This document shows positions 1 through 52,711 of a stretch of 52,711 nucleotides of DNA, in pieces. The stretch lies in the NCBI GenBank assembly GCA_016218665.1, contig JACRDI010000041.1, positions 1-52,711 of the forward strand, in the 5' to 3' direction. The DNA comes from Desulfovibrio sp. GTDB lineage: Bacteria > Desulfobacterota > Desulfovibrionia > Desulfovibrionales > Desulfovibrionaceae. Every line of letters starts with the position of its first letter. Positions within the stretch are counted from its first letter, which is position 1. The notes beneath the pieces are model-generated. The model worked only from the letters and a program-made list of their open reading frames with translations. It did no database searches and was not told the DNA's origin. Made by a program: the position numbers and the translations under genes.

Positions 1-686
1 AGGGCCAGCTTGTCCGGGTACTTCAGGGCCTGGAAGGCCGGGAAGGGGTCGGAGGCGACAACCGCGTGGGCGCGGCCGTTCAGCACTTCCTGGATGGTCT
101 GGGCCTCCTGCTCGAACAGGCGGACCTGGGCCTTCGGCATGTGCTTTTTGGCCACATCCACGGCTGTGGTGCCCTGGCGGATGGCCAGGATGACGTCCGG
201 ACGGTCGAAGTCGGCCAAGGTCTTGAACGAGCCGGTCTTGAGCCTGTCGCCCACGAGTGACATGCCGGAATACTCGTAGGGGATGGTGAAGTTCACCTTG
301 AGCCCGCGCTGGGGCTGTATGCTCATGCCGCCGATGATGATGTCGAACTTGCCGGAGAGCAGCGCCGGGATGATGCCCGACCACTGGGTGGGCTCGAACT
401 GCACGCCCACGCCCATGTCCTTGGCCAGCCTGCGCGCCACGTCGATCTCGAAGCCCACGAACTCGCCCTTCTTGTCCTGCATGGCCCAGGGCACGAAGGT
501 GGAGAAGCCTACGCGCAGCACGCCGCGCTGGAGGATCTGCTCCACCGCGCCGCCCTTGGGGGCCTCGTCAATGGCGGGCTGTTTTTCAGCCTTGGAGCAG
601 CCCAGGGTTGCCCAGCCCACGGCGGTCAGGAGCAGAACGGCCATGAGCAGCGTGTTCAGGCGGCTGGTGGAAAATCGTGCGAACAT
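1..686 (-). CDS. Amino-acid ABC transporter substrate-binding protein (C-terminus off the window)
   Basis: Periplasmic binding protein of the polar amino acid (PAAT, SBP_bac_3) family; it would deliver an amino acid to the permease encoded 24 bp upstream. The start ATG at 686 has a GGAGG eight bases before it. A hydrophobic leader ends in ATLGC, an acceptable lipobox, so a lipid anchor is likely. It is followed by the family pattern: LRVGFSTFVPWAM, then FVGFEIDVARRLA, then FDIIIGGMSIQPQR. About 228 codons are present; the family is usually 250-280 residues, so only the last few tens are missing. The ligand cannot be told from the sequence. The ATPase partner is not seen and may lie beyond the left edge. 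Confidence 0.9.
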   Translation of the reverse strand, partial: MFARFSTSRLNTLLMAVLLLTAVGWATLGCSKAEKQPAIDEAPKGGAVEQILQRGVLRVGFSTFVPWAMQDKKGEFVGFEIDVARRLAKDMGVGVQFEPTQWSGIIPALLSGKFDIIIGGMSIQPQRGLKVNFTIPYEYSGMSLVGDRLKTGSFKTLADFDRPDVILAIRQGTTAVDVAKKHMPKAQVRLFEQEAQTIQEVLNGRAHAVVASDPFPAFQALKYPDKLA

Positions 687-710
687 GGGCATCCTCCATT
701 GTCGGTTGGG

Positions 711-1511
711 TCAGGTCGGGTAGGCCAGGCCGCGCTCCAGCCCTGCGGCCAGGGCGGAGAGGGCGGTGGTGACGAGCCAGTACAGCGCCGCCACAGTAAA
801 CCATATCTCGAAGCTCAGGAAGGTATGGGCCACGATCTCGCCGCCGCGCAAGGTCAGTTCGGCCATGGCGATGACGCTGGCCAGCGAGCTGTCCTTGACG
901 AGCGAAACGCTTTGGCTGGCCAGCGGGGGCAGCACGCGGCGCACGGCCTGGGGCAGTATGACCAGGCGGTAGGCGGAGGCGCGGCCCATGCCCAGGCTGC
1001 GGGCCGCGTCCCATTGGCCGTGGTCGATGGACACGATGCCCGCGCGCAGGATCTCGGACACGTAGGCCCCCTCGAAGAGCGAGAGGCCGATGACGGCGCT
1101 TGAGAGGGCGTCCAGGCCCAGGGCCGGGGCGATGACGAAGTAGAGGAAGAGCAGCTGGATCAGGAGCGGGGTGTTGCGGATGGCCTCCACGTAGGCCCAG
1201 GCCAGGGCGCGCGCCGCCACGGAGCGCGACAGGCGCAGCAGCGCGGCGATGCCGCCCGCGCCAAGGGCGCCCAGGCCGGAGAGGGCGGTGAGCTTCAGGG
1301 TGACGGCCAGGCCTTGGAGCAGCGGTCCGGGGGTGCCGTCCGGGCCCCAGACAAAGGCGGGCACGCGGTACCATTGCCAGTTGTAGCCCAGGTCCGCCGC
1401 CCCGTGCGCCACCAGCCACAGCACGCCCGCCAGCGCCAGCAGGAAGCACGCCCCGTCGCGCAGGGCGGGCCATGCTGCCGTTGCGGTGCGGGGGGGCGGG
1501 GCGTCAGGCAT
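711..1511 (-). CDS. Amino-acid ABC transporter permease (HisM/GlnP family)
   Basis: Inner-membrane permease of a PAAT importer, 266 residues. The diagnostic EAA loop is at about residues 168-198 ([10 protein letters not shown] ... [12 protein letters not shown]), the contact site for the ATPase. Several hydrophobic segments surround it (about 21-37, 65-95, 118-135, 238-258). The ATG at 1511 overlaps the end of tmk by 8 bp, so translational coupling is likely. A longer reading upstream would only be antisense-like sequence over tmk. It forms an operon with the downstream binding protein. Confidence 0.9.
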
Positions 1512-2154
1512 GTTGCGGGGCGGCCTCCAGCTTCTGGTCCACGATGCCGCGGATGGCGGCGGCGATGGCTTCCGGCGTGCCGCCGGCGTCCACGGTGCGG
1601 ATGCGCTGCGGGAAGCGCAGGGCCCAGGCCCTGTAGCCCAGGCGCACGCGCTCGTGGAAGGCCAGGCTCTCGGCCTCGAAGCGGCCCTCGGCCACGGTCT
1701 TGCCCTCGGCGGTGTTGCGGGCAACGGCGCGCGTAACTCCCGTGCGTGTGTCCAGGTCCAGCAGGATGGTCAGCTCCGGCCACAGGCCGTCCACGGCCAG
1801 CTCGTTGAGGGAGTGCAGCATGTCCGCGTCCAGCCCGCGCCCGTAGGCCTGGTAGGCCACGGTGGAGTCCGCGAAGCGGTCGCAGAGCACCACCTTCCCG
1901 GCTTCCAGCGCCGGGCGCACCACTTGCGCCACGTGCTGGGCGCGGTCGGCCAGATACAGGAAGAGCTCGGCCCGGGCGCACAGGTCGCGGTTCTCCAGGG
2001 AGAGCAGCACGCGGCGCAGCTCGCGCCCGATGCGGCTGCCGCCCGGCTCGCAGGTGACGAGCACGCTTCTGCCGCGCGCCTCCAGGTGGGACTTCAGCAG
2101 CGCGATCTGCGTGGACTTGCCCGTGCCCTCTATGCCCTCAAAGGTGATGAACAT
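1504..2154 (-). CDS. tmk: Thymidylate kinase
   Basis: Phosphorylates dTMP to dTDP in the cytoplasm. 216 residues, the usual length. It opens with the P-loop (residues 7-15, GIEGTGKST) and carries the DRF signature of the family in [17 protein letters not shown], used for dTMP binding. The C-terminal third has the usual arginine-rich lid region. The start at 2154 lies 2 bp after the stop of the HD nuclease gene and its end overlaps the permease start, so the three genes are tightly packed in one transcript. Confidence 0.95.
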
Positions 2155-2156
2155 GG

Positions 2157-3239
2157 CTAGTCCGATCCCAGGGGCAGGAGCAGGAAGCGGTCGTCGACCT
2201 CCTGGGGCTTGGCCGCGGGCTTCTTCTCCCCTGCGTCGCCCTTGCCGCCCAGCAGGGAAAGGCCCGCCGCGGGGGCGTCCGGCGTGTGCGGGGCGCGGTA
2301 GAGGTAGCGGTCCAGGTAGCGTTGGAAGGGCGTCCAGGCCTGGTCCGTGCCCTCAAGCTCGGCGTAGGCCCCGGCCATGGTGTTCATCTTGGCGTCGATG
2401 TTGTCCGCGAAGTGCAGGATGAAGGCCTCCGGAGTCTTGGGCCGCTTGGGCGCGCCGAACTCGTACTCGCCGTGGTGGCTCAGGATGAGGTGCTTGAGGT
2501 GCAGCACGAGGCCCTCGTCCAGCTCCTTGGCTTTTGAAAGAAAAGGTTCAAGTTTCGCCAGGCCGAGCTGGATGTGCCCCAGCAGTCGGCCTTCGTCGGT
2601 GTACTCGCGGGAGAGGCCGCTGGAGAGCTCCCAGGCCTTGCCCAGATCGTGCAGGATGGCCGCCGCCAGCAGGACCTGCCGGTCCAGCTGCGGGTAGAGG
2701 TTCGCCAGGGCCATGCACACGCGGGCCACGGACAGGGTGTGCTCCAAGAGGCCCCCGGCGTAGGCGTGGTGCACGGCCTTGGCCCCGGTGGCGGGCAGCA
2801 GCCGGCCGCGCATCTCCGGGTCGGAGAGGACCTTCTTCATGAGCGCGCGCCAGGGCTTGTGCGTCAGCTCGCGCCGGCACAGCTCCTCGATCTCGCCCAG
2901 GAGCGCCTCGGGGTTCACCGGGCTGGGGGGCAGGAACTCGGAGAGGTCCACCTCGGCCGCGTCGATCTCGGCCAGCTGCTCGATGGTCAGCTGGCACTTG
3001 TCGCGGTAGTTGGCCGCCTGGGCGCGCACCTGCACGATCTGGCCGGCGGAGAGGCCGGGGTGCTGCTGCGAGAGCGGGCTCCACACCTTGGCTTCCATCT
3101 GGCCGGTGCTGTCCTGGAGCACCAGGCTCCAGTACGGGCCGTTGCGCGACTGTCCGGTGCGGGCCTCTGCCAGAAGAAAACAATCCTGTATCGTTTGTCC
3201 GGGGCTAATGTCCCGTATGTACACGGCTTTCGCTATCAC
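2157..3239 (-). CDS. YhaM-like 3'-5' exoribonuclease (OB fold + HD domain)
   Basis: 360 residues in the chosen reading. Residues about 5-95 resemble an OB-type nucleic-acid-binding domain (YIRDISPGQ, then [11 protein letters not shown], as in YhaM). Residues about 125-300 form an HD phosphohydrolase domain with [12 protein letters not shown] (H157/H158, H167) and the metal pair in ILHDLGK (H197, D198), then a second histidine set at 254-255. The family trims RNA or ssDNA from the 3' end. The C-terminal 60 residues are charged and low in complexity. The start is uncertain: GTG at 3239 was chosen because the conserved YIRD motif begins seven codons later and a GAGGGA lies upstream. Reading further upstream would run into surE territory. 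Confidence 0.82.
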
Positions 3240-3411
3240 GGCCTTGCCAACTCCCTCGTGTTGGGGTACTGCGCCTGTACCGCGCTGCGCGGCGGGCAGG
3301 GCATCCCTCTGTGCCGCATCATTTGCCCTCAAGGGGCGCGGGTTGTCAAACGCAAGCGGGCGAGAAAACGTCCACTCGGCCCCTTTCGGGGCCATGCCCG
3401 GAGGGGCTCTC

Positions 3412-4176
3412 ATGCGCATCCTGCTCACCAACGACGACGGCATCCAGGCCGTGGGCCTGCGGGCCATGCACCGCGCCCTGGTGGCGGCCGGGCACACGGT
3501 CCATGTGGTTGCTCCGGTGACGGAACAGTCCGCCGTGGGCCACGCCATCACCCTTTCCGCGCCCCTGCGCGTGAAGGAGTTCCGCGACGAGGGCTTTTTC
3601 GGCCTGGGCGTCACCGGCACCCCGGCCGACTGCGTGAAGCTGGCCCTGTCCACCCTGGTGAAGGAGCGGCCGGACATGGTGGTCTCGGGCATCAACGCCG
3701 GGGCCAACGTGGGCGTGGACCTGCTGTATTCGGGCACGGTCTCCGCCGCCACGGAAGGCGCCTTCATGGGCTTCCCAGCCATGGCGGTGTCCATGGACGA
3801 CTTCAATCCCACGGACCTCTCCGGCCAGGCGGCGTACGCCACCGGGCTGCTGCCCCGGCTGCCGCTCTCCGGGCTGCCGCAGAAGTGCGTGCTGAACCTG
3901 AACTTTCCGGCCCGGCCCATTGCGGAGGTTTTGGGGCTCAAGCTCTGCCCGCACACCCGCGTGGCCTACGAGGACTGGTTCGAGGAGCGGCGCGACCCGC
4001 GCGGCCGGCCCTATTACTGGATGTGCGGTGAGCTCAAGAGCGAACGCATCAGCCAGGGGCGCGACCGCAGGCTGCTCTCCGAGGGCTGGGTGACGCTCAC
4101 CCCGCTGAAGTTCGACTTCACCGACCATGAGACCCTGGAGCTGTTGGAACCCGTGCTTTCCGGCCCTGCCGGTTGA
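3412..4176 (+). CDS. surE: 5'/3'-nucleotidase SurE
   Basis: Metal-dependent nucleoside monophosphate phosphatase, 254 residues. The N-terminus MRILLTNDDG carries the two metal-binding aspartates (D8, D9). EQSAVGHAIT supplies the conserved serine near residue 40. VSGINAGANVG supplies the asparagine ligand, and SGTVSAATEG follows. GGAGGGG lies seven bases before the ATG at 3412. It is divergent from the YhaM-like gene across 172 bp. There a TTGACA on the minus strand (3344-3349) is the only promoter-like element I noted, and it has no convincing -10. Confidence 0.95.
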   Translation: MRILLTNDDGIQAVGLRAMHRALVAAGHTVHVVAPVTEQSAVGHAITLSAPLRVKEFRDEGFFGLGVTGTPADCVKLALSTLVKERPDMVVSGINAGANVGVDLLYSGTVSAATEGAFMGFPAMAVSMDDFNPTDLSGQAAYATGLLPRLPLSGLPQKCVLNLNFPARPIAEVLGLKLCPHTRVAYEDWFEERRDPRGRPYYWMCGELKSERISQGRDRRLLSEGWVTLTPLKFDFTDHETLELLEPVLSGPAG

Positions 4177-4191
4177 CATGGTTTTCAGAGC

Positions 4192-4219
4192 GTGACATTT
4201 AGTAGAGTGTTCGTAGCTG
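4192..4219 (+). promoter_or_regulatory. Putative sigma70-type promoter of fba
   Basis: GTGACA at 4192-4197, then 16 bases, then TAGCTG at 4214-4219, giving a leader of about 30 nt before the aldolase SD (AAGGAGGA). A perfect TTGACA also overlaps the surE stop codon (4173-4178) but has no good -10. Weak evidence; a start-site map is needed. Confidence 0.35.
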
Positions 4220-4258
4220 TCATCAAATAGCCTTTTCACGACCGCCAAGGAGGATTCC

Positions 4259-5182
4259 ATGCCCCTCGTTTCGCCTAAAGAGATGTTTGCCAAGGCCTAT
4301 GCCGGGGGCTACGCCATCGGCGCGTTCAACGTGAACAACATGGAGATCATCCAGGGCATCATGGAAGCGGGCAAGGCGGAAAACGCCCCGCTCATTCTCC
4401 AGGTCTCCGCCGGCGCGCGCAAGTACGCCGGGCAGAACTACATCATGAAGCTCATGGAAGCCGCCATGCAGGACACCGACCTGCCCGTGGTGCTGCACCT
4501 GGACCATGGCCCGAATTTCGAGATGTGCAAGGCCGTCATCGACGGCGGCTTCACCTCCGTCATGTACGACGGCTCCCACCTCTCCTACGAGGAGAACATC
4601 GCCGAGACCAAGAAGGTGGTGGAGTACGCCCACGCCCGCGGCGTGTGGGTGGAGGCCGAGCTGGGCCGCCTGGCCGGCGTGGAGGAGGACGTGCAGAGCG
4701 ACGACCACGTCTACACCGACCCCGAGCAGGCCAAGGACTTCGTGACCCGCACCGGCTGCGACTCCCTGGCCATCGCCATCGGCACCAGCCACGGCGCGTA
4801 CAAGTTCAAGGGCGAGGCCAAGCTCGACTTCGCCCGCCTGGAGAAGGTGGGCCAGCTGCTGCCCGGCGTGCCCATCGTGCTGCACGGCGCCTCCAGCGTG
4901 CCCCAGGAGTTCGTGGAGATGGTCAACAAGTACGGCGGCCACGTGCCCGGCGCGCGCGGCGTGCCCGAGGACCTGCTGCGCAAGGCCGCGGGCATGGCCG
5001 TGTGCAAGATCAACATCGACTCGGACATCCGCCTGGCCATGACCGCCTGCATCCGCAAGCACCTGGCCGAGAACCCCGGAGACTTCGACCCCCGCCAGTA
5101 CCTGACCCCGGCGCGCAACGCCGTGCGGGACATGGTGCAGCGCAAGATCAAGAACGTCCTGGGCTGCTCCGGCAAGGCCTAG
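4259..5182 (+). CDS. fba: Class II fructose-1,6-bisphosphate aldolase
   Basis: Interconverts fructose-1,6-bisphosphate with DHAP and glyceraldehyde-3-phosphate. 307 residues, typical of the shorter class II (Fba/GatY) enzymes. The Zn/catalytic motif HLDHG is at residues 80-84 (D82 catalytic, H83 zinc). GTSHGAYKF and LHGASSVP supply the further zinc histidines, and NIDSD binds the phosphate end. A very strong SD (AAGGAGGA) precedes the ATG at 4259. Only 33 bp separate it from GAPDH-1, the enzyme acting on its product, so the two are probably co-transcribed. Confidence 0.95.
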   Translation: MPLVSPKEMFAKAYAGGYAIGAFNVNNMEIIQGIMEAGKAENAPLILQVSAGARKYAGQNYIMKLMEAAMQDTDLPVVLHLDHGPNFEMCKAVIDGGFTSVMYDGSHLSYEENIAETKKVVEYAHARGVWVEAELGRLAGVEEDVQSDDHVYTDPEQAKDFVTRTGCDSLAIAIGTSHGAYKFKGEAKLDFARLEKVGQLLPGVPIVLHGASSVPQEFVEMVNKYGGHVPGARGVPEDLLRKAAGMAVCKINIDSDIRLAMTACIRKHLAENPGDFDPRQYLTPARNAVRDMVQRKIKNVLGCSGKA

Positions 5183-5215
5183 GCGGAGAGAAACACCGCA
5201 AGGAGCGAGAGGAAC

Positions 5216-6199
5216 ATGGCGACGAGAATTGGCATCAACGGCTTTGGCCGCATCGGCCGCTACCTGACCAGGCTTCTGGCCGACCAGCCCGAACTGGAGC
5301 TTGCGGCCATCAACGCGCGGGCCACCAACCGCGATCTGGCCCATCTGCTGAAATACGACTCCGTGCACGGGGCCTTCCCCCGCGTGGAAGGCAACGAGCA
5401 GGGCATCCTGCTCGACGGCAAGCAGGTGCTGGTGACCCGCTTCGCCACGGGCGAGTGGAGCTGGAAGGACATGGGCTGCGACATCGTGGTGGAGTCCACC
5501 GGCAAGCTGAACGATCGCGCCGGCTGCTCCACGCACCTGGCCTGCGGGGCCAAGAAGGTCATCCTCTCCGCCCCCGGCAAGGAGATGGACTGCTCCGTGG
5601 TGGTGGGCGTGAACGACGCCGATCTGAAGCCCGAGCACAAGATCGTGTCCAGCGCCAGCTGCACCACCAACTGCCTGGCCCCGGCCGCCAAGGCGCTCAA
5701 CGACGCCTTCGGCATCAAGCACGGCCTCATGACCACCATCCACTCCTACACCATGGACCAGCGCCTGCACGACGGCTCCCACAAGGACATCCGCCGCGCC
5801 CGCGCCGCGGCCCTGAACATGGTTCCCACCACCACCGGCGCGGCCAGGGCCCTCTCCCTGGTCATTCCGGCGCTCAAGGGCAAGCTCGACGGCTTCGCCA
5901 TCCGCGTGCCGACCCCGGACGTGTCCATCGTGGACCTGACCTGCGAGCTGGACCGCGCCACCACCAAGGAAGAGGTCAACGCCGTCATGAAGGCCGCGGC
6001 CAACGAGAGCTTCGGCTACTGCGACGAGCCGCTGGTCTCCTCGGACTTCGTGGGCAGCACCTTCGGCGGCGTGCTCGACGCCGGGCTCACCACCGTCATG
6101 GATGGCACACAGGTGAAGCTCATCGTCTGGTACGACAACGAGGCCGGCTTCACCCACCAGTTGGTGCGCCTCATCAAGAAGGTGGCGGCCTTCGGCTAG
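5216..6199 (+). CDS. gap: Glyceraldehyde-3-phosphate dehydrogenase, paralogue 1
   Basis: Type I GAPDH, 327 residues. The Rossmann motif is INGFGRIGR, the catalytic cysteine is C149 in SASCTTNC, and the C-terminal WYDNEAGFTHQLV is typical. At the end of the second strand it reads INARAT. The acidic residue that binds the NAD ribose in GapA enzymes (ND in paralogue 2 and in E. coli GapA) is alanine here (A34). This suggests relaxed or NADP-leaning cofactor use, which is inference. It follows fba by 33 bp and ends in a strong terminator, so fba-gap1 is a two-gene unit. The two GAPDHs in the window are clearly different paralogues. Confidence 0.93.
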   Translation: MATRIGINGFGRIGRYLTRLLADQPELELAAINARATNRDLAHLLKYDSVHGAFPRVEGNEQGILLDGKQVLVTRFATGEWSWKDMGCDIVVESTGKLNDRAGCSTHLACGAKKVILSAPGKEMDCSVVVGVNDADLKPEHKIVSSASCTTNCLAPAAKALNDAFGIKHGLMTTIHSYTMDQRLHDGSHKDIRRARAAALNMVPTTTGAARALSLVIPALKGKLDGFAIRVPTPDVSIVDLTCELDRATTKEEVNAVMKAAANESFGYCDEPLVSSDFVGSTFGGVLDAGLTTVMDGTQVKLIVWYDNEAGFTHQLVRLIKKVAAFG

Positions 6200-6220
6200 G
6201 CCCGGGATTGCAGGACATCA

Positions 6221-6245
6221 AGAGGGGGCTGCGGCCCCCTTTTTT
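6221..6245 (+). terminator. Rho-independent terminator after gap1
   Basis: Stem AGGGGGC (6223-6229) with GCCCCCT (6234-6240), a four-base loop, and a run of six T ending at 6245. It closes the fba-gap1 unit. Confidence 0.85.
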
Positions 6246-6321
6246 GTGGCGTGGCGCCGGGCCCGCACCGGGGCATCGGATCACGGGCAGACGAATTTTC
6301 GTGCGTCAACGCATATTTTTG

Positions 6322-6350
6322 CTGACATTATCTCCCTGCCTGGATAGATA
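6322..6350 (+). promoter_or_regulatory. Putative promoter of the GAF-gap2-pgk unit
   Basis: CTGACA (6322-6327), a 17-base spacer, then TAGATA (6345-6350), about 25 bases before the GAF gene start. It lies directly after the gap1 terminator in a locally AT-rich stretch, which fits a separate transcription unit. Confidence 0.5.
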
Positions 6351-6375
6351 TGGTGCGTAACCATAGGAGGATGCC

Positions 6376-6948
6376 ATGACGAAAACGCCTGACCGTTTCG
6401 AAAGGTATTTCCGCACCCTGGCCGAGGTGGCCCGGGTGGTGAACTCCAGCCTGGAGACCGGGAACGTCCTTGCCGCCGTCACCGAGCAGACCACCAAGGC
6501 CGTGCGGGCCAAGGGCTGCACCCTGCGCCTGCTGGACCGCTCCGGCGCTCGCCTTCTGCCCAGCGCCGCCTTCGGCCTGTCCAAGGAATATTTCCGCAAG
6601 GGCTCCGTGGAGCTCGCCAACAGCGAGGTGGACCGCGAGGTCATCAGCGGCAAGACCATCCACATCCCCAACGCCCAGAACGACCCGCGCTTCCAGTACG
6701 GCGAGGCCGCCAAGAAGGAAGGCATCGTCACTGTGCTCGTCACCCCGCTCATGGTGGACGGCAAGGCCATCGGCGTCATGCGCATCTACACCACCACGGA
6801 GCGCAGCTTCGACGACGCCTCCCTGGATTTCCTGCGCGCCGTGGCCGACATCTCGGCAATGGCCATCGAGAACGCCCGCCTGCACCAGGCCCTGAAAACC
6901 GACTACGAGATGCTGGCCTCCTACGAGCACCGCATCTTCGAAGACTAG
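6376..6948 (+). CDS. Stand-alone GAF-domain protein
   Basis: 190 residues, nearly all one GAF domain (about 18-165). The start TLAEVARVVNSSLETGNVLAAV is a helix typical of GAF entry, with strands CTLRLLD and VLVTPLMVDGKAIGVMRIY and a closing helix. There is no signal peptide, membrane segment or output domain, so it is a soluble sensor or regulatory subunit. Two bases separate the AGGAGG-type SD region from a good start context. It lies 12 bp upstream of gap2 and appears to be the first gene of the GAF-gap2-pgk unit. The ligand is unknown. The position suggests a link with central carbon metabolism, but the sequence does not show what it does. Confidence 0.85.
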   Translation: MTKTPDRFERYFRTLAEVARVVNSSLETGNVLAAVTEQTTKAVRAKGCTLRLLDRSGARLLPSAAFGLSKEYFRKGSVELANSEVDREVISGKTIHIPNAQNDPRFQYGEAAKKEGIVTVLVTPLMVDGKAIGVMRIYTTTERSFDDASLDFLRAVADISAMAIENARLHQALKTDYEMLASYEHRIFED

Positions 6949-6960
6949 GGGGAGGCACTC

Positions 6961-7974
<1,014 letters not shown>

Positions 7975-7984
7975 GATTACGATC

Positions 7985-9184
7985 ATGCTCTATCTCAAGG
8001 ACATCGACGTCTCCGGCAAGAAGGCGCTCATCCGCGTGGACTACAACGTGCCGCTCGACGGCACCCGCGTCACGGACGACACGCGCATCCGCGAAAGCCT
8101 GCCCACCCTGCGCCACATCCTGGAAAAGGGCGGAGCGGCGGTCATCTGCTGCCACCTGGGCCAGCCCAAGGGCGAGGTGAAGCCGGAGTTCTCCCTTGCG
8201 CCCGTGGCCGCGCACCTGGCCGGCATGCTCGGCATGAGCGTGCCCCTGGCCGCCGATTGCGTGGGGCCGGACGTGCGCGCCAAGGTGGACGCCCTGAAAG
8301 GGGGCGAGGTGCTGATGCTGGAGAACCTGCGCTTCCACAAGGCCGAGACCAGCAAGGACGCGGCCGAGCGCACGGCCTTCGCCAAAGAGCTGGTGGCCGG
8401 GCTGGACCTCTATGTCAGCGACGCCTTCGGCGTGTCCCACCGGCCCAACGCCTCCGTCACCGAGGCCCCGCTGGCCGCGCCCAAGGCCTGCGCGGGCTTT
8501 CTGATGGAGAAGGAGTGGCTGTACCTGAACGGCGCGCTGAAGAGCCCCAAGCGGCCCTTCGTGGCCGTGTCCGGCGGCAGCAAGGTGTCCAGCAAGCTCG
8601 GCATCCTCAAGAACCTGCTGGGCAAGGTGGACCATTTGATCATCGGCGGAGCCATGGCCAACACCTTCCGCCTGGCCCAGGGCATCGACATGGGCGACTC
8701 CCTGGTGGAAAAGGACCTGCTGGACGAGGCCAAGGCCATTCTGGACAGCGCCGCCGACATGCGCACGCACATCCACCTGCCCGTGGACTTCGTGCTGGCC
8801 AAGGAATTCAAGGCCGACAAGGCCGAGGTGGCCTCGCACACGGGCGCGGTTCCGGCCGGGCTCATGGCGCTGGACATCGGCCCCAAGAGCATCATCGCCT
8901 TTGCCCACACCCTGAAAGGCGCGGGCACCGTGGTCTGGAACGGCCCCATGGGCGCCTTCGAGAACCCGGCCTTCGCCGCGGGATCCATCGGCATGGCCAA
9001 GGCCATCGTGGAGTGCGGGGCGCTTTCCATTGTGGGCGGCGGCGACACCGACGCCGTGGTCCATGCCGCGCACCTGGGAGACAAGTTCAGCTTCATCTCC
9101 ACCGGCGGCGGCTCCTTCCTGGAGTTCCTGGAAGGCAAGGAGCTGCCGGGCTTCAAGGCCCTGGAAGACGCGGCCAGGAAGTAG
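7985..9184 (+). CDS. pgk: Phosphoglycerate kinase
   Basis: Transfers the acyl phosphate of 1,3-bisphosphoglycerate to ADP. 399 residues, standard length. Signature RVDYNVP at residues 17-23, HLGQPKG, the hinge/nucleotide region GGSKVSSKL, NGPMGAFE, and the C-terminal GGGDTDAVV and STGGGSFLEF. It starts 10 bp after gap2 and ends in a strong bidirectional terminator, so it is the last gene of its unit. Confidence 0.96.
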   Translation: MLYLKDIDVSGKKALIRVDYNVPLDGTRVTDDTRIRESLPTLRHILEKGGAAVICCHLGQPKGEVKPEFSLAPVAAHLAGMLGMSVPLAADCVGPDVRAKVDALKGGEVLMLENLRFHKAETSKDAAERTAFAKELVAGLDLYVSDAFGVSHRPNASVTEAPLAAPKACAGFLMEKEWLYLNGALKSPKRPFVAVSGGSKVSSKLGILKNLLGKVDHLIIGGAMANTFRLAQGIDMGDSLVEKDLLDEAKAILDSAADMRTHIHLPVDFVLAKEFKADKAEVASHTGAVPAGLMALDIGPKSIIAFAHTLKGAGTVVWNGPMGAFENPAFAAGSIGMAKAIVECGALSIVGGGDTDAVVHAAHLGDKFSFISTGGGSFLEFLEGKELPGFKALEDAARK

Positions 9185-9205
9185 CCGCGCGCAGCGACAA
9201 AACAA

Positions 9206-9237
9206 AAGCCCCCGCCGGGAACTCCTGGCGGGGGCTT
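9206..9237. terminator. Bidirectional terminator between pgk and the amidohydrolase gene
   Basis: Perfect 11-bp stem AAGCCCCCGCC (9206-9216) with GGCGGGGGCTT (9227-9237), a 10-base loop, flanked by A-rich sequence upstream and CTTCTTTG downstream. The two genes converge on it. Confidence 0.88.
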
Positions 9238-9258
9238 CTTTGTTGGTGGAAACGAGAG

Positions 9259-10053
9259 CTAGGCGCGGTCGGGAAACAGCGCCGTCCCGGCGCCCAGGAT
9301 GGTCTCGGCCGTGACGCCCAGGGGGGCGATGCGCCGCTCCACCAGGGCGATCTCGTCCGCCGGATCGAAGAGCGGATAGTCGCTGCCGAAGAGCAGGTGG
9401 TCCGCCGGGTGGCGGGAGATGAGTTCGCGCAGGGTCGCGTCGTCGATGAAGGACAGGGAGCTTGAGGTGTCGAAGAACACGTCCAGCCCGGCCAGGTGCT
9501 CCACCGCGAACTTCCAGTGGCTGAAGCCGCCCAGGTGCGCGGCGATGAGCTTGGGGCCGGGGAAGTTCTTGCGCAGCTTGGCCATCTTCACGGGGCAGGA
9601 GGGGTTCTGCTCCGGAGGCAGCACATCGCCCACGTGGACCATGAGGGTCCAGTCGTCGCCGACCATTTCCATGAGGGCGTAGAATTTGGGGTCGTCCAGG
9701 AAGAAGCCCTGGAAGTCCGGGTGGAACTTCAGGCCCGTGATGCCCGCCTTGCGCAGGCGCGTCAGCTCCTTCTCCGGTTCCGGGTAGTCCGGGTGCAGGG
9801 TGCCAAAGGCCGTGACGCGCGTGGACTGGCGCTCCATGTCGATTGCCCAGTTGTTGGCCGGGATCACCTGCGAGGGGTCGGTTGCGGCCGTGTGCACCAC
9901 CACGCGGCCGATGCCGGCGCGGTCGGCCCGGGCCAGCAGGTCGTCCAGCACGCCGGTGCCCTGCGGCTGGATGCCGTAGTGGCTGTGCAGCTGATTGATG
10001 GCTTTTTCGGCGATTTTGGGATGGAAAACGTGGGTATGCGTGTCGGTGAACAC
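9259..10053 (-). CDS. TIM-barrel amidohydrolase (amidohydrolase_2-like)
   Basis: 264 residues. The opening metal motif DTHTHVFHP, a lysine/histidine strand GLKFHPDFQG, the barrel histidine in LIAAHLGG, and the late aspartate in LLFGSDYPLFDP are the hallmarks of the amidohydrolase_2 family (hydrolases and decarboxylases of small cyclic or aromatic acids). The substrate cannot be predicted. The start is taken at GTG 10053, seven bases after AGGAG. A longer reading exists but lacks an SD. The gene converges with pgk. A gap of about 100 bp separates it from the thioesterase gene upstream. Confidence 0.85.
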   Translation of the reverse strand: MFTDTHTHVFHPKIAEKAINQLHSHYGIQPQGTGVLDDLLARADRAGIGRVVVHTAATDPSQVIPANNWAIDMERQSTRVTAFGTLHPDYPEPEKELTRLRKAGITGLKFHPDFQGFFLDDPKFYALMEMVGDDWTLMVHVGDVLPPEQNPSCPVKMAKLRKNFPGPKLIAAHLGGFSHWKFAVEHLAGLDVFFDTSSSLSFIDDATLRELISRHPADHLLFGSDYPLFDPADEIALVERRIAPLGVTAETILGAGTALFPDRA

Positions 10054-10153
10054 TGCGGAACTCCTGTGCCTATAGGCGGAGTTCTCATACGCCCGCGCCA
10101 ATGGCGGGGCAAGAAAAACAATGCGGGCGGGTACTTACTGTTGCGTCCTCTTC

Positions 10154-10597
10154 TCAGCCGGCGGGGGCTTGGGGCTTCTTCTCGCACAGCTCCCTGAACC
10201 AGCCGGGCACGGCCACGGGCCTGCCCTCGCGGTTCACAGTGGGGTGCACGGTGTAGCCCTGGGCGGTGAGCTTGCCCCTGTCCTCGGTCCAGAACTCGTA
10301 GATGATGGTCATGCTGGCGCGCGACCACTCGTGCACGCCGCAGTGGACCCAGAGCAGGTCGTCGTAGCGCGCGGGCACGCGGTAGCGGCACCAGGCCTCG
10401 CGCACGGGCAGGGCGATGCCGCGTTCCTCGACCACGCCGTAGCCCATGCCGCGCTCGCGCAGGAACTGACTGCGGGCCCGCTCGAAGATATGCAGATATT
10501 CCGCGTAGTAGAGCACACCCATTGCATCGGTCTCGCCATAGGACACGCGGTGTGCGTACCAGCAGTCGGACTCGGGGAAGACCTTGGGGAACTCCAT
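10154..10597 (-). CDS. Acyl-CoA thioesterase, hot-dog fold (YbgC/FadM type)
   Basis: 147 residues, a single 4HBT domain. VSYGETDAMGVLYYAEYL contains the catalytic aspartate of the YbgC class (D24) followed by the usual YY and a hot-dog helix FERARSQFLRERG. It is 24 bp downstream of the apgM-type gene in the same direction, so it is probably the last gene of the aminotransferase-hom-apgM unit, though its role there is unclear. The substrate chain length is unknown. Confidence 0.88.
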   Translation of the reverse strand: MEFPKVFPESDCWYAHRVSYGETDAMGVLYYAEYLHIFERARSQFLRERGMGYGVVEERGIALPVREAWCRYRVPARYDDLLWVHCGVHEWSRASMTIIYEFWTEDRGKLTAQGYTVHPTVNREGRPVAVPGWFRELCEKKPQAPAG

Positions 10598-10621
10598 CGT
10601 CGCGCCTCCTGATGCCGGCCG

Positions 10622-11809
10622 CTAGCGCAGCTGGCGCAGCACCCAGGACATGAGCTCGTGGCCGGTCTCGATGACCAGGCCGGTGGAGCGGGCCTGGGCC
10701 TCGGAGAAGGCGGAAAGCCCGCTGGCCTCGCCGCCCTCGCGCCACAGCAGGAAGGGCACGGCGTCCGGCGTGTGGGTCTTCTCGGCAATGGGCGTGAAGT
10801 GGTCGCAGGTGACCACAAAGGCCACGTCCTGCCCGGCAAGCGCCTGCGTGAGCGGGGCCACCACGCGCGCGTCGAAGCGGCTGATGGCCTCGGCCTTCTG
10901 GTCGGCGTCGCCCGCGTGGCCGCATTCGTCCGGCCCCTCCAGGTGCACGAAGGCGAAGTCGCCGCGCTCCAGGTACTTCAGCGCCGCGTCCACCTTGCCC
11001 TCGTAGTTGGTGTCGATGAGGCCTGTGGCGCCGGGCACCTGGATGACCTCCATGCCCGCCGCGCGCCCCAGTCCGCGCACGAGGTCCACGGCGGAGATCA
11101 CCGCGCCGTCAAGGCCGAAGGCGTCCTTGAACCTGGGCAGGATGAGCGGCCGGCCCTGGCCCCAAGGCCAGATGGACCTGGCCTTGGTGTGGGCGGCGGT
11201 CTCCCGCAGGCGCTCCTCGGCCAGGAAGAGCAGATCCCAGATGCGGGCCGAGCGCGAGAACTGGCGCATGTCCGCGCGGATGGGCTTGCCGGTGATGTCG
11301 TGCGGGGGGCTGATGAGGAGCTTGGCCTCGTCCTCCCTGGCGCCGCCCTTCTGCACCAGGAGATGGCGGTACTGCACGCCGGGGTGGAACTGGAAGGTCT
11401 CGTCGCCGAGCCTGTCCTGCAGGTCCTGCACCAGCGGGGCCGAGACCTCGGTGGTGATGTGGCCGGAGGAGTAGTCCAGCATGGTGCCTTCCGGGGCAAG
11501 CTCCGTCAGGTTCACCAGGTTCATGCGCCATACCAGGTCGTCGGGGTCGAGCTCAAGCCCCTGGGCCGCGGCCTCGATGGGCCCGCGCCCGGTGTGGTGC
11601 CTGGCCGGATCGAAGCCCAGCAGCGACATGTTGGCCACGTCCGAGCCCGGGGGCATGCCCTGGGGCACGGTCTGGCACACGCCAACGGTGCCCGTGGCGG
11701 CCATGCGGTCCATGACGGGCGTGCTGGCGGCCTCCAGGCAGGTCTTGGCGCCGGGGTGTTCGTCGGCCCAGCCGCCCATGCCGTCGGCGATGAGGAAAAG
11801 GAGCTTCAT
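10622..11809 (-). CDS. apgM: Archaeal-type cofactor-independent phosphoglycerate mutase family protein (candidate homoserine kinase)
   Basis: 395 residues, alkaline-phosphatase fold. LIADGMGGW carries the first metal aspartate (D9), MPPGSDVANMSLLGFDP the catalytic serine (S56), and HLEGPDECGHAGD plus TCDHFTPI the second metal set. These are the apgM (COG3635) landmarks. By family it is a phosphoglycerate mutase. However, it sits between homoserine dehydrogenase (27 bp upstream) and a thioesterase, and members of this family have been proposed as the homoserine kinase of organisms lacking ThrB. Both functions fit; context favours threonine synthesis. No other mutase or homoserine kinase is seen in this window, which proves nothing about the genome. 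Confidence 0.87.
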   Translation of the reverse strand: MKLLFLIADGMGGWADEHPGAKTCLEAASTPVMDRMAATGTVGVCQTVPQGMPPGSDVANMSLLGFDPARHHTGRGPIEAAAQGLELDPDDLVWRMNLVNLTELAPEGTMLDYSSGHITTEVSAPLVQDLQDRLGDETFQFHPGVQYRHLLVQKGGAREDEAKLLISPPHDITGKPIRADMRQFSRSARIWDLLFLAEERLRETAAHTKARSIWPWGQGRPLILPRFKDAFGLDGAVISAVDLVRGLGRAAGMEVIQVPGATGLIDTNYEGKVDAALKYLERGDFAFVHLEGPDECGHAGDADQKAEAISRFDARVVAPLTQALAGQDVAFVVTCDHFTPIAEKTHTPDAVPFLLWREGGEASGLSAFSEAQARSTGLVIETGHELMSWVLRQLR

Positions 11810-11836
11810 GCTGTGTCCGCCTGCTTGGTGCGAGGG

Positions 11837-13132
11837 CTACAGGATGGGGAAGTGCACCGTGGGGCGCACGGCAAAGGGCAAGGCGTCGATGGCGCGGACG
11901 GTCTCCGCGGCGGCGCTGGCCTTGGCCTCGTGGGTCAAGAACACGATGGGCACCTCCGGGGCCTTGTGCTCGCCCTTTTGCACCGCCTGGGCGATGGAGA
12001 TGCCGTGCTCGGCCATGGTCTTGGCGATGGCCGCCAGCACGCCGGGGCGATCCGCCACGGAGAAGCGGAAGTAGTGCATGGACACGCACTCCGACGAGGG
12101 CAGGATGTCGGCCTCTGGCAGGGGCTTGTTGCCGAAGCCCGTGTTGTCGAAGTGCGCGCTCGGGATGGCGAGGCCCCGGCACAGGGCCATGACGTCGGCC
12201 ATGACCGCGCTGCCCGTGGGCAGCGAACCCGCGCCCTGGCCGTGGAGCATGATGGGCCCCACCGCGTTGCCCTCCACGCGCACGGCGTTGTAGTTGCCGC
12301 CCACGCGCGCCAGCAGGAACTTGTGGTTCACCAGGGTGGGCTCCACGCTGGCGACGATCTTGCCGTCGACCTCCCGCGCCTGGGCCAGCAGCTTGATGCG
12401 GTAGCCGAACTCGCGGGCGAACTCGATGTCCGAGCCCGTCACCTGGGTGATGCCGCGCACCGGCAGTTTGGATAGCGGGAAGTCCCGGCCGTAGGCCAGG
12501 CGTATGAGCACCACCAGCTTGTGCGCGGTGTCGAAGCCCTCGATGTCGAAGGTCGGGTCGGCCTCGGCGTAGCCCAGTTCCTGGGCCTGCTTGAGGGCCA
12601 CGTCGAACTCCAGATGATTGGTGGTCATCTCGGAGAGGATGTAGTTGGCCGTGCCGTTCATGATGCCCGTGAGCCGCTCGATGCGGTTGGCGCCCAGGCT
12701 CTCGCGCAGGGTCTGCACGATGGGCACGCCGCCGGCCACGCTGGCCTCGTAGAAGAGGCCCAGGCCCTTCTTTGCCGCCAGGGCGGAGAGCTCCGGCCCG
12801 TGCAGGGCCAGCAGGTGCTTGTTGGCCGTCACCACGTGCTTGCCCGCGTTCAGGGCGCGGGTGATGAGCTCGCGCGCCAGGCCCACCCCGCCCATGAGCT
12901 CGACCACCACGTCCACGTCCGGTCCGAGCAGGTCGTCCGGGTTCGCGGTGAACCGCATCTCGGGACCGGTGGCCACGGCGCGCTTCTTGGTCAGATCGCG
13001 CACGAGCACGGTGGTGATGGCGATGTCCCTTCCCGTGCGGGCGAGGATGCCCTCGCGGTTTTCGTGCAGAATCTGGGCGAGCCCTGAGCCGACCGTGCCG
13101 AATCCGGCGAGACCGAGGCGCAGCGTGTTCAT
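11837..13132 (-). CDS. hom: Homoserine dehydrogenase with C-terminal ACT domain
   Basis: Reduces aspartate semialdehyde to homoserine, the branch to threonine and methionine. 431 residues. The NAD(P) motif GFGTVGSGL is at residues 10-18, VVELMGG and TANKHLLA follow, and the catalytic region GIMNGTANYILSEM and EADPTFDIEGFDTAHK are typical. Residues about 350-431 form an ACT domain (MHYFRFSVADRPGVLAAIA), so feedback control by threonine is likely from the family. It lies 9 bp after the aminotransferase gene and 27 bp before apgM, in one operon. Confidence 0.95.
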   Translation of the reverse strand: MNTLRLGLAGFGTVGSGLAQILHENREGILARTGRDIAITTVLVRDLTKKRAVATGPEMRFTANPDDLLGPDVDVVVELMGGVGLARELITRALNAGKHVVTANKHLLALHGPELSALAAKKGLGLFYEASVAGGVPIVQTLRESLGANRIERLTGIMNGTANYILSEMTTNHLEFDVALKQAQELGYAEADPTFDIEGFDTAHKLVVLIRLAYGRDFPLSKLPVRGITQVTGSDIEFAREFGYRIKLLAQAREVDGKIVASVEPTLVNHKFLLARVGGNYNAVRVEGNAVGPIMLHGQGAGSLPTGSAVMADVMALCRGLAIPSAHFDNTGFGNKPLPEADILPSSECVSMHYFRFSVADRPGVLAAIAKTMAEHGISIAQAVQKGEHKAPEVPIVFLTHEAKASAAAETVRAIDALPFAVRPTVHFPIL

Positions 13133-13141
13133 GCGTGATCC

Positions 13142-14314
13142 TTATTTTCCGAAGAACTTCTTGAGGTTTCTCGTGGCCTGGTTGATGCGGTGGCGGTTTT
13201 CCACCAGGGCGAAGCGCACGTGGTCGTCGCCGTAGTTGCCGAAGCCGAGGCCCGGCGAAACGGCCACCTCGGCCTCGCGCAGCAGCAGCTTGGAGAACTC
13301 CACGCTGCCCATGTGCTTGAACTCGTCCGGAATCTCGGCCCAGACGAACATGGTGGCCTTGGGCGGCTCCACCATCCAGCCCGCGCGGTGCAGGCCCTCG
13401 ATGAGCGCGTCGCGGCGGTCCTGGTGCACGTCCATGATCTCGCGCACGCAGTCCTGCGGACCGTTGAGCGCGGTGCAGGCCGCGATCTGGATGGGCTGGA
13501 AGATGCCGTAGTCCAGGTAGCTCTTGATGCGGGTGAGGGCCTGGACCATGTCGCGGTTGCCCACGCAGAAGCCCACGCGCCAGCCGGCCATGGAGTAGCT
13601 CTTGGTCAGGGAGAAGAACTCCACGGCCACGTCCTTGGCGCCCTTGGCCTGCATGAAGCTGGGGGCCACGTAGCCGTCGTAGGTGAAGTCCGCGTAGGCC
13701 AGGTCGTGGATGATGTACATCCCGTGTTCCTTGGCGAAGTCCACGATCTTCTGGAAATAGTCCACGTCCGCGCAGATGGTGGTCGGGTTGTGGGGATAGT
13801 TGATGACGAGCAGCTTGGGCTTGGGCCAGGTCTGCTTCACCGCGATCTGCAGGTCCTCCAGGAAGTCGCGTCCCTTGCCCATGGGAATGCGGCGCACGTC
13901 CGCCCCGGCGATGATGGCCGCGTAGGGGTGGATGGGGTAGGCCGGGTCGGGCGCGAAGACCACGTCGCCGGGGGAGAGCATGACCAGCGCCAGGTGCGCC
14001 AGGCCTTCCTTGGCGCCCATGGTGACGACGACTTCCTGGTCGTGGTCCAGCTCCACGCCGAAGCGGCGCAGGTACCAGTTGGCGATGGCCAGACGGAGGC
14101 CCTTGATGCCCTTGGATGCGCTGTAGCGGTGGTTGGTGGACTTCTGCGCCGCCTCCATGAGCTTTTCCACGATGTGCGGCGGGGTGGGCAGATCGGGGTT
14201 GCCCATGCCGAGGTCCACGATGTCTGCGCCCTGATGGCGCATCTTCATTTTCAGCTCGTTGACCTGGGCGAACACGTACGGCGGAAGTCTGTGGACTCTG
14301 GGAAACTGCTCCAT
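13142..14314 (-). CDS. alaC: Pyridoxal-phosphate aminotransferase, AlaC type
   Basis: Class I/II aminotransferase, 390 residues: [14 protein letters not shown], the cofactor aspartate and tyrosine in [10 protein letters not shown], the Schiff-base lysine in [12 protein letters not shown], and a C-terminal arginine in [13 protein letters not shown]. The overall pattern ([16 protein letters not shown] at the start) is that of AlaC glutamate-pyruvate aminotransferases; close relatives include aspartate and LL-diaminopimelate aminotransferases, so specificity is not certain. The ATG at 14314 has AAGGAGAG before it. It is the first gene of the operon with hom. Supply of aspartate for the threonine branch would also fit the context. 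Confidence 0.9.
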
Positions 14315-14379
14315 TGCGCTCTCCTTGGCTCCCCTGGCGGCCGCGATGGGTCGGAGGTGATTATTCTGTAGTCGGGAAC

Positions 14380-14407
14380 CATATATGCGCCGGGGCGGGT
14401 CTGTCAA
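14380..14407 (-). promoter_or_regulatory. Putative sigma70 promoter of the alaC-hom-apgM operon
   Basis: On the minus strand a perfect TTGACA (14407-14402), a 16-base spacer, then TATATG (14385-14380), about 65 bases before the alaC start. Confidence 0.6.
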
Positions 14408-14438
14408 AAGCAATGATGCCTGAAAACGCGCGGTTGTG

Positions 14439-14467
14439 TTGCCTCCGCCGGGGCCGAATGGTAGCCT
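14439..14467 (+). promoter_or_regulatory. Putative promoter of the cytosine deaminase gene
   Basis: TTGCCT (14439-14444), a 17-base spacer, TAGCCT (14462-14467) followed by G, 23 bases before the start codon. The same arrangement appears before the gene at 21034. Confidence 0.45.
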
Positions 14468-14490
14468 GTGGGAAACCGACGGGAGGCCCC

Positions 14491-14943
14491 ATGGATCGAC
14501 GCGACTATGAACGCATGCTTGAGGTGGCCCTTGAGGAGGCCAGAAAGGGCCTGGCCGAAGGGGGCGTGCCCATCGGCGCGGCCCTGTTCGACGGGCAGGG
14601 CAGGCTGCTGGGCAGCGGCCACAACAGGCGCGTGCAGGACGACGACCCGGCCATCCACGCGGAGACCGCGGCCTTCCGCGCCGCAGGCCGCAGGAAAAGC
14701 TACCGCGACACCATCATGGTGACCACCCTGGCCCCCTGCTGGTATTGTTCCGGCCTGGTGCGCCAGTTCGGCATCGGCACCGAGGTGGTGGGCGAAAGCA
14801 GCACGTTCCAGGGCGGCGTCGCCTGGCTTAAGCGCAACGGTATCAAAGTGGTGAACCTGAAGAGCGCGGAGTGCGTGCACTTGCTGGGCAGCTTCATCAA
14901 GGCCCGGCCCGAGGTCTGGAACGAGGATATCGGCGTCGAGTGA
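14491..14943 (+). CDS. Zinc-dependent cytosine deaminase, yeast Fcy1-like
   Basis: 150 residues, cytidine-deaminase fold. Zinc and catalysis: HAE at 56-58 and PCWYC at 82-86 (C83, C86). Beyond the generic motifs, it follows yeast cytosine deaminase along its length: EGGVPIG near residue 25, GHNRRVQ near 44, TTLAPC at 79-83, [11 protein letters not shown] in the middle, and a C-terminus [14 protein letters not shown] that matches the yeast ending FIDERPQDWFEDIG as I recall it. Most bacteria use the unrelated CodA for this reaction, so deamination of cytosine to uracil is a good guess but a related base is possible. GGGAGG precedes the ATG at 14491. It is divergent from alaC. Confidence 0.85.
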
Positions 14944-15038
14944 CGGCGCCGCGTTTTTGCGCCACACTCTTGTACAGAGCTGCAAGTTCAGCTACATCAA
15001 ATGCAACATCCCCGCGGCCAACTTTTGTGGAGATTCGC

Positions 15039-18000
15039 TTGAAGCCATCCTCCGCGCTGCGCACAGTTTGTATCATCTTCACCCTGGTGCTCCTTGCCGG
15101 GGGTGTGCTCGCGCAGCAGCCGGCAGCGTCCCCCGTCGCCCTCACGCCCGAGGAACGGCGCTGGCTCGACGATCACCGCGGCTCCATCATCCTGACCTAC
15201 GACGAGAATTTCCCGCCCATTGAGTTCCGGGACGTCGACGGCCACTACGCGGGCATGGGCGCGGAAATCGTGGCCCGTGTGGAGGCCCTGCTCGGCGTCA
15301 CCTTCGTCAAGCTCCCCACCAGCGACTGGGGCGCCTTTCTCAAGGACCTGGAAGCGGGCAACGTGCACCTGAACGGCGGCATGGCCAGCACGCCGGAGCG
15401 GGACGAGTACGCCTTCTGCACCGCGCCCTACATCAAGCTGCCGCTGGCGATCATCACGCGGGCCAAGGGTTTCGAGGGCAGGAACGTCGCCTGGGAAGAC
15501 CTCAAGGGCAAGCGCGTTGCGGTCGTGTCCGGCTACATGACGGAATCCTATGTGCGCCGGCACAGCCAGGGGGAGTTCAGCGTTGTCGTCGTTCCGAGCA
15601 TCATCGAGGGGCTCCGCGACGTCTCCTTTGGCGTGGTGGACGCCTTTGTCGACAACCTCGCCACCTCCTCCTACTACATTGAGAAGGAAGCGCTGACCAA
15701 CCTGCGGGTTGCCGGAAACACGGACCTGTCCTTTCCCATCAGCCTCTGCGTGAGCCGGAAGTACCCGCTGCTCCTAAGCTCCCTGCAGAAGGCGCTGGAC
15801 GCCATCCCCGCCTCCGAGGTCGAGGCTTTGCGCAAGCGCTGGATCTCCCTCTCCGGCGGCGGCCTGCTGGAGCCGGAAACGCGGCGCCAGCTGAAGTTCG
15901 CTGGCGTGTTCGTGCTGCTGCTGCTGTTGGGCCTGGGCGGCATCAGCTATCTGCTCAAGCGCCGGCTGGACGAGAAGGTGTGCAGCCTTGGGGCCGCCCG
16001 CAAGGAGCTTGAGGAGCAGACCGAGCGCCTGCATATGGCGCTGGATGCAATCAGCGCCGGGGTTTGGGAATACCACCCCCTCACCGGGGCGCTTTTCTGC
16101 ACCGACCAGTGGTACTCCATGCTGGGCCGCGATCCGGGATCGCTGGAGGGCGACATCGACGTGTGGCGGCTGCTGCTCCACCCCGATGACCAGCCCGGGG
16201 CGATGCGCGCCGTGAACGCGTACTGCGCCTCGGACGGCAGGAGCATGTACGAGGCCGAGTTCCGCATGCTCCACGCCGACGGAACCTGGCGCTGGGTGCT
16301 GGGCAAGGGCCGCGCCGTCGCCTGGGACGGACAGGGCCGTCCCTCGCGCATCGTCGGTCTGAACATCGACATCCACGAGCTCAAGACCATGCAGGAAGAC
16401 CTGCGCCGCAGCGAGGCCATCGTGCGGGCCGCCTTTGACCAGACCTTCCAGTTCTGCACCCTGCTGGACACGAACGGCAAGGTGGTGCGGATCAACAAGA
16501 GCGCGCTGAGCTTTTCGAACATCACGCCGGACGCCGTCATCGGCCGCCATTTTGGCGATTGCCCGTGGTGGCCGGACCGGGAGACCGCGCACGACATCAT
16601 GCGCCAGGCGGTGGAGACGGCGCTCTCCGGCGGCGTGTTCCGCCGAGAGGTGCAGTTGCAGGACGCCGCGGGCTCCGTCGCCCAGGTGGACTTCTCCCTT
16701 TCGCCCCTCATGGAGTCGGACGGTTCCGTGAACATCCTCATTGCCGAGGGCCGCGACCTCAGCGCCATCCGCCGGGCGGAGCAGGCCCTCAAGGCCAGCG
16801 AGGAGCGCTACCGGGCCATCTTCAGCAACGCTCCGGTGGGCATCTTCCGCAGCACGTATTCCGGCCGGGTCGTCGACGTGAACCAGGCCCTGGCCGCCAT
16901 GCACGGGTTCCAGAGTCCGGAGGAGATGCTGCGCGGCATGGGCGACCTGGCCTTCGAGGCCTACGCCTCGTCCGAGGATCGCTGGGCGCTGCTGCGCGGG
17001 CTTGAGGACACGCCCAGGGGCCTGCGCATGGAGATCACGCTCAAGCGCTTCAACGGGGAGACCTTCCCCGCCATCATCAACGCCTCCCTGCAATATGGCC
17101 CGGAGGGCGAACCTGCCTACCTCGACGGCGTCATCGAGGACATTACCGAGCGCAAGCGGGCCGAGGCCACCCTGCGCGAGAAGACGGCCCTGCTCGAAGC
17201 CATGGTCGACGCCACCCTGGACGGCATCCTTGTGGTGGGCGAGGGGCGCGAGGTGCTCGTGGCCAACCGGCGCTTCTGCGAGATGTTCAGCGTTCCGGCC
17301 GGGCTGCGCCAGGGCCGCGTGGACGACATGCTGCTGCGGCATGTGGCCTGCCAGGCCCCGACGCCGGAGGCGTTCACCTCCCGCGTGGCGGAGCTCTCCT
17401 TGGACCCCCTGTGCATCGCCCGGGAGGAGGAGAATTTCGTCGACGGCAAGATCGTCGACCGCTACACGGCCCCCATCACGGGCGAGGACGGCAAGCTGTA
17501 CGGGCGCATCTGGATGTTCCGCGATATTACGGACCGCAAGGCGCTGGAACTGCGCGTGGCGGACCAGCTGGCCTTCCAGGAGGCCCTTCTCGACACCATT
17601 CCCTACGCGGTGTTCTACAAGGGGCGCGATACGCGCTTCGTCGGCTGCAACAGGGCCTACGAGCAGTGCTTCGGCATCCGGCGCGAGATGTTCATAGGAA
17701 AGAGGGTCCTCGACCTGGACTACCTGCCGATGGCCGACCGGCAGGCCTTCCAGGCGGAGGACGAGGCGGTCATTGATGGGCTGACCAGCGTGAGCCGGGA
17801 GGTCGCCATTCCCTTCGCCGACGGGATGACGCACCAGGCGCTCTACTCCGTGAGCGGCTTCCGCCTTTCCGACGGCAGCTCCGGCGGCCTCATCGGCATC
17901 ATTGTTGACATGACCGAGCGCAAGATGGCCGAGGAGCGCTTCTCCCTCATCTTCGAGATGGCACCGGAATGCATCTTCTTCATCCGCGTGTCCGACATGA

Positions 18001-19100
18001 CGCTGGTTGACACCAACGTCGCCTTCGAGAGCATGACCGGCTTCAGCCGCGAGGAGGTCCTGGGCCGGTCCATGGCCGACTTGGGCCTCTGGAACGACCC
18101 CAATGACCGCGCCGTGTTTTTGAAGCGCCTGGAAGACGACGGGGATGTGAAGAACTTCGAGTTCATGCTGCGCCGCAAGGACGGCGAGATCCGCCGCGTC
18201 ACCAATTCCTCGCGGCTGGTGAACATCGCCGGGGAAAGCTGCTACATCTCCATCCTGCACGACATCACTGAAACCCGCCGCATGCAGGAGCTGCTCATCC
18301 AGTCGGAGAAGATGATGTCCATCGGCAGCCTGGCCGCGGGCATAGCCCACGAGATCAACAACCCGCTGGGCATCGTGCACCAGGCGGTGCAGAACCTCAT
18401 CCAGCGCACCAACCCGGAGCAGAGGAAGAACATCGAGACCGCGCAGGAGCTGGGCCTCGATATGGGGCTCCTGCAGCAGTACATCAAGGCGCGCAAGCTC
18501 GATGTGTTCCTGGCCGACATCCAGACGGCCGCCGTGCGCGCCTCGGGCATCATTCGCAGCATGCTCAACTTCAGCCGCCGCAGCGAAAGCAGGCGCAGCG
18601 TGTGCGACCTGCCGCGCATCATCGAGCAGTCGCTCTTCCTGGCGTCCTCCGACTACGACCTGAAGAAGGCCTTCGACTTCAAGCGGATCGAGATCGTCCT
18701 TGATCTTGAGACCGATCTGCCCGCCTGCGATTGCACGGAAACCGAACTGGAGCAGGTGATCCTGAACCTGCTGCGCAACGCCGCCCAGGCCATGGCCATG
18801 GCCCCGGCGCCGGACCGCCGGCCGCGCATCACAATACGCCTGCGGCTCCAGGATGACGTCATCCGCCTGGAGGTGGAGGACAACGGGCCCGGCATGGGGC
18901 CGCACATCCAGCGCAAGATATTCGAACCGTTCTTCACCACCAAGCCGCCGGGCATCGGCACCGGCCTCGGCCTTGCCGTGTCCTACTTCATCATAACCAA
19001 GGGCCACGGGGGGAAGATGTGGGTGGAGTCCGCTCCGGGGCAGGGCGCAACCTTCTTCATAGAGCTGCCGGTCGACAAGCGGGGGAACGCCGATGGCTGA
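15039..19100 (+). CDS. Large hybrid-input sensor histidine kinase: periplasmic SBP_bac_3 domain, TM, six PAS, HisKA, HATPase
   Basis: 1353 residues from a TTG at 15039, chosen because GGAG lies six bases upstream and a signal peptide begins at once (cleavage after GGVLA). Residues about 40-270 form a periplasmic amino-acid-binding-protein-like domain ([24 protein letters not shown]). One membrane helix is at 287-307. Six PAS repeats follow, at about 330, 460, 589, 717, 845 and 966. The HisKA helix has H1104 in [11 protein letters not shown], and the ATPase has [16 protein letters not shown] and GTGLGLAVS. The kinase probably reports an extracellular small ligand plus cytoplasmic signals. It overlaps the receiver gene by 8 bp, so that receiver is its likely partner. 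The target is unknown. Confidence 0.88.
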
Positions 19101-19479
19101 CGGCCTGGGCAAGTTCGTGCTCGTCATTGACGACGAGGAGCGCGTGCGCGAACTGCTGGTGGACTACTTGAGCGATTACGACGAGTTCGAGCTTGCCGGC
19201 GCGGAGAGCGCGGAGCAGGCGCTGGAGCTCCTGCGCTTGCGGCCAGCGGAGCTGTGCGTGGTGGATATGCGCCTGCCGGGCCTGAACGGAACAGGCTTCA
19301 TCGAGGCGGCCGCGGCCGAAGGCCTGTGCCGGAAGTTCTTGGTGCACACCGGCTCGGTGGATTTTTCCCTGCCAAAATCCCTGCAACTGCTCGGCATGTG
19401 CGCCGACGACATCTTCTACAAGCCGGCCAACGCCGCCAAGGTCGCGGAGCGCATCCGCCAACTGCTCCGCAACTGCTGA
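19093..19479 (+). CDS. Single-domain response regulator (receiver only)
   Basis: 128 residues, only a receiver domain: acidic pair D13/D14, phospho-acceptor D58 in VVDMRLPGLNG, T86 and K110 in FYKP. There is no DNA-binding or enzymatic output. It overlaps the large kinase gene by 8 bp, so the two are translated together. It could be a phosphate shuttle to a further protein or a sink. No phosphotransfer protein lies next to it. Confidence 0.92.
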   Translation: MADGLGKFVLVIDDEERVRELLVDYLSDYDEFELAGAESAEQALELLRLRPAELCVVDMRLPGLNGTGFIEAAAAEGLCRKFLVHTGSVDFSLPKSLQLLGMCADDIFYKPANAAKVAERIRQLLRNC

Positions 19480-19486
19480 TCCGCCG

Positions 19487-19542
19487 TTTCTGGGCTGCCG
19501 ATTCTGAGCCGGCACTGTTGAACCGGCGCTTTTGAGCCGGCG
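19487..19542. repeat. Four imperfect 14-nt tandem repeats
   Basis: Units at 19487, 19501, 19515 and 19529, each 14 bases, with consensus close to YTTYTGAGCCGGCG. They lie between the receiver stop and the tRNA terminator and code for nothing obvious. Confidence 0.7.
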
Positions 19543-19556
19543 ACGTGCGCACGAAA

Positions 19557-19586
19557 AAGGGGCCATCCGTTTCCAGATGGCCCCTT
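19557..19586 (-). terminator. Terminator of the tRNA-Pro gene
   Basis: 11-bp perfect stem AAGGGGCCATC with GATGGCCCCTT around an 8-base loop; read on the minus strand it is followed by a T run. It lies 10 bases beyond the tRNA CCA end and could also stop transcription from the receiver gene. Confidence 0.85.
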
Positions 19587-19596
19587 GTGGCGTCGG

Positions 19597-19673
19597 TGGT
19601 CGGGATGAGAGGAGTTGAACCTCCGGCCCCCTGAACCCCATTCAGGTGCGCTACCAGGCTGCGCTACATCCCG
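19597..19673 (-). tRNA. tRNA-Pro (anticodon GGG)
   Basis: 77 nt including an encoded CCA. Acceptor CGGGATG pairs with CATCCCG, discriminator A. The D arm is TAGCGCAGCCTGGTAGCGC, the anticodon stem CCTGA/TCAGG closes the loop ATGGGGT (anticodon GGG), and the T arm is GGAGG-TTCAACT-CCTCT. It reads CCC and probably CCU codons. Confidence 0.97.
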
Positions 19674-19688
19674 ACGTTGCGAGGTGGG

Positions 19689-19718
19689 CTTGTACCCCCG
19701 GTGCGGTTGGCTTGTCAA
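19689..19718 (-). promoter_or_regulatory. Putative promoter of tRNA-Pro
   Basis: Minus strand: perfect TTGACA (19718-19713), an 18-base spacer, TACAAG (19694-19689), 15 bases before the mature 5' end. Confidence 0.6.
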
Positions 19719-19783
19719 CAAAAAGCCGAGAAAAAATCCAAGGCGTCCGAATTTGACCGCAAAATTCGGCATCTGCGTACGCG

Positions 19784-20875
19784 TCAGGCCCGCAGGCAGG
19801 CCTCCAGGGCGGCAAAGGTGCCCGCAAGCCCGAAACGTTCCAGCACCCGGCCGCGCCCGGCCTCGCCCAGGCGCGCGCGCAGGTCCCCGTCGGCCATGAG
19901 GGCGCGCAGGTTCTCCGCCAGGGCCGGCGCCTCAGGCCGGGAAAGCAGGCCCGTGACGCCGTGCTCCACCACCTCCGGAATGCTGCTGACGGAGAACGCC
20001 GCCACGGGCAGGCTCATGGTCATGGCCTCGGCCAGCACAAAGCCGAAGCCTTCCCACAGGGAGGGCAGGGCGAAGATGTCGATGCTTTGGTGGAACGCCT
20101 TCATGTCCCGCACGAAGCCCAGGAACTCCACCCGGTCCGAAAGCCCCAGCCGGACGGCCTGGGCCTTCAGCTCCGCCTCCAGTTCGCCCGTGCCGGCGAT
20201 GAGCACGCGGAAGGGCGGGGCGCTGCCTTTGAGCAGGGCCGCGGCCTCCAGAAGCAGGTGCTGGCTCTTCTGCTCGGTCAGCCTTCCGGCCGTGCCGATG
20301 ACCAGCTCCCCCGGCCTGCGTGGAACCAGGGGCGCGCTTTTCCTGGCGTCGAACTCCGCGCTGTTAAAGCCGTTGTAGATGAGGTGGATGCGCTCCGGCG
20401 GCATGAGATACGGGTTCTCCGCCAGTACGCAGCGGCGGGTCTCCTCGGAATTCACGATGAGCTTGGTGAGCACGCGGTGGAAGAGCAGGCGGTTCAGCCA
20501 CCTGTCGCGCACGGGCACGGCGATGCCCCGGCGGTAGATGATGTCCGGCACGCCGGCCAGTTTCGCGGCCACGCCTCCGGCCTTCACGTCCCTCGGGAGG
20601 CAGAGCAGCACGGCGTCCACCGCCTCGCGCCGGAAGTAGCGCACAAGCCCGGCCATGGCCACGGGGTTGGCGAAGGAGAGTCCGCCCAGGTCCGGGGTGT
20701 GGAGCCCTATGCCCGGCTCCCCGGCGAGCCGTTTCGCCAGCTCGCCGCCCTTCTTGGCCACCACGCGCACGCGGTAGCCCCGGTCGCGGGCCAGCAGGGC
20801 GTTCTGGCAATGCCAGTGCTCGCCGCCGCCCCAGGGGCCGTTGGTGTTGAAGAAACAGAGGGTCTTCGGATTCAT
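19784..20875 (-). CDS. Glycosyltransferase family 4 (GT-B) protein
   Basis: 363 residues with two Rossmann-like halves. N-terminal FFNTNGPWGGGEHWHCQNA is the acceptor-side glycine-rich loop; VIGTAGRLTEQKSQHLLLEA begins the donor half; SLWEGFGFVLAEAMTMSLPV is the GT4 motif with the EGFG/E pair that binds the sugar nucleotide. It is probably involved in lipopolysaccharide or other surface glycan assembly. It is not in a visible glycan cluster, so donor and acceptor are unknown. The ATG at 20875 has AAGGAC before it. It is transcribed away from the gene at 21034. Confidence 0.9.
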   Translation of the reverse strand: MNPKTLCFFNTNGPWGGGEHWHCQNALLARDRGYRVRVVAKKGGELAKRLAGEPGIGLHTPDLGGLSFANPVAMAGLVRYFRREAVDAVLLCLPRDVKAGGVAAKLAGVPDIIYRRGIAVPVRDRWLNRLLFHRVLTKLIVNSEETRRCVLAENPYLMPPERIHLIYNGFNSAEFDARKSAPLVPRRPGELVIGTAGRLTEQKSQHLLLEAAALLKGSAPPFRVLIAGTGELEAELKAQAVRLGLSDRVEFLGFVRDMKAFHQSIDIFALPSLWEGFGFVLAEAMTMSLPVAAFSVSSIPEVVEHGVTGLLSRPEAPALAENLRALMADGDLRARLGEAGRGRVLERFGLAGTFAALEACLRA

Positions 20876-20974
20876 GTCCGTCCTTTGGTCTTGCGCCGCC
20901 GCACTCTCAGTACCGTCTCGGCCGCTTCCGGGCAAGCCCGCATGGCGCGCGGCCCGAGCAGCGGCGCGAATGCG

Positions 20975-21003
20975 TTGCAGAGCGCCAGGGAATGGCGTAG
21001 CCT
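20975..21003 (+). promoter_or_regulatory. Putative promoter of the unknown gene at 21034
   Basis: TTGCAG (20975-20980), a 17-base spacer, TAGCCT (20998-21003) followed by G, 30 bases before the start. Same layout as at 14439-14467. Confidence 0.4.
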
Positions 21004-21033
21004 GGGCATCAGCGCGAGCAGAGCGAGGCGGAC

Positions 21034-21798
21034 GTGGACAGGTACAAATCCCTTGCGGTGGCCCTGGAGGCGGAAGTGCTCTCCGAGATGGCGGGCACGT
21101 TCTTCGGAGCGCGCAAGGCCGTGGAGGACCTGCAGGACGACTTCGCCCTGCGCGCGGACGAGCTGCGCTCCCTGGCGGCCAAGGTCTTCGCCCGGGTGTT
21201 CTTCATGCGTTCGCTGCTGCTGGGCGCCGAGGGCGAGGACGCCCTCTTCGCCGCCCTGGGCCTGCCGCCACAGTTCCCGGAGGCACAGTTCCAGTCCGGC
21301 TCGCGCACCTGGCGGCCGGAGAAGCTGCCCTTCGCGCTCCTGCCGTCCTCGCGCTATGTGAAGCTGGTGCTCTTGGCCTACGCGGAGCTGCGCCACGCCT
21401 GCGACGTGTACATGAACGGCGAGTATGAGGACGACCCCGACCACAAGGGGCGCAAGCGCCTGAGCCTGCACTACGCCCTGGTGGAGCGCATGGGACGCCG
21501 CCTGAACGAGCGCATCGAGAAACTCAACGCCGACATGCCCGCCTCGTGCGTGCTGCAGTACGCGCGCAGCATCAGCACGGTGGAGGCGCCGGGCCAGGGC
21601 TCCATCACCAACGCCCTCGGCGCGGAGAGCCTGGACCGGGGCATGTGCTTTCTGCCGGTGGATTTCGAGGGGCTCAAGCTGTGGCGCGCGCCGGAACTGC
21701 CCGCCCCGGAGGCCTGCGAGGCCAGGCTCAAGGCCTTCGCCTCGGCGTTCTACGAGGCCAACGCGGAGAAGATCCGCCGGGTGCTGGCCGACTTGTAG
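21034..21798 (+). CDS. Conserved-looking protein of unknown function
   Basis: 254 residues from a GTG at 21034 with GAGG six bases upstream. I do not recognise a family. It is soluble and mostly helical by composition, with no signal peptide, membrane segment or cysteine motif. There is a charged N-terminal helical region (about 1-60) and a middle segment VKLVLLAYAELRHACDVYM. The central GRKRLSLHYALVERMGRRLNERI looks like a basic helix, and residues about 165-185 (ASCVLQYARSIST) may line a pocket. GC and codon use match the neighbours, so it is likely a real, vertically held gene. It converges with the DHH gene, with 18 bp between stops. Confidence 0.75.
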   Translation: MDRYKSLAVALEAEVLSEMAGTFFGARKAVEDLQDDFALRADELRSLAAKVFARVFFMRSLLLGAEGEDALFAALGLPPQFPEAQFQSGSRTWRPEKLPFALLPSSRYVKLVLLAYAELRHACDVYMNGEYEDDPDHKGRKRLSLHYALVERMGRRLNERIEKLNADMPASCVLQYARSISTVEAPGQGSITNALGAESLDRGMCFLPVDFEGLKLWRAPELPAPEACEARLKAFASAFYEANAEKIRRVLADL

Positions 21799-21816
21799 GC
21801 CTGCCTGGCGAGGGGG

Positions 21817-22734
21817 CTAGCCCGCGGCGATGAGGCTGGCCATGAGCGCCTTGACGACCTCGTCCGCGCGCTCGATGGGCACCTGGCAGGTGCCGACCTT
21901 GTCGTGGCCGCCGCCGCCGTACTCCAGCATCAGCTTGCCCACGTTGGTCTTGGCGTTGCGCTTCAGCACGCTGTGGCCGACGGTGATGACCACGTTCTGC
22001 CGGCGCACTCCCCACATGACCTGCATGCTGATGTTGCACTTGAGGAACAGCGTGTACACCAGGAAGCGGTTGCCCGCGTAGATGATGTCCTCTCCGCGCA
22101 GGTCGGTGAGGATGACGTTCTCGTGCGCGGTGGAGTTGCGCCGCAGCATGTCCAGGAACAGGCGCGACTGTTCGCGGTAGACGAGCACGCGCTCCTCCAC
22201 GTCGGCCAGCTTGAGGATGTCCTCGGCCTTCATGGTGCGGCAGTACTCGATCATGTCCAGCATGAGCTGGTAGTTGCTGATGCGGAACTCTTTGAAGCGG
22301 CCCAGGCCGGTGCGCGGGTCCATGATGTAGCCGAGGAGGATCCAGCCCCTGGGCTCGGTGATTTCCTGCGGGGTGAGCGTGGCGCTGTCCACCCGGTCCA
22401 CGGCTTCGAGCATGGCGAGCAGATGCTTGGGCAGCTTCTTCTCGCCCTCGAAGTAGTCCCAGATGACGCGGGCGCAGCTTTTGCCGGGCTTGCTCGCGCC
22501 CTTGAACTGCAGCTGCTTGCCAAGCCGGGCCATTTCGCTGGTGTGGTGGTCGAACCACATGCCGCAGCCGGGCACGTAGGGCACGTTGGCCAGGATGTCG
22601 TTTTCCGTGACGGTGATCAGGCCGTCTTGCAGGTCTTTTGGATGCGCGAAGAGATAATCGTCGATGAGCCCCAGTTCCCTAAGCAGCACAGCGCAGGCCA
22701 AACCGTCGAAGTCCGAGCGGGTCACAAGTCGCAT
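21817..22734 (-). CDS. DHH-family phosphoesterase
   Basis: 305 residues. The N-terminal metal motif is SDFDG (D8, D10) and the name-giving DHH triad is D62-H63-H64 in MWFDHHTSE. The C-terminal DHHA1-type end is GGGGHDKVGTCQV, which replaces the usual GGHxxAAG of RecJ and NrnA. Relatives hydrolyse nano-RNA, cyclic dinucleotides, pAp or polyphosphate; which one is not decidable here. The ATG at 22734 has AGAGGA before it. It follows the ECF transporter genes by about 100 bp in the same direction but is probably independent of them. Confidence 0.85.
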   Translation of the reverse strand: MRLVTRSDFDGLACAVLLRELGLIDDYLFAHPKDLQDGLITVTENDILANVPYVPGCGMWFDHHTSEMARLGKQLQFKGASKPGKSCARVIWDYFEGEKKLPKHLLAMLEAVDRVDSATLTPQEITEPRGWILLGYIMDPRTGLGRFKEFRISNYQLMLDMIEYCRTMKAEDILKLADVEERVLVYREQSRLFLDMLRRNSTAHENVILTDLRGEDIIYAGNRFLVYTLFLKCNISMQVMWGVRRQNVVITVGHSVLKRNAKTNVGKLMLEYGGGGHDKVGTCQVPIERADEVVKALMASLIAAG

Positions 22735-22836
22735 GGGCAGTCCTCTGGCTATTGGTATCGGGGGCGCAAATCCACCATTAATGACAATAGCCTGGAGGAA
22801 GGTCCGTGTCAATATTCGCCAGGGATTGAAGCCTGT

Positions 22837-23589
22837 TCAAGACGCGGTGCAGCCTTCCCTCGGCTGCAGGCTCAGCGGCGGCTCCAGCCCGCAGCAATAG
22901 AGCAGGGAAGAGTCGGTGAAAATGTCGGCGGTCGGGCCGTCGGCCATGACGCGCCCCTGGTGGAGCACGATGGTGCGCTCGCAGAGGTCGAACACGAGAT
23001 CCAGGTCGTGCGTGGCGATGACCTTGGTGTGGGTGAAGCCGCGCAGCAGCTTGATGAGCAGCCTGCGCGAGCGGGGGTCCAGGTTGGCCGAGGGCTCGTC
23101 CATGACCAGGATGTCCGGGGAGCAGGCAAGGACCGCGGCAATGGCCACGCTGCGCTTCTCCCCGCCGGAGAGCCGGTAGGGCGGACGGCGCTTCAGGTGC
23201 GCCGCGCCGACGAGCTCCAGGGCTTCGTTCACGCGGCGTTCCGCCTCGTCTGGCGGCAGGCCGATGTTCAGGGGGCCGAAGGCCACGTCCTCGGCCACCG
23301 TGGGCATGAACAGCATGTCGTCCGGATCCTGGAACACCATGCCCACTGTGCGCCGCACCTCGCGCAGGGTGCCGTGGGTCACGGGCACGTCGCCCACGCG
23401 CACCCGCCCGGTCTGCGGTAGGTGGCTGCCGCACAGGTGCTGGAGCAGGGTGGACTTGCCCGCCCCGTTGGCCCCCACAAGCCCCACGGATTCGCCGTGG
23501 TGGATGGTCACGTCGATGCCGGACAGGGCCGGGGTGCCGTCCGGGTAGCTGTAGCTCAGCTCCTTCACTTCCAGGATGTGGTGACTCAT
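22837..23589 (-). CDS. cbiO: ECF-type nickel/cobalt transporter ATPase (CbiO/NikO)
   Basis: 250 residues, complete ABC ATPase: Walker A GANGAGKST, Q-loop in VFQDPDDMLF, signature LSGGEKR, Walker B ILVMDEPSANLDP, and switch histidine in IATHDLDL. The VFQDPDDMLF form of the Q-loop is typical of ECF transporters. The start overlaps the cbiQ stop by 4 bp (ATGA type). It energises uptake through CbiQ and CbiM. A cysteine-rich, serine-containing tail (YCCG) is unremarkable. Confidence 0.93.
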   Translation of the reverse strand: MSHHILEVKELSYSYPDGTPALSGIDVTIHHGESVGLVGANGAGKSTLLQHLCGSHLPQTGRVRVGDVPVTHGTLREVRRTVGMVFQDPDDMLFMPTVAEDVAFGPLNIGLPPDEAERRVNEALELVGAAHLKRRPPYRLSGGEKRSVAIAAVLACSPDILVMDEPSANLDPRSRRLLIKLLRGFTHTKVIATHDLDLVFDLCERTIVLHQGRVMADGPTADIFTDSSLLYCCGLEPPLSLQPREGCTAS

Positions 23590-24398
23590 CGGAACAGACC
23601 TCCGGCCATGCCGCCCAGCAGCAGCGGCAGATCAAAGATGCGGACGGCCAGAAGGTACAGGCCGCAGGCGAGACAGAAACGCAGCTCGGCTCGGCCGAAG
23701 CGCGTGGGCATTCCATATTCCGGCATGGTGCCGCTGAAGCCGCGGCAGAGCATGGCCTGGTGGACGCGTCCGGCGCGGTCCAGGGTGCGCAGCAGCAGGC
23801 TGCCCAGCAGGGAGCGGTACTCGCGAAGGGACGGGCGAGTGGCCGCCCCGCAACGCAGGGCGCGCGCGTGCATCATGCGCCCGGCCTCCTCCACAAGCAC
23901 GAAGATGTACCGGTAGAGGAACTGCAGCTGCACCAGGAAGAGCGAGGGCATTCCCAGCCGGCCGAGGGCCCGGCAGATGTTGTCGAAGCCGGTGACGGCC
24001 ACCAGGGCCAGGCCGGTGGTGACGGCGAGCATGGACCGCAGCAGGATGGAAGAGAAGGAGAGCATGCCGCCGGTGACGGCCAAGGGGCCGAGGTGGAGCT
24101 GCACGGTGCGGTCGAACAGCGGGTTGAAGATGCCCACCATGAGCACGAAGGGCAGGGCCAGGGCGGCGCGCCGCAGCAGCAGCGAGAGCGGGACGCCGCC
24201 CAGGGTCGCCAGCAGCCAGGGGAAGGCGGCAAAGGGCAGAAGCCGGGCCACTTCGTAGCGGCCAAGGGAGAGCATGCTGACCAGGAACAGGACCGTGGCC
24301 AGCACCTTGGCCCGTGCGTCCAGACGGTGCAGGGGGGTGTCCTGGTGCGCCAGGTCGTCCAGTCGGCGCAGTTCCAGCAGGGCGTTTTCTATGCTCAT
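23586..24398 (-). CDS. cbiQ: ECF transporter transmembrane protein CbiQ/NikQ
   Basis: 270 residues with about five hydrophobic segments. DARAKVLATVLFLVS near residue 30 and the two cytoplasmic coupling motifs, ARALRCG and QAMLCRGFSG, are the CbiQ signatures that dock on the ATPase. The start at ATG 24398 is chosen from the family N-terminus; no clear SD precedes it. A start at 24443 would lie inside the hairpin described at 24415-24447 and also lacks an SD. Translation of this gene may therefore depend on coupling or on that hairpin. Confidence 0.9.
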   Translation of the reverse strand: MSIENALLELRRLDDLAHQDTPLHRLDARAKVLATVLFLVSMLSLGRYEVARLLPFAAFPWLLATLGGVPLSLLLRRAALALPFVLMVGIFNPLFDRTVQLHLGPLAVTGGMLSFSSILLRSMLAVTTGLALVAVTGFDNICRALGRLGMPSLFLVQLQFLYRYIFVLVEEAGRMMHARALRCGAATRPSLREYRSLLGSLLLRTLDRAGRVHQAMLCRGFSGTMPEYGMPTRFGRAELRFCLACGLYLLAVRIFDLPLLLGGMAGGLFR

Positions 24399-24414
24399 GG
24401 TTTTTGCGGCAAAT

Positions 24415-24447
24415 GCAAATGGGCAGGGAAAGGCCCTGCCCATTTGC
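24415..24447 (-). other. Perfect 14-bp intercistronic hairpin between cbiM and cbiQ
   Basis: GCAAATGGGCAGGG (24415-24428) pairs fully with CCCTGCCCATTTGC (24434-24447) around a five-base loop. It has no T run on the minus strand, so it looks like an RNA processing or stability element rather than a terminator. Confidence 0.75.
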
Positions 24448-24470
24448 TGTTGCTGTTAATGGCGCGCAAG

Positions 24471-25511
24471 TTATGCCCTGGCGTGGAACCTGCGCACGGC
24501 GAATCCGACCAGGCCTGCCAGGCAAAGGGTCATGAACCCGCCCAGCACGCCGGAGAGGCTGGTGCCCGCGTTGACATTGGGCCACGCCTCCTGCTCCTTC
24601 CCGCCCTTGGCCGGTGCTGCCTCCGGTTCCGCGGCGGCCTTGAAGGAATAGTCCGGCAGGAAGGCCACGCGTTTTTGCAGGGCGTCCAGGGTGCCGTGGA
24701 TGCCGTCCTCGGGCGCGGCGAGCTCTTCCTTGCCGCTCACCTTGGCCAGGGACCATTCCAGTCCGTCAGGATCGGCCGAGGCGAACCAGCTCAAGCCACC
24801 GCCCACCAGCACGGCCGCAAGGCCCAGCCCGGCCAGCACCGGGCGCAGCGAGCGCGGCTGCGCACCAGCGGCCTGAATTCCGAAAAGCTCCGGGCGCACC
24901 CGGTGCAGGAAGGCCAGCAGCAGGGCCGTGACCACGCCTTCCACGAGGCCGATGGCCAGGTGGATGGGCTGCATGAGCAGGAGGAAGGAGCCGAAGGGAA
25001 GATCGCTGATACCGGAGACCGTGGTTTCGAGCACCACGCCGAAGGCTCCCAGCTGCAGCCCGACAACGGCCGAAAGCACAGCGGCGGCCATCAGCCTGCC
25101 CCGGCTGGGAGCGCCGCCGGTCAGCGGCTTGTATATCAGAGGATAGGCCAGATAGCAGGGAATGAAGCCGAGGTTGAAGATGCTGCAGCCCATGGCCAGC
25201 AGGCCGCCATCGGCGAAGAAGAGGGACTGCACGGCCAGCACGGAGGCGATGGTGAGGAAGGCCGCATGGGGGCCCAGGAGCGCCGCCAGGATGAGGCCTC
25301 CGCCCAGGTGCCCGCTGGAGCCCGTGCCGGGGATGCTGAAGTTGATCATCTGCGCGGCGAAGATGAACGCGCCAAGCACGCCCATGAGCGGGATGCGGCT
25401 GTCGTCGTTCTCGGTCTTGAGTTTGTGCGAGGCGTATCCGAGCAGGCACGCGGAAACGGCCCACATGGTGCCGCCAACGGCGGGGGAAATCAGGGCGTCA
25501 GCCATATGCAT
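24471..25511 (-). CDS. cbiM: Nickel/cobalt ECF substrate-specific component, CbiM fused to PDGLE (CbiN/NikN-like) domain
   Basis: 346 residues. The N-terminus MHMADALISP keeps histidine as residue 2, which in this family coordinates the metal together with the free N-terminus, so the start at 25511 is firm. Residues 1-220 are the multispanning CbiM/NikM core (SGHLGGG carries a further histidine ligand). Residues about 225-346 are a PDGLE domain with DPDGLEWSLAKV and a last membrane helix. With CbiQ and CbiO this makes a complete transporter. Nickel (for hydrogenases) or cobalt (for cobamides) cannot be separated by eye. Confidence 0.92.
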   Translation of the reverse strand: MHMADALISPAVGGTMWAVSACLLGYASHKLKTENDDSRIPLMGVLGAFIFAAQMINFSIPGTGSSGHLGGGLILAALLGPHAAFLTIASVLAVQSLFFADGGLLAMGCSIFNLGFIPCYLAYPLIYKPLTGGAPSRGRLMAAAVLSAVVGLQLGAFGVVLETTVSGISDLPFGSFLLLMQPIHLAIGLVEGVVTALLLAFLHRVRPELFGIQAAGAQPRSLRPVLAGLGLAAVLVGGGLSWFASADPDGLEWSLAKVSGKEELAAPEDGIHGTLDALQKRVAFLPDYSFKAAAEPEAAPAKGGKEQEAWPNVNAGTSLSGVLGGFMTLCLAGLVGFAVRRFHARA

Positions 25512-25519
25512 GGGGGGGA

Positions 25520-25546
25520 CCTCCGCAAAAAAATGTTTTGTGGAGG
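25520..25546 (-). promoter_or_regulatory. Hairpin that would hide the cbiM Shine-Dalgarno
   Basis: On the transcript, CCUCC (25546-25542) pairs with the SD GGAGG (25524-25520), then after one mismatch CAAAA pairs with UUUUG, leaving a five-base loop. It would need a transcript starting upstream of 25546. Confidence 0.5.
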
Positions 25547-25547
25547 C

Positions 25548-25578
25548 ATTCTATGCACACCGTTTCCGCTGGTGTCAA
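25548..25578 (-). promoter_or_regulatory. Putative promoter of the cbiMQO operon
   Basis: Minus strand TTGACA (25578-25573) with TAGAAT at 25553-25548; the spacer is 19, long for sigma70 (17 if CATAGA is used). A GTGTTAC at 25604-25610 resembles half of a NikR site, but I find no second half. Confidence 0.4.
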
Positions 25579-25635
25579 CAAAAAATATGACGATTCATGG
25601 GATCGTGTTACTCGGCGGGGCCGGGTGGGGAAAAC

Positions 25636-26748
25636 TTATGACCCCGGCATCCCCCTGAGGGCGTTGATGCGCAGCGTGCGCAAGGCCTCGCCCGACTTGT
25701 CCCCAAGCCCCATCATCGCGTGCGGGAGCTTCACCGCAAGAATGGCCGCAAGGTCGGCCAGGGCCTTGGGGCCGTGGTCGCGGTCCTTGTCGGCCCGCTC
25801 CAGGGCGAACATCTCGCGCAGCACGCCCCGGCTCTTGAGGCGCATGAGCAGGTCCACGCGAGTGGCGGGCCTGAGCTCCGGGTAGTTTCCGGCGATCATG
25901 TGCCAGCGCGCGGCGTCGGCCCCGGCGCGGATGAGACGCGTCGGCAGGCGCAGGCGCTCGCCCAGGGCCAGGGCCAGGCTTTCGCCCCGCAGGTCGTGGC
26001 CGATGTGCCGGGGGAGCATGTCCTGGGGCGTCGTCGCCTTGCCGAGGTCGTGGCACAGGCCCATCCACACGGCCAGAGGATCCCCGGCGAGGCGGTCCAT
26101 GACGCGGGCCGTGTGCTCCAGCACGCTGGCGTCGTGGTACTTGGGCGGCCCGGCCGGTATGGCCGACGCGCCGTGCAGCTCCGCGAACCAGGGCGCGAGG
26201 CAGCCGGTGCGGTCGAGCAGGCGCAGGAATTCGCCCGGGCGCTCGCCCGCGATGGCCTTCTGGACCTCCTGGGCCATGCGCTCGGCGTAGGGCTGGGCCA
26301 GGGCTCCGCTCTCGGCCACGCCGCCCATGGCGGCAAGCAGCTCCGGGTGCGCGCTGAAGCCGGGCATCTGCGCCAGGAAGCGCGCGGCGCGGACGGCCCG
26401 CAGGGGGTCGTCCGTCAGGGATGACGCCGACGCGGGGCGCAGCACGCGGGCCTGCAGGTCCTCCAGGGCCTGGGGATGGCAGAAGAGCCTGCCGTCCTCG
26501 TCCATGGCCATGGCGTTGACCGTGAAGTCGCGCAGGGCCAGGTCGGCCTCCAGGGAGTCCGCGCGGGGGAAGCTGTATTCCTGGTGGCCCAGGATGAACA
26601 CCGGAAAGGTCTTGCCCACGCCCTTGGCCGCCGGATGGGCGGCGAGGAAGTCCTCGACAGTGGCGTCCAGCACGAGGTAATCCCTGTCCCGGACGGGAAG
26701 CCCGAGGAGCATGTTCCGAACGGCCCCGCCCACGAGTAGGATGCGCAT
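25636..26748 (-). CDS. tRNA nucleotidyltransferase (class II, Cca-like) with HD domain; short flexible-loop region
   Basis: 370 residues. Head: VGGAVRNMLLGLP and the catalytic D21-R-D23. Motif B: LRDFTVNAMAMDEDG (R73, D74). Motif C/D region: DDPLRAVRAARFLAQ. C-terminal half: an HD domain with YHDASVLEHT and LCHDLGKATT. This is the E. coli Cca layout. However, the stretch between the DxD and the RD of motif B is 18 residues shorter than in E. coli Cca; the missing part is the flexible loop after the EY pair. The enzyme either adds CCA or is restricted to part of that reaction. The gene is divergent from birA. Confidence 0.85.
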   Translation of the reverse strand: MRILLVGGAVRNMLLGLPVRDRDYLVLDATVEDFLAAHPAAKGVGKTFPVFILGHQEYSFPRADSLEADLALRDFTVNAMAMDEDGRLFCHPQALEDLQARVLRPASASSLTDDPLRAVRAARFLAQMPGFSAHPELLAAMGGVAESGALAQPYAERMAQEVQKAIAGERPGEFLRLLDRTGCLAPWFAELHGASAIPAGPPKYHDASVLEHTARVMDRLAGDPLAVWMGLCHDLGKATTPQDMLPRHIGHDLRGESLALALGERLRLPTRLIRAGADAARWHMIAGNYPELRPATRVDLLMRLKSRGVLREMFALERADKDRDHGPKALADLAAILAVKLPHAMMGLGDKSGEALRTLRINALRGMPGS

Positions 26749-26817
26749 GCGCCCATGCTAGCAGGGCGCGACACGGATGAAAAGACGCCAGGCCCCGCCA
26801 TGGGCGGCGAGGTTCCC

Positions 26818-27684
26818 ATGACCCGCCATTTTCGTATTCTCGACTCGGCCTTGGACGGCCTGGCGCAGCCCGCCACCCTGGCCGGCCCTGGCGCCGCGCA
26901 CCCGCTGTGGGCGGCGGACCTTGAGGCGCTGGGAGCCGTTCCGGAATTGGGCGCTGCGCGGCACTGCCGCGACATCGTGCTCTGCGGCCCCTGCGCCAGC
27001 ACCATGGACGTGGCCCGGCGGCTGGTGGAGGAGGGCGTCCTGGCGCCCTTCGGCAGCGTCATCACGCCGGAGCAGACCGCAGGACGCGGGCAACTGCGCC
27101 GGGCCTGGCTTTCCCGGCCGGGCAACGTGCTGGCCACGCTGGTCTGCCCGCCGGCGGACGGGCTGTGGAACGATCTTCGGCCGCTGGTGCTGGGCTACCT
27201 CTTTGCAGAGGCCCTGAGCGCCCTCGGACAGGCCGTGCAGGTGAAATGGCCGAACGATCTTCTGTCCGGCGGGCGCAAGGTGGCGGGAATCCTTGTGGAG
27301 GAGCGCAAGGACTGCGTTCTCGCGGGCATCGGCGTCAACCTCGGCTGGGCTCCGCCCGCGGAGGCCCTGCGCGAGGGGCATTGCGTTGATGCCGGGGAAT
27401 TTGTCCCGTCCGATGGCGCGGTTGGCCCGGTACGCCTATGGGGTGCCCTTGTAAACCATGTGGAAACGGGGTACAGAACTCTTCTTGAGGCATTTTCTCC
27501 CACTGAATTCCTGACGATTTTCCGGTCCAGGATGGCCTGGCAGGGGAGGCGTGTCCTTGTGCGCGAAGGCGAGAGCGTTCGGTACGAGGCCGTCGTCCGG
27601 GGAATCTCCGCGGAGGGAGGGCTTCTGCTGGACCGCGCCGGCCGGGAGGTCGTGCTCCTGGCGGGCGACGTGATCCCGGTGTGA
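26818..27684 (+). CDS. birA: Biotin-[biotin carboxyl carrier] protein ligase, no DNA-binding domain
   Basis: 288 residues. Biotinyl-AMP loop QTAGRGQLRRAW (residues 87-97, slightly changed from the usual GRGRxGR), KWPNDLLSGGRKVAGILVEE (143-162) with the catalytic lysine K154, and GIGVNLGW. There is no N-terminal helix-turn-helix, so it does not act as a repressor. The ATG at 26818 is preceded by GCGAGG; ATG 26800 is an alternative. It is 54 bp upstream of the biotin enzyme pyruvate carboxylase, with no terminator between, so ligase and substrate are probably made together. Confidence 0.92.
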   Translation: MTRHFRILDSALDGLAQPATLAGPGAAHPLWAADLEALGAVPELGAARHCRDIVLCGPCASTMDVARRLVEEGVLAPFGSVITPEQTAGRGQLRRAWLSRPGNVLATLVCPPADGLWNDLRPLVLGYLFAEALSALGQAVQVKWPNDLLSGGRKVAGILVEERKDCVLAGIGVNLGWAPPAEALREGHCVDAGEFVPSDGAVGPVRLWGALVNHVETGYRTLLEAFSPTEFLTIFRSRMAWQGRRVLVREGESVRYEAVVRGISAEGGLLLDRAGREVVLLAGDVIPV

Positions 27685-27738
27685 CGCGGGGCAGGTCTGG
27701 TTGTTTTTCAGCGCATAGCAACAGCAAGGGGGACTATC

Positions 27739-30700
27739 TTGGCCATGAGAGCGAAGTCGTTTGAGCAGGTTCTCGAAGAAGTTAAGGGCAAGCCCATTCT
27801 GGTGGCCAACCGGGGCATCCCGGCGCGCCGCATCTGCCGTTCCATCACCGAGATGTTCCAGGCCGTGGCCGTGATGACCGCGACCGACGTGGACAAAACC
27901 TCGCCCGCCACCACCGGCGCCCATGAACTGCTGCTCCTCGGCGAAGATCCCCGCGCCTATCTCGACCTCGACCGCATCATAAAAATGGCCAAGGACCGCG
28001 GTATCGTTGCCATCCACCCCGGCTGGGGCTTCGGCAGCGAGGACGACTCCTTCCCCAAGAAGTGCGAAGAGGCCGGCATCATCTTCATCGGTCCCAACCA
28101 GGGCCCCATGCGCCTTCTGGGCAACAAGGTGGCCGTGCGCAAGCTGGCCGAGGAGATCGGCGTGCCCGTGGTGCCCGGCTCCCCGGAGGCCGTGAGCATC
28201 CCCGAGGCGCGCAAGATCGCCAAGGAGATCGGCTTCCCCATCATGCTCAAGGCCGAGGGCGGCGGCGGCGGCCGCGGCATCTACGAGGTGTACGAGGACG
28301 CCCAGCTGGAGAGCGCCTTCTCCAAGGCCTCGGCCCTGGCCAAGGCCAGCTTCGGCAACCCGCGCCTGTATGTTGAGAAGCTCCTCACCAGCGTGCGCCA
28401 CATCGAATTCCAGACCATCGCCGACAAGTACGGCAACGTGTACGTGTTCGACGAGCGCGACTGCACAGTGCAGCGCAACCACCAGAAGCTGGTGGAGATC
28501 ACCCCCTCGCCCTGGCCCAAGTTCACCCCGGAGCTGCGCAAGGAGCTCAAGGGCTACGCCGAGAAGCTCATCAAGGCCGTGGGCTACCACTCCCTGGCCA
28601 CGGTGGAGTTCCTGGTGGACAAGGACGGCCGTCCGTATCTCATTGAGGTCAACACGCGCCTGCAGGTGGAGCACGGCATCACCGAGTGCCGCTACGGCAT
28701 CGACCTCGTGGAGGAGCAGATCGCCATCTCCTTCGGCTCCAAGCTGCGCTTTGGCGAGCAGAACACCAAGCCCTACCTGCACGCCATGCAGGTGCGCGTG
28801 AACTGCGAGGATCCGCAGGACAACTTCTCGCCCAACGCCGGGCTCATCACCAGCTACGTGTCTCCCGGCGGCCAGGGCGTGCGCATCGACTCCTGCATCT
28901 GCGCGGGCTACCGCTTCCCGTCCCGCTACGACTCCGCCGCGGCGCTTCTCATCACCTACGGCAACTCCTGGGACAAGACGGTCATGCTCATGCGCCGGGC
29001 CCTGCGCGAGTACAAGATCAGCGGGGTCAAAACCACCATCAACTTCCACCGCGAGGTGATGAAGCACCCGGACTTCGTGGCCGGCGAGTACGACACCAAC
29101 TTCGTCCGCCTGCACAAGGACGGGCTGATGTCCTACACGGACCAGGAGCCTGAACCGGTCCGCCTGGCCCGCCTCGTGGCCGAGATCAGCGCGCGCGGCT
29201 ACAACCCCTACGTGTCGCTGGGGGAATACCGCGGACGCGCGGACAAGCGCCTGGGCCGCTTCCAGCTGGTGAAGGCCCCGGACACCGCCGACGCCACCTT
29301 CGAGCCGCGCATCACCCGCGCAATGAAGCGCGACGCCATCCTCGACGCCCTGCGCGAGGACCGCGCCAAGGACATCATCCACTTCTGCGACACCACCACC
29401 CGCGACATCACGCAAAGCAACAGCGGCAACCGCTTCCGCCTGGCCGAGGACCGCATCATCGGCCCCAGCCTGGACAAGTGCGGCTTCTTCAGCCTGGAGA
29501 ACGGCGGCGGCGCGCACTTCCACGTGGCCATGCTGGCCAACATGACCTACCCCTTCACCGAGGCCAAGGAGTGGAACCAGTTCGCGCCGGGCACGCTGAA
29601 GCAGATCCTCATCCGCTCCACCAACGTGCTGGGCTACAAGCCGCAGCCCAAGAACCTCATGCGCCTGACGGGCGAGATGATCTGCGAGCACTACGACGTC
29701 ATCCGCTGCTTCGACTTCCTGAACCACGTGGAGAACATGCGGCCCTTCGCCGAGGTGGTGCTGCACTCGGACAAGCACATCTTCGAGCCCGCCCTGTCCA
29801 TGTCCTGGGCCAAGGGCTTCGACGTGCCGCACTACCTTGAGGTGACCGACGCCATCCTGAACATGTGCGCCAGCGTCATGGGCGTGAGCAAGAAGAAGGC
29901 CTCCAGGTCCATCATCCTGGGCCTGAAGGACATGGCCGGCGTGTGCCCGCCGCGCTTCATGCGCGAGCTCATCAGCGCCCTGGTGGCCAAGTACCCGGAG
30001 CTGGTCATCCACAGCCACCGCCACTACACCGACGGCCTCTTCGTGCCCACCATGGGCGCGGCTGCCAAGGCCGGCGCCCACATCGTGGACACGGCCATCG
30101 GCTCCAGCGTGCGCTGGTACGGCCAGGGCGAGGTGCTCTCCACCGCGGCCTACATCGAAGACGAAATGGGCCTCAAGACCCTGCTCGACAAGGACATGAT
30201 CCGCGCCACCAACTTCACGCTCAAGCAGATCATGCCCTACTACGACAAGTACTGTTCGCCCTACTTCCAGGGCATCGACCACGACGTGGTGCGCCACGGC
30301 ATGCCCGGCGGCGCCACCTCGTCCTCCCAGGAAGGGGCCATGAAGCAGGGCTACATCCACCTGCTGCCCTACATGCTCAAGTTCCTGGCCGGCACCCGCA
30401 AGATCGTGCGCTACCACGACGTGACCCCGGGCTCGCAGATCACCTGGAACACCAGCTTCCTGGCCGTCACCGGCGCCTACAAGCGCGGCGGCGAGCGCGA
30501 GGTGCGCCGCCTGCTGAACGTGCTGGACATCGTGAACCTCGCGCCCGAGGGCGAGTTCACCGACAACGAGCGCGAGGCGCGTCTCGACCTCTACCGCGAC
30601 AGCAACGACGCCTTCCGCAACCTGCTGCTTGGCAAGTACGGCAAGCTGCCCCTGGGCTTCCCGCCGGACTGGGTCTACCAGAGCGCCTTCGGCACGGAGT

Positions 30701-31449
30701 GGAAGGCGGCCGTCGAGTCCCGCACCGAGGCTTCCCCGCTGGAGACCTTGCCGGACATGGACCTGGCCGCTGAGGAAAGCACCCTTGACGCCCGCCTGGG
30801 CCGCAAGGCCACGCCCGAGGAGTTCGTGCTCTACCTGAACCACCCCGGCGACGCGCTGAAGACCATCGAGTTCGTGGAAACCTACGGCGACGCCAACAAC
30901 CTGCCGCTGGACGTGTGGTTCGAGGGCCTGGAGCGCGGCGAGACCCTGCTGTTCCAGAGCCGCGCGGGCAAGCCGCACGTCATGCGCATCACGGACATCT
31001 CCGAGCCGGACGAGCAGGGCTGCATCACCGTGCGCTACTCCGTGGACTCCGAGACCATGAGCCACAAGGTGAAGGTGCGCGACGCCGTCGGCGGCGACCG
31101 TGAGGCCCTGGAGATGGCCGATCCCAAGAACGTGTACCACATCGGCTCGCCCTCTAACGGCGACCTGTGGGTCATGCACGTGCGCGTGGGCGACACGGTC
31201 AAGAAGGGCGAGGAGATCCTCAACATCTCCATCATGAAGCAGGAGAAGAGCGTGTACGCGCCCGTCTCCGGCGTGGTGAAGCGCGTGTTGAAGAACGCCA
31301 ACTACCAGGAAGACAAGATCATGGTTCCGGTGAAGGAGGGCGAGCTGCTTGTGGAGCTTGGCCCCGCCCAGGCGGGCTGCCCCACCTGCAAGGCCCCGCT
31401 GGCCAGCGAGGACTTCCGCTTCTGCCCCGTGTGCGGGCAGAAGATCTAG
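27739..31449 (+). CDS. pyc: Biotin-dependent pyruvate carboxylase, divergent carboxyltransferase and C-terminal zinc ribbon
   Basis: 1236 residues. Residues about 15-470 are biotin carboxylase (ANRGIPARR, ATP-grasp KAEGGGGGRGI, EVNTRLQVEHG). Residues about 545-820 are an HMGL-like carboxyltransferase in which key residues remain: D556 and Q559 in RDITQS, R in LIRSTNVLGY, K in LKDMAG, and an HxH in HSHRHYTDG. The motifs around them differ from the usual RDAHQS and HTHDTSG. A PYC/OADA region follows, then a biotinyl domain with K1167 in SIMKQEKS. The last 25 residues are C1214-x2-C1217 ... C1229-x2-C1232, a zinc ribbon. Expected role: ATP- and bicarbonate-dependent pyruvate to oxaloacetate. The TTG start has AAGGGGG six bases upstream; ATG 27745 is the alternative. 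Confidence 0.9.
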   Translation: MAMRAKSFEQVLEEVKGKPILVANRGIPARRICRSITEMFQAVAVMTATDVDKTSPATTGAHELLLLGEDPRAYLDLDRIIKMAKDRGIVAIHPGWGFGSEDDSFPKKCEEAGIIFIGPNQGPMRLLGNKVAVRKLAEEIGVPVVPGSPEAVSIPEARKIAKEIGFPIMLKAEGGGGGRGIYEVYEDAQLESAFSKASALAKASFGNPRLYVEKLLTSVRHIEFQTIADKYGNVYVFDERDCTVQRNHQKLVEITPSPWPKFTPELRKELKGYAEKLIKAVGYHSLATVEFLVDKDGRPYLIEVNTRLQVEHGITECRYGIDLVEEQIAISFGSKLRFGEQNTKPYLHAMQVRVNCEDPQDNFSPNAGLITSYVSPGGQGVRIDSCICAGYRFPSRYDSAAALLITYGNSWDKTVMLMRRALREYKISGVKTTINFHREVMKHPDFVAGEYDTNFVRLHKDGLMSYTDQEPEPVRLARLVAEISARGYNPYVSLGEYRGRADKRLGRFQLVKAPDTADATFEPRITRAMKRDAILDALREDRAKDIIHFCDTTTRDITQSNSGNRFRLAEDRIIGPSLDKCGFFSLENGGGAHFHVAMLANMTYPFTEAKEWNQFAPGTLKQILIRSTNVLGYKPQPKNLMRLTGEMICEHYDVIRCFDFLNHVENMRPFAEVVLHSDKHIFEPALSMSWAKGFDVPHYLEVTDAILNMCASVMGVSKKKASRSIILGLKDMAGVCPPRFMRELISALVAKYPELVIHSHRHYTDGLFVPTMGAAAKAGAHIVDTAIGSSVRWYGQGEVLSTAAYIEDEMGLKTLLDKDMIRATNFTLKQIMPYYDKYCSPYFQGIDHDVVRHGMPGGATSSSQEGAMKQGYIHLLPYMLKFLAGTRKIVRYHDVTPGSQITWNTSFLAVTGAYKRGGEREVRRLLNVLDIVNLAPEGEFTDNEREARLDLYRDSNDAFRNLLLGKYGKLPLGFPPDWVYQSAFGTEWKAAVESRTEASPLETLPDMDLAAEESTLDARLGRKATPEEFVLYLNHPGDALKTIEFVETYGDANNLPLDVWFEGLERGETLLFQSRAGKPHVMRITDISEPDEQGCITVRYSVDSETMSHKVKVRDAVGGDREALEMADPKNVYHIGSPSNGDLWVMHVRVGDTVKKGEEILNISIMKQEKSVYAPVSGVVKRVLKNANYQEDKIMVPVKEGELLVELGPAQAGCPTCKAPLASEDFRFCPVCGQKI

Positions 31450-31475
31450 GGGAATTGAGGCGTTCCGCAAGGGAT

Positions 31476-31518
31476 TGTTGCATGTGCAAATGATTGTGCT
31501 CTGAACTGCCCTTACAAA
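31476..31518 (+). promoter_or_regulatory. Palindromic operator copy 1 with weak promoter, directly after pyc
   Basis: Perfect dyad TTGCA-TG-TGCAA at 31478-31489, abutting a possible -35 ATGATT (31490-31495), 17 bases, then TACAAA (31513-31518). Transcription would start at about 31525, at the edge of the folded RNA element. Confidence 0.5.
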
Positions 31519-31601
31519 GGCGGTCAGGAGAGACGGGGACAAAACGCTCAGCCGCACGACAGTCCGTGCGGTGCGGAAAGTCCCGCTCCTGGCCGCTTTT
31601 T
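31516..31601 (+). ncRNA. Large structured RNA element ending in a T run (pyc terminator or small RNA)
   Basis: Nested pairing: GCGGTCAGGAG (31520-31530) with CTCCTGGCCGC (31586-31596), 11 bp with one G-U; then CGGGGAC (31534-31540) with GTCCCG (31580-31585), with a bulged G; then an apical hairpin CCGCACG (31552-31558) with CGTGCGG (31565-31571). TTTTT follows at 31597-31601, and AAAG upstream can pair with it. It works at least as an intrinsic terminator. An independent RNA is possible because a promoter-like element lies just upstream. The rest of the 357-bp pyc/ppsA gap (31602-31806) holds the second operator/promoter and a leader of about 140 nt with no ORF I would defend. Confidence 0.6.
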
Positions 31602-31618
31602 CATTGTTTTGCGGCAAC

Positions 31619-31662
31619 TGTTGTATGTGCAATTGACGGAGGCCGGCAAAACGGGCTATCAG
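31619..31662 (+). promoter_or_regulatory. Palindromic operator copy 2 with ppsA promoter
   Basis: TTGTATGTGCAA at 31621-31632 (one mismatch to copy 1) abuts TTGACG (31633-31638), an 18-base spacer, then TATCAG (31657-31662). The 18-mer TGTTGYATGTGCAAWTGA is shared with copy 1, 143 bp away. The dyad centre is near -42, the position of a class II activator. Confidence 0.55.
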
Positions 31663-31806
31663 GCCTTCAACGGCTGATCATGCGGCACGCCCGCTCCCTT
31701 GGCCAAGGCGGCCAGAAGGGGAGTGGATGGGGCGCGTCGTGTTCTGTAAAGGTCCCCCAATCGACGAAACGGGCTGCCCGCGAGTCGCGGCGCCCAGGAG
31801 GAGAGC

Positions 31807-34800
31807 ATGGCCAAAGCCCAGAAGGATCAGAGCGCCAAGGCGGCTGCGCCCGCAGCCGAAGCCAAGCCCAAGGCCGGGAACAAGGCTGAGCTGACCAAGA
31901 AAATCGTGCTCACCGGAGCGGACATCGTGGGCATCGGCCCCGACGCCGAGCTTCTGGTGGGCGGAAAGAACTACAACACCGCCATCATCAGCCAGGTCGA
32001 GGGCATCCGCGCCCCGCAGTTCCGCGCCATTTCCTCCATCGCCTTCCACAAGCTCCTGGACGAGACCAAGGTCAACGCCTCCCTGGTCCGCACCACGGTG
32101 GACAAGGAATACAACGCCACCGACTGGACCGACGACGAGATCAACCGCGACCCCGAATTTCTGCGCAAGTTCACCCGCAAGATCGCCAAGCGCGTCGCGG
32201 CGGAGAGCGTCAAGAACTCCGGAACGCTCATCAAGCTGCGCACCTTTGTGAACAACGTGGTGGAGGGCTTCGCCACCAGCCCCGAGGGCATCGACCAGCT
32301 GCGCAAGCGCTCGGTCCTGGTGCAGGCGGCCATCCTGTCCGTGGAGCTGCCCGCCGAGGTCAAGGAAGCCGTGCGCGGCGCCTACCTTGAGATCTGCGGC
32401 GAGGCCGGACTGGAAAACGAGCCCGTGGCCGTGCGCTCCTCCGCCGCGGGTGAAGACAGCCGCAAGAAGGCCTTCGCCGGCCTGCAGGACACCTACCTGA
32501 ACATCGTGGGCGACGAGCGCTGCGTTGAGGCCTACCACTGGGACTGCGCCAGCGCCTACAACCTGCGCTCCATGACCTACCGCCGCGAGGCCATCCTCGA
32601 CGCCGTGAACCGCGCGGAGGAGACCGGCGACGATTCCATCGCCGAGACCGCCAAGAAGGAATGGGCCATCGAGAACACCTCGCTCTCGGTGTGCATCATG
32701 CGCATGATCAACCCGCTCATCTCCGGCACGGCCTTCAGCGCCGACACCTCCACCGGCTGCCGCGGCACCGACCGCAACGACCTGGTGTCCATCGACGCCA
32801 GCTACGGCCTGGGCGAGGCGGTGGTGGGCGGCATGGTCACCCCGGACAAGTTCTACGTCTTCCAGCGCGACGACCACTCCGAGGTCGTTGTCCGCTTCAT
32901 GGGCTGCAAGGACAAGAAGATCGTCTACGACGAGGACATGGGCGGCACCAAGGACGTGGAGGTCGAGGAGAACGAGGTCTACCGCTGGGCCCTTTCCCTG
33001 GCCCAGGCCGAGGAAGTGGCGAGAGGGGTGCGCAACATCTCCCGCGCCTACGGCGGCATGATCATGGACACCGAGTTCTGCATCGACTCCGCCGACCGCC
33101 TGTGGTTCGTGCAGGCCCGGCCCGAGACCCGCTGGAACGAGGACTTCGACCGCCACCCCGACACCATCTTCATGCGCCGCAAGGAAGTGGACCCCAAGGC
33201 CCTGGCCGATGCGGAGCTCGTTCTTGAGGGCAACGGCGCCAGCCGGGGCGCGGGCGCGGGCACGGTGAAGTTCCTGCGTTCCGCCCTGGAGCTCAACAAG
33301 GTCAACAAGGGCGACATTCTGGCGGCCGAGCGCACCGACCCGGACATGGTGCCGGGCATGCGCATCGCCAGCGCCATTCTGGCCGACGTCGGCGGCGACA
33401 CCAGCCACGCGGCCATCACCAGCCGCGAGCTGGGCATCCCGGCGGTCATCGGCCTGCAGCGGCTGGAGGTCATCCGCTCCCTCGACGGCCAGGAGATCAC
33501 CGTGGACGGCTCGCGCGGGCACGTGTACCGCGGCCGCCTGCCCCTGGTGGACGTGGGCGGCGAGATCAACGTGGCCGAGCTGCCCGCCACCAAGACCAAG
33601 GTCGGCCTGATCCTGGCCGACATCGGCCAGTCGCTGTTCCTCTCGCGCCTGCGCCGCGTGCCGGACTTCGAAGTGGGCCTTCTGCGCGCGGAGTTCATGC
33701 TCGGCAACATCAGCGTGCACCCGCTGGCCCTGGAGGCCTTCGACCGCGGCGTGCTGGGCGCCCTGGTGGACGCCAAGCTGCGCGAGATGGACGCCCAGCT
33801 CTCCAAGGTCATGAAGGAGCAGCTGGCCACCGGCCTCATCAACCTGCGCGTGAAGCTGCGCGACTACGTGGGCGTCATCACCGGCCTGGGCAAGGAGCTG
33901 GCCTCCCTGTCCGAGCGCGAGGGCACCAAGGGCACCGACGAGGTGCTGGCCATCCACCGCCGCCTGCGCGAACTGGACAAGAAGCTCGACGAGCACATCG
34001 GCTACGCCACCGAGCGCCTGGAAACCCTCAAGACCTCGGTGTCGCTCAAGAAGCACATCGCGGTCATCATGGGCTACAACGACGTGCTGGACGGCCTGAC
34101 CGAGAACTACGCCGAGGCCAAGAAGATCAAGGAAGACCACGAGCGCGAGATCGAGAAGATCGCCGCCCGCGTGAAGGACGACCCGGAAGTCATCGATGTG
34201 CTGAACCGCATCGCCGCCCTGCGCGAGGAAGTGGCCCTGAAGATGGGCCTCAAGAGCGAGATGGACGAGGTGCGCACCCTGCCCGAGCGCATCCGCAAGC
34301 TGCTCGAATCCCGCGGCTTCCGCACCGGCAAGGAGCACTACATCCAGACCCTGGCCCAGGGCCTGGCGCTCTTCGCCATGGCCTTCTACGGCAAGACCAT
34401 CGTCTACCGCACCACGGACTTCAAGTCGAACGAGTACCGCAACCTGATCGGCGGCCTGCTGTTCGAGACCCACGAAGACAACCCCATGCTCGGCTACCGC
34501 GGCGTCTCCCGCAACATCCACGACTGGGAGCTGGAGGCCTTCAAGCTGGCGCGCGGCATCTTCGGCGGCAAGAACCTGCAGATCATGCTGCCCTTCGTGC
34601 GCACCCTGGAAGAAGCCCGCAGCATGAAGCGCTACCTGAAGAGCGTGCACAACATCGAGTCCGGCAAGGACGGCATGAAGGTCATCCTCATGTCCGAGAT
34701 TCCGAGCAACGCCATCCTGTGCAAGGAGTTCATCAAGGAGGTCGACGGCTTCTCCATCGGCTCCAACGACATGACCCAGATGGTGCTGGCCACGGACCGC

Positions 34801-35403
34801 GACAACTCCCGCCTGCAGCACATCTACGACGAGGAGGACCCGGCCGTTGTCTGGGCCATCCTGGCCACCATCTTCGCCGGACAGAAGTACTGCAAGAAGG
34901 TGGGCTTCTGCGGCCAGGGCGTGTCCAACTCCGAGATCCTGCGAGGCCTGGTGGCCATCGCCGGCATCGACTCGGCCTCGGTGGTGCCCGACACCTACCG
35001 CAAGACCAAGATCCAGATGGCCGAGGTGGAGTCCCACAACATCCCGGTGTCCAAGCTGGGCGAGTGGCTGCGCGAACAGCACTTCAGCCGCCTGGAGATC
35101 CTGCTGGAGGAGAACGGCTACGGCCACATCCTCAAGCGCTACAAGACCGCCGAGGACCTGATGGAATGGTACGAAGGCGAGCTCGACCGTTTCAGCGAGC
35201 AGCTGCGCGACAACATCGAGAACCCCAAGGAAGCCTTCTACCGCCAGGAGATGGAACGCTTCCGCGCCATCTTCCACAAGCCGGTGATCTACTCCAGCTG
35301 GGACTGGACCTTCACCGTGGAGGACGCCATGCGCCACGCGGGCTTCAGCACCTACGAGGAGCAGGAACAGGCCATGGCCGTGAAGCGCTCCATGAAGTGG
35401 TAG
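31807..35403 (+). CDS. ppsA: Phosphoenolpyruvate synthase, greatly enlarged
   Basis: Converts pyruvate, ATP and water to PEP. 1198 residues against 792 in E. coli. An Ala/Lys-rich leader (1-25) and an extra N-terminal region precede the ATP-grasp half (AVRSSAAGEDS, DASYGLGEAVVGG, WFVQARPETRW). The phosphohistidine is H534 in GGDTSHAAITSRELG. About 170 extra residues, largely charged helices fit for coiled coil (about 585-830), separate it from the PEP/pyruvate barrel (MLGYRGVSR at 894, SIGSNDMTQMVLATDRD, catalytic C1035 in GFCGQGVS). A tail of about 120 residues more than E. coli follows. The AGGAGGAG SD is strong. All catalytic motifs are intact, so it is an active dikinase with added modules. 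Confidence 0.92.
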   Translation: MAKAQKDQSAKAAAPAAEAKPKAGNKAELTKKIVLTGADIVGIGPDAELLVGGKNYNTAIISQVEGIRAPQFRAISSIAFHKLLDETKVNASLVRTTVDKEYNATDWTDDEINRDPEFLRKFTRKIAKRVAAESVKNSGTLIKLRTFVNNVVEGFATSPEGIDQLRKRSVLVQAAILSVELPAEVKEAVRGAYLEICGEAGLENEPVAVRSSAAGEDSRKKAFAGLQDTYLNIVGDERCVEAYHWDCASAYNLRSMTYRREAILDAVNRAEETGDDSIAETAKKEWAIENTSLSVCIMRMINPLISGTAFSADTSTGCRGTDRNDLVSIDASYGLGEAVVGGMVTPDKFYVFQRDDHSEVVVRFMGCKDKKIVYDEDMGGTKDVEVEENEVYRWALSLAQAEEVARGVRNISRAYGGMIMDTEFCIDSADRLWFVQARPETRWNEDFDRHPDTIFMRRKEVDPKALADAELVLEGNGASRGAGAGTVKFLRSALELNKVNKGDILAAERTDPDMVPGMRIASAILADVGGDTSHAAITSRELGIPAVIGLQRLEVIRSLDGQEITVDGSRGHVYRGRLPLVDVGGEINVAELPATKTKVGLILADIGQSLFLSRLRRVPDFEVGLLRAEFMLGNISVHPLALEAFDRGVLGALVDAKLREMDAQLSKVMKEQLATGLINLRVKLRDYVGVITGLGKELASLSEREGTKGTDEVLAIHRRLRELDKKLDEHIGYATERLETLKTSVSLKKHIAVIMGYNDVLDGLTENYAEAKKIKEDHEREIEKIAARVKDDPEVIDVLNRIAALREEVALKMGLKSEMDEVRTLPERIRKLLESRGFRTGKEHYIQTLAQGLALFAMAFYGKTIVYRTTDFKSNEYRNLIGGLLFETHEDNPMLGYRGVSRNIHDWELEAFKLARGIFGGKNLQIMLPFVRTLEEARSMKRYLKSVHNIESGKDGMKVILMSEIPSNAILCKEFIKEVDGFSIGSNDMTQMVLATDRDNSRLQHIYDEEDPAVVWAILATIFAGQKYCKKVGFCGQGVSNSEILRGLVAIAGIDSASVVPDTYRKTKIQMAEVESHNIPVSKLGEWLREQHFSRLEILLEENGYGHILKRYKTAEDLMEWYEGELDRFSEQLRDNIENPKEAFYRQEMERFRAIFHKPVIYSSWDWTFTVEDAMRHAGFSTYEEQEQAMAVKRSMKW

Positions 35404-35427
35404 GGAGCGGCGGACTGAAGAACATCG

Positions 35428-35465
35428 ACGGCGGCCTGGGATTCCGGGCCGCCGTTTTCATTTCG
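35428..35465 (+). terminator. Terminator after ppsA
   Basis: ACGGCGGCC (35428-35436) pairs with GGCCGCCGT (35447-35455) around a 10-base loop, followed by TTTTCATTT. Confidence 0.85.
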
Positions 35466-35476
35466 GGAGGCATCAC

Positions 35477-36253
35477 ATGCGCAACATCATTCTCTTCGCC
35501 GTGCTGGGGCTTCTGCTGTGCGCCTGCGCGCAGGCCGCAAACCGCGAGCAGGTGGCCCAGGCCCTGCGCGAGAACCCGCAGCTGGTCTTCGACGCCCTCA
35601 AGCGCGACAAGGCCCAGCTCATGGAGATTCTGGACCAGGCCGTGACCGAGCGCGAGGACCTGGAGCGCAAGAACGCCCAGCTGGGCGCCATGGCCGACCC
35701 CTTCAAGCCGGAGATCGAATCCGGCCGCATCTTCCTGGGCGCGGCCAAGGCCCCGGTCACCATCGTGGAGTACACGGACTTCCAGTGCGGCTACTGCGCC
35801 CAGGGCCAGGCCACGATGAAGGAACTGCTGCGCCGCAATCCCGAGAAGGTCCGGCTCATCTTCAAGCATTTTCCGGCCAAGCCGGGATCGCTGGAGCCCG
35901 CCGCGGCCTTCGAGGCCCTGGCCCGGCAGAATCCTGAGGCCGCCTGGCGCTTCGCCGACCTGGCCTTCGCCAACCAGCGCGCCCTGGCCGATCCGTCTGG
36001 CCGTGGGCTTGCGGCCATCCTTGCCAGCCTGGAGCCGGGGTTCAAGATCGACCAGAAGCGGCTCAAGAAGGACATGCAGTCGCAAGAGGTGCGGGGACGC
36101 ATAGAGGCCGACGTTGCCGAGGCCACGCGCTTTGGCGTGGATGGCACGCCCACCTTTCTGGTGAACGGCATCCCCATTCGCGGGGCGGCGCCCATCGAGG
36201 ACTTCGAGGATCTTATGGCGCTGCTGACCGCCAAGGGCGGCGCGGCCAAGTAG
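35477..36253 (+). CDS. DsbA-family thiol-disulfide protein, ScsC-like, probable lipoprotein
   Basis: 258 residues. The signal peptide ends in LLLCAC, where LCAC fits a lipobox (C17). Residues about 22-72 are a charged helical stalk, like the oligomerising arm of ScsC-type proteins. The DsbA fold follows, with active site C104-G-Y-C107 in YTDFQCGYC and the cis-proline loop GVDGTPTFLVNG. It probably acts in the periplasm as an oxidase or isomerase of disulfides, useful to a cell with many secreted cytochromes. GGGAGG precedes the ATG at 35477. It lies just behind the ppsA terminator, so it needs its own promoter or read-through. Confidence 0.88.
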   Translation: MRNIILFAVLGLLLCACAQAANREQVAQALRENPQLVFDALKRDKAQLMEILDQAVTEREDLERKNAQLGAMADPFKPEIESGRIFLGAAKAPVTIVEYTDFQCGYCAQGQATMKELLRRNPEKVRLIFKHFPAKPGSLEPAAAFEALARQNPEAAWRFADLAFANQRALADPSGRGLAAILASLEPGFKIDQKRLKKDMQSQEVRGRIEADVAEATRFGVDGTPTFLVNGIPIRGAAPIEDFEDLMALLTAKGGAAK

Positions 36254-36273
36254 GTCTGGCGGGGGAGGCCGGG

Positions 36274-36630
36274 CTAGTCGAAGGCCGGGTGCTTCAGCTC
36301 GGCGTCGATCTGGTCGGCGTCGGGCGCGTTGTAGCGCACCAGGTTGCGCAGGTGCAGGAAGCTCTCGGGCTCCATGGGCATGAAGTCTATGGCCACGCCC
36401 GTGGCGTCGCTGCGGATGACCTTGCTCTCGATCTCGATGACGGCCTCTGGCGAGAGCACGATGCGCAGCACGCCGCTGGCACCGGTGTGCACCATGGCTT
36501 CCGGCACGGCCAGCAGACCCTTCAGGCTGATGTTGCACACCAGCAGGCGCGCCTCTTTGCCGTCGGGCGTGATGAAGCTGGCGGGAATGTGCGTGTCCAC
36601 GCGGCTGCGGCGGCGTCTGTTGGCGTCCAT
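36274..36630 (-). CDS. PilZ-domain protein
   Basis: 118 residues, one PilZ domain. The c-di-GMP-binding RxxxR is in RRRRSRVDTH near the start, and the second motif is NISLKGLLA (N/DxSxxG) about 25 residues later. The rest are the beta-barrel strands (GVLRIVLSPE, GVAIDFMPM). It is a likely c-di-GMP receptor; the partner is unknown, though motAB lie 3 kb away. The start at ATG 36630 has GGGGAG five bases before it; ATG 36657 upstream has no SD. It follows the EamA gene by 96 bp. Confidence 0.85.
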   Translation of the reverse strand: MDANRRRRSRVDTHIPASFITPDGKEARLLVCNISLKGLLAVPEAMVHTGASGVLRIVLSPEAVIEIESKVIRSDATGVAIDFMPMEPESFLHLRNLVRYNAPDADQIDAELKHPAFD

Positions 36631-36726
36631 GCTCTCCCCGTCGTGATGCGTTCTCATGCGGCCTGCGGCGTCAGCGCAGGGCTTCACGGCATTCATCCAA
36701 GAATATGACCGCAAGAGCGGCGCGCG

Positions 36727-37605
36727 TCAAGGGCGTTTGGCCAGCAGCACCTTGCTGTTTGGCAGCACGATGCCCACGAGGATGAGGGCCATGCCCGCGG
36801 TCTGGATGGGCACCACCGCCTCGCCCAGGAGCAGGGCCGAGGCCAGCACCGTGGTGATGGGCTCCAGGGTGGAGCAGATGGACGCGCTGGCGCTGCCGAT
36901 CAGGTCCACCGAGCGGTAGAGCAGGGTGACGGCGAGGGCCGTGGGCACCAGACCCAGCGCCAGGGTCAGGGCTTTGGCGCCCAGGTCCAGCTCCGGGAAG
37001 CGCACGGGCGGGCTCATGACGGTGTACACGATGGCCGCGCTGAGCACGCAGTAGAAGGAGATGCTCTGCGGGTTCTCGCCCTTGAGCAGCCATTCCAGAC
37101 AGATGAGGTACACCGAGAAGATGAGCATGGACACGGTGGCCAGCATGAGGCCCGTGTGGTTGATGTCGCGCAGGAAGGCGTCGTAGAAGACCAGCCCGCA
37201 CCCGGCCACGAGCAGCAGCAGCGAGAAGCCCACCACCCGGTCCAGGCGGGTCTTGAAGATGAGCGCCGAGAGCAGCGTCACCGCCACGGGGTAGAAATAG
37301 AGGATGAGCGAGGTGGTGGCCGCCGGAATGTACTTGAGCGAGGTCATGAAGGACAGGCTCTGCACCGGGTAGAGCCCCACGCCCAGAAAGGCCGCCTTGA
37401 GCAGGGTGCGTGGCCCGGCCTTGAGCACCGCGCGGTTGGTGGCCGCGAACCAGCACAGCAGCATCAGCGCGCCCAGGCCGAAGCGGTACTGCAGGATCTC
37501 CGCCGGTGCGAAGCCCTTGGCGTAGGCCAGCTTGCCCAGCACGGCCAACATCCCGAAGCACACGGCCGACAGCACGGCGCACACGATTCCCGCAAGCGAG
37601 CCCAC
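36727..37605 (-). CDS. EamA/DMT-family membrane transporter
   Basis: 292 residues with about ten hydrophobic helices and the two-fold EamA repeat. Markers include VLGKLAYAKG, the helix-loop GLYPVQSLSFMTSLKYIPAATTSLILY in the first half, and STLEPITTVLASALLLGE in the second, where the EP pair is conserved in the family. It probably exports a metabolite, drug or amino acid; the substrate is unknown. GTG 37605 is preferred (four bases after GGAGGGG); TTG 37608 is too close to the SD. Confidence 0.88.
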   Translation of the reverse strand: MGSLAGIVCAVLSAVCFGMLAVLGKLAYAKGFAPAEILQYRFGLGALMLLCWFAATNRAVLKAGPRTLLKAAFLGVGLYPVQSLSFMTSLKYIPAATTSLILYFYPVAVTLLSALIFKTRLDRVVGFSLLLLVAGCGLVFYDAFLRDINHTGLMLATVSMLIFSVYLICLEWLLKGENPQSISFYCVLSAAIVYTVMSPPVRFPELDLGAKALTLALGLVPTALAVTLLYRSVDLIGSASASICSTLEPITTVLASALLLGEAVVPIQTAGMALILVGIVLPNSKVLLAKRP

Positions 37606-37689
37606 CAATCCCCTCCCAAAACGGCGTGAAGATCGGGCTTATGCGGAAAACCCCGCCAGGGCAAGCCTTTTGCCGCGTGTGCGCGGCTC

Positions 37690-39090
37690 TTAAAGCTCCG
37701 TGTTGAAGGTGTACTTCAGCACCAGCGGCTCGGCGTCGCGGCCGGGGGGCACGTCGACCACGAATTCCAGCATCCCGGCCGAGGCCTTGTTCCACTTGTG
37801 GCTGGCGTTTTCCATCTTCCATTTGCCGGGCAACAGCTCCTGCAGCACTATCTGCTGGCTCTGCTTCCTGGAGTTGCGGATGCGCAGCTCCCAGGTGGCG
37901 CGGTAGCTGCTCTTGCCGGTCTTCTCGTAGTCCGTCACGATGCGTTCCACGCTCACGTCGAAGGCCTGGCCGATGCGCAGCTCTGCGCTTGCGCCAACGG
38001 GCACGCGCTCAAGCCCTGCCTCGCCCAGGAAATGCCGCGTCCCGGCGTCATCCTGGAAGGCGCGCAAGGTGCCTTTCGGCAGCGGGGCCCCTAAACCTGA
38101 GGCCTCGATGTTCCGAAAAGAGAGAACCACATCCAGGTTCTCCTTCCGGGGCTCGGCCTCCCGGCCGGAGGGCAGGGCCCCGGAGCGGCCCACAAGCCGG
38201 CGGGTGACCGGGATGGCGGCGGGCTCGAAGAGTGGCACCTGGCGCGACTGCTGGTTCAGCAGGCTGACGCGGTTCTTGAGCTTGTACAGGTGGTACTCGG
38301 CAAGTTCTTCGGACTCCACCGACTCGTTCACGAACGAGGCCTTGGCCATGAGCATGCCGTCTCCGGCGAGGGCGCGGGCCATGACGGGGCGGACGCTTCT
38401 GGGCTCGCCGGCCAGCAGTTCGACAGAGGCGTCCCTGAAATCGCGGCCGGAGCGGTTGGTCAGCGTGGCCCAGCCGGAGAGAAGCCCGCTGGTGCCCGCC
38501 TTGTTCATGGTCAGCACGTAGTCCATGCGCCAGCCAATCTCGCGGGCGAGGTAGGCCAGCTCCAGGGTCTGCCTGGCCGGGCCGGCGTTCTCGACGTTCA
38601 GCGAGAGGCGCGGCTTGGCTGATAGATTGTCGGGCAGTTCCGGGTAGATGACGGCGTCGTACGGACCGGCGTAGACCTTGCCGTCCACCAGGAAAAGCGG
38701 GGCCTCGTCGGTGGAGAGCACCACGGCCTCCTTCTGGATGCGGCCGTCGCGGCTCTTGCCGTCGGGCAGGACGAGGGTGACCTTCTTGCCCAGGTGCCGC
38801 TTGAGCAGGGAAGAGGGGGTCAGCAGTTCCTCGTCAAGGGCGAGATCGTGGATCTTCAGACCCTTGGGCGACGTTTTCGAGCGCACCTGCAGGGTATGGG
38901 CGTCGATGGTGGCGGGCAGCTCCGGCAGGATGACCTGGCCGGCGCCCTTGGGCAGCGAAAGGACGCGTTCCTCCATGACGAGGCCCTGCCCGTTCTGCTG
39001 CGCCACAAGGCGCACGGAGGCGGAGTCCTGGGCGTTGAGGCCTGCGGGCATGAGGAGCAGGACGGCGAAGGCGAGCGTACGTACTTTCAC
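37690..39090 (-). CDS. Secreted DUF4139-domain protein
   Basis: 466 residues with a clear signal peptide (cleavage after GLNA). Residues about 25-130 are a strand-rich N-terminal domain (VRLVAQQNGQGLVMEERVLSLPKG). About 170-466 match the DUF4139 pattern: LELAYLAREIGWRMDYVL, TNRSGRDFRDASVELLAGE, then a C-terminal beta domain ending VPPGRDAEPLVLKYTF. Function is unknown; it is periplasmic or surface-exposed by its leader. A 6-bp GC hairpin (37672-37687) follows the stop but has no T run. The upstream 273 bp are shared with motA. Confidence 0.85.
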   Translation of the reverse strand: MKVRTLAFAVLLLMPAGLNAQDSASVRLVAQQNGQGLVMEERVLSLPKGAGQVILPELPATIDAHTLQVRSKTSPKGLKIHDLALDEELLTPSSLLKRHLGKKVTLVLPDGKSRDGRIQKEAVVLSTDEAPLFLVDGKVYAGPYDAVIYPELPDNLSAKPRLSLNVENAGPARQTLELAYLAREIGWRMDYVLTMNKAGTSGLLSGWATLTNRSGRDFRDASVELLAGEPRSVRPVMARALAGDGMLMAKASFVNESVESEELAEYHLYKLKNRVSLLNQQSRQVPLFEPAAIPVTRRLVGRSGALPSGREAEPRKENLDVVLSFRNIEASGLGAPLPKGTLRAFQDDAGTRHFLGEAGLERVPVGASAELRIGQAFDVSVERIVTDYEKTGKSSYRATWELRIRNSRKQSQQIVLQELLPGKWKMENASHKWNKASAGMLEFVVDVPPGRDAEPLVLKYTFNTEL

Positions 39091-39181
39091 GGGTGACCTT
39101 CCTCTGCTTGAAGTTGGGGGGAGGATGCCTTTATCGCGTTATCTACCAGTTTCCCACGGGAAGTCGAGGCTGCAAAAAGCA

Positions 39182-39236
39182 TGTTAGAGAATTTCTAGTG
39201 TTTTTCTAACAATTCGATTCGATGGAAAATTTTCCA
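39182..39236. promoter_or_regulatory. Two dyads in the AT-rich DUF4139/motA divergent region
   Basis: TGTTAGA (39182-39188) and TCTAACA (39205-39211) form a perfect 7-bp inverted repeat. TGGAAAATTTTCCA (39223-39236) is a perfect 14-bp palindrome. CAAATG is repeated just after (39235, 39241). This AT-rich 80 bp stands out in a GC-rich genome. I see no clear sigma28 or sigma54 motif for motAB. Confidence 0.55.
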
Positions 39237-39363
39237 AATGCAAATGAAAGCTTTACAAATGGGTTGGTCTTGATTCAATAATCATTTCTGGCTGGCATGA
39301 CCGCGCCGCGGCGCCGGGCAAAACTGCGTACGCCCCGCCCATCCATGAGGAGTTTGCTGCAAT

Positions 39364-40221
39364 ATGTTCGCGATCATAGGCGTGTTTATCGTTTTGGGGT
39401 GCGTCGTCGGCGGCTTCCTGCTGGAAGGCGGGCCGTTGGGCGTGCTCATACAGCCGATTGAGCTCCTCATCATCGGCGGTGCCGCCATCGGCTCCTTTTT
39501 CATCGCCTCCCCCAAGAGCGTCATCTTCGGCACCATGAAGAAGGCCTTCAAGGTCTTCACCGCCACCGAGGCCGGCAAGCAGACCTACCTCGACATCCTT
39601 TCCGTGCTCTACACCCTCATGAACATGGCCCGCCGCGACGGCATCGTGTCCATCGAGCAGCATGTGAGCAAACCCGACGGCAGCGCGGTGTTCACCCGCT
39701 ACCCGGCCATCCTCAAGAATCATGAGGTGCTCGACTTCATCTGCGACAACTTCAAGGTGCTGCTGGCCGGCAACATTGAGCCGCACCAGTTCGAGGCCGT
39801 CATGGACATCGACCTGGCCGCCTCCCACAAGCACGAGTCCAATACCCCCGCCGCCATCAACAAGGTGGCCGACTCGCTCCCGGGCCTCGGCATCGTGGCC
39901 GCGGTGCTCGGCGTGGTGCTCACCATGGGCAAGATCAACGAGCCGCCTGAGGTGCTGGGCCACTCCATCGGCGCGGCGCTGGTGGGCACCTTCCTGGGCA
40001 TCCTCATGTGCTACGGCTTTGCCGGCCCCATGGCCCAGAACCTCGAGTACCAGGTGAAGGAAACCCACTCCATGCTTGAGGTGGTGAAGGCCGGGCTGGT
40101 GGGCTTCGCCAGCGGTTTTCCCCCGATGCTCGCCGTGGAGGCCGCGCGCCGCGCCGTCTCCGGTCCCGCACGCCCCAGCTTCGAGGAGTTGGAAGGAGCG
40201 CTGAAGGGTGGCCAAAAGTAA
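39364..40221 (+). CDS. motA: Flagellar motor stator protein MotA
   Basis: 285 residues, four membrane helices (about 2-20, 32-50, 175-198, 206-228) and the large cytoplasmic loop. IGVFIVLGCVVGGFLLEGG opens it. The conserved prolines of the third and fourth helices are in ADSLPGLGIVAAVLG and the FAGPMAQN region. It forms the proton or sodium channel of the flagellar stator with MotB. The motB start overlaps its end by 14 bp. Confidence 0.95.
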   Translation: MFAIIGVFIVLGCVVGGFLLEGGPLGVLIQPIELLIIGGAAIGSFFIASPKSVIFGTMKKAFKVFTATEAGKQTYLDILSVLYTLMNMARRDGIVSIEQHVSKPDGSAVFTRYPAILKNHEVLDFICDNFKVLLAGNIEPHQFEAVMDIDLAASHKHESNTPAAINKVADSLPGLGIVAAVLGVVLTMGKINEPPEVLGHSIGAALVGTFLGILMCYGFAGPMAQNLEYQVKETHSMLEVVKAGLVGFASGFPPMLAVEAARRAVSGPARPSFEELEGALKGGQK

Positions 40222-40978
40222 GGGCAGCACCATCATCATCAAGAAGGTGGTCGACGGGCACGGCGGCGGCCACCACGGCGGTTCGTGGAAGGTGGCCTAC
40301 GCCGACTTCGTCACCGCCATGATGGCCTTCTTCCTGCTCATGTGGCTCATTGCGGCCCTGAAGCCCCAGCAGAAGGAATCGCTGGCCATGGTCTTCAAGG
40401 ACGCGAAGGAAGGGCAGACCGTCAAGCTTTCCGTGACGGCCACGACCTTTGTTCCCAAGGACGCCAAGATGGGCATCCCGGAGATGAATCTCTCCGAGAA
40501 GGACAAGCTCAAGTACGAGGTGGCCCTGCTGGTGAAGGAGCTGCTGGCCCAGAACCAGGAGTTGCAAAACAACTCCGGCATCAGTTCCGACAACGCCGGC
40601 GTGCTCATGCAGGTGAACAACTCCGTCATGTTCGCTCCGAACTCCGCCGTGCTGAAGCCCGAGGCCGCGAAGATCCTCGACGGCGTGACCAACATTCTGC
40701 TGAACCAGAAGGTGAATCTGGTCATCCGCGGCCACACGGACGACACAGAGAACGGCAGCGGGCTCTATCCGTCCAAGTGGGAGCTTTCCGCCGCGCGGGC
40801 GGCCGCCTCCCTGCGCTACATACTGGCAAAGGGCGGCGGCGCCATCGCCCCGACGCGGCTGCGTGCCGCCGGCTATGCCGACAGTCGGCCCCTTGTGCCG
40901 GTGATGAGCGAGGAGAACCGGGCCATGAACCGGCGGGTGGAGTTCTACTACCACAGCCCGGAGACCGAGACCTGGTAG
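40208..40978 (+). CDS. motB: Flagellar motor stator protein MotB
   Basis: 256 residues from GTG 40208. A histidine/glycine-rich N-terminus (DGHGGGHHGGSW) precedes the single membrane helix with the ion-carrying aspartate D33 in VAYADFVTAMMAFFLLMW. The C-terminal OmpA-like peptidoglycan-binding domain has NLVIRGHTDD and NRRVEF. The start inside motA indicates translational coupling. Ion type (H+ or Na+) cannot be settled by eye. A terminator follows directly. Confidence 0.96.
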   Translation: MAKSKGSTIIIKKVVDGHGGGHHGGSWKVAYADFVTAMMAFFLLMWLIAALKPQQKESLAMVFKDAKEGQTVKLSVTATTFVPKDAKMGIPEMNLSEKDKLKYEVALLVKELLAQNQELQNNSGISSDNAGVLMQVNNSVMFAPNSAVLKPEAAKILDGVTNILLNQKVNLVIRGHTDDTENGSGLYPSKWELSAARAAASLRYILAKGGGAIAPTRLRAAGYADSRPLVPVMSEENRAMNRRVEFYYHSPETETW

Positions 40979-41003
40979 CCGCAACCGCAGCGAAACGAAA
41001 AGA

Positions 41004-41030
41004 AAAGGCGCCCCGTGGGGCGCCTTTCTC
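41004..41030 (+). terminator. Terminator after motB
   Basis: AAAGGCGCCCC pairs with GGGGCGCCTTT (41004-41014 with 41017-41027), followed by CTCGTTT. The A-rich flank makes it usable for the converging hydrolase gene too. Confidence 0.8.
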
Positions 41031-41047
41031 GTTTGCCGCGGCCGGGG

Positions 41048-42031
41048 CTAGCAGCTGCGGAAGTTCAGGTCCACCACCAGGGCGCGGTGGTCATCGTGCC
41101 CCTGGACCCGGCCCTTCTTCACCGCATCGTACATGTGCAGGAAGACCTTGCCCGGCTCGCCCTTCTCGTCGGTGAGGAAATAGGTGTGCCCGTTGGGACG
41201 GTCGTACTTGTTGTTCACATCGTCGCAGTCCACGGTGAAGACGTTCTTGGGCGTGAGGGGGTAGTGCTCCGGCCCGGTGTGGCCCAGCCGGCGGGAGGCG
41301 GAGTCCGCGCCGAGGGGACCGACGCTGCCCGCGCCCAGGATGCGGTCGTCGGCCGCGTAGTAGACCACCACGTTGCGCGCGCTGTGGCAGATGTAGCGGC
41401 CATCGCGGTCATGCTCCAGGCTTTCGTTGAACACGTCCGCCGCCATCATGAACACGTTGCGCATGAGCAGGGGCACCTGGCCCTTGCGGTGATAGTTGGC
41501 CCAGCAGGACAGCGCCTGGCGCAGCACCCGGTTGCCCATGGAATGCGCGAGCACGTTCATGCGCTTCAGGCAGGGGGCGTCGCTGGCCTTCACCGACTCG
41601 CGCCAGACGAGGAATTTCTCGAAGGCGCGGGCGAAGGCGACCCCGCTGGCCTCGGCCGAGATCTGGTCCTCATGGAAGTCGCGCATGGGGCTTTGGCCGT
41701 TGTCGCAGGGCCAGATGACGGGCACCACGTCCACGAGCCCCTTGTCCTGGTCGTCGAAGAGCTTTTGGAGTTTTTCCGCGGTGGGGAACACATGCTCCTC
41801 GGGCATCTGGGCGGAATCGTGCACGTAGAAGAGGATCTGCCTGGCCTGGGACTTGCGCAGGGCCTTCATGAAATTCTCGCTTCCCAGCTCCACGCAGGCC
41901 TTCTTGGCGTCGTCGCGCCAGCAGAAGTACACGGACTGCCCCGCCTCGTTGTTGTCCAGGTCGAAGCTGACCTTGCGCATGTCCGTGGTCTTGTTGCCCT
42001 CGACAAATGCCCTGTTGGTGATGAAGAACAT
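41048..42031 (-). CDS. Alpha/beta hydrolase family protein (DUF900-like)
   Basis: 327 residues. The nucleophile elbow is LAHSMGN (serine in SMG), with a late histidine in NGHTYF or the final DDHRALVVD as possible acid/base partners. The opening FFITNRAF and VYFCWRDDAK resemble DUF900-type esterase-like proteins whose substrates are unknown. There is no signal peptide. The ATG at 42031 has AAAGGAG six bases upstream; an ATG four bases earlier is out of frame. It converges with motB and is divergent from the TPR gene. Confidence 0.78.
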   Translation of the reverse strand: MFFITNRAFVEGNKTTDMRKVSFDLDNNEAGQSVYFCWRDDAKKACVELGSENFMKALRKSQARQILFYVHDSAQMPEEHVFPTAEKLQKLFDDQDKGLVDVVPVIWPCDNGQSPMRDFHEDQISAEASGVAFARAFEKFLVWRESVKASDAPCLKRMNVLAHSMGNRVLRQALSCWANYHRKGQVPLLMRNVFMMAADVFNESLEHDRDGRYICHSARNVVVYYAADDRILGAGSVGPLGADSASRRLGHTGPEHYPLTPKNVFTVDCDDVNNKYDRPNGHTYFLTDEKGEPGKVFLHMYDAVKKGRVQGHDDHRALVVDLNFRSC

Positions 42032-42255
42032 GCATTGCTCCTTTGCGCCCGGCATTGATTCTCACCGCAGCTCTATAGGCATAGCCTTAAGGGTGTCTGC
42101 TTGTCCAGGGGAGGAGCCAGCGCCAGGAACGATTTCAGGCCATTCCCGCCGCAGGTGCGCAGGGGCGGTGGAGTGCCGCTTGCCCTGCAACAGCAACCGA
42201 TGGTACGCAAAGCATGACCTCTTTGTCACCACCCCGAACGACGGAGGCATTCTTC

Positions 42256-42762
42256 ATGCTGCGACGCATTCTCCAAACCCTTTTCGTCAGCATTGCACTC
42301 GCCGCGCCGGCTTCTCTCGCGCTGGCCCAAAGCCTGCCGCAGGACTGCCAGGAGGCCATGGAAGTGCGCAGCCCGCAGGCCCAGGTGGAGCTTTTCAGCC
42401 GCTGTCTGGACAGCGGAAGCCTGAGCGGCGCCACCAAGGCCACGACGCTCAAGCAGCGCGCCGTGGCCTACATGCATCTGGGCCAGCACCAGCGCGCCAT
42501 CGACGACGTGACCGAGGCCATGAAGATCAAGCCGGGCGATCCGGACGTGTACTATCTGCGCGGCCTGGCCAAGCGCGCCCTGGGCAAGCACCAGGAGGCC
42601 ATCGACGACAGCACCAGGGCCATCGGCATGGAGCCGAAGAACGCCGGCGCCTACGCCAACAGGGCGTTCTCCTACAAGGCGCTGGGCTACACCAGCCAGG
42701 CCAAGTCCGACGCGCGCAGGGCACTTGAGCTTGATCCCAGGGTCAAGGTGCCGTCGTTCTAA
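42256..42762 (+). CDS. Secreted TPR-repeat protein
   Basis: 168 residues. The signal peptide (about 1-24, ending ASLALA) is followed by a short N-terminal segment with two cysteines and three TPR units starting near residues 63, 97 and 131 (KQRAVAYMHLGQHQRAID, YYLRGLAKRALGKHQEAID, YANRAFSYKALGYTSQAKS). It is a periplasmic interaction protein; the partner is unknown. GGAGG lies about 7 bases before ATG 42256. The 119 bp after it, up to the response regulator stop, contain GC-rich inverted repeats but no terminator with a T run. Confidence 0.85.
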   Translation: MLRRILQTLFVSIALAAPASLALAQSLPQDCQEAMEVRSPQAQVELFSRCLDSGSLSGATKATTLKQRAVAYMHLGQHQRAIDDVTEAMKIKPGDPDVYYLRGLAKRALGKHQEAIDDSTRAIGMEPKNAGAYANRAFSYKALGYTSQAKSDARRALELDPRVKVPSF

Positions 42763-42881
42763 GGATGCGGGCCGCGTGTGCGGCGCGCGCGGAGGCTGGG
42801 GCCCGCCTGGAGCGTTCCGGGCGCGGGGCCCGGCAGGGCGCATTTGGACCCAGCGCATGAAGGCGGCTGGCTGAGCTTCCG

Positions 42882-44273
42882 CTAGCCATCGCGGTCGAAG
42901 CCGTGCTTCTTGAGCATCTGGTAGAGGTGCCCGCGGGAAAGGCCCGAGGTGCGGGCCGCCTCGGCGACGCTGGCGGTCGTGTCGAGCAGCCCCTTGAGGT
43001 AGGACTTCTCCATGGCGTCCTTGAACTCCCGATAGGATTGATACCGGCAGGAGGCGGGTCCGTCGGGGCAGGTCACCGGCGGGGGAGGGGCGTCCTTGTG
43101 CAGCCGGCTCCTGACCACGGCCATGCGGATGTTCAGGGGCAGGTGCCCGGCGAAGATCTTGGGCTCCCCGCGGGAGGCGATGAAGGCCCGCTCCATGGCG
43201 TTGTAAAGCTCGCGGACATTGCCGGGCCAGTCGTGGCGCATGGCCGCCTCTATCAAATCGTCCGAGACCGACTTGCCGCAGGCGTCGTAGCGGCCGCACA
43301 AGGTTTCCATGAAATACTGGCACAGCAGGGGGATGTCCTCCTTGCGCTCGCGCAGGGGGGGCAGCGTGATGGTGATGCCGTTCAGCCGGTAGAGCAGGTC
43401 CGTGCGGAAGAGATCCAGCGAGGCCATTTCCAGGAGATTGCGGTTGGTGGCGGCAATGAGGCGGAAGTCGCTCGAAACCTCGTTCCTGCCGCCTATGGGG
43501 CGGAAGGACCTGGTCTCCAGCACCCGCAGGAAGGAACGCTGCAGGGCCAGCGGCAGCTCCCCCACCTCGTCGAGGAACAGCGTGCCCCCGTGGGCCAGGC
43601 GCACCACGCCGTCGCGGTCGCGGTCGGCCCCGGTGAAGGAGCCCTTCGTGTGGCCGAAGAGCTGGCTCTCCAGCAGCGACTCCGTGGCTGCGGCGCAGTC
43701 CATGGTCACCAGGGGCGTGGCCGCGCGGGCGCTGGCCTCGTGTATGGCCTGGGCGAAGACCTCCTTGCCGGTGCCGGTCTCTCCCCGCAGCAGCACGGGA
43801 ATATCGCTCGCCGCGGCCTGGGCGGCCATGTTGAGACAGTTCAGCAGTTCCGGGCTTGCGCCGACGATGCTGCGCAGCTTCAGCATCCCGCTGGAGGAAG
43901 AGCGCCGCTGCTGACGGAAGGCCACCACCCTGTTGAGGATCAGTTGCAGGTTCTCCAAAGACAAGGGCTTGGTGAGGAAGTCCCAGGCCCCGTGGCGCAA
44001 CGCCAGGTCGGCGCCTTCCGGGTCGCCGTGGCCGGTGACGATGACGATTTCCGGGGCCCCGGGGAGGCTCTTGATCTGTGGGATGTGATCCAGGCCGTTG
44101 CCGTCGGGCAGCAGCAGGTCCAGGAAGACCACGTCGCAGGAATTGCTGCGGCACAGGGCGAGGCCCTCGGCGAGGGTGGAGGTGGCCAGTGCGGCGTGCC
44201 CAAGCTCGGAGGCCGTGGTGGTGATCAGCCGCTGCACCAGCGGATCGTCGTCGAGCACGAGAACCAGCGCCAT
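42882..44273 (-). CDS. Sigma54-dependent response regulator, NtrC family
   Basis: 463 residues. Receiver: acidic pair D8/D9, phospho-site D52 in VVFLDLLLPDGNG, K in FLTKPLS. AAA+ domain (about 130-370): Walker A GETGTGKE, the sigma54-contact loop reads GSFTGA instead of GAFTGA, Walker B GTLFLDEVGELP, and R-finger region LFRTDLLYRL. C-terminal Fis-type helix-turn-helix: ASVAEAARTSGLSRGHLYQMLKKH. It starts 1 bp after the kinase stop, so it is the kinase partner. The gene ends the nap-side transcript, and sigma54 promoters lie upstream of napC and nrfH, its likely targets. Confidence 0.93.
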   Translation of the reverse strand: MALVLVLDDDPLVQRLITTTASELGHAALATSTLAEGLALCRSNSCDVVFLDLLLPDGNGLDHIPQIKSLPGAPEIVIVTGHGDPEGADLALRHGAWDFLTKPLSLENLQLILNRVVAFRQQRRSSSSGMLKLRSIVGASPELLNCLNMAAQAAASDIPVLLRGETGTGKEVFAQAIHEASARAATPLVTMDCAAATESLLESQLFGHTKGSFTGADRDRDGVVRLAHGGTLFLDEVGELPLALQRSFLRVLETRSFRPIGGRNEVSSDFRLIAATNRNLLEMASLDLFRTDLLYRLNGITITLPPLRERKEDIPLLCQYFMETLCGRYDACGKSVSDDLIEAAMRHDWPGNVRELYNAMERAFIASRGEPKIFAGHLPLNIRMAVVRSRLHKDAPPPPVTCPDGPASCRYQSYREFKDAMEKSYLKGLLDTTASVAEAARTSGLSRGHLYQMLKKHGFDRDG

Positions 44274-44274
44274 G

Positions 44275-46503
44275 TCATACCGCCTTTATGAGGCCGCGCA
44301 GGGCCTGACAGGTCAGTTCCAGGGTTTTGTGCAGCGCGGCGCGCCGCCTCTCGCTGGGGAGCTTGCGCTCCTTGGAGAGCTGTTCAAGCCGCGCTGCGGT
44401 ATCGCGCAGGGGCAGGGCCCCCAGGGCTGCCGCGCCGGACTTGAGGGTGTGCGCGATCCTGGTGGTTTCGCTGAAGTCGGCGTCCCGCGCCGCCGCGTCG
44501 AATCGTTCGGCCAGGCCCGGAGCGCTGCTGAGAAACTCCATGGCCAGCATGCGGTAGAGGTCCTGTCGGCCGCCCAGACGCTTCAGGCTTTCGCCGGTCT
44601 CGATGAGCGCCTCTGCGCCGGGCGCGTTCGCGCCTGGGGCCTCCTGCTCCATGGCCAGGGTCTCACGGATGGCCCGGCGCAGGGCAGCCAGGTCGATGGG
44701 CTTCGTCACCACGCCGGAGATGTCGTCGAGCGGCATGGCCTCGGCGTCCTCTGGCGTGGCGAAAGCCGTGAGGATCAGGATGGGAGTGCGCCGGCGCCCA
44801 AGGTCCGTCTCCAGGGTCCGTATGCGGCGGGCCAGCTCCAGTCCGTCCATTTCCGGCATCTGCAGGTCCAGCAGCAGCAGGTCCAGCGGACTCTGGGGGA
44901 ATATTTCCAGCGCCTCGCGGCTGCTGGTGGCCAGCCGCACCTCCGCCCCGTCCTCCCTCAAGATGTCGTCGAGCAGGATCAGGTTGGCGCGCTGGTCGTC
45001 CACGACCAGAAGGCGCAGCCCGGCAAGGCTCTCCTGCGCGGGGGCCGTGGCCTCCCCGGCGGGGGGAGCCTCTTCCCGGACAGGCGGTGCCTCGGCCAGC
45101 AGCGCGGTGAAGGTGCTGCCCTGTCCGGGCGCGCTGTCGACCCGGATGCCGCCGCCCATCATCACGGCCAGTTGCCGGGCGATGGACAGGCCGAGGCCGG
45201 AGCCCGCGTGGCGGCGCGCCAGGCTGTCGTCCACCTGGCAGAAGCACTCGAAGATGCGGCTCTGCTCCTCGGCCGCGATGCCCACCCCGGTGTCGATGAC
45301 GGCGGTGCGCAGCACAAGCCTTCCCTGCGGGCCGGGCATGGCGTCCACCGTCACGCGCACCGAGCCATGGTCGGTGAACTTGACGGCGTTGCCGAGCAGA
45401 TTGGCCAGCACCTGGCGGAAGCGGAAGGCGTCGCCCAGCAGGCGGGCCGGCACGGAGTCCATGACTTCGTGGCTGAAGGCCAGGCCCTTTTCCTCGGCGG
45501 CGAAGGCGAAGATCAGGCCGGTCTGCTCCACGGCCTTGCGCACGTCGAAGGGCTGGTTCTTGAGCTCCAGGCGGCTGGATTCCAGGCGCGCGTAGTCCAG
45601 GATGTCGCCCACGACCTCAAGCAGGGCCCCGGCCGAGTGCGTGATGAGCCGGGCATAGCCAGCGGCCTTGGGGCTCAGATCCTCGCGCACCAGCCGGTCG
45701 GACAGGCCGATGATGCCGGTGAGCGGCGTGCGCATGTCGTGGCTCATGTTCGCCAGGAAGCGGCTGCGCATCTGGCTCAGGGCCACGGCCTTCTCGCGGC
45801 GGCGGTTGATCTCGAAGGTGGAGCCGACGATGCCCACCAGCCCGACGAACCAGATGATTCCATAGGCAACGGCCTGCTGGCGCTGGTTGTAAACGCGCGG
45901 GAGGATGAGCGGTCCGGCCGGGGCCGAGACGCTGATGCCGCCCCTGATGGAGCCCACGGCGTCCTTGGGGTGGCAGCGGCGGCAACTCGCCTCGGTTATC
46001 AGCGGGGCCATGTACCGGAACTGGTCCTGCCCGGGCGCGCCGGGCACGGCCTCGAAGTAGTCTCCGTCGGCCTGCAGGACGGACAAGGCCTCGCTCTCCC
46101 ATTTGTCGGGCGCGTTTTCCGGCCGAATGGGCATGAGGCTGGTGATGTGGAAGCGGATGCCGACGTCCTGCGCGATGACCTTGGCGATCTCGGCGATCTG
46201 GCGGGTCATGTAGGCGGGGTTGATGCGCACCAGGGTCTCGCCCGTTTCGGTCTTGAGGATGCGCTCGCCCGAGGGCAGGTGGGGGTTGGGCTCGGCGTTG
46301 GGGCCCACGGGAACGAAGACCCCGCCGTGGGCGGAGTTCCAGGCCCGCGCGGCCACGATCTGCAGGAAGAAGGAACGGGCCTGGTATTCCGCCAGCTCCT
46401 TGACGTGGCGGTTCTCCCCGGCGAAATTCCACAGAAAGAGCGCCAGCAGAAGCAGAGTCCAGAACAACCCCACGATCATCGGGATGATGAACAGTCGTTT
46501 CAT
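44275..46503 (-). CDS. Haem-c hybrid sensor kinase: DUF3365 (Tll0287-like) sensor, HisKA, HATPase, receiver, HPt
   Basis: 742 residues. One N-terminal helix (about 4-26) and a second at 213-232 bracket a periplasmic DUF3365 domain (ARAWNSAHGGVFV, RINPAYMTRQIAE, FHITSL). It has a haem c motif C174-R-R-C177-H178 near its end. Kinase core: H255 in FLANMSHDMRTPLTG, ATPase boxes GNAVKFTD, DTGVGI, GSGLGLSIA. A receiver follows (LLLDLQMPEMDG), then an HPt domain (IAHTLKSGAAALG). It forms a full phosphorelay with the adjacent regulator. A haem-based redox, NO or nitrite sense is likely but unproven. The ATG at 46503 lacks a good SD; 46542 is possible. Confidence 0.9.
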   Translation of the reverse strand: MKRLFIIPMIVGLFWTLLLLALFLWNFAGENRHVKELAEYQARSFFLQIVAARAWNSAHGGVFVPVGPNAEPNPHLPSGERILKTETGETLVRINPAYMTRQIAEIAKVIAQDVGIRFHITSLMPIRPENAPDKWESEALSVLQADGDYFEAVPGAPGQDQFRYMAPLITEASCRRCHPKDAVGSIRGGISVSAPAGPLILPRVYNQRQQAVAYGIIWFVGLVGIVGSTFEINRRREKAVALSQMRSRFLANMSHDMRTPLTGIIGLSDRLVREDLSPKAAGYARLITHSAGALLEVVGDILDYARLESSRLELKNQPFDVRKAVEQTGLIFAFAAEEKGLAFSHEVMDSVPARLLGDAFRFRQVLANLLGNAVKFTDHGSVRVTVDAMPGPQGRLVLRTAVIDTGVGIAAEEQSRIFECFCQVDDSLARRHAGSGLGLSIARQLAVMMGGGIRVDSAPGQGSTFTALLAEAPPVREEAPPAGEATAPAQESLAGLRLLVVDDQRANLILLDDILREDGAEVRLATSSREALEIFPQSPLDLLLLDLQMPEMDGLELARRIRTLETDLGRRRTPILILTAFATPEDAEAMPLDDISGVVTKPIDLAALRRAIRETLAMEQEAPGANAPGAEALIETGESLKRLGGRQDLYRMLAMEFLSSAPGLAERFDAAARDADFSETTRIAHTLKSGAAALGALPLRDTAARLEQLSKERKLPSERRRAALHKTLELTCQALRGLIKAV

Positions 46504-46574
46504 GTGCCCACCCCGGGGGCTCAGTGGACAGGTTGTGTGCATTTTATTTCACTGCCAATGTGGTAGGATATCGC

Positions 46575-47459
46575 TCATTCAGGCCGTTTGTCGAGCCCCC
46601 CGGCCTCGGGGCCGGGAAGGACCGCGTTCTGCGCGTCCGGGCGGCCCAGGCGAAAGCGCAGGGCTTGGCCCGGACGCAGGCACGCGGTGCGGCAGTCGCC
46701 GCAGTTGTTGCAGGCCAGGGGCAGGGTTTCCGGCCGCCGCGGGTCGAGCCCCAGGGAGCAGGCCGCCACGCACCGGCTTTGGCCCTTGGCGCAGGCGCAC
46801 CGTTCGGGGGCGTGCACCAGGCGCAGGCGCCAGGGGTTCAGGCGGGCCATGAGGTGCAGCAGCACGGACTGGGGGCAGGCGAAGCCGCACCACAGGCGTT
46901 TGCCGAGGCGCCATTCGGCGGCGAGCATCAGCACCGCGCCGCCGACGGGCCACAGAACACCGCCCAGCGCCACGTGTTGCCACAGGCGGGAATAGTAGGC
47001 CGGCATGGAGAGGAGGTTCAACAGGGGCGGGAGCCCGAAGACCGCCAGCAGGATCAGTCCCGCCAGCACCGCGCCGGCCCGGACGCGGAACCCCGCAGAG
47101 ACCGCCGTGTCCGCCAGCCGTCCCATCAGATGTCCCGACCTGCGCGACCGGGCGTGGACCAGTTCGGAAAGCAGGCCGTAGGGGCAGGCGTAGGAGCAGA
47201 ACACCGGCCCCAGGACAAGGGCCAATGCCAGGGCCAGGCCCGCGCCCAGGGCGACGCGCCCGGTGATGTCCCCGGCCGAGGCGAGCACCTGCACGGCCGC
47301 CAGAGGGTCGCCCAGGGGCAGGCCGAAGACGTCCATGGCCAGGAAGTTGCCGCTGACCCCGTGCAGGCCGAAGAGATTGGCGAAGGGCACGCCGGCCATG
47401 GCCAGGGCCACGCCGGTCTGCGACGCGCGCCGCCAGAAGGCGGGGCCGGGCCGGGTCAT
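46575..47459 (-). CDS. napH: NapH-like membrane iron-sulfur protein
   Basis: 294 residues with about four to five membrane helices. It carries the NapH/CcoG-type pair of CxxxCP motifs: FCSYACPYGLLSE and WCGFACPQSVLLH. Two ferredoxin-like cysteine groups follow near the C-terminus (CACAKGQSRCVAAC and CNNCGDCRTAC). It would carry electrons from quinol or with NapG towards the nitrate reductase. It starts with a 4-bp ATGA overlap with napG. The 71 bp to the kinase gene hold no terminator, so kinase and regulator may be on the nap transcript. Confidence 0.9.
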   Translation of the reverse strand: MTRPGPAFWRRASQTGVALAMAGVPFANLFGLHGVSGNFLAMDVFGLPLGDPLAAVQVLASAGDITGRVALGAGLALALALVLGPVFCSYACPYGLLSELVHARSRRSGHLMGRLADTAVSAGFRVRAGAVLAGLILLAVFGLPPLLNLLSMPAYYSRLWQHVALGGVLWPVGGAVLMLAAEWRLGKRLWCGFACPQSVLLHLMARLNPWRLRLVHAPERCACAKGQSRCVAACSLGLDPRRPETLPLACNNCGDCRTACLRPGQALRFRLGRPDAQNAVLPGPEAGGLDKRPE

Positions 47460-47962
47460 GCGCCGCCTCCGTCCCACCGGTCGCGGGCGGCCGCCAGGCG
47501 GGCCTTGGGAATGGTGAGGATGGCTTTGCGCGGACAGACGTTTTCGCACACGCCGCAGCCCACGCACGCCTCGGTGATGACCGGAAAGAGCCCCTTCTCC
47601 ATGACGATGGCCTGGTTCCGCAGGGGGCACTTCTCGTGGCAGGTCTTGCAGAAAATGCTGCCCTCGTAGGTGTAGCAGCGGCTCTTGTCGATGCGCGCGA
47701 TGCCCATGTCCGCACGGGCCATGGCCGTCACCGGCAGCAGGGCCTCGGTGGGGCAAACCGGCGGACAGCGCATGCACAGGTAGCAGGGCACCCTGCGCGG
47801 AGCTATGCGCGGCGTGCCGAAGGTCTCGGGGTTGAAGCCGGCCTCGAAGACAATGCTGCCGTAGGGGCATATCTGCCCGCACTGGCCGCACTGGATGCAG
47901 CGCTTCAGGAATTCCCGCTCGCCGCGCGCTCCGGGGGGGCGCAGCATCTGCTCATAGATCAT
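47456..47962 (-). CDS. napG: NapG-like polyferredoxin (four 4Fe-4S motifs)
   Basis: 168 residues with four cysteine clusters: CIQCGQCGQICPYG, CYLCMRCPPVCPTE, a split third starting CYTYEGSIFCKTCHEKCP, and CVGCGVCENVCP. The order and the adjacent NapH identify it as the electron-transfer partner. It has no Tat leader, unlike enterobacterial NapG, so it may work on the cytoplasmic side, closer to NapF. The single CxxCH in FCKTCHEKC is part of an iron-sulfur site, not a haem site. It lies 9 bp after napD. Confidence 0.88.
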   Translation of the reverse strand: MIYEQMLRPPGARGEREFLKRCIQCGQCGQICPYGSIVFEAGFNPETFGTPRIAPRRVPCYLCMRCPPVCPTEALLPVTAMARADMGIARIDKSRCYTYEGSIFCKTCHEKCPLRNQAIVMEKGLFPVITEACVGCGVCENVCPRKAILTIPKARLAAARDRWDGGGA

Positions 47963-47971
47963 GACGCGCCC

Positions 47972-48223
47972 TTACTTTGCGCCCTCCCCACCCAGTTCGT
48001 CCTCGATGTTGAGATAGGCCGTGGCCACCGAGAGCACCCCGGGAGTGGCCTTGAACTCGCGTTCCACGCGCTCAAGTTCCTTGGAGGGCCGCTCGATGAC
48101 CGCCACCAGACAGGGGGGGGACTCCCAGGGCAGGATGGTGGCATCCCGCCGCTGGGAAAGGCTCGCCTTGACCCCGGCAAGATCCTGCCGGGTCGTGTGG
48201 ATGATGAAGCTTGCGATGGCCAT
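47972..48223 (-). CDS. napD: NapD chaperone
   Basis: 83 residues, NapD family: MAIASFIIHTTRQDLAGVKA, then CLVAVIERPSKELERVE and GVLSVATAYLNIEDE. It binds the Tat leader of NapA and prevents early export. GGAGG precedes the ATG at 48223, 17 bp after napA. Confidence 0.92.
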   Translation of the reverse strand: MAIASFIIHTTRQDLAGVKASLSQRRDATILPWESPPCLVAVIERPSKELERVEREFKATPGVLSVATAYLNIEDELGGEGAK

Positions 48224-48240
48224 GGTGCTTCCTCCCGGCG

Positions 48241-50499
48241 CTACGCCTTGGACACGCGCACGGCGCAGATCTTGAATTCCGGCTGCTTGGAGGCCTCGTC
48301 CACTGCGTCCACGGTGAGTTCGTTGACCAGCTTTTGGGCGTCGTAGAAGGGGGCGAACACCAGGCCGGGCCGGCAGACCTCGCCCACCCGCGCGGACAGG
48401 ACCAGCGAGCCACGCCGGGTGTCCAGGCGCACGTTGTCGCCGTTGGCGATGCCCAGGCGCTTTGCGTCCTCCTGGTTGACCTCGACGAAGGCGGCCGGGA
48501 AGGCCTTGCGGATCTCGGGCACCTTGTTGGTCATGGTGCCGGTGTGCCACTGGTCGATGACGCGGCCCGTGGTGAGGATGAAGGGATATTCGGCGTCGGG
48601 CAGCTCGGCGGCGGGCTTGTGGGGCCGCAGCCACACGTTGGCCCTGCCGTTGGGATTGCCGTAGAAGAAGTACTTGTCTGGGTGGTCCGCGGGCACCATG
48701 GGGTCGTCCCCGCGGGAGTAGCGGATCTTGGTGCCCGGATGGTCCTCGGTGGGGCAGGGCCACAGCAGGCCCGAGGTCTTGCGCAGGCGCTCGCGGGTCA
48801 TGCCCTTGAAGTTGTAGGCCGACTTCGCGGAGATCTCCCGCCATTCCTCCCATATGTCCGCGGAGTTCTTGAAGGGGATGAGCTTGGGATCAACGCCCAT
48901 GCGCGTGGCCAGATCCAGCAGGATGTTCACCGAGGGGCGGGCCTCTCCCGGAGAGGCAACGGCCTTCTCGATGAGGCAGTAGCGGCGCTCGCCGGAGCCG
49001 TACACGCCCTCCCTCTCGCACCAGAAGGCGGCCGGGAACACCACGTCGGCGTACTTGAGGGTCTCCGCGTCGGCGAAGGCCTCGATGATGGCCAGGAACT
49101 TGGTGCTCTTCTTGAGGTTGGCGGTGTACTTCTTCACGTTGGGCAGGCTCTGGGCCGGATTGGTGCACAGCACCAGCATGGCCCGCACCGTGTCGCCCAG
49201 GGCCGCGAACATGGCCGTGGTGAACAGGCCCGGGGCCGGGTTCAGCGAATCCTTGGGCAGGCCCCAGATCTCCTCCATCTGGTTGCGGTGCTCCTGGTTG
49301 GCTATCAGCCGGCCGCCGGGAAGCAGGTGCGCCAGGGAGCCTGTGTCGCGCACGCCGCCGCAGGCGTTGGGCTGGCCGGTAAGGGAGAAGCTGGTGGAGC
49401 CGGGCTTGCAGATCTTGCCCGTGATGAGGTGCAGGTTGTGCACGAGGTTGTTGGCCCACACGCCCTGGATGCGCTGGTTGAGGCCCATGCACCACAGCGA
49501 CATGGTGGCGCTGGAGTTGGCGAAGAGCTTTGCCGCCTGCACGATGGATTCCGCCGGCACGCTGCAGATGGCGGCGGCCTTCTCCGGGGTGTAGTCGGCC
49601 AGGAAGGTGCGGTAGTCCTCCAGACTCTTCTCCACGGGCTTGCCGTCCACCATGGCCTTGAAGGACACGTACTTGCCGTGGAACTTCGAGTCGTCCAGCT
49701 CCTCGTTGAAGATGACGTGGGCCATGGCGTTCATGAGCGCCAGGTCCGTGCCCGGAACGACCGGCAGGTGCAGGTCGGCGATGCGCGCGGTGTTGGTCAA
49801 GCGCGGGTCGACGACGATGATCTTGACGCTGGGGTCGGACTGCTTGCGCGCCGCCAGGCGGCGGAAGAGGATGGGGTGGCATTCCGAGGTGTTGGAGCCG
49901 ATGATGAAGAAGCAGTTGGCCGAGTCCATGTCCTCGTAGCTGCCCATGGGCTCGTCCTTGCCGAAGGTGGAGACATAGCCGCCCACGGCCGAGGCCATGC
50001 ACAGGCGCGGGTTGCCGTCCACGTTGTTGCTTTTGAGCCCGGCCTTGAAGATCTTGTTGGCCAGGTACGACTCCTCGGTGAGGGCCTGGCCGGAGCCATA
50101 GTAGGCCACCGCCTTGGGACCGAACTGCTCCAGGGTCTGCTTGAAGCGCGTGGCGGTGAGGTCCAGGGCCTCTTCCCAGGTGGCCTTGACCAGGGTGCCG
50201 CCCTTGCGGATCAAGGGCGTGGTCAGGCGGTCGGGGGAATTGATGACGCTGGCGAGCAGCGCGCCCTTCAGGCAGAGCATTCCCTTGTTGTGGTTGTTGG
50301 GGTCGCCCTTGACCATGGCCACCTTGCCGTTGCGCACCCCGACCATGACGCCGCAGCCCGTGCCGCAGAAGCGGCACACGCCCTTGACCCAGGTGTCCGG
50401 CGTGGCCTCGGCCTCTTTCCTGCCGCACCCGTACCCCAGGAACGTCAATGCTGCCATCGCCGCGGAGTATTTGATGAATTCACGTCTTGTGCATCCCAT
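48241..50499 (-). CDS. napA: Periplasmic nitrate reductase catalytic subunit
   Basis: 752 residues, close to the monomeric Desulfovibrio enzyme. Tat leader RREFIK at residues 5-10. The 4Fe-4S cysteines are C42, C45, C49 and C76 (CRFCGTGCG, MLCLKG). The molybdenum ligand is C167 in RLCMASAVGGY. Later molybdopterin-guanine-dinucleotide contacts follow the Nap pattern (TTGRVIDQWHTGTMT). It reduces nitrate to nitrite in the periplasm. AGGAG lies before the ATG at 50499; it is 26 bp after napM. Confidence 0.95.
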   Translation of the reverse strand: MGCTRREFIKYSAAMAALTFLGYGCGRKEAEATPDTWVKGVCRFCGTGCGVMVGVRNGKVAMVKGDPNNHNKGMLCLKGALLASVINSPDRLTTPLIRKGGTLVKATWEEALDLTATRFKQTLEQFGPKAVAYYGSGQALTEESYLANKIFKAGLKSNNVDGNPRLCMASAVGGYVSTFGKDEPMGSYEDMDSANCFFIIGSNTSECHPILFRRLAARKQSDPSVKIIVVDPRLTNTARIADLHLPVVPGTDLALMNAMAHVIFNEELDDSKFHGKYVSFKAMVDGKPVEKSLEDYRTFLADYTPEKAAAICSVPAESIVQAAKLFANSSATMSLWCMGLNQRIQGVWANNLVHNLHLITGKICKPGSTSFSLTGQPNACGGVRDTGSLAHLLPGGRLIANQEHRNQMEEIWGLPKDSLNPAPGLFTTAMFAALGDTVRAMLVLCTNPAQSLPNVKKYTANLKKSTKFLAIIEAFADAETLKYADVVFPAAFWCEREGVYGSGERRYCLIEKAVASPGEARPSVNILLDLATRMGVDPKLIPFKNSADIWEEWREISAKSAYNFKGMTRERLRKTSGLLWPCPTEDHPGTKIRYSRGDDPMVPADHPDKYFFYGNPNGRANVWLRPHKPAAELPDAEYPFILTTGRVIDQWHTGTMTNKVPEIRKAFPAAFVEVNQEDAKRLGIANGDNVRLDTRRGSLVLSARVGEVCRPGLVFAPFYDAQKLVNELTVDAVDEASKQPEFKICAVRVSKA

Positions 50500-50525
50500 A
50501 TGCTTCTCCTTAGGCCCGGTCCGGG

Positions 50526-51020
50526 CTACTCGGCCTTTTGCTTGGACACGGACTTGGCGTAGGCGTCGTGGTGCAGGGAGTTGGTGTGAAAACCGTGGCA
50601 GCTGTTGCAGCCCTCGCGCACACCGAACTTCGTGTACATGCGTTCAATGGCCGGAGCATGGCAGCGCTGGCAGGCAACCTTCGCGTCGGGCTTCGCCGAG
50701 AAGGGCACCGCTCCCTTGCCGTCCGGCAACCCGTGGCAGACGTAGCATTTCACCAACAGCATGCCGTGCTTGCTCTCGTTCCAGTCCTGGGCAATCTTGG
50801 GGGTGACCTTCTTGTGGCAGGCGTAGCAGTCGCTTTGGGCATCGGTCACCTCGCCGTGCTGGGCCTGGCCCCAGGTGCAGCGCGTGCCGCTGAACGCCAG
50901 GGAGAGATAGGAGAAGTAGGCCAGCGCCAGCACGGCCAGGGCCATCGGAATGATGAGCCACTTGCGTCCCAGGGTGATCTGATTGAGAGTGTCTGTGAAA
51001 AACTGCCGTAGTTTTTTCAT
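50526..51020 (-). CDS. napM: NapM, membrane-anchored tetrahaem cytochrome c
   Basis: 164 residues. The N-terminal helix (about 17-41) acts as anchor, then four CxxCH sites: CYACH, CYVCH, CQRCH, CNSCH. By position between napC and napA it is the NapM of the Desulfovibrio-type nap operon and probably passes electrons to NapA in place of NapB. ATG 51020 is chosen: GAGGGA lies five bases upstream. ATG 51038 overlaps the napC stop but sits too close to its SD. Confidence 0.9.
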   Translation of the reverse strand: MKKLRQFFTDTLNQITLGRKWLIIPMALAVLALAYFSYLSLAFSGTRCTWGQAQHGEVTDAQSDCYACHKKVTPKIAQDWNESKHGMLLVKCYVCHGLPDGKGAVPFSAKPDAKVACQRCHAPAIERMYTKFGVREGCNSCHGFHTNSLHHDAYAKSVSKQKAE

Positions 51021-51034
51021 CGGGTTCCCTCGTA

Positions 51035-51595
51035 TCATTCCCCTTCCGGGGGCAGTTTGGCGGCAAAGGCGGCGTTGACCGCGTAGCGACGATCGAACTT
51101 GGGCAGATGAGCCATGTTGCTATGGCAGCCCGCGCAGGTCCGGCGTCCCTTGCCGTCCTTGCCCAGCCACGCCTCGTGCGCCTTCTTCCCTTCCGGACTG
51201 ATGCTCTTGCCCTTGGCGGTCAGCATGAGATCCTGGTGGCACTGCCGGCAGTTGTCGTCCGAGACAAAGCGCCGGGCCACCAGCTGCATGTTGCGCCTGT
51301 CCAAATCCTTGGTGTCGCCGAAGAAGTGGACGGCCAGATCGCGGACGCCGAGATAGGACTTCACCACAAGGTAGTCGATCCCGGCGCGGCGCGGTATGTG
51401 GCACTGTTCGCAGGTGATTGGCTTCTTGTCCTTGTCTACCGCATGCGATGAGCGTTTCAGCTCAAATTCATACCTCTTCATTTCATGGCAGGACAGGCAG
51501 AACTCGTTGCTGGACGTCTGTCCAACAGCGTAGCTCGATGCGAAAAGCGCCGCACATGCAATTCCGATTGTCAGGATGAGATGTGGTAGTTTCAT
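51035..51595 (-). CDS. napC: NapC/NirT-family tetrahaem quinol dehydrogenase
   Basis: 186 residues. One membrane anchor (about 3-24), then four haem sites: CLSCH, CEQCH, CRQCH, CAGCH. The spacing and the start FCLSCHEMKRYEFELKRSSH are those of the NapC/NrfH group. It oxidises menaquinol and feeds NapM/NapA. The ATG at 51595 is first in the operon and lies about 45 nt downstream of the predicted sigma54 start site. The SD is weak, in the region AAAGCATGG. A longer frame upstream crosses the promoter region and is not credible. Confidence 0.92.
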   Translation of the reverse strand: MKLPHLILTIGIACAALFASSYAVGQTSSNEFCLSCHEMKRYEFELKRSSHAVDKDKKPITCEQCHIPRRAGIDYLVVKSYLGVRDLAVHFFGDTKDLDRRNMQLVARRFVSDDNCRQCHQDLMLTAKGKSISPEGKKAHEAWLGKDGKGRRTCAGCHSNMAHLPKFDRRYAVNAAFAAKLPPEGE

Positions 51596-51650
51596 ACATG
51601 CACCATGCTTTTCTTGACGGAATGGATGAATGCGCAGTGGCTCAAGAAAC

Positions 51651-51666
51651 AGCAAGACACATGCCA
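51651..51666 (-). promoter_or_regulatory. Sigma54 (-24/-12) promoter of the nap operon
   Basis: Minus strand TGGCATGTGTCTTGCT matches TGGCAYRNNNNTTGCW at every fixed position, with the -24 GG and -12 GC ten bases apart. The start would be near 51640. A 10-bp palindrome GCAAATTTGC (51667-51676) lies next to it. Confidence 0.8.
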
Positions 51667-51740
51667 GCAAATTTGCACAAGAAAAACATATGGTTTTCGA
51701 ATCATTCTGATTTGGAGAGCGTAGACGGTGTCTGAAATTC

Positions 51741-51808
51741 ATGACTGCGGTCATAAAAAACAGGCAAAGTCATGAAAAGCGAACAGTGCTCAAGGCAATT
51801 TTCTTGCC
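51741..51808. promoter_or_regulatory. Candidate activator (enhancer) sites in the 385-bp napC/nrfH gap
   Basis: ATGAC-TGCG-GTCAT (51741-51754) and GGCAA-TTTTC-TTGCC (51794-51808) are dyads 100-170 bp upstream of both predicted sigma54 starts, the usual distance for NtrC-type binding. The gap is AT-rich for this genome and holds no gene. Confidence 0.45.
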
Positions 51809-51894
51809 GTGCAAGCTGGTACGCATGTCTGTGCGTAGCCGGAAAGCCCAGCAAAACGGCCGAAAAAGCCCAAGAGCAAGGCACAGCGTATTGA

Positions 51895-51910
51895 TGGTTT
51901 GGCTTTTGCA
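51895..51910 (+). promoter_or_regulatory. Candidate sigma54 promoter of nrfHA
   Basis: TGGTTTGGCTTTTGCA keeps GG and GC ten bases apart and a perfect TTGCA; two mismatches lie in the -24 block. The start would be near 51921, 60 bases before nrfH. Confidence 0.6.
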
Positions 51911-51980
51911 GTCCACCACGGAACCTGGGACAGGCAAGGGCATGGGCCTTCCCGTCAACGCACATCAAGGCGGTGGGTGG

Positions 51981-52442
51981 ATGAGTGAAGAAAAACCAAG
52001 AAGACTGAAGTACGCTCTGGCTGGGGTCGCGTTGGCGCTCGCTGTGGCGCTCTTCGTGCTGCTGGGGCCGCCGCAGCTCCTGGCGAAGAGCGAGACGCCG
52101 GCCTTCTGCGCGTCCTGCCACATCCATGAGTCGCAATACGAGGCCTGGTTTCAGCAGGGGGCGCACCGCAGGCTGGCCTGCGTGGACTGCCACCTGCCCA
52201 ACGACAACTCGGCGTCGCACTACACCTGGAAATCCATCGACGGCATGAAGGATCTCGTGCTGTTCAATGCCGGGCGCGTGCCGGACGACATCCGCATCAC
52301 CGAGCGCGGCCGCAAGGTGGTGCAGGCCAACTGCATCCGCTGCCACGAGGGCGCGGTGGAGATGATCGACCAGGACCGCAGCTGCACGGATTGCCACAGG
52401 CGGCAGCTCCACAAGAACAGCAGCGCCATGGAGACCCTGTAG
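51981..52442 (+). CDS. nrfH: NrfH, tetrahaem quinol dehydrogenase of nitrite reductase
   Basis: 153 residues, near the Desulfovibrio NrfH length. N-terminal anchor helix (about 10-32), then four haem sites: CASCH, CVDCH, CIRCH, CTDCH. FCASCHIHESQYEAWFQQGAH and the lysine/histidine-rich stretch WKSIDGMKDLVLFN follow the NrfH plan. It passes menaquinol electrons to NrfA, encoded 67 bp downstream. ATG 51981 is chosen by family start; the SD (GGTGGGTGG) is weak. It is divergent from nap. Confidence 0.93.
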   Translation: MSEEKPRRLKYALAGVALALAVALFVLLGPPQLLAKSETPAFCASCHIHESQYEAWFQQGAHRRLACVDCHLPNDNSASHYTWKSIDGMKDLVLFNAGRVPDDIRITERGRKVVQANCIRCHEGAVEMIDQDRSCTDCHRRQLHKNSSAMETL

Positions 52443-52509
52443 CAGGCTTGCGCCATTGCGCAGGTATTATCCCCAGAGCTGGTAACGTTTTCCCACGGAG
52501 GAGGAAGTG

Positions 52510-52711
52510 ATGGCGAAGAAGAAGAGAATCCTGTTCATCGTCGGCGTGGCCCTGGCGCTGGCCTATCTCATCATCCCTTACGGCTGCGCGCCCGGCAAGC
52601 CGGAGATGGTGAAAACCGTGCAGATTCCAGACAACGAGATCGACCCCGAGCTGTGGGGCAAGGCCTATCCTGAAGAGTACGAGTCCTGGAAGAAGACCGA
52701 GCAGCCCGAAC
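52510..52711 (+). CDS. nrfA: Cytochrome c nitrite reductase NrfA (partial, cut by the window end)
   Basis: The first 67 residues only. A leader with hydrophobic segment (about 6-23) ends in PYGCAPG, a possible lipobox. ELWGKAYPEEYESWKKTEQP is the N-terminal signature of NrfA enzymes. The catalytic CxxCK and haem sites lie outside the window. GGAGGAGG is 5-6 bases before the ATG at 52510. By order it forms an operon with nrfH and would reduce nitrite to ammonium. Confidence 0.9.
   Translation, partial: MAKKKRILFIVGVALALAYLIIPYGCAPGKPEMVKTVQIPDNEIDPELWGKAYPEEYESWKKTEQPE

What the first reader, a model, noticed from the sequence alone, without database searches (positions are those of the whole stretch)
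51596..51980. Divergent sigma54 promoters link nap and nrf to the NtrC-type regulator in the same locus
The minus strand carries an exact sigma54 consensus (51651-51666) before napC, and the plus strand a good candidate (51895-51910) before nrfH, with dyads between them at enhancer distance. The NtrC-family regulator and its haem kinase sit at the far end of the nap side. This would be a self-contained nitrate/nitrite respiration circuit in which one activator drives both halves of the pathway.
Basis: partly seen in the sequence, partly recalled or inferred. Interest (0 to 1): 0.7.

Follow-up and report, generated by a model that had tools for sequence, protein, structure and literature searches.

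The report
One enhancer, two nitrate-respiration operons
In a Desulfovibrio-like bacterium the genes for reducing nitrate and for reducing the resulting nitrite point away from each other across a 385-base gap holding two sigma-54-type promoter sequences and three operator-like sequences, an arrangement kept in three genera and predicted to let one regulator, encoded in the same locus, switch on the whole nitrate-to-ammonium pathway at once.

Summary
The nap-side sequence TGGCATGTGTCTTGCT (51651-51666, minus) is the best sigma54-type site in the window. The nrf-side sequence (51895-51910, plus) is weak by consensus, but its odd form TGGTTTGN3TTTGCA recurs in four relatives. The dyads are three tandem GTC-N10-GAC-like operators (51730-51784): the three best matches in 52.7 kb to published LurR/NrfR sites, in an array found once in the assembly. 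Five genomes of three genera keep this plan, with 20/19-bp operator spacing and nearly fixed distances to both promoters. The NtrC-type regulator shares a clade with other nap- or nrf-linked regulators and a Nitratidesulfovibrio vulgaris protein, probably NrfR (DVU0621); the haem-motif kinase recurs too. NrfS-NrfR control of nap and nrf was already proposed for D. desulfuricans, where the operons are unlinked; new is the linked form sharing one array. The locus looks acquired (14 of 14 other genomes of the genus searched lack napC), and its nrfHA resembles the genome's second copy, whose upstream lacks such sites. Against: three of eight nap loci with a linked regulator lack a paired array, and rpoN is missing from this 84%-complete assembly.

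The parts
51651..51666 (-). nap-side sigma54-type promoter TGGCATGTGTCTTGCT (-24/-12)
   Evidence: rank 1 in window; TGGCATGTCTCTTGCT in G285-G287, degenerate in G082
51895..51910 (+). nrf-side sigma54-type promoter TGGTTTGGCTTTTGCA
   Evidence: rank 3 in window; same odd -24 box in all five genomes compared
51730..51745 (.). operator 1, GTCTGAAATTCATGAC
   Evidence: GTCAT half-site
51750..51765 (.). operator 2, GTCATAAAAAACAGGC
   Evidence: GTCAT half-site
51769..51784 (.). operator 3, GTCATGAAAAGCGAAC
   Evidence: GTCAT half-site
51035..51595 (-). napC-type NapC/NirT cytochrome, first gene of the nap side
   Evidence: PF03264 above cut-off; NCBIfam NapC and NrfH models below cut-off
50526..51038 (-). 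napM-like small multihaem cytochrome
   Evidence: cytochrome c7/c3 matches below cut-off; position as in napCMADGH of PMC5701242
48241..50499 (-). napA
   Evidence: PF00384; best PDB hits periplasmic nitrate reductase 2jio/2jim
47972..48223 (-). napD (small; start inferred)
   Evidence: position, and homologues at the same place in relatives; not scanned by profile
47456..47962 (-). napG-like ferredoxin
   Evidence: NapG model hit below cut-off
46575..47459 (-). napH-like ferredoxin (start inferred)
   Evidence: NapH model hit below cut-off
44275..46542 (-). hybrid histidine kinase, Tll0287-like sensor with CRRCH motif, HisKA, HATPase, receiver, Hpt (NrfS-like)
   Evidence: homologues suggest a start near 46503
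42882..44273 (-). NtrC-type response regulator, REC-AAA+ (GSFTGA loop)-HTH-like end (NrfR-type)
51981..52442 (+). nrfH
   Evidence: TIGR03153 above cut-off
52510..52711 (+). nrfA, 5' part only (window and contig end)
   Evidence: 98.5% aa identity over 67 residues to the second nrfA of the genome
51961..51961 (.). approximate left end of homology to the genome's other nrfHA (91% DNA identity from here on)

Best explanation
The 385-bp gap holds two divergent sigma54-type promoter sequences with one array of three GTC-N10-GAC-like operators between them, and the NrfR-type regulator encoded at the far end of the nap side would bind that array and likely activate both promoters. Likely steps: the haem-motif sensor kinase (NrfS-like) is predicted to sense nitrite or nitrate, or a product of them, outside the membrane and to phosphorylate the regulator; the regulator would form an oligomer on the three operators, about 100-140 bp upstream of the predicted nap start and 145-185 bp upstream of the predicted nrf start; by DNA looping it would open RNA polymerase-sigma54 at either promoter, giving NapA (nitrate to nitrite) and NrfHA (nitrite to ammonium) together so that nitrite does not pile up. 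Because kinase and regulator genes follow napH closely on the same strand, nap transcription would probably also raise the regulator (positive feedback). Shown by sequence: sites, geometry, their conservation, gene order, clade membership. Inferred: binding, sigma54 dependence, signal, feedback.
For: Three operators are ranks 1-3 of the window for a matrix from five published LurR/NrfR sites; 0 of 1000 gap shuffles reach the third score. The array pattern occurs once in the assembly. Five gaps from three genera keep array spacing 20/19, the nap promoter (fits TGGCAYRN4TTGCW in 4 of 5) and the odd nrf promoter (5 of 5); 45 of 80 feature columns are invariant against 50 of 281 elsewhere in the gap (columns are not independent). 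Operator centres lie 98-140 bp from the predicted nap start in all five; 156-196 bp from the predicted nrf start in four, and 11-12 bp (about one helical turn) nearer in the window. Over the napC upstream regions of 47 genomes (of the 64 with NapC) a strong sigma54 site and a paired array occur together (19 both, 1 site only, 5 array only, 22 neither; p=1.2e-7, related sequences included); random pieces have an array in 32 of 1880. Regulator clade 100/99; P0027 finds only the window regulator in this genome at E<=1e-142, five candidates scored. A CxxCH motif is in 14 of 19 kinase hits. No sigma70-like site in the gap at the scan's threshold, 0.4 expected.
Against: No wet-lab data for this organism. 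The nrf-side -24 box is far from consensus. In G082 the nap-side site is degenerate (11.0 bits, CGGCACGGATTTTGAT). Of 8 fetched loci with napC and a linked NrfR-type regulator, 3 (L086, L088, L220) have no paired array before napC by the criterion. rpoN (PF04552) was not found in the 84%-complete assembly, although 12 of 12 relatives have it. The regulator has GSFTGA rather than GAFTGA. Divergent nap|nrf in three g40 genomes (L226, L227, L234) has neither a strong sigma54 site nor an array, only single operator-like matches, so divergence alone does not imply this control. The matrix comes from LurR sites that NrfR also binds, and this genome has a LurR-like regulator. A weak sigma70-like site lies before the kinase gene, so the feedback link is uncertain.
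Confidence: 0.8

Rival explanations
1. The LurR-type lactate regulator of the same genome, whose published relative recognises nearly the same site as NrfR, is the main or a second activator at this array, so that nap and nrf follow carbon supply.
For: NrfR and LurR bind the same por sites in vitro (PMC6456213, passages). The genome has a second regulator (G000:C12, L130) outside the NrfR-type clade, near an Fe-S protein gene that I take, from its domains, for a lactate/glycolate dehydrogenase subunit, and flanked by GTCCG-N6-CGGAC sites and a sigma54-type site.
Against: All 15 operators of the five nap|nrf gaps carry a GTCAT or GTCAG half-site; none of the 5 published and 3 local LurR-type sites does (a contrast seen after the fact). 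Arrays lie beside NrfR-type regulators in several nap or nrf loci.
Confidence: 0.08
2. Only the nap promoter is sigma54-dependent and under this array; nrfHA is read from an unrelated, perhaps constitutive, promoter, and the TGGTTTG site is a relic.
For: The -24 box is off consensus. The genome's other nrfHA and those of 8 relatives in the genus show no sigma54 site above 9 bits upstream, so this enzyme type seems to be expressed without sigma54 elsewhere.
Against: The odd site is kept in five genomes of three genera at a nearly fixed distance from the array. No sigma70-like site was found in the gap.
Confidence: 0.15
3. Control is by an HcpR1/CRP-like regulator, as HcpR1 binding suggests for D. 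desulfuricans nap, and the sigma54-like sites are fortuitous.
For: HcpR1 binds the napC upstream region in D. desulfuricans (PMC5701242, passages).
Against: Best match in the gap to TGTGA-N6-TCACA has 3 mismatches and overlaps operator 1.
Confidence: 0.04

Closest known systems
NrfS-NrfR of Nitratidesulfovibrio (Desulfovibrio) vulgaris and D. desulfuricans
   Same: Sigma54-type response regulator, probably of the same clade; hybrid kinase beside it; operators of the LurR/NrfR type; nap and nrf co-control by NrfSR proposed for D. desulfuricans (PMC5701242, passages read).
   Different: There nap (Ddes_0614-0619) and nrfHA (Ddes_0081-0082) are separate loci; here they diverge from one gap with one operator array, and kinase and regulator follow napH.
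Divergent sigma54 type III secretion operons of D. vulgaris with regulator DVUA0100 (PMC4641369, passage read)
   Same: Two divergent sigma54 operons, a shared upstream region with a predicted regulator motif, the regulator gene inside one operon.
   Different: One-component regulator and another function.
FhlA control of hyc and hyp in Escherichia coli (recalled, no call)
   Same: One enhancer-binding protein serving two divergent sigma54 operons.
   Different: Formate-sensing, no kinase, no nitrate genes.
NarQP/NarXL control of nap and nrf in E. coli (PMC12285233, passages read)
   Same: Nitrate/nitrite two-component systems act on nap and nrf.
   Different: Sigma70-type promoters, unlinked operons and an unrelated regulator family (these three recalled).

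Membership tests
NrfR (response regulator of NrfS-NrfR) | REC - sigma54-interacting AAA+ - C-terminal DNA-binding domain | tested here: met
   PF00072, PF00158, lid PF25601; C-terminal end alignable with the other regulators, no separate HTH Pfam hit; loop is GSFTGA
NrfR (response regulator of NrfS-NrfR) | Same clade as the D. vulgaris NrfR | tested here: inconclusive
   Clade with N. vulgaris P0027 (100/99) and back-hit; that P0027 is DVU0621 rests on a contig length recalled as that of the Hildenborough chromosome and on gene order in relatives; its own locus could not be fetched
NrfR (response regulator of NrfS-NrfR) | Gene linked to nrfHA or nap | tested here: met
   window; L215, L217 and others
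NrfR (response regulator of NrfS-NrfR) | Recognises a 16-bp site close to the LurR motif | not testable with these tools
   sites present, binding not testable
NrfR (response regulator of NrfS-NrfR) | Nitrite-dependent activation | not testable with these tools
   needs cultures
sigma54 promoter | GG at -24 and GC at -12, ten bases between | tested here: met
   both sites
sigma54 promoter | Transcript start about 12-13 bp downstream, RpoN-dependent | not testable with these tools
   no transcript data
sigma54 promoter | RpoN present in the genome | tested here: inconclusive
   PF04552: 0 in this 84%-complete assembly, 12 of 12 relatives positive
LurR operator | Half-sites of LurR type (GTCCG, GTCTG and the like) without GTCAT/GTCAG | tested here: not met
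   GTCAT/GTCAG half-site in 15 of 15 operators of the five gaps against 0 of 8 LurR-type sites
HcpR1 site | TGTGA-N6-TCACA | tested here: not met
   best match in the gap 3 mismatches

The most novel reading that the evidence does not exclude
This is a portable, self-amplifying nitrate-to-ammonium switch. Sensor, regulator, nap and a three-operator enhancer travelled as one cassette into a genus that lacks nap, and on arrival a second copy of the host's own nrfHA was placed behind the cassette's nrf promoter, about 20 bp upstream of its start codon, in the slot where relatives keep another nrfHA. The cell then has one nitrite reductase copy under the switch and one outside it.
Probability: 0.45. 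Interest if true: 0.62.

Novelty: new variant of a known kind. Interest (0 to 1): 0.47.

Why it matters
Sulfate reducers meet nitrite as a poison, and how they keep its production and removal in step is open: for D. desulfuricans NrfSR control of nap and nrf is proposed from binding sites and expression, in the passages that I read (PMC5701242). Here the two halves share one short enhancer, so a single 55-bp mutation could test the whole proposal. The locus also gives five naturally varied versions of one enhancer between two promoters, with a one-helical-turn change, and a likely natural promoter capture.

Tried and rejected
HcpR1, FNR and IHF sites in the gap: no good match (best 3, 3 and 2 mismatches). 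Rfam families in 51500-52050: none at gathering score. Sigma70-like sites in the gap: none, with 0.4 expected. An apparent in-frame TAG in two regulators was the normal stop codon. The idea that the island is a binning error was rejected: the left part of the contig is collinear with genomes of the same genus up to about 42761. Divergent nap|nrf as such is not diagnostic: three g40 genomes have it without array or strong sigma54 site. Papers on linked nap-nrf sigma54 control: the listings showed none to me; that is no proof of absence, since most subscription papers are not held, and the NrfSR study cited as reference 15 in PMC6456213 did not appear.

Full report
Observation. The gap between napC (start 51595, minus) and nrfH (start 51981, plus) is 385 bp. 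The minus site is the best in the window; the plus site is third but off consensus in the -24 box. Loose consensus matches occur no more often than chance, so the plus site needed other evidence.

What the dyads are. PMC6456213 (passages read) prints five LurR sites and says that NrfR has a very similar 16-bp motif and binds the por sites. A matrix from these five puts three sites of the gap first, second and third among all positions of the window. They are tandem, 20 and 19 bp apart. No shuffle of 1000 reaches the third score; 22 reach the best. The array pattern is found once in the assembly, which is 84% complete.

Locus. On the minus strand follow napC, a napM-like cytochrome, napA, napD, and napG- and napH-like genes, then a hybrid kinase with a Tll0287-like sensor and a CRRCH motif, and a REC-AAA+ regulator. 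This is the napCMADGH order given for D. desulfuricans (PMC5701242, passages) with a two-component system added. The regulator's sigma54-contact loop is GSFTGA, as in 6 of the 21 regulators aligned; 13 have GAFTGA, 1 GAYTGA, 1 none found.

Relatives. In 288 genomes of the family, 64 have a NapC at E<=1e-28; I fetched the loci of 47 of them. Four besides the window, G082, G285, G286 and G287, have napC and nrfHA divergent with the same gap plan. The kinase and regulator lie beyond napH in G286 and G287; in G082 they lie at the edge of another contig, consistent with the same order; in G285 they are not on the contig. G286 and G287 are Solidesulfovibrio by matching contig lengths. The alignment of five gaps keeps the three operators, the nap promoter (degenerate in G082) and the odd nrf promoter; feature columns are invariant 45 of 80 against 50 of 281 elsewhere. 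Operator centres lie 98-140 bp from the predicted nap start in all five, and 156-196 bp from the predicted nrf start in four; in the window the latter distance is 11-12 bp shorter, about one turn.

Wider set. Of 47 napC upstream regions (NapC hits under 45% identity, regions under 150 bp and identical regions left out), 19 have both a strong sigma54 site and a paired array, 1 the site only, 5 the array only, 22 neither (p=1.2e-7; related sequences, so the number overstates). Random 420-bp pieces have an array in 32 of 1880. Against the reading: of 8 fetched loci with napC and a linked NrfR-type regulator, 3 (L086, L088, L220) have no paired array before napC, and three g40 genomes with divergent nap|nrf have neither a strong sigma54 site nor an array.

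Which regulator. P0027, named N. vulgaris, is 50% identical. Searched back, it finds only the window regulator in this genome at E<=1e-142, five candidates being scored. A tree of 46 regulators puts the window protein, P0027 and the regulators found beside nap or nrf together with a kinase in one clade of 29 (100/99), some of whose members have unknown neighbours; a LurR-like group that includes another protein of this genome lies outside, and so does L133, about 3 kb from a diverged second napC-like gene. The LurR-like protein of this genome lies near an Fe-S protein and has GTCCG-N6-CGGAC sites and a sigma54-type site around it. All 15 operators of the five gaps have a GTCAT or GTCAG half-site; 0 of 8 LurR-type sites do. 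This contrast was seen after the fact. That P0027 is DVU0621 is probable, not shown.

Origin. Four genomes of the genus match the contig in order over the 10-15 kb before the island, as far as they were fetched, with 2-4 kb extra before the TPR gene in two; in three the last match ends at 42756-42763, the end of that TPR gene, and in the fourth at 42047. The right end of the island is not on the contig. All 14 other genomes of the genus searched lack napC, six of them under 90% complete. The assembly has a second nrfHA (G000:C29). The window copy is 91% identical to it from 51961 on, and the first 67 residues of nrfA are 98.5% identical. In the nrfH tree the window copy groups with the genus' copies (92/91, five rows), not with the Solidesulfovibrio copies that occupy the same slot; deeper forks are unresolved. 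Upstream of the other copy and of the nrfH of 8 relatives in the genus no sigma54 site exceeds 9 bits; single operator-like matches of 9.3 to 12.9 bits occur in 5 of these 9, none in the other copy of this genome. I infer acquisition of the cassette and capture of a host-type nrfHA; the direction of transfer is not proven.

Mechanism. The regulator would sit on the array and serve both promoters by looping. Kinase and regulator follow napH closely (32 bp from the listed start, about 71 bp from the start suggested by homologues), so co-transcription and feedback are likely but open; a weak sigma70-like site lies there (1 found, 0.6 expected). The signal is not known; PMC5701242 favours nitrite for NrfS. 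A CxxCH motif is in 14 of 19 kinase hits; of the other five, three are cut copies of loci already counted (L238, L240, L241) and two are partial hits (L135, L222).

Prior art. PMC5701242 proposes NrfSR co-control of nap and nrf with sigma54 determinants, in unlinked loci. PMC3333781 maps DVU0621 to the nitrite reductase genes DVU0624-0625. PMC4641369 lists DVU0621 with the same genes and describes a comparable divergent pair for another function. PMC12285233 lists NrfS-NrfR as activating nap and nrf. I read passages only. So the control is a known kind and the shared-enhancer cassette is a variant.

Weak points. rpoN is not in the assembly; all binding and start sites are predicted; sigma54 weights are recalled.

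Noticed in passing
G000:C29:1-1914 (L075) and window 51961-52711: Second nrfHA in the genome; both contigs end inside nrfA, as if the near-identical genes broke the assembly. The two copies differ more in nrfH (82% aa) than at the start of nrfA (98.5%), which hints at gene conversion.
   Followed up: partly
G000:C12 about 131500-133100 (L130:5508-7091): LurR-like regulator with GTCCG-N6-CGGAC sites on both sides; this genome seems to hold both LurR- and NrfR-type regulators, a combination that PMC6456213 reports in few genomes besides D. vulgaris.
   Followed up: partly
L226, L227, L234: Divergent nap|nrf with a Dv-type nrfHA in g40 genomes, without strong sigma54 sites or operator array; a shared stretch like GTTCTTTTTTTCACAA suggests another regulator.
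   Followed up: no
L215:5604-7816: About 2.2 kb of extra DNA between napD and napA in the Solidesulfovibrio locus, contents not examined.
   Followed up: no
window 51793-51808: Window-specific dyad GGCAATTTTCTTGCC, itself sigma54-like on both strands (10.1 and 9.6 bits), not kept in the relatives aligned.
   Followed up: no
L086, L095, L228: Other nap-nrf linkages in which nrfHA lies upstream of napC on the same strand.
   Followed up: no
L130:1525-3329: GmrSD-type and HEPN (RiboL-PSP) genes side by side near the LurR-like gene, possibly a defence locus.
   Followed up: no
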